DNA of 55,432 nt from Bacillus sp. (in: firmicutes) (GTDB taxonomy: Bacteria > Bacillota > Bacilli > Bacillales > Bacillaceae). The DNA is taken from contig JAPSLL010000009.1 in the NCBI GenBank assembly GCA_031180805.1, positions 23,004 to 78,435 on the forward strand. Direction: 5' to 3'. Position numbers and translations under genes: made by a program. The notes under the pieces are model-generated. The model did no database searches and was not told the DNA's origin. It saw only the letters and a list, made by a program, of their open reading frames with translations. This document shows positions 1-55,432 of this stretch, one piece after another (positions within the stretch are counted from its first letter, which is position 1; each line of letters starts with the position of its first letter).

Positions 1-1499
1 TCTGGGTTATTTGTGCCCGGGTCTGGGTTTTCCGTACCTGGATCTGGATTATCTGTGCCCGGATCTTCAGTTACTGGAATTTTATTTTCTTCTAATAATG
101 CAAAGATAATTTTTGCTTGTTCTGTATTGTCAATTAATCCCGCAAAACGTTCTTTTTGTGGGCCATATGCATAAACAGGAACATCTTCACCAGTATGACC
201 ACCTGTCGTCCAGCCTGTTACAGAATGCTCATTAACAATTGCTTCAATTGCATTATCGATTTCTGTTAAATTATTAGTTTGGACTGCATCTTTGACAGCT
301 TGAATTTCTTCCGCTGAAATGTGGCTATAAAAATTAGCATCAATATATTTCTTCATAATTGCTTCTACATCAGCATTCGGACCAGCAGCAAAAATTTCTG
401 CCGCAATATAATCAGGAGTTTTGCTAAAGGCTTTGATTGGCCCTACGTGGAAGTTATAATCTCCATTTGGAGTAGCCTTTGTGTTTGCGCCTAGTGATAA
501 TCCACCTGTTGCATGGTCAGCTGTTGTTACAACTAATGTGTGACCATCTTGTTCAGCAAAATCAATTGCTGCTTTAAACGCCTTTTCAAAATCATCCATT
601 TCACTCATTGTGCCAACGATATCATTATCATGCTCAGCCCAGTCGATTTGACTTCCTTCTACCATTAAGAAGAAGCCTTGTTCATCACTGCTTAATTTAT
701 CGATAGCTACTTTTGTCATATCCTCTAAAGAAGGAATGCTATCTGGGCGATCGATCATTTTAGGAAGACCACCTGTTGCAAATAACCCTAAAACTTGATC
801 ATTTTCATCAGCTAATAATTGTTCTTTTGTCGTCACATAGCTATACCCATCTTTTTGAAACTCTTCAACAAGGTTGCGATTATCAATTTTGCGACCGTCC
901 TCTGGAATAAAATTGCTAGATCCGCCACCAAGTAATACATCAATTTTATGATTGCCATTAATCAATTCATCGTAATAGTCGTTAGCAATCGCATCCATAT
1001 TTTTACGACTTTCATCATGGGCACCATATGACGCAGGTGTTGCATGTGTAATTTCAGACGTTGCAACAAGACCTGTCGCCTTTCCATCCTCTTTCGCTTG
1101 CTCTAGAACTGTTTCGTATGGATTTTTATTAGGGTCCATCCCAATGGCATTATTGTATGTTTTGATACCAGATGCCATAGCAGTAGCTGCTGATGCTGAA
1201 TCTGTAATATTCTGTGCCGGGTCATCAGGATATGTTGTTTGCATACCGACTAAGTGTTTATCAAATTCCGTTAATTCCATTTCTTTTGTCGAAGGATCAT
1301 CCTTCATATAACGATGTGCTGCAATCGTGGAAGGCCCCATCCCATCACCAATTAAAAAAATGACGTTTCTTATTTCAGGTGTCTCTTCAGTATTCGCCTT
1401 TGCCGATTCTTGTCTTAATCCTGCAAAGCTTCCAATGACTAAAGTAGACAAAACGCCAAAGGTGACTAGTTTTTTTGATAATCTACGTTTCACTACCAC
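1..1499 (-). CDS. Secreted alkaline phosphatase, C-terminus cut by window edge
   Basis: Zn/Mg-dependent phosphomonoesterase that releases phosphate from organic esters outside the membrane. I translated the minus strand: a short basic N-terminus and hydrophobic segment form a signal peptide. Then come the family motifs IGDGMG (metal Asp), TDSASAAT (nucleophilic Ser), THATP, EGSQIDWAEHDND, TADHATGG and GGHTGEDVPVYAYGP (metal His). About 499 codons are present and the reading frame is still open at base 1. The last visible residues are a DPGT(D/E/N)NP repeat, which looks like a wall-spanning linker and is unusual for the family. The start is GTG at 1499, placed 7 nt after an AGGAGG ribosome binding site (1507-1512). 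Upstream are PhoP-box-like repeats, so induction under phosphate starvation is inferred. Divergent from the metallochaperone at 1733. Function is confident; the true C-terminus is unknown. Confidence 0.93.
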   Translation of the reverse strand, partial: MVVKRRLSKKLVTFGVLSTLVIGSFAGLRQESAKANTEETPEIRNVIFLIGDGMGPSTIAAHRYMKDDPSTKEMELTEFDKHLVGMQTTYPDDPAQNITDSASAATAMASGIKTYNNAIGMDPNKNPYETVLEQAKEDGKATGLVATSEITHATPASYGAHDESRKNMDAIANDYYDELINGNHKIDVLLGGGSSNFIPEDGRKIDNRNLVEEFQKDGYSYVTTKEQLLADENDQVLGLFATGGLPKMIDRPDSIPSLEDMTKVAIDKLSSDEQGFFLMVEGSQIDWAEHDNDIVGTMSEMDDFEKAFKAAIDFAEQDGHTLVVTTADHATGGLSLGANTKATPNGDYNFHVGPIKAFSKTPDYIAAEIFAAGPNADVEAIMKKYIDANFYSHISAEEIQAVKDAVQTNNLTEIDNAIEAIVNEHSVTGWTTGGHTGEDVPVYAYGPQKERFAGLIDNTEQAKIIFALLEENKIPVTEDPGTDNPDPGTENPDPGTNNP

Positions 1500-1555
1500 T
1501 ACATTTCCTCCTTTGAATATATTTTTCCCATACAAATACAATGGTAGTTTTATAT

Positions 1556-1605
1556 TGTTAAGCTATCTTTTACGTTTTTTGTAGATTTCGTTAAGATTTT
1601 GTAAA
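1556..1605 (-). promoter_or_regulatory. PhoP-box-like repeats upstream of alkaline phosphatase
   Basis: Read on the minus strand, the region carries TTTACA (1605-1600), TTAACG (1594-1589), TCTACA (1585-1580) and TTAACA (1561-1556). Bacillus PhoP boxes are direct repeats of TT(A/T/C)ACA about 11 bp apart, so the first pair fits exactly and the others fit loosely. A -10-like TATTTG lies 17 nt after the last repeat. PhoP control of an alkaline phosphatase is expected from family knowledge; binding itself is inferred. Confidence 0.6.
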
Positions 1606-1732
1606 TTTTCGAAAAGAATGTTGTCGAAGTGCGAAGGAAGAAATATGATAGAAAGGATCTAGTCGTAATGCTTCCTATTTGAGGTAAAAAAACGATATTT
1701 TCTAGCTACAGAAAAGAACGGGGGGTACTTTT

Positions 1733-2707
1733 ATGAATCAAGTAACCGATGTTTATATCATTAGTGGGTTTTTAGGTAGCGGAAAAACTACTGTATTAAA
1801 GAGATTAGTAGAGGATAGTCAGCTTAAAGGAAAAAAGGTTGGCATTATCTTAAATGAACTCGGTGATACAAATGTCGAATCACATCTTTTTAAGACAGAA
1901 AAAATGGTTGAATTATTAAATGGCTGCATTTGTTGCTCGATGCAGGAGGATTTAAAATTAACGCTTAATCAATTTATTGACAACTCTGTTGATATTTTGT
2001 TCATAGAAGGAACAGGTGTTGCCAATCCATCTGAAATAGTCGAGGCGATAACAGCCCCTCTTTATATTGACCATTTTGCAATCCGCTCCATCATTAGCTT
2101 AGTCGATGCGAGTCAATATCTTGAATATCAAAGTATCTTTTCAAGCTCAAGGGAAATTCGAACGCTATTAAAGGAACAAATCATCTGCGCTTCGATCATT
2201 GTCTTGAATAAAACCGATTTAGTAACAGAGAAAAAACTAGAAAAGATTCTTGCCTCAATACGTAAAACAACTAGTGTCGAAACGCCAATTATAAAATCTA
2301 CATTTGGTGATGTAGCAATTAACGATTTGCTGCTATCTAGAGTGCAGACATTAGAACTTACGAAAGAAGCTGAACAGCCTACATGTAGCTGTCATTCAGA
2401 TGATTGTAATCATAAACACGACCATCAACATGCAACGCTAAAAGCAGTGAAATTAACAGATGTCCCTAGGTTTACTAAAAAGGGATTTGAAGCATGGCTT
2501 AAACAGCTTCCAAACGATGTTATTAGAGGAAAGGGAATCATTACGTTTAACGATGATGTGACTGCCTACTCTTTTCAATATTCCTCTGGGCGCCTTTACG
2601 TAGAAGAAGTTGAGACATCACAGCCCTCCATCATTATTTTGATAGGCGATCGTCTCGATAGCGAGCGTATTAAAGAGTCATATGGGCTTCTATTACAAAA
2701 TAAATAA
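1733..2707 (+). CDS. CobW/ZNG1-family metallochaperone GTPase
   Basis: G3E-family P-loop GTPase thought to deliver metal (zinc or cobalt) to client proteins. The 324-residue protein shows a Walker A GFLGSGKT (12-19), the family CxCC metal site as CICC (65-68), an EGTG switch (about 92-95), the base-specificity motif NKTD (159-162), a Cys/His-rich loop (about 218-233, CSCH...CNHKHDHQH) and a CobW C-terminal domain. The ATG follows a GGGGGG Shine-Dalgarno sequence. It is divergent from the zinc-dependent alkaline phosphatase, which suggests, but does not prove, that the phosphatase or another secreted zinc enzyme is a client. No complete Zur operator was seen upstream. The metal cannot be decided from sequence; the His-rich loop favours zinc or nickel. 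Confidence 0.85.
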   Translation: MNQVTDVYIISGFLGSGKTTVLKRLVEDSQLKGKKVGIILNELGDTNVESHLFKTEKMVELLNGCICCSMQEDLKLTLNQFIDNSVDILFIEGTGVANPSEIVEAITAPLYIDHFAIRSIISLVDASQYLEYQSIFSSSREIRTLLKEQIICASIIVLNKTDLVTEKKLEKILASIRKTTSVETPIIKSTFGDVAINDLLLSRVQTLELTKEAEQPTCSCHSDDCNHKHDHQHATLKAVKLTDVPRFTKKGFEAWLKQLPNDVIRGKGIITFNDDVTAYSFQYSSGRLYVEEVETSQPSIIILIGDRLDSERIKESYGLLLQNK

Positions 2708-2715
2708 TTTAAGGC

Positions 2716-2758
2716 AAAAAGCCGAGTCTCTTTGATTTATAAAGAGACCCGGCTTTTT
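2716..2758. terminator. Bidirectional intrinsic terminator
   Basis: Hairpin with arms AAAAAGCCG-A-GTCTCTTT and AAAGAGAC-C-CGGCTTTTT (one mismatch), with A/T runs on both sides. It lies between the convergent cobW-like gene (+) and mntP (-) and can serve both. Confidence 0.8.
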
Positions 2759-2889
2759 CTTGTCATCTTAAGCAATGCAGTTGTTCTCTACCTAGGAACG
2801 ACAGGGATATGTGACTCTTGGAATTTTCTGTAATAGATTATCTCAAGAGGCAATGGAGAGTTCCGAACTACCCGTAATTTCAGAGCTAA

Positions 2890-3450
2890 TTAAAAGGAAA
2901 AAAGTAATTTTACGCCAAATGCAAATAAAATACTGCCGCCAAGAGCTTCACTATATGAGCCAATCCATGATTGAACCCTTTTGCCAATAAGCAGTCCAAA
3001 CCATGTTAAAATCATACTAATGATTCCAAAAGTGACAACGGTTAAAATTGTTTTCGCCCCATAGATTCCTAAGCTTAAACCAACTGAAAAGCTATCTAAG
3101 CTTACGCTAAGAGCAAACACGATGAGACCCATTCCTACAGGTTTTATTAACGGCTTTTCTTCCTTACTAAATGACGCAAAAATCATTTGCACTCCGAGTA
3201 ATATTAATAGCCCACCGCCAAGCAATGTCGCAATCGTTCCAAAGGTATCACTTAATAGCCTTCCAATTAACATTCCAACTAATGGCATTACTATATGAAA
3301 TACACCGATTGTGACCCCGATGTAAAAGATTTGTTTCATCCTAAGTCTAATTAAGCCCATACCAAGGCCTACAGAAAATGCGTCCATGCCAAGTGCCAAT
3401 GCCATAATAATTAATGTAAAAAGTTCACTTATTACCGTTTCTAAGCTCAT
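2890..3450 (-). CDS. mntP: Manganese efflux pump MntP
   Basis: Integral membrane protein exporting excess Mn(II). About 186 residues with six predicted hydrophobic segments and the duplicated family signature GMDAFSVG (22-29) and SLDSFSVG (118-125), whose Asp residues line the transport path (numbered from an upstream ATG one residue earlier). The open frame has two adjacent ATGs. The GAGGGGGG ribosome binding site sits only about 2 nt from the first and about 6 nt from the second, so I chose the second (3450). The position next to sua5 matches B. subtilis ywlD. I looked for a yybP-ykoY manganese riboswitch upstream and did not recognise one. Confidence 0.9.
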
Positions 3451-3666
3451 CATTACCCCCCTCGGACACGCCTAGTTAACTTTATGCTCGTTCGATTAGA
3501 ATTAGAACTTTTAAGGGGTAGACCGCTTTATTTTTTATTCCTTTATAACTGATGATACTTCTAAAGTGTCAGATGTATTTTTTGATTGCGTTTAAAAACA
3601 ACACGATGATTTGTTATTTGCTTGAATTTTTGATTTTTTGGATGGGCATGGAAGGAGGTACTAAGT

Positions 3667-3732
3667 GTGTTTGAGGAAAGCTTACAGGTGGAGGGATCAG
3701 GAGGCCCTATTTTACCTGCACTGCCATTCTAG
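3667..3732 (+). CDS. Candidate 21-residue small protein
   Basis: Too short for usual gene calling. A perfect AAGGAGGT Shine-Dalgarno (3652-3659) is followed after 7 nt by GTG and 21 codons ending in TAG. The peptide has an acidic start (FEES) and a Gly/Pro/Leu-rich, hydrophobic C-terminus (GGPILPALPF). An intrinsic terminator starts 27 nt after the stop. A weak promoter (TTGATT-N17-GATGAT) precedes it. It sits between convergent neighbours mntP and sua5 on the opposite strand. An overlapping frame from GTG 3665 would run into the terminator and is less likely. No function recognised; a secreted or signalling peptide is only one possibility. Confidence 0.45.
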   Translation: MFEESLQVEGSGGPILPALPF

Positions 3733-3759
3733 AAAGATAATTATTAATTCATTAAAAAA

Positions 3760-3788
3760 TCCCAAGGCTATCTTTGATTAGCTTGGGA
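3760..3788. terminator. Bidirectional terminator between small ORF and sua5
   Basis: Hairpin arms TCCCAAG(g)CTA and TAGCTTGGGA, with a T-rich tail on the plus side (TTTCATTTTTT) and ATTTTTTAAT on the minus side. It follows sua5 (-) and the small ORF (+). Confidence 0.75.
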
Positions 3789-3799
3789 CTTTCATTTTT

Positions 3800-4843
3800 T
3801 TATCCTTCTACTATACGGTTACCCGAAGCCTTTAGCAGGCGATTCATGATCGCTTCTCCAACTCCTGACTTCGGAAAGCTCTCGCTGATGATAATATCAA
3901 TATCCGTCTCATCAAATGTTCTTAACGTATCATAAAGCTCTGTTGCGACCGTACGTAAATCATTTCTGCTTCCACAGGCGATGACTTTATCTGCTTGAAG
4001 ATAAGGGATTCCTTCAATTGTTGTTAGTACACCTACAAATTTTCCTGCTTGCTGATATTCATTTACTAGCTTTTGGATAAATGTATAATTTCCGTTTACT
4101 ATGATAATGGGCGCATTTGGTGAATAGTGTGTATATTTCATTCCAGGAGACTTCGGAGCATGTCCCTCTTCAATAAGCGCCTTATCAACAGATACCTTAC
4201 CAACTATCTCCTCTAGTTGCTCCTTTGTTATTCCACCTGGGCGTAAAATTGCCGGGATGCTTGTTGTACAATCTAACACCGTTGATTCAACGCCCACACC
4301 TGTTGGGCCTCCATCAACAATTCCACCAATTTTCCCGTTCAAATCATGATATACATGTGAGGCAAGGGTTGGACTAGGTTTTCCTGAACGATTTGCACTA
4401 GGTGCTGCAATTGGAACATTCGCCTCCTTAATTAAAGCAAGGGCGAGCTGATGATCAGGCATTCTTACGCCTACCGTATTAAGTCCAGCTGTGACGAGTG
4501 TCGATAACCGCTCACCTTTTTTTGGCAATATAAATGTTAACGGGCCTGGCCAAAATTCATCAATCAGTTTATATACATAGTCAGGAATATTTGTGACGAT
4601 ATCATCTAGACTTTTTTTCGAAGCAATGTGGACGATTAACGGATTATCGGCTGGTCTCCCCTTTGCTGCGAAAATCTTTTGGACCGCTTCATCTGAATAA
4701 GCGTTAGCACCTAACCCGTAAACGGTCTCTGTCGGAAAGGCGACTACTTCATTTTCTGTTAATAATCTTGCTGCTTGTGAAATATGTGAATAACTAGTGG
4801 ATAAGTTTTCCGAGTCATCCACAGTCCATATTTTTGTATTCAT
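3800..4843 (-). CDS. sua5: L-threonylcarbamoyladenylate synthase
   Basis: Makes threonylcarbamoyl-AMP from threonine, bicarbonate and ATP, the first step of tRNA t6A37 modification at ANN-decoding tRNAs. The 347-residue protein is the long Sua5 form: a YrdC domain (about 20-205, with PTETVYGLGANA and the KRGxxxxNPL-like start AKGRPADNPLIVH), the linker motif SPGMKYTHY, and a C-terminal Sua5 domain (about 240-340). ATG with an AAGGGAG site upstream. Equivalent to B. subtilis ywlC. The DnaA-box cluster lies directly upstream, so DnaA or replication timing may influence its expression. Confidence 0.93.
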   Translation of the reverse strand: MNTKIWTVDDSENLSTSYSHISQAARLLTENEVVAFPTETVYGLGANAYSDEAVQKIFAAKGRPADNPLIVHIASKKSLDDIVTNIPDYVYKLIDEFWPGPLTFILPKKGERLSTLVTAGLNTVGVRMPDHQLALALIKEANVPIAAPSANRSGKPSPTLASHVYHDLNGKIGGIVDGGPTGVGVESTVLDCTTSIPAILRPGGITKEQLEEIVGKVSVDKALIEEGHAPKSPGMKYTHYSPNAPIIIVNGNYTFIQKLVNEYQQAGKFVGVLTTIEGIPYLQADKVIACGSRNDLRTVATELYDTLRTFDETDIDIIISESFPKSGVGEAIMNRLLKASGNRIVEG

Positions 4844-4936
4844 TTACTCTAACTCCCTTTTTACCGTTCAATTCTATTACTAATCATAGCATATTCGTCC
4901 TTGTAGTATATAAAATGAACGACATGAAAACAAGCC

Positions 4937-5008
4937 TTATCCACATTTTGTGGATAAGACTGTGGTTATTGTGGAAAACTATGTGGATATATCCACATTA
5001 TGTGGACT
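4937..5008. promoter_or_regulatory. DnaA-box cluster upstream of sua5
   Basis: Two perfect DnaA boxes face each other: TTATCCACA (4937-4945) and TGTGGATAA (4949-4957). Within the next 50 bp are TGTGGTTAT (4961), TGTGGAAAA (4971), TGTGGATAT (4982) and ATATCCACA (4988), each one mismatch from consensus, and a weaker TGTGGACTT (5000). The cluster runs into the 3' end of the ywlB-like gene. B. subtilis has a DnaA-box cluster in front of ywlC, as I recall, so this appears to be a conserved initiator-titration or regulatory site rather than an origin. Confidence 0.85.
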
Positions 5009-5441
5009 TTACCATTATTTTTGCATTTACGTCATTTGCGGATTCCTTCATATGCTGTAAAGCCATTAGTTTTGAAGGGATTGCCTCCTGGTCAATTTCA
5101 TCAAAGCCCATTAATGATAAAAATTGGACAGATGCTTCTTTGTTTGTGACTAAATATAAATCTTTTAATCCTTTTTGTTCAGCAAGTGATTGAATGCTTT
5201 GAAAAAGAGTTAAGATGTGGGCTTGCTTCAGCTTGTCCGATACGACAAGTGAACGTAATAACCCCGTGTCCTCCATTGGTTCAATCCCGATACAGGCAAC
5301 GATCTCTCGCTCCTCATTTTCCATTATGACAAAATAATCTATTAAACGTTCAAATCCCTCTGAACTGACCCCAGCCATATCAACAAACGCTACAAGCCTA
5401 TTTAAATCCTTCTCTTTTGCAACCTTTAACTGATAAAACAT
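4998..5441 (-). CDS. ywlB: GNAT-like acetyltransferase, YwlB type
   Basis: 147 residues with the GNAT fold pattern: a central strand IVACIGIEP, a helix-capping segment LLRSLVVSDKLKQAHILTLFQSI where acetyl-CoA binds, and the C-terminal VTNKEASVQFLSLMGFDEI motif. Substrate unknown. Placement between spoIIR and sua5 is the same as ywlB in B. subtilis, which supports the name; I cannot separate it from other GNATs by residue detail. Its last codons overlap the DnaA-box cluster. Confidence 0.8.
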   Translation of the reverse strand: MFYQLKVAKEKDLNRLVAFVDMAGVSSEGFERLIDYFVIMENEEREIVACIGIEPMEDTGLLRSLVVSDKLKQAHILTLFQSIQSLAEQKGLKDLYLVTNKEASVQFLSLMGFDEIDQEAIPSKLMALQHMKESANDVNAKIMVKST

Positions 5442-5510
5442 ACTCTCACCCCATAATTTGTTATTTCTACTTCAACTCTATGAGGCAAAAACTAGATTTA
5501 TTCTATTTTT

Positions 5511-5527
5511 TTGGGGACAGTCCCCAA
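5511..5527. repeat. GGGGACAGTCCCC palindrome, copy A
   Basis: TTGGGGACAGTCCCCAA, a perfect odd palindrome in the ywlB-spoIIR gap, preceded by a T run. One of five copies around spoIIR. Confidence 0.85.
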
Positions 5528-5583
5528 TTAAGCGCTTTACAGATTATTTTACTAGTGAAAATGTTGTGTTGATAGGATCTTTT

Positions 5584-5609
5584 AAGGGTGGGGACTGTCC
5601 CCACCCTTT
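5584..5609. repeat. GGGGACTGTCCCC palindrome, copy B
   Basis: Extended palindrome with core GGGGACTGTCCCC flanked by complementary AAGGGT/ACCCTT, followed by eight T on the plus strand. It lies 11 bp beyond the spoIIR stop and could fold as a terminator, although the T run is on the strand opposite to spoIIR transcription. Confidence 0.85.
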
Positions 5610-5619
5610 TTTTTAATTC

Positions 5620-6285
5620 CTACGAAAACAAGCCTTGGAACCATTCTACCAGGAAGAATTTTACTTCTACTTCCTCTTCTTTTTCTTCTTCAACTACTAG
5701 TGCCGCTAATTTTTCATCCGTTTTTTCTTTGTCATTTATTTTGCTATCTTCTTGTTCGGCAGCTTGAACTGCTTCACTGTTCGAGAAGTCTAAGAAGCAT
5801 AGCGGTGGAAATAATACACACCACCAATTAGCACCCTTTGCCTCACCTAGACTAATTAAAATCGCTTCATATTCACCTGCTGGATAGATGAAATTTCCAT
5901 AGAGCTTTGTTGGAAAGCTAACATTATCAAAATCTACTGAATACGACTGCTGTTTATTTTCCTCATCTAGAACACGCTCAACGATATCTTCAATTTCTGG
6001 TAATCTTGATTGAATTAATTTTCTCGCTTCTTCTACTGAAGTTAGCTTGGCAACCCATTGCGTGATTTCTTTATTTACCTCATCACGGATTTTTCTTTTC
6101 AACGCTTGATCCTCATCAGAATCACTATTCGCTAGAATCCGTAAACGTATCGCCTCTTCCGGAATAACAACTGGCTCCTCAGCACTTGTTGTGCTTGCTG
6201 CTACCGGCTCTTTATAGACATTTGCAACAGCCCCAATAAATAATAGAAATATATATATAAATGCAAGTTTTTGTTTTTTCATCAT
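5620..6285 (-). CDS. spoIIR: Stage II sporulation protein R
   Basis: Secreted forespore signalling protein that triggers SpoIIGA to process pro-sigma-E in the mother cell. 221 residues with an N-terminal hydrophobic signal segment (about 5-25), the family core EEAIRLRILANSDSDEDQALKRKIRDEV (about 43-70), and PAGEYEAILISLGEAKGANWWCVLFPPLCFLD (about 135-166) containing the conserved WWCVLFPPLC. The acidic, Glu-rich C-terminal extension varies in the family. ATGATG start behind GGGAGGAG. Normally sigma-F dependent; I could not fix a sigma-F promoter. The gene is bracketed by GGGGAC palindromes on both sides. Confidence 0.93.
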   Translation of the reverse strand: MMKKQKLAFIYIFLLFIGAVANVYKEPVAASTTSAEEPVVIPEEAIRLRILANSDSDEDQALKRKIRDEVNKEITQWVAKLTSVEEARKLIQSRLPEIEDIVERVLDEENKQQSYSVDFDNVSFPTKLYGNFIYPAGEYEAILISLGEAKGANWWCVLFPPLCFLDFSNSEAVQAAEQEDSKINDKEKTDEKLAALVVEEEKEEEVEVKFFLVEWFQGLFS

Positions 6286-6360
6286 CTCTCTCCTCCCTTG
6301 GTAAACAGTATGGACAGAGAGAGAGATTCCTAAACTAGTTTTTCAAAAATAGTTTGCTAG

Positions 6361-6384
6361 TTTTTTGGGGACTGTCCCCAAAAA
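6361..6384. repeat. GGGGACTGTCCCC palindrome, copy C
   Basis: Core GGGGACTGTCCCC with T5-6/A5 flanks making a longer palindrome, upstream of spoIIR. Confidence 0.85.
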
Positions 6385-6440
6385 GGGGCAATGACTCAAT
6401 GTATTAGCGAATAAATCCTTGTGGTATGGAGATTTGTGTG

Positions 6441-6461
6441 AATTGGGGACAGTCCCCCATT
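6441..6461. repeat. GGGGACAGTCCCC palindrome, copy D
   Basis: AATTGGGGACAGTCCCCCATT, slightly imperfect. About 60-80 bp from copies C and E. Confidence 0.8.
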
Positions 6462-6497
6462 TTGGGTGTTAACCTCATAATATCATGTTGTAAGCTT

Positions 6498-6521
6498 GGT
6501 TGGGGGACTGTCCCCCCAACC
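6498..6521. repeat. GGGGACTGTCCCC palindrome, copy E
   Basis: Core GGGGGACTGTCCCCCC with GGTT/AACC flanks, 20 bp beyond the prmC stop. It may terminate prmC transcription, but lacks a clear T run on the minus strand. Confidence 0.85.
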
Positions 6522-6540
6522 AAAAGCTGTCATCAACCAA

Positions 6541-7401
6541 TTATTTTGCTGCGAAGACCATTCGTTCTTTTCCGTTGATGTCGGAGATTATGTCAATTTT
6601 AGCTGTTGGGAGGGTTTGTTCGATTAGTTGTTTTACATCTTGGCCTTGTCCTGTTCCGATTTCAAAGGCAATTAGTGCTTTTTCGTTGAGTAGAGGCACC
6701 ATGTCTTTGATAAGCCTTCTGTAAAAGTTTAATCCGTCCTTTCCACCAGCTAGTGCCCGAATTGGTTCGTGGTCTTTGACAATTGTTGAAAGTGTCTCAA
6801 TATCAGCGTCAGGTATATATGGTGGGTTTGATACGAGAATGTCCACCTTTTTACGATTATTTTGACTTGATATCGGTTCAAGTAAATCACCGTGAAGCCA
6901 TTGGACATTTGCCCCAAGCTCATACGCATTTTTTTCTGCGATTTGTAATGATTCTCGTGAAATATCAATTGCCCGCACACGATATCTTGGATTTTCGAGG
7001 GCTAGCGTAATGGCAATTGCACCGCTTCCTGTCCCAACGTCTACAACTTCTAACGGTTCATCCTCACCAAAATACTGATTTGTTCGCTGTAAAATTCCTT
7101 CTACAAGCTCTTCTGTTTCAGGACGGGGAATAAGCACCTCTTCATTTACGTAAAAACGTCGCCCATAAAATTCCTCATATCCAATCAAATACTGTACAGG
7201 TACTCCTGATGCATGCTTCTCAACATCATACTTAAAGGCTTGAAGCTGCTCATCTGAGAGGACCAGTCTCAAATTTGCAAGCATCGATGCCCGACTCATT
7301 TGTAAATGATGCTTGAGCAATAGCTCAGCCGCATTTTCATCTCTTCCCGCTTCCTTTAAAAAAGAAGAAGCCCAGTTTAGGGCTTCGAATACATATTTCA
7401 T
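6541..7401 (-). CDS. prmC: Release factor glutamine methyltransferase PrmC
   Basis: N5-methylates the Gln of the GGQ motif in peptide release factors using S-adenosylmethionine. 286 residues: N-terminal helical release-factor-binding domain (1-90), IPRPETEELV (91-100), SAM-binding GTGSG (123-127) and the catalytic NPPY (192-195). It starts 6 nt after the prfA stop, so the enzyme and its RF1 substrate are co-transcribed, the usual bacterial arrangement. Confidence 0.95.
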   Translation of the reverse strand: MKYVFEALNWASSFLKEAGRDENAAELLLKHHLQMSRASMLANLRLVLSDEQLQAFKYDVEKHASGVPVQYLIGYEEFYGRRFYVNEEVLIPRPETEELVEGILQRTNQYFGEDEPLEVVDVGTGSGAIAITLALENPRYRVRAIDISRESLQIAEKNAYELGANVQWLHGDLLEPISSQNNRKKVDILVSNPPYIPDADIETLSTIVKDHEPIRALAGGKDGLNFYRRLIKDMVPLLNEKALIAFEIGTGQGQDVKQLIEQTLPTAKIDIISDINGKERMVFAAK

Positions 7402-7407
7402 CTATTA

Positions 7408-8478
7408 TTAATCTTCCGCAGCTTGAAGACGGCTTGATTGATCCTCGACAATTAATGCATCAATCACTTCATCAAGCTTACCTTCTAAAATTTGGTCTAA
7501 CTTTTGAATCGTTAAACCAATACGATGGTCCGTTACACGGTTTTGCGGGAAGTTATACGTTCTAATCCGTTCAGAGCGATCACCAGTACCAACCGCTAGC
7601 TTACGGTTTTGGTCATACTCTGCTTGTGCTTCTTGTTGGAATTTATCATAAACACGGGCACGAAGAACCTTCATAGCCTTCTCTTTATTTTTAATTTGTG
7701 ATTTTTCGTCCTGACAGGATACAACTGTCCCTGTTGGAATATGTGTTAAACGGACAGCAGACATTGTCGTATTAACACTTTGTCCACCTGGTCCACTTGA
7801 TGCAAACGTATCAACACGAATATCCTTCTCGTGAATCTCAACCTCTACCTCTTCTGCCTCAGGGAGAACTGCAACTGTAGCGGTTGATGTATGAATACGT
7901 CCGCCTGATTCTGTTTCAGGAACACGTTGAACTCGGTGAGCACCATTTTCAAATTTTAATTTTGAATAGGCTCCCTTTCCATTAATCATAAAGATAATTT
8001 CCTTATATCCGCCCGTACCTGTCGCATTTACTTCCATTACATCAATTTTCCAGCCCTGTGTTTCAGCATAACGGGTATACATACGATATAAGTTTGCGGC
8101 AAATAATGCAGCCTCTTCACCACCAGCTGCACCACGAATTTCCATAATAACGTTTTTATCGTCATTCGGATCCTTTGGAACTAGAAGTAGTTTTAAACGA
8201 TTTGTTAGTTCCTCTTCCCGTTCTTCTAGTTCAGAAAGCTCTTCCTTTGCCATTTCTCGCATTTCAGCATCGAGCTTCTCCTCAAGCATTGATTTCGTGT
8301 CAGCAATCTGCTCACGAACCTCTTTATATTCACGATAAGCCTCTACTGTTTCTTGTAAATCTGATTGTTCTTTAGAATATTCACGTAGCTTTTTTGAATC
8401 ATTGATAATATCCGGATCCATTAAAAGTTGATTTAGTTTTTCATAACGGTCTTCAACCGATTGTAAACGATCTAACAT
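7408..8478 (-). CDS. prfA: Peptide chain release factor 1
   Basis: Recognises UAA and UAG stop codons and triggers peptide release. 356 residues. The RF1-type tripeptide codon reader PxT is PET at 187-189 inside [10 protein letters not shown], and the catalytic GGQ is at 231-233 ([12 protein letters not shown]), the target of PrmC next door. The PxT motif rather than SPF separates it from RF2. A near-consensus sigma-A promoter precedes it. Confidence 0.97.
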
Positions 8479-8513
8479 ACATGTTCACCTCAATTTTCAT
8501 GCATAACGTTTTA

Positions 8514-8542
8514 ATTATAGTATAGGTCAGATAAAGCGTCAA
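8514..8542 (-). promoter_or_regulatory. Sigma-A promoter of prfA-prmC
   Basis: TTGACG (8542-8537), 17-bp spacer, TATAAT (8519-8514) on the minus strand, about 36 nt before the prfA start. Confidence 0.75.
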
Positions 8543-8632
8543 AAGCAAATTGACATCCATATACAGTCAGAGGTAAATTTTGATGGTAAACTATGGGTAT
8601 ACGAATGCACTTATAGGAAAAGAGGTAGAAAG

Positions 8633-9019
8633 ATGAATCTAAACAAAATCCATCATATTGCGATTATTTGCTCAAACTATGAGATATCTAAAGCGTTTTA
8701 TACAGAAATACTTGGGCTTCGTGTCCTTAATGAGGCTTACCGTGAAGAGCGACATTCCTATAAATTAGATTTAATGGTGAATGATGTTTATCAAATCGAA
8801 TTATTTTCATTTCCAAATCCACCTAAGCGACCTACACAGCCTGAAGCTGTTGGATTACGGCATCTTGCCTTTGAGGTTTCAGCAATTGAAGAGGCTGTTA
8901 AAGAGCTTGCAAGTAAAGGTGTTGAAGTAGAACCGATTCGAATTGACCCACTTACAGATAAGAAATTCACCTTTTTCCAGGATCCTGATGGACTTCCTAT
9001 CGAGCTATATGAAGCTTAA
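8633..9019 (+). CDS. VOC-superfamily protein, YwkD-like
   Basis: 128-residue vicinal-oxygen-chelate (glyoxalase/dioxygenase fold) protein made of two beta-alpha-beta-beta-beta halves. Metal-site residues fit the fold: H8/H9 near the N-terminus (IHHIAI), E56 region (YQIELFSFP), H75 (GLRHLAFEV) and E126 (GLPIELYE). Sequence resembles the SMU1112c/YaeR group, whose substrate is unknown. B. subtilis has ywkD beside racA, as here. Divergent from prfA. Confidence 0.82.
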   Translation: MNLNKIHHIAIICSNYEISKAFYTEILGLRVLNEAYREERHSYKLDLMVNDVYQIELFSFPNPPKRPTQPEAVGLRHLAFEVSAIEEAVKELASKGVEVEPIRIDPLTDKKFTFFQDPDGLPIELYEA

Positions 9020-9230
9020 GCAATCATCGACAGGCTCTATTCATATTATGTAAAACTTCCACTTTCTTTGCCGAATATAAACTTGTTTTGTCTAACGTGA
9101 AGGGAACTAGCGAAAAGAATAGAAAAGGTACATATACAGGTTGCTAATTCTGGGGCGAAGGAATAGTCAATGGGATTCGAAGGAGGAATTCTTTTCCTTC
9201 ATAACTACTCAATTTCAGGGAGGAATACGG

Positions 9231-9755
9231 ATGAATACAGCTACAGTCGTAAAAGAGCTCGGGGTTTCAAGACGGACATTAATGAGATGGGTAAATCAGT
9301 TGGACATGCAATTAGAAAAAAATGAGCTTGGCCATTATCAATTTACAGAAGAGGATGTCGAGCGTTTAAAGCAGGTTCAACAGCAGACGGCTTCAACAGA
9401 AAATCAGCCATCTACTCAAAAACCTAGCAAAATCGAACAACGAACAGGTACTGCCAAAATTACTCCAACTTATGACTCTTCCAAAATGAAAGGATTAAAT
9501 GACCGGATCGATGAGCTAGAGAGAAAAATAAGAAGTAAAGCAGATGATGTTGTATCATACCAAGTTCTTCAGCATCGTAAAGAGATGGAGGAATTACTAG
9601 CAAAAATCTCATCCTTAGAAGAGAAGGTTGCTGAGCTTGAACAAAACCAACAAAAACGTGAGCATGTAAAAGATAATGTTTTAGTTTTCGACCAATCTCC
9701 TGCACCTAAAAAGACGAAGCGTAAAAACTTGATCAGCTCGATTTTTAGTTTTTAA
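9231..9755 (+). CDS. racA: Chromosome-anchoring protein RacA
   Basis: Sporulation DNA-binding protein that bunches origin-proximal DNA and ties it to DivIVA at the cell pole during axial filament formation. I take ATG 9231, 7 nt after a GGGAGG site, giving 174 residues; a longer open frame from 9141 adds 30 residues with no ribosome binding site or homology. It has an N-terminal MerR-like helix-turn-helix (VVKELGVSRRTLMRWVNQLDM...NELGHYQFTEEDV, 4-44), a low-complexity linker, a coiled coil (about 80-145) and a basic C-terminal tail (KKTKRKNLISSIFSF). Origin-proximal location and the racA/ywkD pairing agree with B. subtilis. Confidence 0.92.
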   Translation: MNTATVVKELGVSRRTLMRWVNQLDMQLEKNELGHYQFTEEDVERLKQVQQQTASTENQPSTQKPSKIEQRTGTAKITPTYDSSKMKGLNDRIDELERKIRSKADDVVSYQVLQHRKEMEELLAKISSLEEKVAELEQNQQKREHVKDNVLVFDQSPAPKKTKRKNLISSIFSF

Positions 9756-9849
9756 TAGGATAAGCCATCCTGTTCTTTATCTTCATTTGTTCTCTCAAAA
9801 TCTCACAGTAAGCCAGACATTAAGATGTTGACTAAATATTGCATATAGA

Positions 9850-9889
9850 AAAAGGCTGTCTTCTAAGAGGTTCTTAGAAACAGCCTTTT
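9850..9889. terminator. Bidirectional terminator, racA / surface protein
   Basis: Arms AAAAGGCTGT..TCTAAGA and TCTTAGA.ACAGCCTTTT with a 3-nt loop. T-rich on both sides, between convergent genes. Confidence 0.8.
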
Positions 9890-9896
9890 GTTTTGA

Positions 9897-12800
9897 TTAA
9901 ATACTTTTTTCTCTTTTACGGATGATCATAAATGCTACACCAGCCGCAAAAATGATTATACCAATAAGCAAGAAAGTAAAGTTGCTTGTTGCCGTATTAG
10001 GTAAAATATTTAAACCATTTTGACCCTGCCCAATAGATGGACGCTCCTTCTCACCTGAGTTACCTTTAGGTGTCTTATCATCGTTGCCTCGGGTGTCTCC
10101 ATCTTTGTCTGGAGTGTTTCCACCGTTATTTGGATTTTCCACTCCATTGCCTGGCGGGTTATCCCCATTGCCTGGCTTCTCTTCATCTTTTCCTGGTGGA
10201 TTCTCCCCATTGCCTGGCTTCTCTTCACCATTTCCTGGTGGATTCTCTCCATTGCCCGGCTTTTCTTCACCATTTCCTGGTGGGTTCTCTCCATTGCCTG
10301 GCTTTTCTTCACCATTTCCTGGTGGGTTCTCTCCATTACCTGGCTTTTCTTCACCATTTCCTGGTGGATTCTCTCCATTGCCCGGCTTCTCTTCACCATC
10401 ACCTGGATTTGGTTGTTCATTTTTACCCTTTGTAAATGACCATATCGGTGATTCAGATGTGCCCGTATAGTCATCCTCTGCTATCACATACCAGGAATAG
10501 GTTTGTTTCTCAGTAAGTCCTTCCCATGTGACTTCAGCGGTTGAACCACTTGCAACATTTTCTTGTTTACCAATTACCTCATCTGTTTTTACATTGACAG
10601 TAAAATAATCAGTTGCTACTTGCTTTTTATCTACTTGTAAATCAAGGTTGATAATCATTTCATCTTTTCCAGGGAATTCTGCAGGATCATAGAAATTATA
10701 GTCATCTAAGTATGGTGAATATGTGTTGACGATAATTCGATTATTATCCTGGTCAAAATGTAATAGTTTCATATAGCCTTGACCGCCTTCAGGACCACCT
10801 TGGTAGTCGCCAAGCATTTGATAGACTTCACGGTCCGCTACGCCGTCACCATTATCATCAATTTCACTTACTAAAGTTTCAGAATCATGGTAGTGACCAC
10901 TAAGAACTGCGATTACGTTAGGATTTTTTTCTACAACTTCCTTATAAATCGTTTCACCAATTGGGCTTCTGTTCCCTGAAACTAGTAAATATTCATGGAA
11001 GTTTAAAATCGCCTTTCTGTCAGGGTATTCACTTAATACCTGATTCATCCATTGTAAATCCTCAGCTTCAACTCCCCAGCCCATGTAGACCATGATAAAG
11101 TCATTGCCATTTGCTGAGATGAGATCATAATGGCCTCGATTGTTTTTATATGAATCACCATAGTAGTCTTTTTCTGCAAATCTGTCTTCACCAAACCATT
11201 TATAGTATTCCGTATAATCATTTGATAATTGATCAACATCATGGTTACCAGCTAGAACGCCGTACGGAATATTATTATCATCAAGCACCTTCATATATTG
11301 GTCAGCATATTGCCATTGTTCTGGCTTATCAGATTCATCAACTAAATCTCCTGTGTGGAAGACATATTTGATTTTCATTTCTTCTTGCTTTTCGGCAATC
11401 CAATTTGTTTGCTTTTCAAAGATATATGGGTAGGATTCTGAATAATATTGTGTATCAGACATCCATACGAATGTGTAATCATACTCATCTGGACTGCTTG
11501 GAATTTCATCTTGAACGAGTACATTTATTTTTGAATCCTTTACATATTCATTTACCGTAACATTGCCCTTTAGTTCGAAATCTGCCTTACCAGCGATGTT
11601 ATACGTAATTAAATCCCATTTATTCGTTTGATGGTTCCATGCATACATTGAAACCTTTCTACCCTCTAGGGAATGACCAATCCATGAGAGTTCAATCTTA
11701 TCATTTTCATCAACTGACTCATCTACAGTTACATCAAAGCGATGGTATGGGAACTGTGTATCAGAATTTGTCGTTAAATATTCCCCATCCTTTTCCGCAA
11801 CTAACGAAATATCGTCTGATGTAAAGCCTTCCTCTCCATCTGGTACCATAACAGATGGTGGCTCAATATCATTGGCATTTTTGAAGGCTTTTACATGATT
11901 CGTATCAGCAACGTCATATTGATATCCTTTATAGAACGTTACATCTAACTCATCATTTGTTGGGTCTGTTACTTTTACCTTTAATTTCGCATTACCTTCT
12001 ACTGGTGTCGTTAGGCTATCTGCTGGTGAGATAAGCTCTGGTAGACTAGGATTTTCATTGTTTACAGAGAATTTGACAACTTCCTCTGTTACATTACCAA
12101 CTTTATCCTCTGCAACAACTGTTAACGTATGCTCCCCTGGCGTTAACTGAGATGATGCTGTTTCGTACGGAACAGTAATTTGCTCGTTATCAAGCAGCAC
12201 TTGAACAGTGTTCACGCCAGCAATTTCATCTGTAACATCTGTATCGATTGTGAATACACCTTTGTATTCCTTGCCTTCTTCAACAGTTGTCTTCACCTGT
12301 GGTGCTGTATTATCAACGAAGATTGTTGATGTAACTTCATTGTCACGATCTTGAGCTTTTACGATATGCTTTCCATCAGCAACCTTTGTCGTATCCCATG
12401 CATATGTTTTTGCATGTGTATGCTCCTCTGAAATCGTAAAGGTGAAATCCTCAAATGGGCGATATGTACCATCATCCCCCATATCATAAACCTTAGTTGG
12501 ATCACTCTTAGCAGGATCCCTTAGAACCGTACCATCCGCTAGAATTAAACGGACATTTCTTATCGTATAATCATCACGATTTTCTTCACTTTCCTCTAAC
12601 TGGAATGGTGAAGCTTTATTTCCAGCACGAACAGTTAAAGTGTTTTCACCTAGTTGTAAACGGTCAGCATCCACAGGAATCGTAAAGGTTTTCCAATGTG
12701 ATAGCCAATCCTTATCCATTAGATATAGAACATCCTCACCCATTGTTACAGCATTTTTAAAGTACGTATTTAAACCGTTCACTTCTAGTGCAAAATAAGC

Positions 12801-15800
12801 TTGCGTTTCTAATGACTTATAAGCACCCGCTTGTACTTCTGCTTCATCAATAAATAGCTTTACATCATCAGGAGTTTCTTCCTTTGACGTTCCTTTGATG
12901 ATTTTTGTACCAGATAATATATCATTGTCTTTTACATTCAATCGAATATCTGAATCATCATTATTGCTCTTAATGTCGATTTTATAAGTATCACTTTTTG
13001 TTTCATTTACCCCATCTGATACGACAAAATAATACTCAACAGATAGTTTAGCAATTAAATCAGAGGCGTAAATCATATTTTTATACAGTTGTGTTTCAGA
13101 ATCTAAGCTTAGTAATGTTTGAGTAAACTGTTCTTGGTCATTTGTTCGGTAATATAAAGTTACAGATTTAACACCAACATTATCATTTGCCTCAGCTGCA
13201 ATCTCAATATCTTCAGTTTCCTCAACTTCGGTTACTTTTGTTTTATTGACTACAGTTGGTGCTACTGAATCATCCTCAATATGAATTGGTTGTTTTGGAA
13301 CTTGGAACGATTCTACCGCACCTGGTGTTGCTGCTTCCGTTCCTGCGCTCACTTTTATAGATTGAGTCGAGCCATCTTCAGGATATTTATAGACTATCCC
13401 TTTATTTGGAACAGTATCATCAACGTTTACTACATCATTGTAATAGGAAACAGATATTTCCTCCTTCGTATTTGTAGCAACAACTAGACCTCTTGTACTG
13501 CCGTTAGCCATTCCGTCGCTATAAATTCGAACGATATCTTCATTTTCAACTAAATTCGTGCCATAGTTTGCGTTAAAATCAGCAACAGTTTGTTCTGTGT
13601 TTTGTGAGTTTATAATCCAAAAAACAAGCGTGTCTTGTGCCGGAATGACAACATCATCTGGAATTGAAGGCCACACAACATCACTTGCCGGATCTGTTCC
13701 ATAACGATATTGAATCTTGTAATCTTTAAAGCTTATATCCTTATCAGTGTTATTATAGATTTCAATAAATTCATAGCCATCTGCTGACCCGACATTTTCT
13801 GAATCTGGAACTACTTCTGTTACTAGGAATTTCGGAATTTTAGTATAATCTACTTCCTCTTTTTTCACTTCGACTACATATTCATCTGTTTTTGCAGAAT
13901 TTGTTCCGTCAGAAGCTTCGATATAGTAGGTAATTGATTCATCTACTTTTGTTCCCGGGATAACAGCTGAATAGCTTCCTGTATCCGTACTTACACTCAT
14001 TGAAAGAGCTGTAAATGAGTCATCACTTGCCTTTTTATAATGCAATGTAACAAACGGTACTGCCTTATCATCTGTTACAGCTGCTTCAACTACTATCGGA
14101 GCGTACGCCTCACCTGTTTTAATTGGTGTATGAGTAATAACAGGTGCTTCTACGTCTTTAGGTTGTTCATCAATTTCAATCGGCTTTGTCGGTACTTGTA
14201 CGGAATCAATTACACCTGGTGTTGGTGGCGAAAGGACTCGGTATTTAACCATTTCTGTCCCTTCTGTTGAAAATAAATAATGAATATCTGCTCCAGTATT
14301 ATCATTTTCATTACCTAAATAAGCTGCAGAGACTAGCTCTGTTCCATTGTTATCTTTAATAACGATTGCGCGGTTTCCACCGTTCGCGAAGCCTGGAAAA
14401 GCTGTATCTGTAAATTCCATTACTTGTTCAGCTGAAAGGTTTGTACCAAAGTTTTCATTAAATTGCTGTAACGTGCGATTCCCGTTATTAAACCAAAATA
14501 CAAGGGTTTCTTGTGGCTCAATCGTAGTCGCAGGCACTTGGAAGGCAACCTCTCTACCAGTATCCGTATATTTGTATACAAATGAATAATTTGTTAATGC
14601 TAATGGCTGATTTGTATTATTATAGAGTTCAAAAAATTCATAGTAGTCTGTTCCTCCACCGGCAGAGTTCGGTGAAAGCTCAGTAATTAATAATGGTTGA
14701 TTACTATATGTTTCCTGTGGTGTTTCGATTTTGACAATGTACTCATCCGTTTTAGAGACATTCGTACCATCTGATGCTTCAATAAAGTACACAACATTTC
14801 CTTTGACTTCTGTTCCTGGTATTTCAACAGTAAAGGTTGACTCATTTTCAGTGCTTTTAGTCATTGGAATTTGTATAAACTCATTTTCACCCTCACCCTT
14901 AATATGAAGGGTTACATTATGAACGAATTGATTATCAGTTACGTTAGCCTCAATCTTTAACGGTTGTAACGCCTTACCTTCTGCTATAGCGTTATGTGAA
15001 ATAACTGGTGACTCTGTATCAGCAGGTATTTCAGGTAGCTCGACAGTCTTTGCCGGCACTTGAGTGTTTTCAATTGTCCCTGGACTTGGAGCTGCTAAAA
15101 CTTGAAGCTTTTCCATTTCCGTTTTAGCTGGAGCATATTTATATTGAACGACAAGCCCGGTATTATCTGTTTCATTAGGTAAATAGGTTGCAGCTGTTAT
15201 CTCATTTCCATCCTTATCTTTAATAACTGCTGCGCGGTTTCCACCGTTGGCAAACCCCGGGAATACATCTTTGTATTCGACAACCTGCTCGCTTGTTAAT
15301 TGTGTTCCAAAATGATTGTTAAAGTCCTCTAGTGAAAGTCCCGCATTATTAAACCAAAATACAAGTGTTTCCTGTGGGTCAATTGTTGTTGCAGGTACTT
15401 GGAATACCTTTTCTTCACCAGAATCTGTATAACGGTATATAAATGTATAATTTGCTAGAGATAAGGGCTGATTTGTATTATTGTACACTTCAAAGTACTC
15501 AAAGTTATCAGTGCCTTTACTATTTGGGGAAATTTCTGTTATTAAGAGATGAGCATTTTTGTTAAAGTCTTCAGCTTCTTCATTTATAACCACTTCTTGC
15601 TGTACTTCATTACTTGAGGATTCTGTTGTTTCTTGAGTAGATGAGTCATTTTTCGGATCTTGTTCAGCCGATTGTTGGTCTTCTTGAGTTGAATCTACCG
15701 GCTGCTCAGGTTCTACTACTTCTTGCATTGGCTGCTCTATTACTTCTGCCGGTTGTTCTTCTTGTGTTGGTTGCTCAACCTCTTGTGATGGCTGTTCTGC

Positions 15801-16055
15801 TTGTTGTTCATTTGGGTCACCCGCTGCTGGTTGTGTACCAACAGCTTCTTCCTCCACATTTCCCTCTTGCACTGTATTAGCGCTTTCAGTTTGTCCGCTC
15901 ATTGTTGTTGAAGGAGTTGTTGCTTCTCCACTAATTTCCTCTGCATAAATTATCTTTGTAGGAATAAATGATAAAAAGTTCGAAAGGATAATTGTTACCA
16001 TACAAACTAGGATAAACAATCTTTTACTCTGACGTCTTACTCCATGTTTAAACAT
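9897..16055 (-). CDS. Giant wall-anchored metallophosphoesterase with lamin-tail domains
   Basis: 2052-residue secreted surface protein. Order: signal peptide (about 1-38), Glu/Gln/Pro-rich segment (45-165), three lamin-tail-like domains starting near 169, 455 and 740 (each (L/V)(I/V)TE(I/L/V)xP(N/D)S...F(E/F/I)(V/L/I)YNNT), each followed by an Ig-like module, a region of unassigned beta domains (about 1020-1515), a calcineurin-like phosphoesterase (about 1520-1760) with SDTQ, HTGDLVDE, AGNHDV, NFHEYL and SGHYHDSE metal ligands, Gly/Pro/Asn/Glu-rich 14-residue repeats (about 1885-1973), and an LPNTA sorting signal (2018-2022) with membrane helix and basic tail. B. subtilis YvnB has related modules. 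LPNTA is the motif read by class D-type sortases (e.g. B. anthracis SrtC). Strong AAGGAGGT site; upstream PhoP-box array. Substrate unknown. Confidence 0.9.
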   Translation of the reverse strand: MFKHGVRRQSKRLFILVCMVTIILSNFLSFIPTKIIYAEEISGEATTPSTTMSGQTESANTVQEGNVEEEAVGTQPAAGDPNEQQAEQPSQEVEQPTQEEQPAEVIEQPMQEVVEPEQPVDSTQEDQQSAEQDPKNDSSTQETTESSSNEVQQEVVINEEAEDFNKNAHLLITEISPNSKGTDNFEYFEVYNNTNQPLSLANYTFIYRYTDSGEEKVFQVPATTIDPQETLVFWFNNAGLSLEDFNNHFGTQLTSEQVVEYKDVFPGFANGGNRAAVIKDKDGNEITAATYLPNETDNTGLVVQYKYAPAKTEMEKLQVLAAPSPGTIENTQVPAKTVELPEIPADTESPVISHNAIAEGKALQPLKIEANVTDNQFVHNVTLHIKGEGENEFIQIPMTKSTENESTFTVEIPGTEVKGNVVYFIEASDGTNVSKTDEYIVKIETPQETYSNQPLLITELSPNSAGGGTDYYEFFELYNNTNQPLALTNYSFVYKYTDTGREVAFQVPATTIEPQETLVFWFNNGNRTLQQFNENFGTNLSAEQVMEFTDTAFPGFANGGNRAIVIKDNNGTELVSAAYLGNENDNTGADIHYLFSTEGTEMVKYRVLSPPTPGVIDSVQVPTKPIEIDEQPKDVEAPVITHTPIKTGEAYAPIVVEAAVTDDKAVPFVTLHYKKASDDSFTALSMSVSTDTGSYSAVIPGTKVDESITYYIEASDGTNSAKTDEYVVEVKKEEVDYTKIPKFLVTEVVPDSENVGSADGYEFIEIYNNTDKDISFKDYKIQYRYGTDPASDVVWPSIPDDVVIPAQDTLVFWIINSQNTEQTVADFNANYGTNLVENEDIVRIYSDGMANGSTRGLVVATNTKEEISVSYYNDVVNVDDTVPNKGIVYKYPEDGSTQSIKVSAGTEAATPGAVESFQVPKQPIHIEDDSVAPTVVNKTKVTEVEETEDIEIAAEANDNVGVKSVTLYYRTNDQEQFTQTLLSLDSETQLYKNMIYASDLIAKLSVEYYFVVSDGVNETKSDTYKIDIKSNNDDSDIRLNVKDNDILSGTKIIKGTSKEETPDDVKLFIDEAEVQAGAYKSLETQAYFALEVNGLNTYFKNAVTMGEDVLYLMDKDWLSHWKTFTIPVDADRLQLGENTLTVRAGNKASPFQLEESEENRDDYTIRNVRLILADGTVLRDPAKSDPTKVYDMGDDGTYRPFEDFTFTISEEHTHAKTYAWDTTKVADGKHIVKAQDRDNEVTSTIFVDNTAPQVKTTVEEGKEYKGVFTIDTDVTDEIAGVNTVQVLLDNEQITVPYETASSQLTPGEHTLTVVAEDKVGNVTEEVVKFSVNNENPSLPELISPADSLTTPVEGNAKLKVKVTDPTNDELDVTFYKGYQYDVADTNHVKAFKNANDIEPPSVMVPDGEEGFTSDDISLVAEKDGEYLTTNSDTQFPYHRFDVTVDESVDENDKIELSWIGHSLEGRKVSMYAWNHQTNKWDLITYNIAGKADFELKGNVTVNEYVKDSKINVLVQDEIPSSPDEYDYTFVWMSDTQYYSESYPYIFEKQTNWIAEKQEEMKIKYVFHTGDLVDESDKPEQWQYADQYMKVLDDNNIPYGVLAGNHDVDQLSNDYTEYYKWFGEDRFAEKDYYGDSYKNNRGHYDLISANGNDFIMVYMGWGVEAEDLQWMNQVLSEYPDRKAILNFHEYLLVSGNRSPIGETIYKEVVEKNPNVIAVLSGHYHDSETLVSEIDDNGDGVADREVYQMLGDYQGGPEGGQGYMKLLHFDQDNNRIIVNTYSPYLDDYNFYDPAEFPGKDEMIINLDLQVDKKQVATDYFTVNVKTDEVIGKQENVASGSTAEVTWEGLTEKQTYSWYVIAEDDYTGTSESPIWSFTKGKNEQPNPGDGEEKPGNGENPPGNGEEKPGNGENPPGNGEEKPGNGENPPGNGEEKPGNGENPPGNGEEKPGNGENPPGKDEEKPGNGDNPPGNGVENPNNGGNTPDKDGDTRGNDDKTPKGNSGEKERPSIGQGQNGLNILPNTATSNFTFLLIGIIIFAAGVAFMIIRKREKSI
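10135..10400 (-). repeat. 42-bp in-frame tandem repeats coding the wall-spanning linker
   Basis: About six near-identical 42-bp units encode GEEKPGNGENPPGN; the last units toward the C-terminus degenerate to DEEKPGNGDNPPGN and GVENPNNGGN. The repeats create spurious long open frames on both strands. Copy number is probably prone to slippage. Confidence 0.9.
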
Positions 16056-16077
16056 ATGTACCTCCTTAAAATTTCCT

Positions 16078-16150
16078 ATTATGTCAATACTAATCGAATT
16101 TTGTAAAAAGAATTTTAAGGGGATGTTAAGAATTTTAAAGTTTATGTAAA
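16078..16150 (-). promoter_or_regulatory. PhoP-box array and promoter of the surface phosphoesterase
   Basis: On the minus strand: TTTACA (16150), TTTAAA (16139), TTAACA (16129), TTAAAA (16118), TTTACA (16107), with start-to-start spacing of 11, 10, 11 and 11 bp. The last repeat doubles as a -35 element, 18 nt before CATAAT (16083-16078). This is the layout of Pho-regulon promoters in Bacillus. Confidence 0.68.
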
Positions 16151-16173
16151 TATATTCACAATAAAAATATAAA

Positions 16174-16215
16174 GAGCTGCCTCATAATAAAGACTTTTTT
16201 CCTATGAGACAGCCC
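16174..16215 (-). terminator. Terminator of the ugp-like operon
   Basis: Twelve-pair stem (GGGCTGTCTCAT / ATGAGGCAGCTC, with two G-U pairs) followed by TTTATATTTTTA on the minus strand, just past the HAD hydrolase stop. Confidence 0.75.
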
Positions 16216-16218
16216 TTG

Positions 16219-17016
16219 TCATATTTGCAAAGTTTCCTTAAATAATGAAAGAAGGTTTGTGACAACATAATCTGGATTTATACCTGTATCCTCAATATCC
16301 TTTAAGGTTGAGGCTCCTGTTAATACTAAACAGGTCTGGATATTCATCGATTTCCCTAGTAAAATATCTGTCTCAAGACGATCTCCAATAATTAAGCAGT
16401 TTTCTTTCGACATGTTGAGCTTTTCTAAGATATGTTCTCCATAAAATAATGAGGGTTTTCCGATAATGTCAGAAATCGGCTGATCAGAAGCAACTTCAAT
16501 TGCTCTAGCTATTGAAAAAGTATCCGCAACGAATCCTCCAGGTATAGGACAAACCTGATCTGGATTTGTTACAATTAGTTTTGCACCATTTCTAACTGCT
16601 TTCATTGCTAAATTTAATTTGTCATATGTAAATTCCCGATCTAATCCAACTAAGACGTGTGATGCATGTAATGGATTTTTCGTAAGTTTTAATTGATAAT
16701 TTTTGAACTCTTCCTCTACTGATTTTTCCCCAACGATATATATAGTTGCATTAGAAGCATACTTCATAAAGTATAGAGCTGATACATAAGGTGCTGTCAA
16801 TATCTCCTCAATATCAGTACATATTCCAAGCTCGTGAAGCCTCTGTTTACACTCTTTTCGGCTTTGAGTTGGAGAATTTGTTATAAAAAGAAGCTTCTTT
16901 TGCTCATTTCTAATTTTATTCAGTGTTTCTTTTACCCCAGGCAATAGCTCATTTCCGACGTATATCGTTCCATCTAAATCGAAACAATATGCATCAAAAT
17001 CTTCTATACGAATCAA
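16219..17016 (-). CDS. HAD-IIA family phosphatase (NagD/AraL-like)
   Basis: 265 residues. Haloacid-dehalogenase sugar- or polyol-phosphate phosphatase: motif I DLDGT (13-17, catalytic Asp 13 and 15), motif II ITNSP (about 45-49), motif III Lys in IGKPS (about 168) and motif IV GDRLETD (about 192-198), with a C2 cap typical of NagD and AraL. TTG start overlaps the TGA of the preceding gene (TTGA), an AAGGTGG site lies 8 nt upstream, so the two are translationally coupled. Last gene of the ABC operon. The likely role is dephosphorylating the imported compound or a product of it; substrate not readable. Confidence 0.82.
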   Translation of the reverse strand: MIRIEDFDAYCFDLDGTIYVGNELLPGVKETLNKIRNEQKKLLFITNSPTQSRKECKQRLHELGICTDIEEILTAPYVSALYFMKYASNATIYIVGEKSVEEEFKNYQLKLTKNPLHASHVLVGLDREFTYDKLNLAMKAVRNGAKLIVTNPDQVCPIPGGFVADTFSIARAIEVASDQPISDIIGKPSLFYGEHILEKLNMSKENCLIIGDRLETDILLGKSMNIQTCLVLTGASTLKDIEDTGINPDYVVTNLLSLFKETLQI

Positions 17017-17834
17017 CCAACAATTCCACCTTCGATTAGTTGAAGCTCTTTCTTTAAAAGCTCTTTACCTTCACGTAACATTTCTAACGGTGTACCTGGT
17101 GCGTATTCTAAAATAAGCTGGCAGTCTGGGGCAAATTTGCTAAGAGCTACATAAATATTTTTCCATTTAATTGTACCTTTACCGATTGGCAAATGATCAT
17201 CACCAACTCCAGTATTATCGTGAAGATGTACAGCTAGTAAGCGACCTTTTGTTGATTTAATTACGTCAGGAATATCCCAATTATTTAAATATGCATGGCC
17301 AACATCAAGTAGATATCCTGCCGTTTCATCAATTGAATCTAGAAAACTAGTGAATTCCTCTTGAGTAAATAGTGAGCTTCCGTTATATCCGACATTTTCA
17401 ACCGCAAGCTTAACATTCAATGGTTTGGCAACTTTACACAATTGCTGAATAGCCTCTGCCGCACGATGTTTAGCAAGCTCGCGATTAAAAACAGATGAAA
17501 AGCAAAAACCCGGGTGGATAACAACATGGCTCGCATGAATCATACCAGCAAACTCAATTGCCTTTTTGTATTCAGAAAAGGAAGCATTTCTAATTGCTTT
17601 ATTCTCACTAGTAAGATTCGTATCCCATGCTGGTGGATGAATCGTATATCCAACAGGGTATTGCTTAAGTTTTGGAGCTAGAATTGAAAATAGCTGTTCC
17701 ATTTCATCCCATCTATCACCATCCATTAACAATTCTATTTTATCTGCTCCATGATCCATTAATTGTTGAATATTCTCCTCTAAATCATTCGTTAATAATA
17801 ACAAATCTGAGTAGCAAATTTCCTTTTCCATCAT
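17013..17834 (-). CDS. TIM-barrel sugar (phosphate) isomerase/epimerase-like protein
   Basis: 273 residues of the xylose-isomerase-like TIM-barrel family (AP_endonuc_2). Metal-site residues: H112 (VIHPGF), E145 (LAVENVGYN), D177/H180 (YLLDVGHAY), H205/H207 (AVHLHDN), E244 (LILEYAPG). Only 3 nt separate it from the ATPase gene upstream. In E. coli this operon position is held by the phosphodiesterase UgpQ, a different TIM-barrel family, so this enzyme may take its place functionally. Activity unassigned. Confidence 0.78.
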   Translation of the reverse strand: MMEKEICYSDLLLLTNDLEENIQQLMDHGADKIELLMDGDRWDEMEQLFSILAPKLKQYPVGYTIHPPAWDTNLTSENKAIRNASFSEYKKAIEFAGMIHASHVVIHPGFCFSSVFNRELAKHRAAEAIQQLCKVAKPLNVKLAVENVGYNGSSLFTQEEFTSFLDSIDETAGYLLDVGHAYLNNWDIPDVIKSTKGRLLAVHLHDNTGVGDDHLPIGKGTIKWKNIYVALSKFAPDCQLILEYAPGTPLEMLREGKELLKKELQLIEGGIVG

Positions 17835-17837
17835 AGC

Positions 17838-18974
17838 TCACCCTACCCCTATCGTATTTTTTATCAAATTCGTGTCATTTTCTTTATCCAATTGATCTGG
17901 ATAGCCTATTGAATTCTTTGTTTCGCCATTAAAAAAGTGCAAATGCTTCATAAGCGGCTGAACGTATACTTGTTCATATGGAATCCAACGATTCTCTTCA
18001 CTCATTACAATTACTTCATTTCCCTCGATCTCGATGTAGAGCGCATAGCTTGATCCTTGATTTTCTATATATTTAACCGTACCTTTTAGCGTATTTTCTA
18101 GAGGGGTTTTGCCGAGAATAAGGTGCTCAGGTCTAATACCTAGCACTAGCTTTTTGGCTTGACTGAGCTTTATTTGCCTCACCCATATCAAATCAAGCAT
18201 TAATACTTGTCCCCCAATATAAGCCTTGCCTTCATCGATTGTTACATTTAACAAATTCGTTGGAGGTGAACCGATAAACTTAGCTGTAAAAATGTTCGCT
18301 GGACGGTGATAAACATTTTCGGGTGTATCAATCATCTGTAGCCTTCCTTCATTTAATATTGCAATTCGATCTCCAAAGGTCATTGCTTCTACCTGATCAT
18401 GGGTGACATACACCATCGTTTGCTTATATATCTCATGAATTTTTAATAACTCTTTTCGGGCGGATATACGTAGCTGGGCGTCTAGGTTAGATAACGGCTC
18501 ATCAAGTAGAAAATAATCAGCATTTTTTACTACTGCTCTTGCTAATGCAACACGTTGTCTTTGACCACCAGATAAATCCTTTGGCAAGCGATTTTCATAT
18601 TCTTTTAGCTGTAACATATCAAGTACTGCAGCTAATCTTTGTTTTATCTCATCCATCGATAACTTCTGCACCTTTAATGCGTAGATGATATTTTGCTTAA
18701 CCGTCATGTGTGGATATAACGCATAGTTTTGAAAGACCATTGCAACATTTCGATTCCCACTTGGTACATCATTTACTCTTTTACCATCCATATAAAGATT
18801 TCCAGACGTAATCTCCTCAAGACCGGCAATCATTCGCAATGTTGTTGATTTCCCACAACCAGATGGACCTAAAAGAATGAGCCGTTCTCCTTCACGGATT
18901 TTGAAATCTAAATCTTTAACTACTTGAGTTTTACCATATGCCTTTTCAACATGCTCAAAGCGTATCTCCTTCAC
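17838..18974 (-). CDS. ABC transporter ATPase, UgpC/MsmX-type
   Basis: 378-residue importer ATPase: Walker A GPSGCGKST (36-44), Q-loop Gln 82, signature LSGGQ (134-138), Walker B YFLLDEP (154-160), H-loop His (VTHDQVEAMTFGDRI), then a TOBE regulatory domain (about 240-350). GTG start 6 nt after GGAGGT. The CUT1 sugar/glycerol-phosphate importers of this family often share one ATPase, but here it is encoded inside the operon. Confidence 0.9.
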   Translation of the reverse strand: MKEIRFEHVEKAYGKTQVVKDLDFKIREGERLILLGPSGCGKSTTLRMIAGLEEITSGNLYMDGKRVNDVPSGNRNVAMVFQNYALYPHMTVKQNIIYALKVQKLSMDEIKQRLAAVLDMLQLKEYENRLPKDLSGGQRQRVALARAVVKNADYFLLDEPLSNLDAQLRISARKELLKIHEIYKQTMVYVTHDQVEAMTFGDRIAILNEGRLQMIDTPENVYHRPANIFTAKFIGSPPTNLLNVTIDEGKAYIGGQVLMLDLIWVRQIKLSQAKKLVLGIRPEHLILGKTPLENTLKGTVKYIENQGSSYALYIEIEGNEVIVMSEENRWIPYEQVYVQPLMKHLHFFNGETKNSIGYPDQLDKENDTNLIKNTIGVG

Positions 18975-18987
18975 CTTGCCACCTCCG

Positions 18988-19812
18988 TTATTTTATTCCT
19001 GAAGAAGTAAATGTACCGATAATATATTTTTGGAACAATAAATACAAAGATAACGGAATTATCATTGTAATAACAGATACAGCCATTGCCACAGTGAAAT
19101 TCGTACCGCCTTCTGTACTAATGTACATTTGTAATGCTAATGGCAGCGTGTACTGGTCTGTGCTTTTCAAAATGAGCACTGGCCATACATATTCATTCCA
19201 GGCACTAATGAAAAACCAAATACCAGAAGCCGTTACTGCTGGTCTAACAAGAGGAAGAACAATATCTTTCATAATTAGCCAATGGCCAACTTTATCAATT
19301 TTCGCCACCTCAATAAGCGAATAAGGAATGCTTCTCATCTGTTGTCTTATTAAAAAAATTCCTACAGCATCCGCTAGTTGAGGCAGGATAACTCCCCATA
19401 CACTGTTTACTAATCCTAATTGAGAGACAACCAAATAGTTAGGAATCATTGTGACTGTAAATGGAATAAAAATAGTACTTAACAACACAAAATATACGAT
19501 TTCTTTTCCTTTAAAATAGAAGTATACAAAGGCATATGCAGCTAAAAATGATGTGATCACTTTAAATAATGTGACAACCGATGCAATGATAAATGTATTC
19601 AAAGTAATTTTTATTACTGGTAAACTCTCAAAAAATGTGGAATAGTTCTCAAATGTCGGTTGAAGCGGGATAATCTTTAATACTTCATTATAGGCATCCT
19701 CTAACGGTCTAAATGAATTACCTAACGCAAAAATAATTGGGAAAATAAGGAAAAATACCGTTAGTATAAATAACAGATGCCACGGAATGGAGATGAACCG
19801 GTTAATTTTCAT
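18988..19812 (-). CDS. ABC transporter permease, UgpE/MalG-like
   Basis: 274-residue inner permease with six hydrophobic segments and the EAA loop SLIEVAKIDKVGHWLIMKDIVLP (about 180-202) that docks the ATPase. I chose ATG 19812 because a GAGG site lies 8 nt upstream; the open frame starts 7 codons earlier with a TTG. It overlaps the 3' end of the partner permease by 11 nt, implying translational coupling. Confidence 0.88.
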   Translation of the reverse strand: MKINRFISIPWHLLFILTVFFLIFPIIFALGNSFRPLEDAYNEVLKIIPLQPTFENYSTFFESLPVIKITLNTFIIASVVTLFKVITSFLAAYAFVYFYFKGKEIVYFVLLSTIFIPFTVTMIPNYLVVSQLGLVNSVWGVILPQLADAVGIFLIRQQMRSIPYSLIEVAKIDKVGHWLIMKDIVLPLVRPAVTASGIWFFISAWNEYVWPVLILKSTDQYTLPLALQMYISTEGGTNFTVAMAVSVITMIIPLSLYLLFQKYIIGTFTSSGIK

Positions 19813-20731
19813 AATAGATTCCTCTTTCAACAAACCTAAATTCTAAAATCAATAGCACTAAAAAAATTGCCATTGTTAAAATTGATAGAGCAGCTGAATG
19901 ACCTGTTCTGTATAACACGAACGCTTCATGGTAGGCATGGTAGATTGCATTTGAGCTTGCATAATTAGGGCCACCTTGAGTAATTACTTTAATCGGTGTA
20001 AAAACATACTGAAGCCCTTGAACAATCGTCATAATGAAAATATAGATTCCAGTTGAACTGCTCATTGGCAAGACAATTGTAAAAAAAATCTTCCACAACG
20101 GGACATTGTCCACCCGTGCCGCTTCTATCACTTCCCGAGAAATTCCATTAATAGATGCATATAATAGGATAAAGTTATACCCAAATATTTTCCATGATGT
20201 AATTAAACTTAAGACTAGAATGACCCATCCATCTGTCTTGCTCCATATCGGCATTTCTAATCCTAAACATCCAAATATTATTGCAAGTGGACCGGAAACA
20301 GGGTTTAACATCCAAGTAAATAATATCGAGCCAACAACTAAGGATATAAACGCAGGCAAAAACATTGCACTTTTGTACAATCCTTTAAACCTAGTTATGA
20401 CAAGATCAAGTACAAATGCAAAAATATATGGAACTGAACAATTAATGACTAGTAAAATCACAATATAAATAATCGTATTGCCAAACACTTTATAAGTGAT
20501 CGGATCCGTTAACACATCCATGTAATTTTTAAAGCCAACAAATTCCTTCGTTGGACTTATCATATTCCAATCGAAAAAACTTAAATAAACCGTATATAAA
20601 AAGGGCCAAAACATAAATAAAGCAAAAACAATAAGAGAAGGGATTAACAATCCATAAGCAAGCCATGTTTGTTTATAACTTCTAACCCTTTCATAAAGCA
20701 TTCTTTTTGTTCCTGTTTCAACAACACTCAT
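19802..20731 (-). CDS. ABC transporter permease, UgpA/MalF-like
   Basis: 309 residues, six transmembrane segments, EAA loop EVIEAARVDNVPLWKIFFTIVLP (about 206-228). Pairs with the downstream permease. GGGGGAT ribosome binding site 6 nt from ATG. CUT1-family features fit glycerol-3-phosphate, glycerophosphodiester or oligosaccharide uptake. Confidence 0.88.
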   Translation of the reverse strand: MSVVETGTKRMLYERVRSYKQTWLAYGLLIPSLIVFALFMFWPFLYTVYLSFFDWNMISPTKEFVGFKNYMDVLTDPITYKVFGNTIIYIVILLVINCSVPYIFAFVLDLVITRFKGLYKSAMFLPAFISLVVGSILFTWMLNPVSGPLAIIFGCLGLEMPIWSKTDGWVILVLSLITSWKIFGYNFILLYASINGISREVIEAARVDNVPLWKIFFTIVLPMSSSTGIYIFIMTIVQGLQYVFTPIKVITQGGPNYASSNAIYHAYHEAFVLYRTGHSAALSILTMAIFLVLLILEFRFVERGIYYEN

Positions 20732-20760
20732 TTCCTATCCCCCATCTATAATTTGAAACC

Positions 20761-20783
20761 AAGAGGCCATGAAATGACCCCTT
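20761..20783. other. Imperfect stem-loop between binding-protein and permease genes
   Basis: AAGAGGCCAT / ATGACCCCTT with two mismatches. The T run is on the plus strand only, so on the operon strand it is more likely an mRNA-stabilising or partial attenuation stem, common downstream of abundant binding-protein genes. Confidence 0.35.
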
Positions 20784-20802
20784 TTTTAGTTTAATCAATC
20801 TC

Positions 20803-22101
20803 TTATTCTAGCAATTGATTTATTTCAGCCTCAGTTTTCTTTAAGCCCTCTTCAACAGAAATACTTCCACCTAATATTTCATCACGAACATCCAATAATG
20901 CCTGCTCAGCTTGTAGTCCTGAATCCCCTGGGAATGATGTCCAAGGAACTACTGCATCCATTTGTTCAATTGCGGCCTGCATCATTTCATTTTCTTCTAA
21001 ATAACTTTTCAATCCGTTCTCCGCTTCTGCTACATCAGATCGAGGTGGCACATATCCAGTTCCCTCCGTCCACTTAGCCATTGACTCGACACTATATAAA
21101 AACTTCATAAATTCCCACGCTGCCTTTTGCTGCTCCTCTTCCTTAGCTGTAATGGCTAACATCGCACCACCAGCAGGTAATCTCACTTCTTTACCTTCCC
21201 ATGCAGGTGATTTAATTGCTGCTACATTAAATTTGGCATTGTTTTGAATATTAGATCTTTGCGCAATTGTTGTATATGCCATTGCAACATTTCCATCAAT
21301 GAAGCTTTGAATCCCTTGGTCCCATGAAATATGCAATGCCTCTTCTTCTAATACCATTTCTGTCCATAACTTATAAGCCTCGATACCTTCCTTAGAGGCA
21401 AAACTCGCTTTCCCATCTGTTAACATTCTTGCCCCATTACTTTCAAGTATTGCTTGTGTCGCCCAGTTATCTGCTGGTTCTTGAAGATAAAATCCGTACT
21501 TACCTGTTTTTTCTTTTACCTTTTGTGAAAAATCTTTTAGCTCTTCCCATGTTTGTGGGCCATTTTCATCCACTCCTGCTTCCTTTAATAAATCTCTATT
21601 AATATATAAAACTGGATTACTTAAGGAATAAGGAATCCCTACTTGCTCTCCCTCTGAATTTTTCGCTAAGCTCATAACGTTCTCTAAAAAATGATCCTTT
21701 AGAAAGTTTTTATCTTCAGGAAAATGCTTATCGATGACCTCCTGGGGTGAAACATACTCAAAGTTATTTGAAAAATAATCTAAAAATGACCATCCAACCT
21801 GTACAACTGCTGGTGTATTACCAGCTGCTGCCTCAGCCTGTAAATTTTGCATTAACCCTTTATACATATCAGGATTAAATTTAGCAACAACCTCAACTGC
21901 GTCACTTTGTTTATTAAATTCCTCTACTAATTCATTTACTGTTTGTCCACCTTGTGTCTCTGCATTTACATGCCAATATTCAATGACTGTTTTCTGCTCT
22001 TTCCCAGATGAAACAACACTTGAATTATCATTAGTTGCATATCCACATGCAACTAATGAAAACCCCAATCCGAAAACAGTTAACAATTTTAATAATTTCA
22101 T
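20803..22101 (-). CDS. UgpB-like extracellular solute-binding lipoprotein
   Basis: 432 residues. Lipoprotein signal with lipobox LVAC (16-19), Cys19 being the lipidation site. Family 1 binding-protein features: EYWHVNAETQGGQTVNELVEEFNKQ near the N-terminus, TPAVVQVGW, PYSLSNPVLYINRDLLKEAG (similar to the UgpB segment with PVLYYNKDAFKKAG) and TGYVPPRSDV near the C-terminus. First gene of the six-gene operon. Resemblance to UgpB plus Pho-like upstream repeats favours glycerol-3-phosphate or a glycerophosphodiester as ligand; a sugar remains possible. Confidence 0.85.
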   Translation of the reverse strand: MKLLKLLTVFGLGFSLVACGYATNDNSSVVSSGKEQKTVIEYWHVNAETQGGQTVNELVEEFNKQSDAVEVVAKFNPDMYKGLMQNLQAEAAAGNTPAVVQVGWSFLDYFSNNFEYVSPQEVIDKHFPEDKNFLKDHFLENVMSLAKNSEGEQVGIPYSLSNPVLYINRDLLKEAGVDENGPQTWEELKDFSQKVKEKTGKYGFYLQEPADNWATQAILESNGARMLTDGKASFASKEGIEAYKLWTEMVLEEEALHISWDQGIQSFIDGNVAMAYTTIAQRSNIQNNAKFNVAAIKSPAWEGKEVRLPAGGAMLAITAKEEEQQKAAWEFMKFLYSVESMAKWTEGTGYVPPRSDVAEAENGLKSYLEENEMMQAAIEQMDAVVPWTSFPGDSGLQAEQALLDVRDEILGGSISVEEGLKKTEAEINQLLE

Positions 22102-22194
22102 TTATCTTTCCTCCTCATTTCACATTGGTTTGGAATGATGTAGCAGTATATATAGCAAAATGTAGTAGACACCCCTCCTTTTCGAATGACAAAA

Positions 22195-22240
22195 AGACCT
22201 CAAATAAAATGTATATATTCTATACATCTATTTGAGGTCT
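22195..22240 (-). terminator. Terminator in the leader of the ugp-like operon
   Basis: On the minus strand AGACCTCAAATA pairs with TATTTGAGGTCT, extended inside by ATGTATA/TATACAT, followed by TTTTTGTC. It sits between the inferred promoter (22257-22321) and the binding-protein ATG at 22101, i.e. in the 5' leader. tdk has its own terminator further upstream, so this looks like an attenuator. Confidence 0.7.
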
Positions 22241-22256
22241 CTCTATTCGCACCTAT

Positions 22257-22321
22257 AATATATTCACTTGATAGTTTTAGTATAAAAGCAAATTATTAAT
22301 TAAATATTAATTGGTTGTAAA
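22257..22321 (-). promoter_or_regulatory. PhoP-box-like repeats upstream of the ugp-like operon
   Basis: Minus strand: TTTACA (22321), TTAATA (22310), TTAATA (22299), TTTATA (22286), then TATATT (22262-22257) 18 nt after the last repeat. The period and the 18-nt gap match the surface phosphoesterase promoter, but the hexamers are weaker. Confidence 0.5.
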
Positions 22322-22435
22322 ATTACTATTTACAAACGAACTTATAGCAGATACCTATTTTTCAAGTAAGCCTATAAACTTGATAAACCGTATAAATAAG
22401 TAATCACATTAATTTTAAGGAATTTTTATATGTAA

Positions 22436-22465
22436 AAAAGATGCAGCCTTATAAACTACATCTTT
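22436..22465 (-). terminator. tdk terminator
   Basis: AAAAGATGTAG / CTGCATCTTTT stem (one G-U pair) with TTTTTT tail on the minus strand, 11 bp past the tdk stop. Confidence 0.75.
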
Positions 22466-22476
22466 TCTTTTCAATA

Positions 22477-23100
22477 TTATAGCTGTTTAGCCTCACTATT
22501 GACTTTATTTACATTTACAACAGGCTTCCCCGGCACCTCATGATGATGACGGCATCTTGGCTCATACGACTCAGATGCACCGACTAAAATGATTGGGTCA
22601 TCGTATGATGCTGGTTTTCCATTAATTAGTCGTTGTGTACGGCTAGCAGGTGAACCGCAAACAGAGCATACTGCTTGTAGCTTTGTAACAAGCTCTGCTA
22701 CGGCCATTAATTGTGGCACAACACTAAATGGTTCACCTCTAAAGTCTTGATCAAGTCCCGCTGCAATTACTCGGTAGCCTTGGTTTGCTAGCAATGTGAG
22801 AACATTACAAATGTCTTCGTCAAAAAATTGGACTTCATCAACAGCGATTAGATCGGTATTTTCTGAAATGTGGTCAAAAATCTCTTTTGAAGATTTAATT
22901 GGTTTGGAAATAATCGCCGTTCCGTTATGTGATACGACCTCTTCTTCACTGTAGCGGTTATCAATAGCTGGTTTAAATACCTTTACTTCTTGTTTTGCAA
23001 ATTGTGCTCGGCGAACGCGGCGAATCAATTCCTCAGACTTCCCTGAGAACATGCTGCCACAGATCACTTCAAGCCAGCCACTTTGCTTCATTACATACAT
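22477..23100 (-). CDS. tdk: Thymidine kinase
   Basis: Phosphorylates thymidine to dTMP in pyrimidine salvage. 207-residue type II enzyme: Walker A GSMFSGKS (15-22), Walker B/catalytic AVDEVQFFD (Glu about 91), lasso region ending GYxxxCR-like [10 protein letters not shown], and zinc-site CSVCG (about 145-149) plus Cys in PRCRHHH. Followed by a terminator. B. subtilis has tdk between rpmE and prfA; here an island of about 13 kb separates tdk from racA/prfA. Confidence 0.95.
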
Positions 23101-23138
23101 TAAAACGGCCTCTCCCTTCGCTACATCGTTTCATTTTA

Positions 23139-23250
23139 AGAAAAGCACAAGCGCCTACAATTCTCAAAATAAGAGGTCTTTATCTTAATATGAGAATTTG
23201 CTTGTGACCTCGATGGTCTAGGTGCTCGCTAGACTCTAAAAAAGCACATA
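23139..23250. repeat. Dispersed intergenic repeat, copy 1
   Basis: Starts AGAAAAGCACAAGCGCCTA and ends GGTGCTCGCTAGACTCT, with an inner inverted repeat ATTCTC...GAGAAT. Shares its left and right ends with other intergenic blocks in this window (near 25560, 29289, 32390 and 55372). The rest of the tdk-rpmE gap (23101-23462) shows only the rpmE terminator. Confidence 0.6.
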
Positions 23251-23417
23251 ATTTCCACTTTCTTATCTGTCAATTTCTATACTGTGCCTTCCGTATAGGC
23301 ACTCATTTATTTAGCACAGATGTACTGTATTCCCTCTTAATAGGGTGGCTTTATACTGCCTGAACATACAATATTAGGCAAGAAACTATTGGTTTCATTT
23401 AAAAATAGACGTGAAAA

Positions 23418-23448
23418 AACAGGCAAGAGCCATTTCGTCTTGCCTGTT
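23418..23448 (-). terminator. rpmE terminator
   Basis: AACAGGCAAGA / TCTTGCCTGTT perfect stem, TTTTTT on the minus strand, 14 bp after the rpmE stop. Confidence 0.85.
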
Positions 23449-23462
23449 GTAAGTTACCATTA

Positions 23463-23669
23463 TTACTTTTGTGTAATGCCGTATTTTTTGTTGAATTTGT
23501 CTACACGTCCACCTGCATCTGCAAATTTTTGACGTCCTGTGTAGAATGGATGGCACTCAGAACAAACCTCAACTTTGATTTCGTTTAAAACAGAACCAGT
23601 TTCGAATTCGTTACCACAAGCGCATTTCACCATAACTTTATTATAGTTTGGATGAATTCCTGTTTTCAT
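23463..23669 (-). CDS. rpmE: 50S ribosomal protein L31, zinc-binding form
   Basis: 68 residues starting [12 protein letters not shown]. The zinc-ribbon Cys residues are at 16, 18, 36 and 39 (CAC...CSEC), making it the C+ form that stores and releases zinc. The open frame extends 31 codons upstream, but a GGAAGGAG site overlaps the first upstream ATG and is 9 nt from ATG 23669, so I use the latter, which also fits family length (about 66). Confidence 0.95.
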
Positions 23670-23828
23670 TCTTTTCATCTCCTTCCGCCCTGAATCATCT
23701 GAAACAGAGTTATCATCTAGAATGACTCGTCCGATTGACAACTCAATTCTAGAAAAGCACATGATGAAATTATAACAAGGACACGGTCTAAAAGCAAGCC
23801 GAAGTTCTAGGGTAGTATATGGAAATTA

Positions 23829-23857
23829 AAGGGGACACATTTTAAACATGTTCCCTT
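23829..23857 (-). terminator. Stem-loop after rho
   Basis: AAGGGAACA / TGTCCCCTT with one mismatch; tail TAATTT is weak, so termination strength is doubtful. Confidence 0.4.
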
Positions 23858-23884
23858 CAAATTTGAACCGTGTTGCTCAAAGAT

Positions 23885-25156
23885 TTATCGATTTCTAGCT
23901 GTTTTCATTTCAGCATCTAAATTACTGAAAAATTCCTCATTTGATTTCGTTTGACGCAGCTTTCTTAGGAATTTTTCAATGAAGTCAGGTGTATCAGACA
24001 TCGATTTTCGAATTGCCCATAATTTTTCAAGATGATCTTTTGGAATAAGAAGCTCTTCTTTTCTTGTTCCTGAACGACGAATATCAATCGCAGGGAAAAT
24101 CCGTTTTTCAGCAAGTGAGCGATCTAAGTGAAGCTCCATATTACCTGTCCCTTTGAATTCCTCGTAAATAACGTCATCCATCCGTGAGCCTGTATCAACT
24201 AATGCTGTTGCAAGAATTGTTAAGCTTCCACCTTCTTCGATATTACGGGCAGCACCGAAGAAACGTTTTGGACGGTGGAACGCAGCTGGGTCAATACCAC
24301 CGGATAATGTTCTTCCACTTGGCGGAATAACAAGATTGTACGCTCTTGCTAAACGAGTAATACTATCCATTAAAATAATAACATCTTTCTTATGTTCAAC
24401 AAGACGCATAGCACGCTCTAATACAAGCTCAGCAACTTTAATATGATTTTCCGGAACCTCGTCAAAGGTTGAGCTAACGACATCACCCGCAACTGAACGT
24501 TCAATATCTGTTACCTCTTCAGGTCTCTCATCAATTAATAAAACGATAAGCTCAGCTTCTGGATTATTCGTCGTAATGCTATTAGCAATTTCCTTCAAAA
24601 GCATCGTTTTCCCTGCTTTCGGCGGAGCAACAATTAAACCACGCTGTCCGAAGCCAACAGGTGCAATTAAATCCATGATTCTTGTTGATAAATAGCTAGG
24701 TTTTGTTTCAAGGTAAATTTGTCTGTCTGGATAGAGAGGAGTTAATGCTGGGAAGTGAACACGTTCCTTTGCCGTTTCTGGGTCTTCACCATTTACCGCT
24801 TCTACATGCAGCAAACCATAGTATCGCTCATTTTCTTTTGGTGGACGAACTTTACCTGATACTTTATCTCCATTTCGTAAATCAAAACGTCTTATTTGTG
24901 AAGCCGAAATATAAATATCCTCCGAGCTCGGTGAATAGTTAATCGGTCTTAAGAAACCAAAGCCCTCAGACTGAATTATTTCTAAAACACCTTCCATAAA
25001 TAATAAGTCTTCTTGTTCTGCATTCGCCTTTAAGATTGCAAAAATTAATTCCTTTTTCGTTAGCTTGCTGTAATAAGATACTTTATATTGACGGGCAAGC
25101 TCGTACAACTCTTTCAGTTTCATATGTTCCAATGAAGAAATTGAAACTTGACTCAT
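23885..25156 (-). CDS. rho: Transcription termination factor Rho
   Basis: Hexameric RNA-dependent ATPase ending transcription of untranslated RNA. 423 residues from ATG 25156 ([21 protein letters not shown]); the open frame continues 9 codons to a TTG, but homologous proteins begin about here. Rho-N (1-45), RNA-binding cold-shock domain (about 48-115, EGFGFLRP), P-loop [10 protein letters not shown] (about 175-184), Walker [19 protein letters not shown]-loop [15 protein letters not shown] and R-loop segments follow. Very close to B. subtilis Rho. Confidence 0.97.
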
Positions 25157-25558
25157 AAAAACACCACTCTTTTTATTTTTCAATTCATGTATTGATGTTC
25201 AATTCATTCGTAAACATTACTGTTGAGCGTTCCCCTTCACCATCTCAACTTGTTTTGTCCACATTTGAACATGCATTTAACCGTTTTCCATCTATCATTC
25301 ATTTAAGGTAGTTCATTCGATAAATAATGAAGTCTAGTCAGATAACAAATATATGTTATAAGAGATTTACCATCGATTGTACTTTAAGAAGAAACTAGTA
25401 CATTGGGATTAGAAGGAAAATGAAGGTGAGCTTGAAGTAGATTATGCAGTAATTGCATTCTATGCAGCACTCTTTATTTTTACCCTATTTTTCGAATTTA
25501 ATCAATCTTTTTCGGAAAATCTATTAGAAGTTTGGGGATATTTGAAAAGCTTTCGTCG

Positions 25559-25640
25559 ACCTTAAACGGCTTTGGGTAAACAAGATGCAAGGAAATAGTG
25601 TCTTTTTGTCTTAAATTTACTTTTAGCTCGCTACAGTTAG
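25559..25640. repeat. Dispersed intergenic repeat, diverged copy 2
   Basis: Segments ACCTTAAACGGCTTTGGGT, AACAAGATGCAAGGA and GGAGCTAAAC align with copy 4 (CCTTGAACAGCTTAAGGC, AACAAAACGCAAGGA, GGAGCTAGAC) in the same order and spacing. Confidence 0.5.
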
Positions 25641-25712
25641 GAGCTAAACACAAAACTAACCTTTGTTACTAGAATACAATGTTGCTTTAAGAACACGCAT
25701 GATAACATAGAA

Positions 25713-25735
25713 GAAAGCAGGATACCCCTACTTTC
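25713..25735 (-). terminator. Stem-loop after murA
   Basis: GAAAGTAGG / CCTGCTTTC (one G-U) with a loose T-rich tail TTCTATGTT on the minus strand, 17 bp past the murA stop. Confidence 0.5.
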
Positions 25736-25751
25736 TCCTTGCATCTATTAT

Positions 25752-27041
25752 TTATGAATTTTGCATCTGTTCTATTTCTTTATCTGATAATTTCTCCCGC
25801 CAGATCGTTGCACCAAGACCTGTTAATTTATCTTCAAGTTGACTATACCCTCTATCGATATGTTCTAAACCTGTTATTTCTGTAACTCCATCTGCCATCA
25901 ATCCTGCACATACTAGCGCAGCACCTGCACGGAGATCACTTGCCTTCACTCTTGCACCTTGTAGCTTTGTCGGTCCTGTTACAATCGCGGAACGACCTTC
26001 TACTTTAATCGTTGCACCCATTCTTCTAAGCTCATCAATGTGTTTAAAGCGTGCGGAATAAATTGTATCTGTCACAACACTTGTGCCTGTTGCTTTCGTT
26101 AAAAACGAAGTAAAGGGCTGTTGCAAATCTGTAGGAAACCCTGGATATACAAGGGTTTTAATATCAACAGGCTTCAATTCCTTTTGACCACCAATGATGA
26201 GAATTTGATCATTACTTGTTTCAATATGAAGACCCATTTCTCTTAGCTTCGCAATAAGTGATTCAAGGTGAAGAGGAATTACATTATCGAGCATAACTTC
26301 TTTCCCCATAGCAGCGCCGATAATCATATAAGTCCCTGCTTCAATTCTGTCAGGGATAATCGAGTGACGACAGCCGTGTAGCTTTTCGACGCCGTCAATT
26401 CTTATCACATCGGTACCTGCCCCTTTAATTTTAGCACCCATGCTTGTAAGCAATGTCGCAACATCAATAATTTCCGGCTCTTTTGCTGCGTTTTCAATGA
26501 TTGTTCTTCCTTTAGCTAAGACGGCTGCTAACATGATATTTATAGTTGCGCCAACACTGACAACATCCAAATAAATTCTTGCTCCACGCAATTCATCAGC
26601 ACGTAAATAAATCGCTCCTTGCTCATTCGTTACTTGAGCACCTAATGCTTCAAACCCTTTTATATGCTGATCGATCGGTCGAGGGCCAAGGTGACATCCT
26701 CCTGGCAAACCAATAACCGCCTTTTTAAATCTTCCTAACATTGCACCCATTAAGTAATAGGATGCTCTTAGCTTTTTCACCTTGCCATTTGGAAGTGGCA
26801 TCGAAATCATTGTTGAAGGATCAACATACATTTCATTGTTTTTTAATTCAACTCGACCACCTATCTCCTCTAGAAGGTCACCAAGGATAGCTACATCTGA
26901 AATATTCGGTAACCCTTCAATTGTGACTGGTGATTCTGCTAATATTGTTGCTGGTATGAGGGCAACAGCACTATTTTTTGCCCCACTAATATTGACTGTA
27001 CCATTTAAAAAATCTCCACCGGCTACTTTTAATTTTTCCAT
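25752..27041 (-). CDS. murA: UDP-N-acetylglucosamine 1-carboxyvinyltransferase (MurAB/MurZ-type)
   Basis: First committed step of peptidoglycan synthesis: transfers enolpyruvate from PEP to UDP-GlcNAc. 429 residues from ATG 27041, 7 nt after AAGGGAG; 28 extra upstream codons lack support. Substrate-binding [11 protein letters not shown] (20-30, Lys22/Asn23) and catalytic Cys116 in GGCHLGPRP (the fosfomycin target). The rho/fba neighbourhood matches the second B. subtilis paralogue (murAB). Confidence 0.94.
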
Positions 27042-27848
27042 GATAGTCTCCCTTCTTATGAAGTTGACTTTCCGGAAAGAACATGGAGGTGAGTTTGCGC
27101 CCATTTCGCACAAATATGCATTCACTCACACGAAACACGCCTTTTATTCATTAGCCATCATGTTTTCCGAATTAGATGCAAATCTTGTCAACACAATTAT
27201 CAATACATAGGAAAAGCACTGGGCATCTTGGCAAATAAACCGTTATTTCTTTTATTTCCTTATTAGCCTTAGTAAATACCTGTTTACAACTAGTTATGTA
27301 AAAAATCCTCTCGTATGAAAAATATCACTCCATTTTTGGTAGAGTACACTACTTATAATATCGGACAACATCTACATAAAATTTAGAACTCTTACATATT
27401 ATTATTGATTCTATTATATTAAACCATCTATTATGAAGGACAACAACATTTACGCTAGAAATTTACGTTTAATTACATTTGATTAGAAGTATATCGACTG
27501 ATTATTCTTTGTTTAATTTTATCTGGAATTAACCAGGCAGTAGGTGTTTTTGACATCGTGGATTGAGAAGAGTTTTATCGAATCTTTATGTGCGATTTTC
27601 TTAAACGGCAAATTCACTTATACAATCGCTCCATACAGTACTATTTGTATATAAGTTATGAAAGATTATTAGTTAATGGACTAGATGCTTGAGCTTACTA
27701 TTAAAGCTAAAAAAACAAATCAAAACGAACAAACATTTGCTTGTCCGTTTCATCTATTACATTTGGTCAGCTAGGTATTATGTTAGCGCTTTCCTTACCT
27801 TCGGAATAGAACCGCCTATAAAAGGCGGCTAAATTCTTTATTTTATGA
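27042..27848. other. Intergenic gap where tal would be expected
   Basis: About 800 bp. Holds the murA promoter region and two fba downstream hairpins. The B. subtilis neighbour tal (transaldolase) is not present and I see no convincing remnant in any frame. Confidence 0.55.
27723..27750 (-). terminator. Distal fba terminator candidate
   Basis: AAACGGACAA / TTGTTCGTTT with one mismatch, followed on the minus strand by TTGATTTGTTTTTTT. A second stem, GCCGCC/GGCGGT at 27811-27830, lies closer to fba but has a poor T run. Confidence 0.55.
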
Positions 27849-28706
27849 TTAAGCTTTGTTTGAAGAACCGAATTCACGCATTTTTCCGATTACTGTTTCT
27901 TTAATCGCGTCACGAGCAGGTCCTAAATATTTACGTGGATCATATTCGTTTGGTTTTGCTGCTAACACTTCACGAACTACTTTTGCAGATGCAATTTGGT
28001 TTTCAGTGTTAACGTTAATTTTAGCAGTTCCGAAAGAGATTGCTTTTTGGATATCCTTTGTAGGAATTCCAGTACCACCGTGAAGTACTAATGGCATGTT
28101 AGTTAAGCCTGCAATTTCTTCCATTTCTTTGTAACCTAAGTTTGGCTCACCTTTGTATGGTCCGTGAACTGAACCAAGTGCTGGTGCTAAGCAATCAATA
28201 CCAGTACGTTTTACAAGTTCATTACATTCTTGTGGGTCAGCATAGATTACTCCTTCAGCAACTACGTCATCCTCTTGTCCACCAACAGTACCAAGCTCAG
28301 CTTCTACAGAAACACCTTTTGAATGAGCATACTCAACAACCTTTTTAGTTGTTTCTACGTTTTCTTCAAATGGGTGATGTGAAGCGTCAATCATTACAGA
28401 AGTAAATCCTGCATCGATTGCTTCTTTACATTTTTCGTAGCTTGAACCGTGGTCAAGGTGAATAGCCACTGGTACAGTAATATTGTAGTCTTCTAATAGA
28501 CCTTCAACCATTTTTACAACGGTTTTAAATCCTCCGATGTAGCGTCCAGCACCTTCAGAAACACCAAGAATAACTGGTGAATTTTCTTCTTGTGCTGCTT
28601 GTAGGATAGCTTGAGTGAACTCAAGGTTATTAATGTTAAATTGACCTACTGCATATCCTCCGTCTTTCGCTTTATTTAGCATATCTGTCATTGAAACTAA
28701 AGGCAT
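27849..28706 (-). CDS. fbaA: Class II fructose-1,6-bisphosphate aldolase
   Basis: Zinc-dependent glycolytic/gluconeogenic aldolase. 285 residues; catalytic Asp85 and zinc ligand His86 in HLDHGSS (83-89), GSVHGPYKG and VLHGGTGIP provide further zinc and phosphate contacts, and the NVNTEN motif (about 231-236) binds substrate. Position between murA and spo0F matches B. subtilis fbaA. Confidence 0.96.
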
Positions 28707-28886
28707 ACCGAAAAACCCTCCTAATGAACCTTATTTTCTGAAACAGAAAAGTATATCATACCTAGCTTGACCAGAATATTCACGATTATGTAGTATCCGC
28801 ATGATCACTTTTCACTTACTAAGCATACCAATTTCTTCGAAAATCGGCAACAATTCGACAGCTCTTTTCAAAATATAAATTCAATA

Positions 28887-29258
28887 TTATGCTTTTAGCG
28901 GCAAATATTTTTTTACTGCTTCGCGAATTTCGTCGATATCAAAAGGCTTAGCAAAATGCGTAAGCGCACCTAAATCCTTTGCCTCCTGAATCATATCTAA
29001 CTCTCCATAAGCAGTCATAATGATAACACGAATATCCTTGTCAACAACCTTCATTCGCTTTAGAATTTCAATTCCATCCATACCAGGGATTTTCATATCT
29101 AAAAGAACTAAATCTGGTGAGTGCTTATCAACAATTTCCAGCGCTTGAAAGCCGTTAGCTGCTTGAAAGGTTTGATAGCCCTCTTTCTGAAACACTTCAT
29201 TTAGCAAAATTCGAATTCCATACTGATCATCAACAATTAGTATTTTTTCCTTTAACAT
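28887..29258 (-). CDS. spo0F: Sporulation response regulator Spo0F
   Basis: Single-domain phosphorelay intermediate passing phosphate from sporulation kinases to Spo0B. 123 residues: acidic pocket D10/D11, phosphoacceptor D54 (VLLDMKIPG), T82 and K104, with no output domain. The residues match B. subtilis numbering exactly. I could not assign the sigma-H promoter; one imperfect Spo0A-like box upstream is not enough to call. Confidence 0.96.
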
Positions 29259-29288
29259 GATTCCTACACACCTCTTCGTTGGTTTCTA

Positions 29289-29400
29289 AGAAAAGCGCAA
29301 GTACTTTTTAGCCCTGACATGTGGATAAGACGGTTATGATATAAAAGGATACTTACCCTTCGCATCATTAGCATATACAAGAAAGGGTTTAGTACTTAGC
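29289..29400. repeat. Dispersed intergenic repeat, copy 3
   Basis: Begins AGAAAAGCGCAAGTACTTTT and ends GTACTTAGCTAGACATT, i.e. the same AGAAAAGCGCAAG...CTAGAC ends as copy 1, with the terminal GTAC inverted. A single perfect DnaA box (TGTGGATAA, 29320) lies inside. Confidence 0.55.
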
Positions 29401-29806
29401 TAGACATTAAACTTCATACAAAAATTGCTACCTTCTTTTTGCAAAATAAATCGAATCCACTCAAGAATCCACATCCAGTGATTTCACCTAAATAAAAGTC
29501 TTTACTATCGCCTTGTGCTACTTATCATACACACATAAAATCCAGTAATTCATACTGGATATGGCTTAGAATTAAATATAATGATGAAAGGAATTTTCTA
29601 ATTATGGAAGTAAGCTTTTAATTGAAGGAGCACCTTCATAAGGATTTTTTCACAACTTACATAATTCTTTCTTTTAATGCTAACTCCTGCTTGAATATCA
29701 ACTTGTTTATCGACAATTTTTTCATTTGTTTGTCAATTTCCTCTTATAACCATACCATCGTTTTATAAAGGATGATAGCAATATTTACACATATCATACC
29801 TGTTCC

Positions 29807-29835
29807 TTTTCCCTGCCGGCTTGTTTCGTTATAAT
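29807..29835 (+). promoter_or_regulatory. Promoter of ywjG
   Basis: Perfect -10 TATAAT (29830-29835) with a poor -35 (TTTTCC) 17 nt upstream. Confidence 0.45.
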
Positions 29836-29916
29836 AGCTATACAAGGATAATAAGAAAAACGAAGAGTTGACAGCATTTATTGCCAATTGCCGTTTAAAA
29901 GGAGAACCTATATACA

Positions 29917-30459
29917 ATGATGAAAATTTTTACTACACAATTAACTGGGCATTTTAACCGGATCGTTGATCAGGAAACATTGGATATTGAGGACAGCTCA
30001 AGACTTCTTGCCCAGGCGCTAGTCGGGGAAGGAAATCTTTATTTATATGGCCATAAAGAGCTTCATGGTATCGTCTTAGAGGCTATTTCAAGTAATGAGC
30101 CGTTACAAAGAGCAAAACCCTTGCTTAATCATGACGGGCAAATTACTGAGGTTTCATCTGCTGATAGAGTTCTGTTATTTACACATTTTTCAACAGATGA
30201 AGAAGCCATTCAAATCGCTGAATCCCTAGCAGAAAAGGGAATTCAGACAGTCGGTGTTTCTGCCATTGCCAAAGATGCACCAAAGGGACTCGAATCGATA
30301 ACTGATTTTCATATCGATTCCAAGCTACGGCAGCCGCTTATTCCTGGAGACGACGGGAATCGCTACGGATTTCCAGCTCTTATGACATCGTTATATGTGT
30401 ATTATGCGATTCATTTTACTATTCAGGAAATATTAAGTGAATATGATGAAGAGTTGTAA
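29917..30459 (+). CDS. ywjG: DUF2529 protein YwjG
   Basis: 180 residues. Sequence such as GNLYLYGHKELHGIVLEAI, DRVLLFTHFSTDEEAIQIAESLAEKGIQTVGVSAIAK reads like a SIS-type (phosphosugar isomerase) Rossmann-like fold, but no catalytic residues can be assigned. Lies between spo0F and pyrG on the opposite strand, as in B. subtilis. Role unknown. Confidence 0.85.
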   Translation: MMKIFTTQLTGHFNRIVDQETLDIEDSSRLLAQALVGEGNLYLYGHKELHGIVLEAISSNEPLQRAKPLLNHDGQITEVSSADRVLLFTHFSTDEEAIQIAESLAEKGIQTVGVSAIAKDAPKGLESITDFHIDSKLRQPLIPGDDGNRYGFPALMTSLYVYYAIHFTIQEILSEYDEEL

Positions 30460-30482
30460 GCAATTAGCCAATGCTAGTTGCT
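30459..30482 (+). terminator. ywjG terminator
   Basis: AGCAATTAGC / GCTAGTTGCT ten-pair stem with CAAT loop, then TTTTATTTT; it starts at the stop codon. Confidence 0.8.
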
Positions 30483-30594
30483 TTTATTTTACTTTAGGAT
30501 ATTTTCAGTATTATCTATTTCCGGACGTCTGAGAAGCCTGTCTGCATTGACCCCAATATTCGTTACAATTAGCATCCGCTAGCCTAACGAAAAA

Positions 30595-30649
30595 AAGCTA
30601 ACATATCTCAATGCCTATTGAAAAGGCTTGTCCAAGATACATTAGCTTT
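30595..30649 (-). terminator. pyrG terminator
   Basis: Long stem (AAAGCTAA.GTATCT / AGATAT.TTAGCTTT, inner GCC/GGC) with TTTTTTTC on the minus strand. Confidence 0.75.
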
Positions 30650-30655
30650 CTCCTA

Positions 30656-32520
<1,865 letters not shown>

Positions 32521-32541
32521 ATTACCCGTTAAAAATAGAAA

Positions 32542-32570
32542 GCCCCCTTCCAAACAAGTTGAAAGGGAGC
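32542..32570 (-). terminator. pyrG attenuator terminator
   Basis: Twelve-pair stem GCTCCCTTTCAA / TTGGAAGGGGGC followed by TTTCTATTTTT. The 5' arm contains CTCCCTTTC, the C/U-rich target of the extra G residues in the B. subtilis pyrG mechanism. Confidence 0.9.
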
Positions 32571-32609
32571 GTTAAATGTATAATGTATACAACGATTGCT
32601 TTTTTAAGA

Positions 32610-32649
32610 GCCCAAAATAGATTCTACCTAGTTAGATAAGGAAAGTCAA
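32610..32649 (-). promoter_or_regulatory. pyrG promoter with GGGC initiation site (reiterative-transcription CTP sensor)
   Basis: TTGACT (32649-32644), 17-bp spacer, TAGAAT (32626-32621), and GGGCTC starting at 32613. In B. subtilis low CTP stalls polymerase before the C of GGGC, extra Gs are added, and the poly-G 5' end pairs with CUCCCUUUC of the terminator, allowing read-through. All elements are visible here. Confidence 0.88.
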
Positions 32650-32660
32650 GATGATTCATA

Positions 32661-33203
32661 TTAATTTTCTTCCTCATCATCATCAAATTCTTCATCATCT
32701 TCTTCATCTAAATCAAACTCATCATCATCGTCGATAAGATCATCGTCGTCATCTAAATCGACATCATCTAAATCATCGAAGTCTTCATCATCTTCTTCAT
32801 CATCTGTATCGTCAAAGTCGTCTAAATCATCAAAGTCTAAATCGTCTTCAATGTCATCGAAGTCTTCATCCAAATCATCAACAAGAGCTTTTTTCGCTTT
32901 TTTCTTCTTCGGCTTCGTTGTTGTTGGAACAATTTCTTCTTCTATTTGTTCATATGGGTACCATGTGCGTAGGCCCCACATGTTTTCTCCTACACAAATG
33001 AAGCGACCATCAATATTTATATCTGTATAAAATTGTGCAATACGGTCTTCAACCTGTTCTTTAGTTAAACCAAGAAGGGCTGCAACCTCTTCTACTAATT
33101 CGCTAAAAATATAAGGTTTTCTGTTTTCTTTAAACAGTTCATAGGCAACTTCAACCATTGCCATTTCTTTAATTTGCTCTTCTGTTAATTCCTTAAGACT
33201 CAA
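32661..33203 (-). CDS. rpoE: RNA polymerase delta subunit
   Basis: Gram-positive RNAP accessory subunit that displaces nucleic acids and recycles polymerase. 180 residues: folded HARE-HTH domain (1-90, AQFYTDINIDGRFICVGENMWGLRTWYPY) and a Lys-rich stretch followed by a long Asp/Glu-only tail (about 105-180). The start is TTG 33203: the AAAGGGAG site (33219-33212) overlaps the GTG at 33212 but is 8 nt from this TTG. Located between pyrG and the fad operon as in B. subtilis. Confidence 0.93.
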   Translation of the reverse strand: MSLKELTEEQIKEMAMVEVAYELFKENRKPYIFSELVEEVAALLGLTKEQVEDRIAQFYTDINIDGRFICVGENMWGLRTWYPYEQIEEEIVPTTTKPKKKKAKKALVDDLDEDFDDIEDDLDFDDLDDFDDTDDEEDDEDFDDLDDVDLDDDDDLIDDDDEFDLDEEDDEEFDDDEEEN

Positions 33204-33778
33204 GTACGGCACTCCCTTTCTAGGTATCTCATCTATTTATCCGATGTAACTAGCAATTATCTTACCTTTATAGAATATTGCTTTATCGTACAGTCGGATA
33301 AGTTTCACTAATCTTAGCGAGGGTTAAAGCCCACGCTTATTGAAAATCTCATTAGATAGAAAAGCTCCTTGTACTCATTGCTATGTCAAAATAGAAGCAT
33401 TTATTTCATTGCTTCTCATAGAATGAATGCATGAAACAAACATCGAATTTTTACTTATGTGAACTTAAATACGATGTTTAGCTTGGCCTTCTATTCCATT
33501 ATGTACTAGGTAAGTCTGCAAATCATACCATTCATTATAAACAAATTCTAGCAGTTTATGCCACAATAATCACGTAAAAATATGCAAAATCTAAGGGGAC
33601 CGTAAAATTCCAGTAAAAAACGGGAAATTCTGCTCTAGAAGGGTCGTTCAATTTCTATCAATTAGAAGGAAATGGAACGTTTTGATTCCTTTGCATTTTT
33701 CCCGCTACCTTTATTTTTAAAACGCATGTACTTTTTTCTCAAATTGATTCAATCTTTTCTATGCGCATAAATATGACA
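33204..33778. other. rpoE upstream region / end of fad operon
   Basis: 575 bp without a gene. Contains an inverted repeat TTATCCGA (33237) / TCGGATAA (33294) about 50 bp apart in the rpoE leader and a hairpin at 33645-33682 (CGTTC.ATTTCT / AGAA.AAAT.GAACG) with T-rich plus-strand tail that may end the fad operon. Confidence 0.5.
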
Positions 33779-34405
33779 TCAGTTCAGCTTTACCATTCCG
33801 TGAGTGATAAAATCAGTTTGGAATTCAATGTATTGTTCTAACGTATAATGCTTTTGCAATGTCCATCTTCTGAATGCCCACATCTCACCTTGAACTACAA
33901 TGTTATTGGCAAGAAGCTCACACTGCTGCTCGGTTAGCTTGAGCTCACCTGTATTAACACAAGTTTTAATCATCTGTTTGAATAAGTTTGTCATTTCAAG
34001 TTCTTTTTTCAACACATATGGAAGGGCATCCTTTGATAATGATTTTGCCTCCTGATACATGACAAGTACTTCATCCTGCATGTCATGGACAACATAAAAA
34101 TATGTTTTAATGGCTTTTATCAGGCTTTCAACCGTCCCCTCCTTCGTATCGATATCTTCTTTTAATCTTGAATACACTTGGTCATAAATCGTATCACATA
34201 CTAAATAAAGAACATCTTCCTTTTGGCGAATGTACTCATACAATGTTCCAATGCTAAAGCCTGCCTCACGGGCGATTTCTCTTGTCGTTGTTCGATGGAA
34301 GCCCTTTTCTTTAAATAGAGATACAGCCCCTTTGATCATTTGATCCCGTCGTTTTTCTATTAACTGTTCATCTTTTACATATGCTTGGACCTGACGTTTT
34401 TTCAT
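33779..34405 (-). CDS. TetR/AcrR transcriptional regulator of the fatty-acid operon
   Basis: 208 residues. N-terminal TetR helix-turn-helix (about 22-68: MIKGAVSLFKEKGFHRTTTREIAREAGFSIGTLYEYIRQKEDVLY) and an all-helical ligand domain. Last gene of the beta-oxidation operon; the likely effector is an acyl-CoA and the likely target is the TGAATGA-type palindrome upstream of fadF. It is not obviously the B. subtilis FadR orthologue (N-terminus differs), so the name is withheld. Confidence 0.85.
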   Translation of the reverse strand: MKKRQVQAYVKDEQLIEKRRDQMIKGAVSLFKEKGFHRTTTREIAREAGFSIGTLYEYIRQKEDVLYLVCDTIYDQVYSRLKEDIDTKEGTVESLIKAIKTYFYVVHDMQDEVLVMYQEAKSLSKDALPYVLKKELEMTNLFKQMIKTCVNTGELKLTEQQCELLANNIVVQGEMWAFRRWTLQKHYTLEQYIEFQTDFITHGMVKLN

Positions 34406-34456
34406 TTATACCTCCCTTTAGTCGAAAAAATGAATTTGCTTAAAATAGAAGCCTAA

Positions 34457-35596
34457 CTATTTTGTTAGCATTCTTGAAATAACAAGACGTTGGATTTCTT
34501 GGGTGCCCTCATAAATTTGCGTAATTTTTGCATCCCGCATATATCTTTCTACTGGATAGTCCTTCGTGTACCCATAGCCGCCAAATATTTGTACAGCCTC
34601 TGTTGTAACCTTCATCGCCGTATCACCAGCAAAAAGCTTTGACATAGCCGACTCCATCCCATAGGATAGTCCTTCTGATTCCCGCCAAGCAGCTTGATAG
34701 GTTAAAAGCCTGGCAGCCTCAATGCTTGTTGCCATATCAGCTAATTTAAAGCTAATCCCTTGCTGAGCAGCTATCGGTTTTCCAAACTGCTCACGTGTTT
34801 TTGCATAGTCGATTGCAGCATCCAATGCACCTTGGGCAATTCCAACTGCTTGGGCAGCTATACCATTTCTCCCTCCATCTAATGTCATCATCGCAATTTT
34901 AAAGCCTTCACCAGGCTGACCAAGTACGTTCTCCTTTGGTACTTTGCAATCTTCAAAAATAATCTCAGTCGTTGGTGATGAACGGATTCCTAATTTACGT
35001 TCTTTTTTCCCGATCGAAAAGCCCGCAAAATCCTTTTCTATAATAAAGGCAGTTGTTTTTTTGCCTTTACTCGTTGTGTCCGTTACAGCAAACACGATAT
35101 AAATATCAGCAATGCCCCCGTTTGTAATAAAAATTTTTGAGCCGTTTAATACATAATGATCCCCAACTAATCTCGCATTTGTTTTCATACTCCCTGCATC
35201 TGATCCAGATCCGGGCTCTGTTAAACCATAAGCTCCGATTTTTTCACCTAATGCAAGAGGCTTTAAATACATTTGCTTCTGTGCCTCTGTTCCGAACTTA
35301 TAGAGGGGCCAGCAGGCTAAGGATGTATGAGCTGATAACGTTACACCTGTTGAAGCACAAACTCTTGATAATTCTTCGACTGCAATACAATAAGCTAAAT
35401 AGTCACTGCCAATTCCACCGTATTGCTCAGGCCATGGGATACCTGTTAGTCCAAGCTCCGCCATCTTCGTAAAGATATCTCGGTAAAAAAGCTCCTGCTC
35501 ATCACGTTCTGCTGCAGTTGGTTCCACTTCCTTTTTAGCAAAATCCCTTACTGTTTTTCGAAGCATTTCATGTTCTTCCGAAAGCATAAACTGCAT
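34457..35596 (-). CDS. acdA: Acyl-CoA dehydrogenase
   Basis: FAD enzyme for the first beta-oxidation step. 379 residues from ATG 35596 (AGGGGG 7 nt upstream; the frame begins two codons earlier at a TTG). FAD/substrate motifs [11 protein letters not shown] and KIFITNGG, and the catalytic base Glu in [11 protein letters not shown] (about 363). 11 nt after the paralogous dehydrogenase. Adjacent to rpoE as acdA is in B. subtilis. Confidence 0.9.
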
Positions 35597-35607
35597 CACC
35601 AATCCCC

Positions 35608-36744
35608 CTAACTTTTTAGTAGCTGCTTACTAATTACAATTCGTTGAATTTCACTCGTTCCTTCATAGATTTCACAAACCTTTGCATCACGAAAATATCG
35701 TTCAGCAGGAAACTTATCTGTATATCCTTCTTCACCGAGAAGCTGTACGGCTTCAGTTGTATTTTCCATCGCTGTTTTTGAGGTGAATAGCTTCGCAATT
35801 GCTGCTTGTTTTCCGCAAGAAAGGCCGTTTCCCTTTAAATATGCAGCTTGATAGACTAGTAGCTCTGCCGCTTTCACCTTTGTCGCCATATCTGCAAGCT
35901 TAAACGCCAAGCCTTGTTCAATCGGACGTTGCGATTCAATGCTTCGTTTTTTTAAAAAGTTTGTTGCGACATGTAAAGCAGCTTCCGCAATGCCAAGCGC
36001 TTGAGCGGCAATGCCGATTCGTCCACCATCAAGTACTGACATCGCCATTTTAAAACCCTCTCCTTCTTTTCCTAGGAGGTTTTCTAGCGGTACCTTTGCC
36101 TCATCGAAGAGAAGCTGTACAGTTCTTGAACCGTGTAACCCCATCTTCTGTTCATCATGTCCAATGCTAAAGCCATCTGTTTCCTTATCTACGATAAAAG
36201 CTGATATTCCCCTGTTACCTTTAGCCTGATTTGTTTTTGCAAAGACAATATACGTATCTGCTTCCCCTCCATTTGTTATAAACTGCTTTGCACCGGTTAT
36301 TTCATAGCATGTTTCTTTACGTATCGCACGAGTCGCCATTTTAGCCACATCTGAGCCAGCATTTGCCTCAGTTAAACAAAAGGCTGCTAAGCTTTTACCT
36401 GTCGCTAATTTTTTTAGAAACTTTTCCTTTTGCTGCTCTGTTCCGAACATGAATATCGGAAGCGTACCAACAGACGTATGAACAGATAAAATGACGCCAA
36501 GTGCTGCACTAATTTTAGAAATCTCATGAATGGCAATAATATAGGATATAAAATCCTTTCCCGCCCCACCAAAACATGTTGGGATTGGTATCCCCATCAA
36601 GCCAAGATCTCCCATTTTTTGTAGAAGGGATCTTGGGAATTCACCGTTTTCCATTTTTTCCACAAAGGGCTCTACCTCATTTTCAGCAAAGTCACGAACC
36701 ATTTTCTGCATAGCCTTTTGTTCCTCTGTTAGCTTAAAATTCAC
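35608..36744 (-). CDS. Acyl-CoA dehydrogenase, MmgC-like paralogue
   Basis: 378 residues, similar throughout to the next gene (acdA), probably with different chain-length preference. Motifs [18 protein letters not shown] and catalytic [12 protein letters not shown] short or branched-chain role is possible; not decidable from sequence. Confidence 0.88.
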
Positions 36745-36844
36745 TTGATGTCACTCCTTTTTAGAAAAGCATAGTAGCTTTCTTTAGCAACGTAAAAATA
36801 AGAGCAACCCGATGATGTTAATCTGGGAACAACCTGATTGATAG

Positions 36845-37699
36845 TTATTCATATTGATAAAAGCCTCTGCCTACCTTTTTCCCTAGCCACCCGGCTTTTA
36901 CATAGTTTTTCAGCAATGGACAAGGACGATATTTATCATCACCATGTCCATTGTGGAGAGTTTCCATAATATATAAGCATGTATCAAGACCGATAAAATC
37001 TGCCAGTCTAAGTGGTCCCATTGGGTGATTCATTCCAAGCTTCATTACCTCATCAACCGCCTCCTTTGTCGCAACACCTTCATAGACAGTGTAAATCGCT
37101 TCATTTATCATCGGCATTAAAATACGATTAGAGGCAAAGCCAGGATAATCATTGACCTCGATCGGTGTTTTGTTTAGAGCTTCAGCAAGACTTTTTGTTT
37201 GCTCAAAGACATTATCACTAGTCGCTAAGCCGCGAATAATTTCAACAAGCCTCATAACAGGTACAGGGTTCATAAAATGCATGCCTATTACGTTTTCGGG
37301 GCGATTTGTTACCGCAGCAATTTCAGTTATCGAGCATGATGATGTGTTTGTCGCAAGAATCGTATGGGGGGGAGCTAATTTATCAAGCTGATGAAATACG
37401 TCTTTTTTTACCTTGATTTTTTCAACTACAGCTTCAATGACGAAATCGACTGTTTGAATATGCTCAAGCTTCGTAGTTGTTGTGATTCTTTTGCAAATTT
37501 CCATCATTTCTTGTTTAGCAAGCTTTCCCTTTTCAACTTGCTTTCCAAGCTGATCCTGAATCAACTTTTTCCCTGTTGAAACAACAGCTTGCTCCAAATC
37601 ATGAAGAATGACAGGAAATCCTGCCATTGCACATACGTGGGCAATTCCTCTACCCATTTGCCCAGCACCAACAACCATGATCTTTAAGCTCCTCATCAT
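36845..37699 (-). CDS. 3-hydroxybutyryl-CoA dehydrogenase
   Basis: NAD-dependent oxidation of 3-hydroxyacyl-CoA. 284 residues: Rossmann GAGQMGRG (about 12-19), catalytic His in IGMHFMNPVPVM (about 142) with Glu in RLVEII, and a C-terminal helical domain (MNHPMGPLRLADFIGLD). GGGAGGAGG site before ATGATG. MmgB/Hbd family. Confidence 0.92.
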   Translation of the reverse strand: MMRSLKIMVVGAGQMGRGIAHVCAMAGFPVILHDLEQAVVSTGKKLIQDQLGKQVEKGKLAKQEMMEICKRITTTTKLEHIQTVDFVIEAVVEKIKVKKDVFHQLDKLAPPHTILATNTSSCSITEIAAVTNRPENVIGMHFMNPVPVMRLVEIIRGLATSDNVFEQTKSLAEALNKTPIEVNDYPGFASNRILMPMINEAIYTVYEGVATKEAVDEVMKLGMNHPMGPLRLADFIGLDTCLYIMETLHNGHGDDKYRPCPLLKNYVKAGWLGKKVGRGFYQYE

Positions 37700-37714
37700 T
37701 CATCCTCCTCCCAG

Positions 37715-38893
37715 TTACACTTCAAGCATAATCGCATCACCTTGGCCCCCACCGCTGCATATAGCTGCAATCCCTATACCTCCGCCTCTTCGCTTTAACT
37801 CATACATAAGGGTAAGGATAATTCTCGCACCACTTGCACCGATCGGATGCCCTAACGCAATCGCACCTCCATTGACATTGACTTTATTCGGGTCAAGATT
37901 GGCGATTTGGTTTGCTGCTAATGCAACAGAGGCGAACGCTTCATTTATTTCAAACAAGTCGATGTCATCGATTGTTTTACCAGTCTTTTTAAGAAGATCT
38001 TTTATGACGATTCCCGGTGTTTTTGGGAAATTCTCCGCTTCAACGGCTATAGCTGTATGAGCAAGAATTTTTGCAAGCGGCTTACGGTTTTCTCGAATAG
38101 CCCGCTCTTCATTCATTAGGACTAAAGCTGCTGCCCCATCGTTAATACCTGGGGCATTTCCTGCAGTTATTGTTCCGTCATAATCAAAAACAGGAGTTAG
38201 TTTCGCAAGCTGTTCAATTGATGTATCCCTTCTCGGTGCTTCATCCTTTTCCACAACAATTGGTTCCCCTCTTCTTTGCGATACCGTTATTGGGATGATT
38301 TCCTCAGCAAATCGCCCAGCGTTCTGTGCAGAAACGGCGCGCTGATGACTTTGTAATGCCCATTCATCCTGTTGCTCTCGCGTTATGTTTAATTTTTTTG
38401 CTGTCCGATTACCGTAAGTACCCATATGGACTCCTGTAAAGCTGCAGGTTAAGCCATCATGGATCATTAAATCCTTTACAGGGGTATCACCCATTTTGAT
38501 TCCGAAGCGTGCTTTAGGTAAGAGATAAGGTGCATTACTCATTGATTCCATCCCACCAGCTACAATTACCTCTTCATCTCCAGCACGAATGATTTGATCC
38601 GCTAAGGTGACAGCTCTTAATCCAGATGCACAAACTTTATTAATTGTTTCTGTTTTCACATCCCAAGCAAGACCCGCCGCCCGTGCAGCCTGGCGCGACG
38701 GAATCTGTCCTTGCCCACCTTGGAGCACGTGACCAAATAACACCTCTTGAACTTCATTTCCAATAATATTTGCTCTTTTTACAGCTTCCTTAATAGCGAT
38801 ACCACCAAGTTCAATCGCGGTAAAGGACGCCAATGCCCCACCGAATTTACCAAATGGTGTCCGTGCCCCACTTAAAATCACTGTCGTTGTCAT
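37715..38893 (-). CDS. Acetyl-CoA acetyltransferase (thiolase)
   Basis: Thiolytic cleavage of 3-ketoacyl-CoA. 392 residues from ATG 38893, 6 nt after AAGGGGAG. Nucleophile Cys88 ([11 protein letters not shown]), GHPIGASG His and CSGGGQGDA Cys near the C-terminus. Starts 16 nt past the fadF stop. MmgA/AtoB-type. Confidence 0.93.
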
Positions 38894-38909
38894 CCTTATC
38901 TCCCCTTTA

Positions 38910-41006
38910 TCAGCTACCAAATATCGATTTTTCTAATAGTTCTGCGACATCATATGTGCTTACTGTTGCCTCAACCTCCTTAGCTTTCGTGCCATCGCTT
39001 AGCATTGTTAAACAATACGGACAGCCCGAGCTAATAATCGTCGGTTTTACAGCAAGAGCTTGTTCTGTTCTTGCTACATTAATGCGGCTACCTGTATCCT
39101 CTTCCATCCACATTAATCCGCCACCTGCACCACAGCACATTCCTGTTTCACGGTTTCGTTTCATTTCCACTAGAGTGACTCCGGGAATTGCTTTAATAAT
39201 CAGGCGTGGGGCATCGTAAACATCGTTGTAGCGCCCAAGATAGCAGGAATCATGAAAGGTAATCGTCTCATTTACTGCATAAATTGGTTTTAACCTGCCT
39301 TCTTCAACTAATTTAGCTAGCAGTTCTGTATGGTGATACACCTCTGCTTCAAGTCCAAAGTCCGGGTATTCATTTTTAAATGTGTTATAGGCATGAGGAT
39401 CAATCGTAACGATTTTTTTCACATCATGCTTGGTAAATTCCTCGATATTCTTTGTTGCAAAATCCTGGAACAAAAATTCATTCCCAAGTCGACGTGGAGT
39501 GTCGCCTGAGTTTTTCTCTCGATTTCCAAGAATCGCAAACTTCACCCCTGCCTTATTTAAAAGTCTAGCAAAGGAGAGAGCGATTTTTTGACTACGGTTG
39601 TCAAATGAGCCCATTGAGCCGACCCAAAATAAATATTCAAACTCTTCACCGGCTTTTTTCATTTCCTTTACTGTAGGGATGGAAATTTCCTCATTAAGTT
39701 CCCGCCATGACTCCTTTTCTTTTCGATTTAATCCCCATGGATTTCCTTGTCTCTCGATATTTGTCATCGCCCGCTGTGCATCGGCATCTAATTTCCCCTC
39801 TGTTAAGACAAGGTAACGGCGCAAATCAATAATCTTATCGACATGCTCATTCATAACTGGACATTGGTCTTCACAATTGCGGCATGTTGTACACGCCCAA
39901 ATTTCTTCTTCGGTAATGACATCTCCAATTAACGATGGATTGTATTCAAATGCAGTTGCAGCAGACTCGTTTGCACTAGCACCTGCTGCCATCAGCGCAA
40001 TTTGGTTTCCCTTCGTCTTACTAAAGGCTGCAGCAGGAACCCATGGCTGCCTTTGAGTAACTGCAGCACCTGTTAGTGTTAAATGGTCACGTAGCTTGAT
40101 AATCAGATCCATTGGTGAGAGAAGCTTCCCTGTTCCTGTTGCTGGGCACATACTTGTGCATCGTCCACATTCCACACATGCATATAGGTCAATTAATTGC
40201 TTTTGGGTAAAATCTTGAATATTCCCAACACCAAATGTTTCTTGTGATTCATCTTCAAAATCAATTTTTTCAAGCTTTCCCGGATTTGTTAGTCGATTAA
40301 AAAACACATTTGCAGGTCCAGCGATTAAATGAGCATGTTTAGATTGAGGTACATAAACTAAAAATGATAATAAGAAGAGTAAGTGTATCCACCATGCAAA
40401 ATAGAATAGGACAGCGGCGCCAGTTTCACCGACAAAGCTTAAAATTGCCGCAAAACATGAGGCAATCGGCTCAGACCACGTCAGTCCTTCCTCGTGCCAA
40501 ATAAGTGCCATTCCATTCCCTAAAAGGACAGATAGCATTAATCCCCCGATAAACAATAGGACTAATCCAGATTTAAATCCCCGCTTTAGTCGGACAAGCT
40601 TTTCTATATAGCGACGATGGAATGCCCAAGCAACGGCAACTAAAATCATAAACGTGACAATTTCCTGAAAAAATGTAAAAGCCGGATATAGCGGTCCTAA
40701 CGGTAGATGTCCTCCTGGAATAAGTCCCTTGATAATAAAATCAATCGCTCCAAATTGAACGAGAATAAATCCATAAAAAAACATGACATGAATAATTCCG
40801 CTTTTTTTATCCTTTAAAAGCTTCTTTTGACCAAAGACATTAATCCAAATGTTATGGAATCGCTCTTTCATTCGATGCTCAAATTCAACCTTTTTTCCAA
40901 GTCGAATATAAGCGAGCCTCGTTTTTATTAAGTAAACAAACAAATGAATTGCGTAAGCGGTTACAATAATAAACGCCACAAAATTTGCCACAAGTAGCCA
41001 AGTCAT
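38910..41006 (-). CDS. fadF: Membrane Fe-S oxidoreductase FadF
   Basis: 698 residues. N-terminal membrane region with about five helices (NarI-like, 1-245), two 4Fe-4S motifs [12 protein letters not shown] (about 277) and [12 protein letters not shown] (about 367), and two cysteine-rich CCG-type domains ending [11 protein letters not shown]...GMCCGAGGG and [11 protein letters not shown]. Likely passes electrons from acyl-CoA dehydrogenase/ETF to quinone. First gene of the six-gene operon. Confidence 0.9.
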
Positions 41007-41160
41007 TTCTTCTCCCCCTTTTCCCGATTACATGTTGTCAAACAAAGGTCTTATTCCCCTTAATGCTGTTGTCTAGCTTTTTCACAATTCTCATAACATC
41101 CACAATGATTTGTTCCTACTTACATCTTATGAATGATATCTATACGTTTATGATAAATAA

Positions 41161-41178
41161 TGAATGAGCATTCAGTCA
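41161..41178. promoter_or_regulatory. FadR-like operator upstream of fadF
   Basis: TGAATGAGCATTCAGTCA matches the B. subtilis FadR pattern TGAATGA-N4-TCATTCA in 13 of 14 arm positions. A second half-site TGAATGA lies at 41130-41136. It sits between fadF (-) and cardiolipin synthase (+). Confidence 0.65.
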
Positions 41179-41256
41179 ATATTTATTTCCTTGTTCCCAC
41201 ATAAAATAAAAAGTCGTGTAAATACTATAAAAAATATGCTACTAGGAGGAATGACA

Positions 41257-42459
41257 TTGACTCAGTTCCTTTTGATCGGCTTTATTATAGTGGCAATTGT
41301 ATGTTGGCTTCGAATAGATTATCACTTTGGAAGAAAAAATCATCTTGCAAAATCTAAATATGAGGTATTTCCGTTAAGAAAGAGTGATTTTGAGCTAATC
41401 GTTGATGGAAATCACTTATTTCAAGACTTGATGGATTGCATCCGTAAAAGTACGAAAAGTGTACATGTTCTTTTTTATATTGTCCGAAATGACAAAATAA
41501 GTGAAGACTTCCTAGCTTTACTTGGAGAAAAGGCTCAACAAGGAGTAGAAGTCCGACTATTGCTCGATTACATCGGCAGCAAGCGTCTAAAAAAACAGAC
41601 CATTAAAGGATTAAAGGAAAAGGGTGTTCTTTATGCATATACGCATAAACCAAGGCTTCCTTTTCTATTTTATTCAAGCCAGGCAAGAAACCATCGGAAA
41701 ATCACTGTCATTGATAGCAAAACAGCCTATTTAGGTGGGTTCAATGTCGGAAAAGAATACCTTGGACATGATTTAAAGTTTGGTTTATGGCGCGATTATC
41801 ATCTAAAAGTAACTGGTGAAGGTGTTAATGATCTTCAAAAGCAATTTTTAAAAGATTGGTTTGACTCAACCGGGGAAAACGATGTAGAAAATCCACGCTA
41901 TTATCCTGTTCAGCCAGCTGGTGGAAGTGAGCAACGATTTATCGCGACATATGGTGAGCATTTAAAGAAGCATGTCATTGAATTTATTCAGATGGCTAAG
42001 GAGGAAATTTTTATTTGCTCACCTTATTTTATTCCTGGAGAACAGGTGCTTAAAGAGCTGCTTCTTGCATTAAAACGAGGTGTTAGAGTTAGATTGATGG
42101 TGCCGATGAAATCTGATCACCCACTTGTAAAAGAGGCATCCTTTCCTTACCTCGGCAAGCTTCTACCTGCTGGCTGTGAAGTTTATCGTTTTTATCAAGG
42201 CTTTTATCACGCTAAAGGAATTGTTATAGATGACAGGCTATGTGATATCGGAACGGCTAACTTTGATAAGCGAAGCCAATATTTAAATGATGAAATGAAC
42301 TGTTTAATTTACGACAAAACGTTTATTCATGAATTCAAAGAATATATTGATGAAGATCTTACTCATTCTGAACAGTTAACCTATGAGGATTATCAGAAAC
42401 GTCCGATTCAGCAAAGGATTATTGAAGGAATCGCAACATGTCTTTCCCATTTTTTATAA
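41257..42459 (+). CDS. clsB: Cardiolipin synthase / phospholipase D family (ClsB, YwjE)
   Basis: 400 residues. N-terminal membrane anchor, then two HKD motifs: HRKITVIDSKTAYLGGFN and HAKGIVIDDRLCDIGTANFD. Start: AGGAGG (41244-41249) is 1 nt from an ATG but 7 nt from TTG 41257, so TTG is favoured; length then equals the family's about 400. Divergent from fadF, matching the B. subtilis fadF-ywjE order. Confidence 0.88.
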   Translation: MTQFLLIGFIIVAIVCWLRIDYHFGRKNHLAKSKYEVFPLRKSDFELIVDGNHLFQDLMDCIRKSTKSVHVLFYIVRNDKISEDFLALLGEKAQQGVEVRLLLDYIGSKRLKKQTIKGLKEKGVLYAYTHKPRLPFLFYSSQARNHRKITVIDSKTAYLGGFNVGKEYLGHDLKFGLWRDYHLKVTGEGVNDLQKQFLKDWFDSTGENDVENPRYYPVQPAGGSEQRFIATYGEHLKKHVIEFIQMAKEEIFICSPYFIPGEQVLKELLLALKRGVRVRLMVPMKSDHPLVKEASFPYLGKLLPAGCEVYRFYQGFYHAKGIVIDDRLCDIGTANFDKRSQYLNDEMNCLIYDKTFIHEFKEYIDEDLTHSEQLTYEDYQKRPIQQRIIEGIATCLSHFL

Positions 42460-42477
42460 GGTTTATGGAGGAATTGG

Positions 42478-43434
42478 ATGATTATTCGATTTGGATATGT
42501 ATCACATGCTCTTTCTCTTTGGGATTGTTCACCCGCTAAAGCATTAACCTTTACAAGGTGGAAGAAGCTTACTGAGGATGAAAGAATCGCTCAGCTTCAT
42601 TATGTAACAGAGCAAAATCTCAAGCATACTCTTAGGATGATCCATTATAATATCGCTCATGAAATCTTTCTCTATCGATTTTCATCATCAATGGTTCCAT
42701 TAGCAACACATCCCGAGGTACGATGGGATTATAAAGCCCCATTTCAACACCTCTTTTCAGAGATCGGTACACTTGTGAAAAAACATCAAATCCGTACAAG
42801 CTTCCATCCAAATCAGTTTACTCTGTTTACAAGTGATAAGCCGCAAATTACGGAAAATGCAGTCTTAGATATGACATATCACTATGATGTTTTAGAAGCA
42901 ATGGGTCTTTCTAATGAGGCAATTATAAACATTCACGTTGGTGGGGCATATGGAAATAAACAAGCGGCAATGGAACGATTCCACATGAACTTAAGATTAT
43001 TACCTCTTCATATAAAGCGAAGAATGACACTAGAAAATGATGATAAGACATATACAACAACGGAAACATTAACAATATGTGAAAAGGAGAACATCCCGCT
43101 CATGTTTGATTACCATCATTACATGGCAAACAACGAAAGCGATGAAAAATTAGAAAATTTACTACCGAAAATTTTTCAAACATGGGAGACAATTGGGCTG
43201 AAACCAAAGATTCATGTCTCCTCCCCTAAATCCGAAAAAGAATTTCGCAGCCACGCTGATTATGTTGATTTAGAATTTTTGCTCCCCCTTATAAACCACC
43301 TTAAGAAATTTGATGTAGACATCGACGTTATGGTTGAGGCAAAACGTAAGGACTTTGCTGCTCTTAAGCTATGTGAGGACATTTCTAGAATAAGAGGTAT
43401 TAAGCGGATTGGTGAAGCAACAATTGAAATGTAA
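42478..43434 (+). CDS. uvsE: UV damage endonuclease
   Basis: TIM-barrel nuclease that nicks 5' to UV photoproducts. 318 residues with the family segments [74 protein letters not shown] and VEAKRKD, which supply the metal-binding His/Glu/Asp set. GGAGG site; 18 bp after clsB, likely co-transcribed. Confidence 0.94.
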
Positions 43435-43481
43435 TAATCAGTATGGCAATTTTGTGAAATAACAACAAAATATAAAAAAAG

Positions 43482-43509
43482 TACATTGGAACTAATTGTT
43501 TCCAATGTA
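43482..43509 (+). terminator. uvsE terminator
   Basis: ACATTGGAA / TTCCAATGT stem with ATTTTTAT tail. Confidence 0.8.
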
Positions 43510-43526
43510 TTTTTATGGTACTTTTT

Positions 43527-43561
43527 ATTTAAGTAAACTTAACATTTAATTAAACTTAAAT
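43527..43561. promoter_or_regulatory. Inverted-repeat operator before the marR gene
   Basis: Near-palindrome spanning 35 bp with outer arms ATTTAAGT / ACTTAAAT and an inner AAGTAAACTT, ending just before the ribosome binding site. Typical position for MarR autoregulation. Confidence 0.5.
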
Positions 43562-43575
43562 AAAGGAGGTTCCAT

Positions 43576-44022
43576 ATGGATTCAATGGCTTTACTGTTTG
43601 AAGCGGAGCAATTTTCACAGGATATTAAGCTTGTTTTCATTAAAGAATACCAAAAAATATTAGAAAAGCATGAATTATCTTCTAAACAGTCGATCATTGT
43701 TAGCCTTGTTAAGCAAAAAGGGAAGCCAACAATGGGAGAGATTGCTGCAGCTATCGAGGCTACACCAAGTGCAGCAAGTCAATTTGTAAAAAAATTAGAG
43801 ACAAGTAACTATGTAAAACGAGAAATCAATGTTGATAATCGACGGGAAACCTTTGTTGTTCTTGCAGAAAAGGGTGAGAATTTCTTCTCCGAAATGGAAC
43901 ATGTCCATAAAAAAGTGTTTGAAATGTACTTTATGAAGTTACCTACTGAGGATATTGTCGAGTATCACAGAATATTGAAAACGCTACATACTATTGTTAC
44001 CTCATCCGTTATAGAGGGTTAG
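43576..44022 (+). CDS. MarR-family transcriptional regulator
   Basis: 148 residues with a winged helix (PTMGEIAAAIEATPSAASQFVKKLETSNYVKREINVDNRRETFVVLAEKG, about 54-104), including the wing Arg pair D-NRRE. AAAGGAGGT 6 nt from ATG. First gene of a four-gene operon with a CPBP protease and two membrane proteins; probably represses it through the upstream inverted repeat. Ligand unknown. Confidence 0.9.
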   Translation: MDSMALLFEAEQFSQDIKLVFIKEYQKILEKHELSSKQSIIVSLVKQKGKPTMGEIAAAIEATPSAASQFVKKLETSNYVKREINVDNRRETFVVLAEKGENFFSEMEHVHKKVFEMYFMKLPTEDIVEYHRILKTLHTIVTSSVIEG

Positions 44023-44033
44023 GAGGAAATCTT

Positions 44034-44777
44034 ATGGCATTGACTATTTTTTACGCACTATTTTTGTGCTATCTACTAACCTATGAGCCTATTTGGGGAT
44101 ATATATCGCACCAACGATTTAAGAAGGATATGCATCATGCTCCTGAAAGCAAAACTCGGAGAATAGCCTATTATAAGGAAACGATGCTAGCATTGTGGAT
44201 CCCCACACTTATAATTGTTATTGTTACAATGGTTTCTCCAATTACATTTTCATCACTTGGGTTTTCTTGGCCATCCCTTAACACATCTACGTTCGGTAAT
44301 TGGGTTTCATATATCTTACTAGCTTTATTTGCTTGCTACATTTTAGCCATCGTCTACCATTTTGTCGCAATGAAAACAAGTCAAGCGTTTAGAGACAAGG
44401 TTACGAATGAGCTAGAGAAAATACCGTACCAGGAGCTACTCCCTAAGTCACATCAAGAGAAAAAGCTATGGAGCTATGTTTCGTTAACAGCAGGTGTCAC
44501 AGAGGAAATCATTTATAGAGGGTTCCTTCTCTTTGTTTTAATGACTTTGTTACCAGATGTATCAGTGTGGCTCAATTGTATTATCGCTGGAATTATTTTT
44601 GGCTTAGCTCACACCTATCAAGGCCTTAGTGGTTTTATTCGAACCTCTTTAATTGGGATATGCTTCAGTATGCTTTATCTCATTTTAGGAAGCCTATTTC
44701 CGCTCATGATCTTCCATTTCTTAATTGACTTTGTTGCAAAGGTCAGTAACTTAGAAGTTCAAGAGAATAAGGTATAA
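44034..44777 (+). CDS. CPBP-family intramembrane metalloprotease
   Basis: 247 residues, about seven hydrophobic segments. Abi/CPBP catalytic motifs: EEIIYRG (157-163), FGLAH (189-193) and HFLIDF (228-233). Family members act in prenyl-protein processing, bacteriocin immunity or membrane stress; here the job is unknown. 11 nt after marR. Confidence 0.88.
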   Translation: MALTIFYALFLCYLLTYEPIWGYISHQRFKKDMHHAPESKTRRIAYYKETMLALWIPTLIIVIVTMVSPITFSSLGFSWPSLNTSTFGNWVSYILLALFACYILAIVYHFVAMKTSQAFRDKVTNELEKIPYQELLPKSHQEKKLWSYVSLTAGVTEEIIYRGFLLFVLMTLLPDVSVWLNCIIAGIIFGLAHTYQGLSGFIRTSLIGICFSMLYLILGSLFPLMIFHFLIDFVAKVSNLEVQENKV

Positions 44778-44780
44778 TCG

Positions 44781-44924
44781 ATGAAAATGATAATTTGTCT
44801 ACTCTTAGTCCCTATCACAATCATTGTTTATAGAGGATTAAGGCTTTTTCACTACTATTCTACATTGCATAACGAAATGCATATTGAAGATAAAATTAAA
44901 AAGAGCGTTCTTTATATTATTTAA
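44781..44924 (+). CDS. 47-residue membrane protein, coupled to neighbours
   Basis: A small gene easily missed. ATG 44781 is 3 nt after the CPBP stop and its TAA overlaps the next gene's ATG (TAATG). The protein has one N-terminal membrane helix (MKMIICLLLVPITIIVYRG) and a charged C-terminus (EDKIKKSVLYII). Both junctions suggest translational coupling, so it is probably real. No homologue recognised. Confidence 0.65.
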   Translation: MKMIICLLLVPITIIVYRGLRLFHYYSTLHNEMHIEDKIKKSVLYII

Positions 44925-45526
44925 TGGCATCCTTCCTATCTAAGGTTATGGTGATGATTTATTACCTCTTTGTAAGCTGGAAGCCTCAAGAGTCGAATAA
45001 TGCTTTTACCTACCATAAAAACACAAGCTATAAAATTTTCCTCGGAGCCATTCTATTTTCATCAGTACTTGAATGTGTAGGCTTTTTCTTCCTGCTTCAT
45101 CGTTGGAGCCCGCTTATTTCTTGGATCCATACAATCGTTGTCGTTATATGTATCCTTTTCTTAATTAGTGACTACAAAGCAGTCAAGTTAAAGCCAATAA
45201 CAATTAACGGGAAAAAACTTCATCTTCATCTCGGCTTAAAAATGAGTGAAGATATAGAGCTTTCATCTATTAAGACAATTCAAAATGCACAAATTAGTTT
45301 AGAAGAAACAAAGAATGATAAGTCTATACTAAAGATGATGCTAATAGAGCTCGAAGATCCTAATATTGAAATCCATCTAAATACACCTTTAACACAAAAG
45401 GGTCTTCTTGGAAGAAATAGAGAGATTTCCACCGTTCTTTTAGCTGTGGATGAACGTGACTCTTTTATTAGAGAAGTGAAAAAGGCCCAATCTCAGGCAA
45501 ATGAAACATTAGCTCAAAATTATTAA
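44924..45526 (+). CDS. Membrane protein of unknown function
   Basis: 200 residues. Two hydrophobic hairpins (about 38-58 and 66-83) followed by a soluble beta-rich C-terminus (VKLKPITINGKKLHLHLGLKMSEDIELSSIKTIQNAQIS...) that resembles a bacterial PH-like domain. Ends the marR operon, followed by a terminator. Function not recognised. Confidence 0.75.
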   Translation: MASFLSKVMVMIYYLFVSWKPQESNNAFTYHKNTSYKIFLGAILFSSVLECVGFFFLLHRWSPLISWIHTIVVVICILFLISDYKAVKLKPITINGKKLHLHLGLKMSEDIELSSIKTIQNAQISLEETKNDKSILKMMLIELEDPNIEIHLNTPLTQKGLLGRNREISTVLLAVDERDSFIREVKKAQSQANETLAQNY

Positions 45527-45576
45527 GCCTACACTTCATCTGCTAGCAATGAGTCCCTTCTTTATATTGTGTTTGT

Positions 45577-45608
45577 AGGACCTGCTCCTTTTTTTTAAGG
45601 TAGGTCCT
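45577..45608 (+). terminator. Terminator of the marR-CPBP operon
   Basis: AGGACCT / AGGTCCT stem (inner CCTT/AAGG) with TTTTTTCC tail. Confidence 0.78.
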
Positions 45609-45678
45609 TTTTTCCTCTTTTGGAAAAAACTACAAGATTACCTTGTTATTTTAAGTAATCTGTTATACTATAGCTATG

Positions 45679-45697
45679 TACTTAATATTATTAAGTA
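45679..45697. promoter_or_regulatory. Palindromic operator before padR
   Basis: TACTTAATATTATTAAGTA, perfect apart from the central base, 25 nt before the start and just past a -10-like TATACT. Candidate autoregulatory site. Confidence 0.5.
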
Positions 45698-45721
45698 ATT
45701 GGATCGTTGGGGGGCATCTTT

Positions 45722-46036
45722 TTGAATAAGGAAATGCTTAAAGGAAATATCGATCTACTTATTCTGTCAGTCTTAAAAGAAAAAGATAATTACGGCTACG
45801 AAATCTCCAGAACAATTAAAGAGAAAACTGGAGGTACATTCGAAATTCAGGAGGCAACTCTGTATTTATCATTAAAGAGGTTAGAGAAACACGGGGCGAT
45901 ATCCTCCTACTGGGGCACAGAAAGCCATGGAGGCAGACGCAAATATTATGCCATTACAGAGGAAGGCATAGAGCTATTTGAGACATATGTTCACGATTGG
46001 AAAATGATAACCGAAATGGTAAAACGATTTATCTAA
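45722..46036 (+). CDS. PadR-family transcriptional regulator
   Basis: 104 residues from TTG 45722, 7 nt after a GGGGGG site; an earlier in-frame TTG lies within that site. Winged helix with the PadR signature LLILSVLKEKDNYGYEISRTI...TLYLSLKRLEKHGAI...GRRKYYAITEEG. Followed after 14 nt by a HAAS-like membrane protein, the standard PadR partner. Confidence 0.88.
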   Translation: MNKEMLKGNIDLLILSVLKEKDNYGYEISRTIKEKTGGTFEIQEATLYLSLKRLEKHGAISSYWGTESHGGRRKYYAITEEGIELFETYVHDWKMITEMVKRFI

Positions 46037-46050
46037 GGGAGGAGGATTTC

Positions 46051-46692
46051 ATGAGTCATTTTTTAAAGAAAGCATTAATGTTATCTGAGATAAAATATCC
46101 TTGGCTAATCATATTATCTTCACTATGTTTCGGTAGCTTTTTTTATGTTGACCGAATGTATACAACTGATCCGTTTTGGTTATTTCTCTGTTATTGGTTC
46201 TCATTTGGACTTGCTGTTATCTGGGGAGCTTTAAATTATATAAGCCATATCAATTTAAATGCTATGTATCAAAAGCAAAATGATATTCATGCATATGTAA
46301 ACCAGTTGGCCATGAGTGCGGACGAAAAATTAGAATTACTGACCTATTTAGAAGACTATGTTCAGGATTTAATACAGCAAGGTATGGCTAAACAAGAGGC
46401 AACATACGAAGCGATTAATCAATTTAAGGTGAAGGAATTTTTATCATTGTCGAAAAATACATCGTTTTTCAATCTTCATGCCCATTATTATTTATTAGGC
46501 TTGGCCGTTATAACCGGTATTGTCGGTTTTATCATTTGGGTAGTTACAGCAGCAATGAACGAAAACACCCTCATTACCTTAATGATTGAAGTGACATTGT
46601 TTGCCTATTGCATCGGCCTTGTTGGTTTATTTTTTGTCTATAAAATTCTCGACTCTGTTCTTTATCAAAAGGTGAATAAGTTGTTTTCATAA
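46051..46692 (+). CDS. HAAS/DUF1700-like membrane protein
   Basis: 213 residues from ATG 46051 (GGGAGGAGG site; 18 upstream codons overlap padR and are not used). Two N-terminal helices, a soluble segment SADEKLELLTYLEDYVQDLIQQGMAKQEATYEAI that matches the HAAS helical hairpin, and two more helices. Such proteins usually act with PadR in envelope signalling; mechanism unknown. Confidence 0.78.
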   Translation: MSHFLKKALMLSEIKYPWLIILSSLCFGSFFYVDRMYTTDPFWLFLCYWFSFGLAVIWGALNYISHINLNAMYQKQNDIHAYVNQLAMSADEKLELLTYLEDYVQDLIQQGMAKQEATYEAINQFKVKEFLSLSKNTSFFNLHAHYYLLGLAVITGIVGFIIWVVTAAMNENTLITLMIEVTLFAYCIGLVGLFFVYKILDSVLYQKVNKLFS

Positions 46693-46847
46693 AAAGTTGG
46701 CTCTGCTAAACTTGATTGTAGATTTTTGCTATAGGCATTCACTTTTCTTTGCAGAAGTCTTATGCCTTTTTCAACAATCATCAAAGGAACAAAAATTTAC
46801 AGCACGTTTTAACATACCTAAAAATTAAAAATTGGAGTGAAGTTATT

Positions 46848-47468
46848 TTGGAAGCTTGGATAACAGAGATAACGGAAAAGTTCGGATACTTTGGTATTGT
46901 TCTTTTGATCGCATTAGAAAACGTATTTCCCCCAATACCATCAGAGGTCATTTTAACCTTTGGCGGATATTTAACGACGACAACAAATTTAACCGTAACA
47001 GGCGTTGTCATATACTCTACGTTAGGTTCTGTGCTTGGAGCAGTTATTCTTTATGGCATCGGCTTGATTATTGATATACAAAAGATCGAAAAAATTGTCA
47101 AACGCTGGGGACATATTTTACGGCTAACAACAGATGACATTCATAAAGCAAATGGATGGTTTGAGAAATATGGTGTATGGACAATCTTCTTTTGCCGGCT
47201 TGTCCCTTTAATCCGAAGCTTAATCTCCTTACCTGCAGGGATGTCCCATATGAATTTTGGAGTATTTCTGTTATTCACAACACTCGGAACATTAATTTGG
47301 AATATCATTTTAGTCAATATCGGAGCAGCTGTTGGTGGCTCTTGGGAAACAATTGTACACTATATGGATATTTACTCAAATATCGTTTATGCGATATTAG
47401 CATTACTAATTATTCTGTTTGTTGTCATCTTTATACGAAAAAGAGTACGCAAGAAAAATAGCAACTAA
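46848..47468 (+). CDS. DedA-family membrane protein
   Basis: 206 residues. DedA/SNARE-associated (VTT-like) motifs FPPIPSEVILTFGGYL and FFCRLVPLIRSLISLPAGM, including the conserved Arg pair; the family transports undecaprenyl phosphate or phospholipids across the membrane. The frame is open 33 codons earlier, but TTG 46848 has a GGAG 10 nt upstream and gives family length. Confidence 0.87.
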   Translation: MEAWITEITEKFGYFGIVLLIALENVFPPIPSEVILTFGGYLTTTTNLTVTGVVIYSTLGSVLGAVILYGIGLIIDIQKIEKIVKRWGHILRLTTDDIHKANGWFEKYGVWTIFFCRLVPLIRSLISLPAGMSHMNFGVFLLFTTLGTLIWNIILVNIGAAVGGSWETIVHYMDIYSNIVYAILALLIILFVVIFIRKRVRKKNSN

Positions 47469-47510
47469 AAAAGGCTGTTACATCAGGGTTTTTCCCCGAT
47501 TGTAACAGCC
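47467..47510. terminator. Bidirectional terminator, dedA / argS
   Basis: AGGCTGTTACA / TGTAACAGCCT with inner GGG/CCC; TTTTTT on the minus strand and TCTTCTT on the plus strand. Confidence 0.85.
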
Positions 47511-47518
47511 TCTTCTTA

Positions 47519-49189
47519 TTACATCTTTTCAGGTGCTGATACACCGATTAATGTTAAAGCATTTTTCAATGTCGTTTGGGTTGCTTTCATTAGCGCTAAT
47601 CTTGCACGGCTTTTTTCTGCGTTATCAGGGTCAAGTACCTTTTCAGCATTGTAAAAGCTATGCAGTGCAGATGCGACATCATAAATATAGTTTGTAATTC
47701 GATGTGGAATTCGTTTTTGAGCTGCTTCCGCAACGGCTTGTGGGAATTCCCCAAGCTTTTTCAATAGGTCATATTCCTTTTCAGACGAGATTTCATCAAG
47801 CTTTAACTGACCATCAAAGGATAATCCTTGTTCCTCACCTTGACGAAGCATGCTGCAAATACGTGCATGAGCATATTGCGCATAGTACACAGGGTTTTCA
47901 TTTGAGGTTGAAACAGCTAAGTCTAAATCAAAATCCATATGAGTATCCGCACTTCTCATCGCGAAGAAATAACGAACAGCATCAAGACCTACTTCTTCAA
48001 TTAAATCTCTCATTGTAACAGCTTTACCTGTTCTTTTACTCATTTTCATTTTTTCGCCATTTTTATAAAGATGAACGAGCTGAATGATTTCAACTTCAAG
48101 TGTATCCTTGCTGTAACCAAGCGCTTCAATAGCAGCCTTCATACGTGGAATGTATCCATGATGATCTGCTCCCCATACGTTAATAAGCTTTGAAAAGCCA
48201 CGATCAAGCTTATCTTTATGGTAAGCAATATCTGGTGTTAAATATGTGTAAGAGCCATCGTTTTTAATTAAAACACGATCCTTGTCATCACCAAATGTTG
48301 TCGAACGGAACCATGTTGCTCCACCCTCTTCATAGATATGTCCTTTTTCCTTAAGCTTAGCAAGTGCTTCATCAATTTTTCCATTATGATATAAAGAAGT
48401 TTCAGAATACCAAACATCAAAGGAAACGCGGAATTCCTCTAAATCTGCCTTTAGCTTACCCATTTCATATTTAAGACCATACTCTCTAAAGAAGCTTAAA
48501 CGCTCCTCACTTGATTGGTTCGCATATTTATCGCCAAATTCCTCAGCTAATTTTTTACCGATTTCAATGATATCCTCACCGTGATAACCATCCTCAGGCA
48601 TTTCTGCAGCATTTCCTAACGCTTGCAAATAACGTGCTTCGACAGAGCGTGCTAAATTATTAATTTGATTACCTGCATCATTAATGTAATACTCACGAGA
48701 AACATCATAGCCAGCTTTCTCTAAAACATTACATAAAGAATCACCAACAGCTGCTCCACGTGCATGTCCTAGATGTAAGTCACCTGTAGGGTTTGCAGAA
48801 ACAAACTCCACTTGTACCTTTTCATTGTTTCCGATATTTGTTTCACCATAGCTTTCGCCAGCATCTAATATCGCTGGAATTAGCTCTGTTAAATAGTGAT
48901 TATTCATATAAAAATTAATAAAACCTGGTCCAGCTATTTCGATTTTATCGATGGATCCCTTTTCTTTATCAAAATGCTCGACAATGCCTTCTGCAATCAT
49001 CCGAGGTGCCTTTTTCGCCACTCTTGCAAGCTGCATTGCCATATTTGTTGAATAATCACCATGTGTTTTTTCTTTTGGAATTTCTAATAACACGTCCGGG
49101 ATTTGCGCTTCTTCAGCTAAGCCAGCCTTTATGACAGCTGCTTTAATCTCATCCTTTAAGCGTTCCTTCACTTGCTCCACGATATTCAT
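47519..49189 (-). CDS. argS: Arginyl-tRNA synthetase
   Basis: Class I synthetase, 556 residues. Arg-specific N-terminal domain (1-120), HIGH-type [10 protein letters not shown] (about 136-145), KMSKRTG (about 380), and a C-terminal anticodon-binding DALR domain (about 435-556). The start ATG overlaps the stop of the DUF1934 gene (ATGA). No T-box leader was recognised. Confidence 0.97.
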
Positions 49190-49617
49190 GATTGTTCCTC
49201 CTTATATGTCATCACTAATGTATGTACATGCTTTTCCTTTTCATCTATTTGCAAATCATAATGAAGAACGAGCTTGCCTTGACGATTTTCTATTACGTGG
49301 GATAAAGAGTGGGTATTTGTTTCAAGTTGAAGCCTGCCATAAGGTGTTGTGTATTCTGTTGCAGTCATCATACCTTTAATAAAACGCTGCTTCATCACAA
49401 CAGCTCCCGTTCGCATCACTACAACCTTATTCTCTGCAATCTTTACCGTCGTTTTTACAGAACCGAGCTCATGTTCCTCTTCATATCGGATATAAGATGT
49501 CTTTCCTTTTAAAATAAATTCGCCCTTCGTCCTAACCTCGATTTGTTCTTTATCAAGGTCTTTTTCATTGCGAATTTCCGATAATACATGGATTTGGATA
49601 GGTGTGCTTTTTGACAT
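49186..49617 (-). CDS. ywiB: DUF1934 protein YwiB
   Basis: 143 residues from ATG 49617 (AAAGGGAG 8 nt upstream; 7 earlier codons unsupported). Predicted lipocalin-like beta-barrel: alternating strands such as [49 protein letters not shown]. Conserved upstream of argS in Bacillus; function unknown. Confidence 0.85.
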
Positions 49618-49655
49618 ATAGACACTCCCTTTTCTCATACTCCTTTAACTTTAAT

Positions 49656-49684
49656 AGTATAAAGAACGATTTGCAACTGTGCAA
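49656..49684 (-). promoter_or_regulatory. Sigma-A promoter of ywiB-argS
   Basis: TTGCAC (49684-49679), 17-bp spacer, TATACT (49661-49656) on the minus strand. Confidence 0.7.
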
Positions 49685-49779
49685 GGGGAAGGTAGCTGAT
49701 AATTTCTGTCCTGCAATTATTTAGAAAATAGATATTATACCGATATAAGGTATAGAGTATTGAATAACGGAGGGATAAC

Positions 49780-51078
49780 ATGGCTTTATTTAGCAAAAAG
49801 ACAAGCTCACACCAATCACTGGTAGAACTCGCTGAACAACAACAGGATGTTTCAATTAACAGCAATGGTCACTCTGAATTAGAACAACAATTAGAACTTC
49901 TCAACATTACACTTCAGGATTTAGCTGTGGCAAAGGCATTAAAACCGATAATCGAAGAAAAGTTCGATAAAGTATACGATGCTTTATATAACCATCCTTT
50001 TGATGGAATTAGAAAAATCGTTGATATGAAATCACTAGGAATTGAAAAAAGCGGTTCAAAACAATATATCATTGACTTCTTTTCTGGAGTTATTAGTGCC
50101 GATTTTATGGAAAAGAGAAATAATTTAGCCAGATACTACTTAGCAATTGGTGTTGAAATGAAATGGTATTTATGTACAAACCAAATTTTAACGGAAGCTG
50201 TTATCGAAATTGTTGGTGAAGCCTATAAAACGGATCCCGAAAGCTTAACTTTAGCCTATCGAGTCGTTTCTAAAATCTTTAGTCTTGAAGCACAAATATG
50301 TTTAGCTGCCCTGCAAAGGCTGCAAAATCAACTACTTTTAGACAAAGAGGATGAAGCGAAGCAAAATGTGAAAAAGACAATTGGCGATATTACTGAGGAT
50401 TTAGCCGCAATGTCAGAAGAAACAGGGGCAACAGTTGAAGATGTTTTAAACAAGTCGGAGAAAATTAAAGAAAACATTGAAGAAGGTCTGCAATCCGCAA
50501 TTTCAACTGAAGAGCGTTCACTTATAGGAAAGGAACAGCTAGACGCTGTTATCGTCCAAACGACCTCATTAAAGGAAAGTGTAAATCATATAAAAAGCAG
50601 CATATCTTCATTAGCCTCTACGTCAAAGGAAATAGGGGAAATTGTTGCGGTCATTACATCAATTGCTGAGCAAACAAATCTTTTAGCCTTAAATGCTGCC
50701 ATTGAAGCTGCCCGGGCAGGTGAGCAAGGTAAAGGATTCTCGGTTGTTGCAGCAGAGGTTAGAAAACTAGCAGAACAAACAAAGGATTCTTCAAATAATA
50801 TTACAGATTTAGTACGTTCAACCATTACTCAAATTGAAGGTGTTGTTGAGCAAATAAACGATGTAGATTCAAAGGCAATTCATACAAACCAACATGTGAA
50901 CGACACGCTAACTAGCTTTGAGGAAATCCTAACAGTTAGTAACTCAAACAAAAAACAAAGTGAACGGAATAATTTAGACATTCAAAGCTTTACACATCTA
51001 TTAACGGATATTCGAGAATCATCCTTAAAGCTTTCAACATTAGCTGATGAACTTAATCAAACAATCCAAAATTTTTAA
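49780..51078 (+). CDS. Globin-coupled chemoreceptor (HemAT-like) lacking the proximal heme His
   Basis: 432 residues. Sensor-globin domain (about 30-190) and cytoplasmic methyl-accepting signalling domain (about 230-432) with the hairpin tip [49 protein letters not shown]. No transmembrane segments, as in HemAT. Aligned by hand with B. subtilis HemAT as I remember it (RNRIASIHLRIGLLPKWYM), this protein reads [19 protein letters not shown]: the proximal heme-ligand His is Tyr120 here, while the distal Tyr70 is kept. There is no other His nearby. So oxygen sensing through normally ligated heme is doubtful; a heme-free sensor role is possible. Confidence 0.88.
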
Positions 51079-51130
51079 TTTGCTATAACAAGAGGTGTGG
51101 GAGTATCAAACACTAAGCTTAAAACAAACA

Positions 51131-51176
51131 AAAAGCTTCCAAATACAGGTATTTCTATCCTGCATAGGAAGCTTTT
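51131..51176. terminator. Terminator between chemoreceptor and speB
   Basis: AAAAGCTTCC / GGAAGCTTTT with inner ACAGG/CCTG; T runs on both strands. Confidence 0.82.
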
Positions 51177-51196
51177 TAACTATTATTTAAAAATAC

Positions 51197-52078
51197 TTAC
51201 CCTTTTTTCTGTACCCAGCCTAAAATCATTTCCCGAATGATTTTGCTTGCTGTATTTGCTGTTTGCTCTGAATGATCATAGATTGGCGCTACTTCAACTA
51301 AGTCGGAACCAACTACCCGGATATCAGATTTTGCAATTTCATGAATAGATGCTAATAGTTCTTTAGACGTAATTCCACCTGCATCCACTGTTCCTGTACC
51401 TGGTGCATGAGCAGGGTCTAAGACATCAATATCGATCGTGACATATACTGGTCGACCTGCAAGTGTTGGCAGCACTTCCTTCAGTGGCTCAAGCACATCA
51501 AATTTCGAAATGTGCATTCCGTTTTCCTTCGCCCATTGGAATTCTTCCTTCATTCCGGAGCGAATCCCGAAGGAGTACACATTTTTTGGACCAATTAAAT
51601 CCGCAATTTTTTTAATCGGTGTAGAATGTGACAATGGCTCCCCTTCATAATGATCACGCAAATCTGTATGGGCATCCATATGAATGATCGCTAAGTCTGG
51701 ATATTTCTTGTACATCGCCTTCATAACCGGCCAAGAAACTAGATGTTCTCCACCCATTCCTAACGGATATTTCCCATCTGCTAAAAGTCCGTCAATATAT
51801 TCCTCAATCATCTCGATGCTTCGTTGTGGGTTACCGAACGGAAGTGGAATATCCCCTGCATCAAAATATTTCACTTCTTCCAATTCACGATCTAAATATG
51901 CACTGTATTCTTCAAGTCCAATGGAAACCTCCCGAATACGCGCTGGGCCAAATCGAGAACCTGGACGATAGCTGACCGTCCAATCCATCGGCATTCCATA
52001 AATAACCGCTTCACTTTCTTCATAGCTTGGATGACTTTTTATAAATACATTACCTGAATATGCTTCATCAAATTTCAT
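51197..52078 (-). CDS. speB: Agmatinase
   Basis: Mn-dependent ureohydrolase converting agmatine to putrescine and urea. 293 residues from ATG 52078 (GGAGG 8 nt upstream; 12 earlier codons dropped). Metal motifs GGEHLVS, DAHTDLRDHYEGEPLSHST and DIDVLDPAHAPGTGT. Paired with speE for spermidine synthesis. Confidence 0.95.
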   Translation of the reverse strand: MKFDEAYSGNVFIKSHPSYEESEAVIYGMPMDWTVSYRPGSRFGPARIREVSIGLEEYSAYLDRELEEVKYFDAGDIPLPFGNPQRSIEMIEEYIDGLLADGKYPLGMGGEHLVSWPVMKAMYKKYPDLAIIHMDAHTDLRDHYEGEPLSHSTPIKKIADLIGPKNVYSFGIRSGMKEEFQWAKENGMHISKFDVLEPLKEVLPTLAGRPVYVTIDIDVLDPAHAPGTGTVDAGGITSKELLASIHEIAKSDIRVVGSDLVEVAPIYDHSEQTANTASKIIREMILGWVQKKG

Positions 52079-52158
52079 TGTTTTACCCTCCGATCTCATA
52101 AACAACTCGAGCACCGTTAAACCTGTTGATGCAAAAGCGAAAGACTTTCTTTAAAAAA

Positions 52159-52179
52159 AGTGAGAGAAATGCCCTCACT
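52159..52179 (-). terminator. Terminator-like stem between speE and speB
   Basis: AGTGAG / CTCACT stem followed by TTTTTT on the minus strand. It lies between the two genes, so speB read-through would be partial. Confidence 0.6.
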
Positions 52180-52189
52180 CTCATTTAAT

Positions 52190-53020
52190 TTATTTAATTA
52201 AATCACTAACAAATTTCGGTAATACGAAGCATGCCTTATGCAATTCTTTTGTATAATATTTCGTTTCAATGTCGTGGAAACGGTCTTCACTTACTTCTAG
52301 TGGGTCATATTTCTTTGAGCCGATTGTAAATGTCCATAAACCACTTGGGTATGTCGGGATATTGGCTGTATATAGACGTGTTATTGGGAAAATTTCCTTC
52401 ACATCACGTTGCACTGTAGAAATAAGCTCAGGCGTGAACCAAGGATTGTCTGTTTGGGCAACAAAAATCCCGTCCTCTTTAAGAGCCTTTGAAATACCTG
52501 CATAAAAGCCTTTAGTAAAAAGGTTAACAGCAGGTCCAACCGGTTCAGTCGAGTCAACCATAATGACATCATACTCATTTTCGCTTTCAGCAATATGCAT
52601 AAAGCCATCTCCGACCTTCACCTCAACACGTGGATCATCTAATTTCCCTGCAATTTCAGGAAGGAATTTCTTTGAATACTCAATGACCTTTCCATCAATG
52701 TCAACAAGTGTCGCCTTTTTCACTTGTGGGTGCTTTAAGACTTCACGGATAACTCCGCCGTCTCCCCCACCAACAACTAGGATATTTTCTGGGTTAGGGT
52801 GTGTAAATAACGGTACATGTGCCACCATTTCATGGTAAACAAATTCATCCTTTTGTGATGTCATGACCATTCCATCAAGGAAAAGCATGTTACCGAACTC
52901 TTCTGTTTCCACCATCTCTAAGTATTGAAAATCAGTTTGTTCTGTATGTAACGTTTGTTTTATTTTTAAAGTGATGCCAAAATTCTTCGTTTGCTTCTCT
53001 GTATACCATAATTCACTCAT
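52190..53020 (-). CDS. speE: Spermidine synthase
   Basis: Aminopropyltransferase using decarboxylated SAM and putrescine. 276 residues: N-terminal beta domain, then [14 protein letters not shown] (SAM site, about 84-97), LVDIDGKV and the catalytic [11 protein letters not shown] (Asp about 156). Upstream of speB in the same direction. Confidence 0.95.
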
Positions 53021-53299
53021 TTATTTAAATCATCCTTTCAACCCTTCAAATCCTACCTGCCTGTTCTAAGCAAAATAGAAAAATCCGTTGTATTTTCAAG
53101 CGGCGATTGTACGAAAAGTAAGAATTCATTGATAAAGCGAGACTTCAATAAAACCTAAAAAAAGTATAGATGAAACTAGCAAAAATGCAAGAAAAAAATA
53201 CATAGTTTCCCCTCGTATGTTTAAAAACTGATAAAAACACTTATAATGACTAACAGTGTATTTGTGCGGATAAATCATACAGTCTGGAGGTGAAAAACG

Positions 53300-55369
53300 A
53301 TGGATGTGATCACACCTAAACGTTTACGAATAACGTTAAAAACAATGCGAGCCCTTTTATTTATCGGCCTTTTAGTTTTAGTCTTTTTATCTACGATTAT
53401 TCTTAGCATTGTTTTATATGCTAAATGGCAAGGTCCTCCTTCCTTAACAGTGCCACAATCAACAATTATTTATGCAAGTGATGGGACAAAAATTGGCGAG
53501 CTGCACAATGGGCAAAAGCGGTATTGGGTTCCATTAGATGACATCTCGGATTATGTCCTACAAGCAACTGTTGCGATTGAGGATCAAAGCTTTTTTGAGC
53601 ATAATGGCTTCGACTATAAACGAATTGCCGGCGCGGCTTTAGCTGACTTAAAAGCGATGGCAAAAGTACAAGGCGCTAGTACGATCACCCAACAGTATGC
53701 ACGAAATCTTTTTTTACATCATGGTAAGACGTGGGAAAGAAAGGCTAAGGAAGCCTTTTATACGATCCGCCTTGAGCAAAATTACAGCAAGGAACAAATA
53801 TTAGAAGGATATATAAATACGATATATTACGGTCATGGCGTTTACGGTATTGAAGCAGCAGCTAATTATTACTTTGGCAAAAGCGCAAAGGATTTATCAC
53901 TTGCAGAAGCGGCATTATTAGTAGGAATTCCAAAAGGTCCAGGTACTTATTCACCTTATGTTAATCAGGAAAAAGCCGAGGCTAGACAGGAAATCATTTT
54001 AAAAACGATGAAAAATGAAGGCTATATTACGGCAAACCAATTAGATGCCGCTTTACGTGAAGAGCTTGTCTATACTAAAAAAGAAAGCAAACCTCAGAAG
54101 GGCATTGCCCCTTATTTCCAAGATGCTGTTATGGAATCAGTCGCTGAATTGCTGCAAATCGATGAAGAGGCTATCCAAACGCAAGGTTTAAAAATTTATA
54201 CTACACTAGACATCTCAATGCAGGAAACAGCAGAAAAACTAATGAACAGTTCTATCGATAAATCATCAGATATTCAGGCAGGCTTTGTTGCATTAGAGCC
54301 TTCAACAGGTCATGTGAAGGCATTAATTGGTGGTCGTGAATATGATAAAAGTCCGTTCAATCGGGCTACTCAAGCAGTTAGACAGCCTGGTTCAGCGATA
54401 AAGCCATTATTATATTATACGGCGATCGAAAACGGCTTCACCCCATCCACAGAAATGAAAAGTGAGCCAACAACATTCACATATGATAATGGTAAAGCAA
54501 CATATAAACCGAGCAACTATAATGGCTATTATGCAAATGACTTTATAACGATGCTTCAAGCAATTGCTTTATCCGACAATATTTATGCTGTTAAAACACA
54601 TATGTTTATCGGAATGGATAAGCTTGTAAAATCCGGTGAACAGTTTGGATTAAAGACGAAAATGAAACAAATCCCATCGACTGCCTTAGGTACCTCACCT
54701 GTACGGCTAATTGACTTAGTCAATGCGTACGGTATTTTAGGAAACGGTGGAAAAAAAATTGAACCAACCTTTGTCACAAAAATTGAGGATGCAGGCGGCA
54801 AACTAATTTATAAAAGTAGTAAGGAAAAAGAGCAAATATTAGATGAGCAAGCTGCCTTTGTAACAACACATATGATGACAGGGATGTTTGATCCGAAGTT
54901 AAATGATTACACATCGATAACCGGGCAGACGATTGCATCAACATTAACAAGAGAATATGCTGGTAAATCTGGTACAACATCAACTGATAGCTGGATGGTC
55001 GGCTTCTCCACACAAATTGTCGCAGGCGTTTGGACAGGCTATGATAAAGGGAAATCGATCAATTTAGTTCAGGAAAGAGGCTACGCAAAAAAAATCTGGG
55101 CAAATTTCATGGAGGAATCATTAGAAGACGAATCCGTCAAAGCATTTCGCCCTCCTGATGGCGTTGTTGGCGTATACATTAACCCAGCAAGCGGCAAGCT
55201 GGCAACAAAAGATTGCCCCGTTCGCAGATTTACCTACTTTGTGGAAGGCACTGAACCAACAGAATACTGTAAAGAGCACAAATCAAACAAAAAATCCGAA
55301 GGCAAAGCAAAGAAAGAGAAAAACGATAAAGAAGAAGGACTTTTCGAAAAACTGTTTAAATGGTGGTAA
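53300..55369 (+). CDS. pbpG: Class A penicillin-binding protein (PBP2d-like)
   Basis: 689 residues. Cytoplasmic start, membrane anchor (18-41), GT51 glycosyltransferase with catalytic Glu94 (VAIEDQSFF), GASTITQQYARN and RKAKEAFYTIRLEQNYSKEQILEGYIN, then a transpeptidase domain with SAIK (active Ser), SDN and KSGTT motifs, and a Lys/Glu-rich tail. Neighbourhood (speE-speB) matches B. subtilis pbpG (ywhE), a spore-cortex/germ-wall enzyme; no sporulation promoter could be fixed. GGAGGTGA site 6 nt from ATG. Confidence 0.92.
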   Translation: MDVITPKRLRITLKTMRALLFIGLLVLVFLSTIILSIVLYAKWQGPPSLTVPQSTIIYASDGTKIGELHNGQKRYWVPLDDISDYVLQATVAIEDQSFFEHNGFDYKRIAGAALADLKAMAKVQGASTITQQYARNLFLHHGKTWERKAKEAFYTIRLEQNYSKEQILEGYINTIYYGHGVYGIEAAANYYFGKSAKDLSLAEAALLVGIPKGPGTYSPYVNQEKAEARQEIILKTMKNEGYITANQLDAALREELVYTKKESKPQKGIAPYFQDAVMESVAELLQIDEEAIQTQGLKIYTTLDISMQETAEKLMNSSIDKSSDIQAGFVALEPSTGHVKALIGGREYDKSPFNRATQAVRQPGSAIKPLLYYTAIENGFTPSTEMKSEPTTFTYDNGKATYKPSNYNGYYANDFITMLQAIALSDNIYAVKTHMFIGMDKLVKSGEQFGLKTKMKQIPSTALGTSPVRLIDLVNAYGILGNGGKKIEPTFVTKIEDAGGKLIYKSSKEKEQILDEQAAFVTTHMMTGMFDPKLNDYTSITGQTIASTLTREYAGKSGTTSTDSWMVGFSTQIVAGVWTGYDKGKSINLVQERGYAKKIWANFMEESLEDESVKAFRPPDGVVGVYINPASGKLATKDCPVRRFTYFVEGTEPTEYCKEHKSNKKSEGKAKKEKNDKEEGLFEKLFKWW

Positions 55370-55371
55370 CT

Positions 55372-55432
55372 AGAAAAGCGAAAGCGCCTTGTTCAGCCCC
55401 GACAAGCACAAGACGCATAGGAAATGAAGGTG
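55372..55432. repeat. Dispersed intergenic repeat, copy 5 (cut by window end)
   Basis: Starts AGAAAAGCGAAAGCGCCTTG directly after the pbpG stop, continues TTCAGCCCCGACAAGC and runs off the window. Best-preserved left end of the family. Confidence 0.65.

Follow-up and report, generated by a model that had tools for sequence, protein, structure and literature searches.

Tyrosine at the proximal heme-ligand position in a clade of HemAT-like chemoreceptors, candidate heme-free sensors

HemAT of Bacillus subtilis (HemAT-Bs) is a globin-coupled aerotaxis receptor. Two papers link its heme and oxygen chemistry to Thr95, which bonds O2, His86, which contacts a propionate, Tyr70 and His123 (PMC13401364, PMC12805357); for heme sensors, the signal is proposed to pass via helices G and H to the methyl-accepting chemotaxis protein (MCP) bundle (PMC12805357). 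Ethanol binding by the HemAT-Bs sensor domain is reported to make no use of heme (PMC7542364), a non-haem globin of Bacillus was crystallised together with a fatty acid (PMC4976288), and the stressosome protein RsbR, a non-heme globin sensor, has lost both His F8 and haem (PMC4476040). Here, we report a HemAT-like chemoreceptor with tyrosine at the position of the proximal histidine, encoded in a 55,432-nucleotide stretch of Bacillus sp. DNA (the window, i.e., the whole stretch analysed). The features of the locus are as follows.

49739..49746, + strand: SigD-like -10 element ACCGATAT, its CCGATA core found upstream of clade genes
49769..49774, + strand: ribosome-binding site GGAGGG, seen in the sequence
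49780..51078, + strand: Tyr-type globin chemoreceptor gene, 432 aa (open reading frame; PF11563 and PF00015, each above its curated cut-off)
49870..50316, + strand: sensor globin domain, residues 31-179
49975..49977, + strand: Tyr66 (HemAT V66), Tyr in 8/8 clade members against 0/57 of the His-type rows compared
49987..49989, + strand: Tyr70 (HemAT distal Tyr70 position), Tyr in 6/8 clade members and Leu in 2/8
50023..50046, + strand: residues 82-89, distal segment remodelled according to the secondary structure of the predicted model, including Gly87 and Glu89 (HemAT L92)
50053..50067, + strand: Gly92, Ser93 and Tyr96 (HemAT T95, L96, H99), from the alignments; Ser/Cys at 93 in 8/8
50134..50136, + strand: Tyr119, adjoining Tyr120, codon TAC, Tyr in 6/8 clade members
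50137..50139, + strand: Tyr120 (HemAT-Bs proximal His123 position), codon TAC, ungapped alignment, Tyr in 8/8 clade members
50521..50943, + strand: MCP signalling domain, residues 248-388 (PF00015)

Elsewhere in the window (9900-16055, - strand) lies a gene encoding 2052 aa, whose product combines a calcineurin-like phosphoesterase with three stretches of lamin tail domain; a bacterial Ig match to this protein is at the cut-off only when the whole protein is taken.

Pfam assigns PF11563 (Protoglobin, 79 bits against a cut-off of 25) and PF00015 (MCPsignal, 122.6 bits, above its cut-off) to the window protein, i.e., an N-terminal globin followed by a C-terminal MCP signalling domain, as in HemAT and heme-based globin-coupled sensors; PF11563 scores 95.2, 59.8 and 93.5 bits on three clade relatives. 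STAS is absent from the seven Pfam matches of the window protein, and its C-terminal part is MCPsignal, so the protein does not have the makeup of the RsbR family. Against PDB chains, phmmer matches residues 20-175 to the HemAT-Bs sensor domain (1or4) with an E-value of 7.1e-19, placing Tyr120 opposite His123 and Tyr70 opposite HemAT Tyr70; the distal tyrosine of a heme-based sensor is present, and its proximal histidine is not. The initial annotation had described exactly this, i.e., tyrosine in place of His123 in a gap-free alignment, with the distal Tyr70 and the signalling domain intact, and our data agree with it except for the reach of the ungapped alignment, which holds around Tyr120/His123 and not over the whole domain, where the stretch from helix B to helix E is three residues shorter than that of HemAT (the place of this gap differs from aligner to aligner). 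The further proposal that no nearby histidine could serve as a replacement also stands: the first 187 residues hold only H11, H31 and H72, no His column is common to more than four of the eight Tyr-types, and none is conserved in the sensor domain.

Among the matches listed, the Tyr-type set comprises eight genes in seven genomes of five families. Within the window's genus (21 genomes) three genomes have it, its own and two others, in which identity to the sensor query is 97% and 61%, and a single scan of genome contigs returned Tyr-types from Metabacillus niabensis and Metabacillus malikii only. Four more genomes of the order (397 genomes) carry it among the matches listed, G202 (two genes), G305, G176 and G082. 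The matches listed gave no further Tyr-type in the family (80 genomes; 30 loci read, the best identity below the third row being 35%) and none was added in the class (398 genomes), nor in the phylum (348 genomes) at a cut-off of 1e-36, nor in the families of G202 (17 genomes), G305 (36) and G082 (3). Please note that the 1e-36 cut-off, used for the phylum and for the families searched for G305 and G082, is one that Tyr-types pass widely and other His-less types would not, that these genome sets overlap, and that for the longer sets of matches (family, order, class and the 577-593-aa group) the loci read are those listed and the second G202 gene. A survey of close homologues for histidine at this site had been suggested as one way to overturn the original observation; tyrosine was found in all eight clade members, and the observation stands. 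Across the 133 distinct globin genes read, the commonest proximal residue is His (121 genes, at least one of which, L131, is a flavohemoglobin by sequence), followed by Tyr (8), Gln (2), Lys (1) and Ser (1).

The Gln and Lys cases are protoglobin genes of 577-593 aa, L145 (the same as L126), L146 and L147, from G176, G143 and G204, with proximal Gln, Gln and Lys, respectively; ten genes found alongside them (L148-L157, 580-599 aa) keep the histidine. The Ser case is L165 from G434, a protoglobin gene of 446 aa in which Val takes the places of both the distal Tyr70 and Thr95.

In a tree of 100 sensor domains, the eight Tyr-types form one branch (support 100/100, length 1.57) inside the His-type HemATs, in a tree whose bootstrap is unsettled, which has some long branches, from which two L060 rows were removed beforehand and in which RsbR was not included. 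The clade splits into two subclades, one of six members that keep the distal Tyr70 and one made up of L082 and L086, which have Leu70, and 26 columns are invariant across the eight at identities as low as 27%. The window genome (4.58 Mb, 119 contigs) has a second protoglobin chemoreceptor with the normal histidine (L001), and five of the seven genomes have a His-type HemAT in addition to the Tyr-type. The exceptions are G202 and G082, whose Tyr-types are L082, L083 and L086 and in which a search with the Protoglobin profile gave no His-type HemAT.

Pocket positions (HemAT numbering) were compared in two ways. The first alignment held 65 of 101 domains (all eight Tyr-types and 57 of the 93 others), hand-picked for spread and with the L025-L028 group left out. 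Thirty-three HemAT columns are at least 90% conserved in its 57 non-Tyr rows; 12 of them are kept in at least seven of the eight Tyr-types, 10 are mixed, and 11 are replaced in all eight, namely F69, L79, I82, L92, T95, L96, H99, H123, L128, F137 and Q173. The second check, over all 133 globin genes, narrows the clade-specific list. Position 92 is Glu, Asp, Asn or Ser in 8/8 Tyr-types vs Leu in 119/121 His-types; position 96 is Ser or Cys in 8/8 vs non-polar in 121/121; and position 66 is Tyr in all eight, a residue that does not occur among the top five of the His-types there (these five account for 119/121). Judged from these alignments, the clade-specific changes are those at L92, L96 and H123 and the Tyr at 66. 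The distal hydrogen-bond donor, Thr95 or Ser, is missing from the Tyr clade, which has Gly, Glu or Met there in 8/8; its loss is less telling since 14 of the 121 His-types also lack Thr/Ser95. Also not clade-specific are Tyr99 (31 of the 121 His-types), Leu70 (12), Val128 (6) and Tyr137 (26), and the variation at 95, 99, 70 and 137 indicates that such positions can change with the histidine retained. L79 and I82, replaced in the 65-domain alignment, appear as conservative Ile/Val in the 133-gene check, depending on where the three-residue gap is set, and the His86 position is His in only 65 of the 121 His-types. A third HemAT-like group of the window's genus, L025-L028, keeps the proximal His; at the positions of the distal Tyr70, Thr95 and His99 it has Leu, Val and Tyr, respectively.

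The predicted model of the window sensor keeps the globin fold, with helix E beginning four residues, i.e., one turn, late: residues 82-89 are mostly non-helical in the model, and the control model of the His-type paralogue begins helix E there. The pLDDT is 74 for residues 81-90. The combination that characterizes non-heme globin sensors, a globin fold with the proximal histidine lost, is thus found on the basis of the predicted fold.

The Tyr-type genes tested are under purifying selection. By the Nei-Gojobori method on six of the eight genes, without the two Leu70 genes, dN/dS is 0.06 for the window gene vs M. niabensis, 0.10 vs M. malikii (dS saturated) and 0.10-0.13 among the other members; the globin domain alone gives 0.07-0.19 over five pairs, one pair being without a ratio, and the His paralogues of the window genome and M. 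niabensis give 0.17. CCGATA, the core of a SigD -10 element, lies within 120 nt upstream of seven of the eight Tyr-type genes (missing in L085) vs a maximum of 3/8 in 5000 single-base shuffles, the window and M. niabensis genes in this count being near copies. It is also found upstream of the His paralogues in the window genome, M. niabensis and M. malikii. A CheA dimerisation domain is present in all seven genomes with a Tyr-type.

How these receptors work can be read in several ways. That the tyrosine is a sequencing error or the gene is decaying is refuted, and we give it practically no probability: eight genes from seven genomes agree, there are no stops within the matches, all four proteins scanned have an intact signalling domain, and no point in its favour was found; the earlier statement that the gene is not decaying is therefore upheld. 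A ligand-free scaffold or constitutively signalling receptor, drifting since heme loss, would suit the rare and patchy occurrence of the clade, but the low dN/dS of the globin domain (five pairs from six of the eight genes), the 26 invariant columns over such divergent members and the SigD-like -10 in 7/8 all argue against it, and we regard it as improbable.

Since Tyr120 is invariant, the main rival is a heme whose iron is bound by the Tyr120 phenolate, which would be ferric, would not bind O2 and might serve as a reporter of NO, of free heme or of the redox state. Tyr-ligated hemes are known from catalase, HasA and hemoglobin M Iwate. Such ligation predicts the tyrosine seen at the axial position in 8/8, including the two members without Tyr70, whereas a heme-free pocket need not fix one axial residue; the predicted retention of the fold and the distal Tyr70 kept in 6/8 are consistent with it as well, as are the changes at 95 and 99 that some His-types share. 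However, the polar or acidic residues at 92 and 96 in all eight members and the late helix E of the model are unneeded for an axial swap and should weaken heme binding, which favours the heme-free branch, and we hold Tyr ligation to be rather unlikely. The 133-gene check, with its changes at 95, 99, 70 and 137 in His-types, made us slightly less confident in a heme-free receptor and slightly more open to Tyr ligation. The initial suggestion of a heme-free or Tyr-ligated globin with a signal other than oxygen is thus supported, its heme-free half preferred; the change of signal is inferred, in that the window receptor, which like its closest relatives lacks the histidine, probably senses something other than oxygen.

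We consider it fairly likely that this HemAT-like soluble chemoreceptor subfamily gave up heme and reused the pocket for another ligand. The sequences retain the protoglobin and MCP domains and, in the model, the globin fold, and the conserved polar set of the clade, i.e., Tyr120, Ser/Cys93 and Asp/Glu/Asn/Ser89, plus Tyr66 and Tyr96, stands in place of the proximal histidine and of two helix E positions that are non-polar elsewhere. By analogy, the emptied pocket may bind a small non-heme ligand, most likely an amphipathic one such as a short-chain alcohol or fatty acid, and binding may shift the G/H-helix dimer interface and then the MCP bundle that controls CheA, the Tyr-type possibly working alongside the oxygen-sensing HemAT type kept in five of the seven genomes. 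The fuller version, in which sensing without heme, as reported for HemAT with ethanol, has become the sole function and guides swimming, the polar pocket was rebuilt for a new chemical signal and oxygen is left to a separate HemAT in most hosts, is put forward tentatively and is rather doubtful as a whole.

Naming Tyr-type genes as aerotaxis receptors from their domains alone is probably wrong. A 2006 globin survey demanded His at F8 in its alignments (PMC1457004), and surveys built in a similar way would miss Tyr-type proteins. With a HemAT subfamily that naturally lacks heme ligands, heme-independent sensing could be studied apart from oxygen. Within one open-access library, we found no report of a His-less HemAT or a non-heme globin chemoreceptor; non-heme globin sensors and HemAT are each known, and their combination appears to be new. 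L145, L146, L147 and L165 also match the globin queries and lack a proximal histidine; as read through the alignment, they have Leu, Phe or Val at 92, and they belong to other subfamilies by sequence. The sporulation inhibitors pXO1-118 and pXO2-61 (3pmd, 3pmc), which are stand-alone sensor domains, share 8% identity in both matches. Compared with HemAT of B. subtilis (1or4), the Tyr clade has His123, Leu92, Thr95, Leu96 and His99 replaced, three fewer residues between helices B and E and, in the predicted model, a helix E that begins four residues later. Compared with the N-terminal non-haem globin of RsbR from Bacillus stressosomes, the Tyr clade falls among the HemAT globins, in a tree built without RsbR, and its output is an MCP domain, whereas that of RsbR is STAS and the stressosome.
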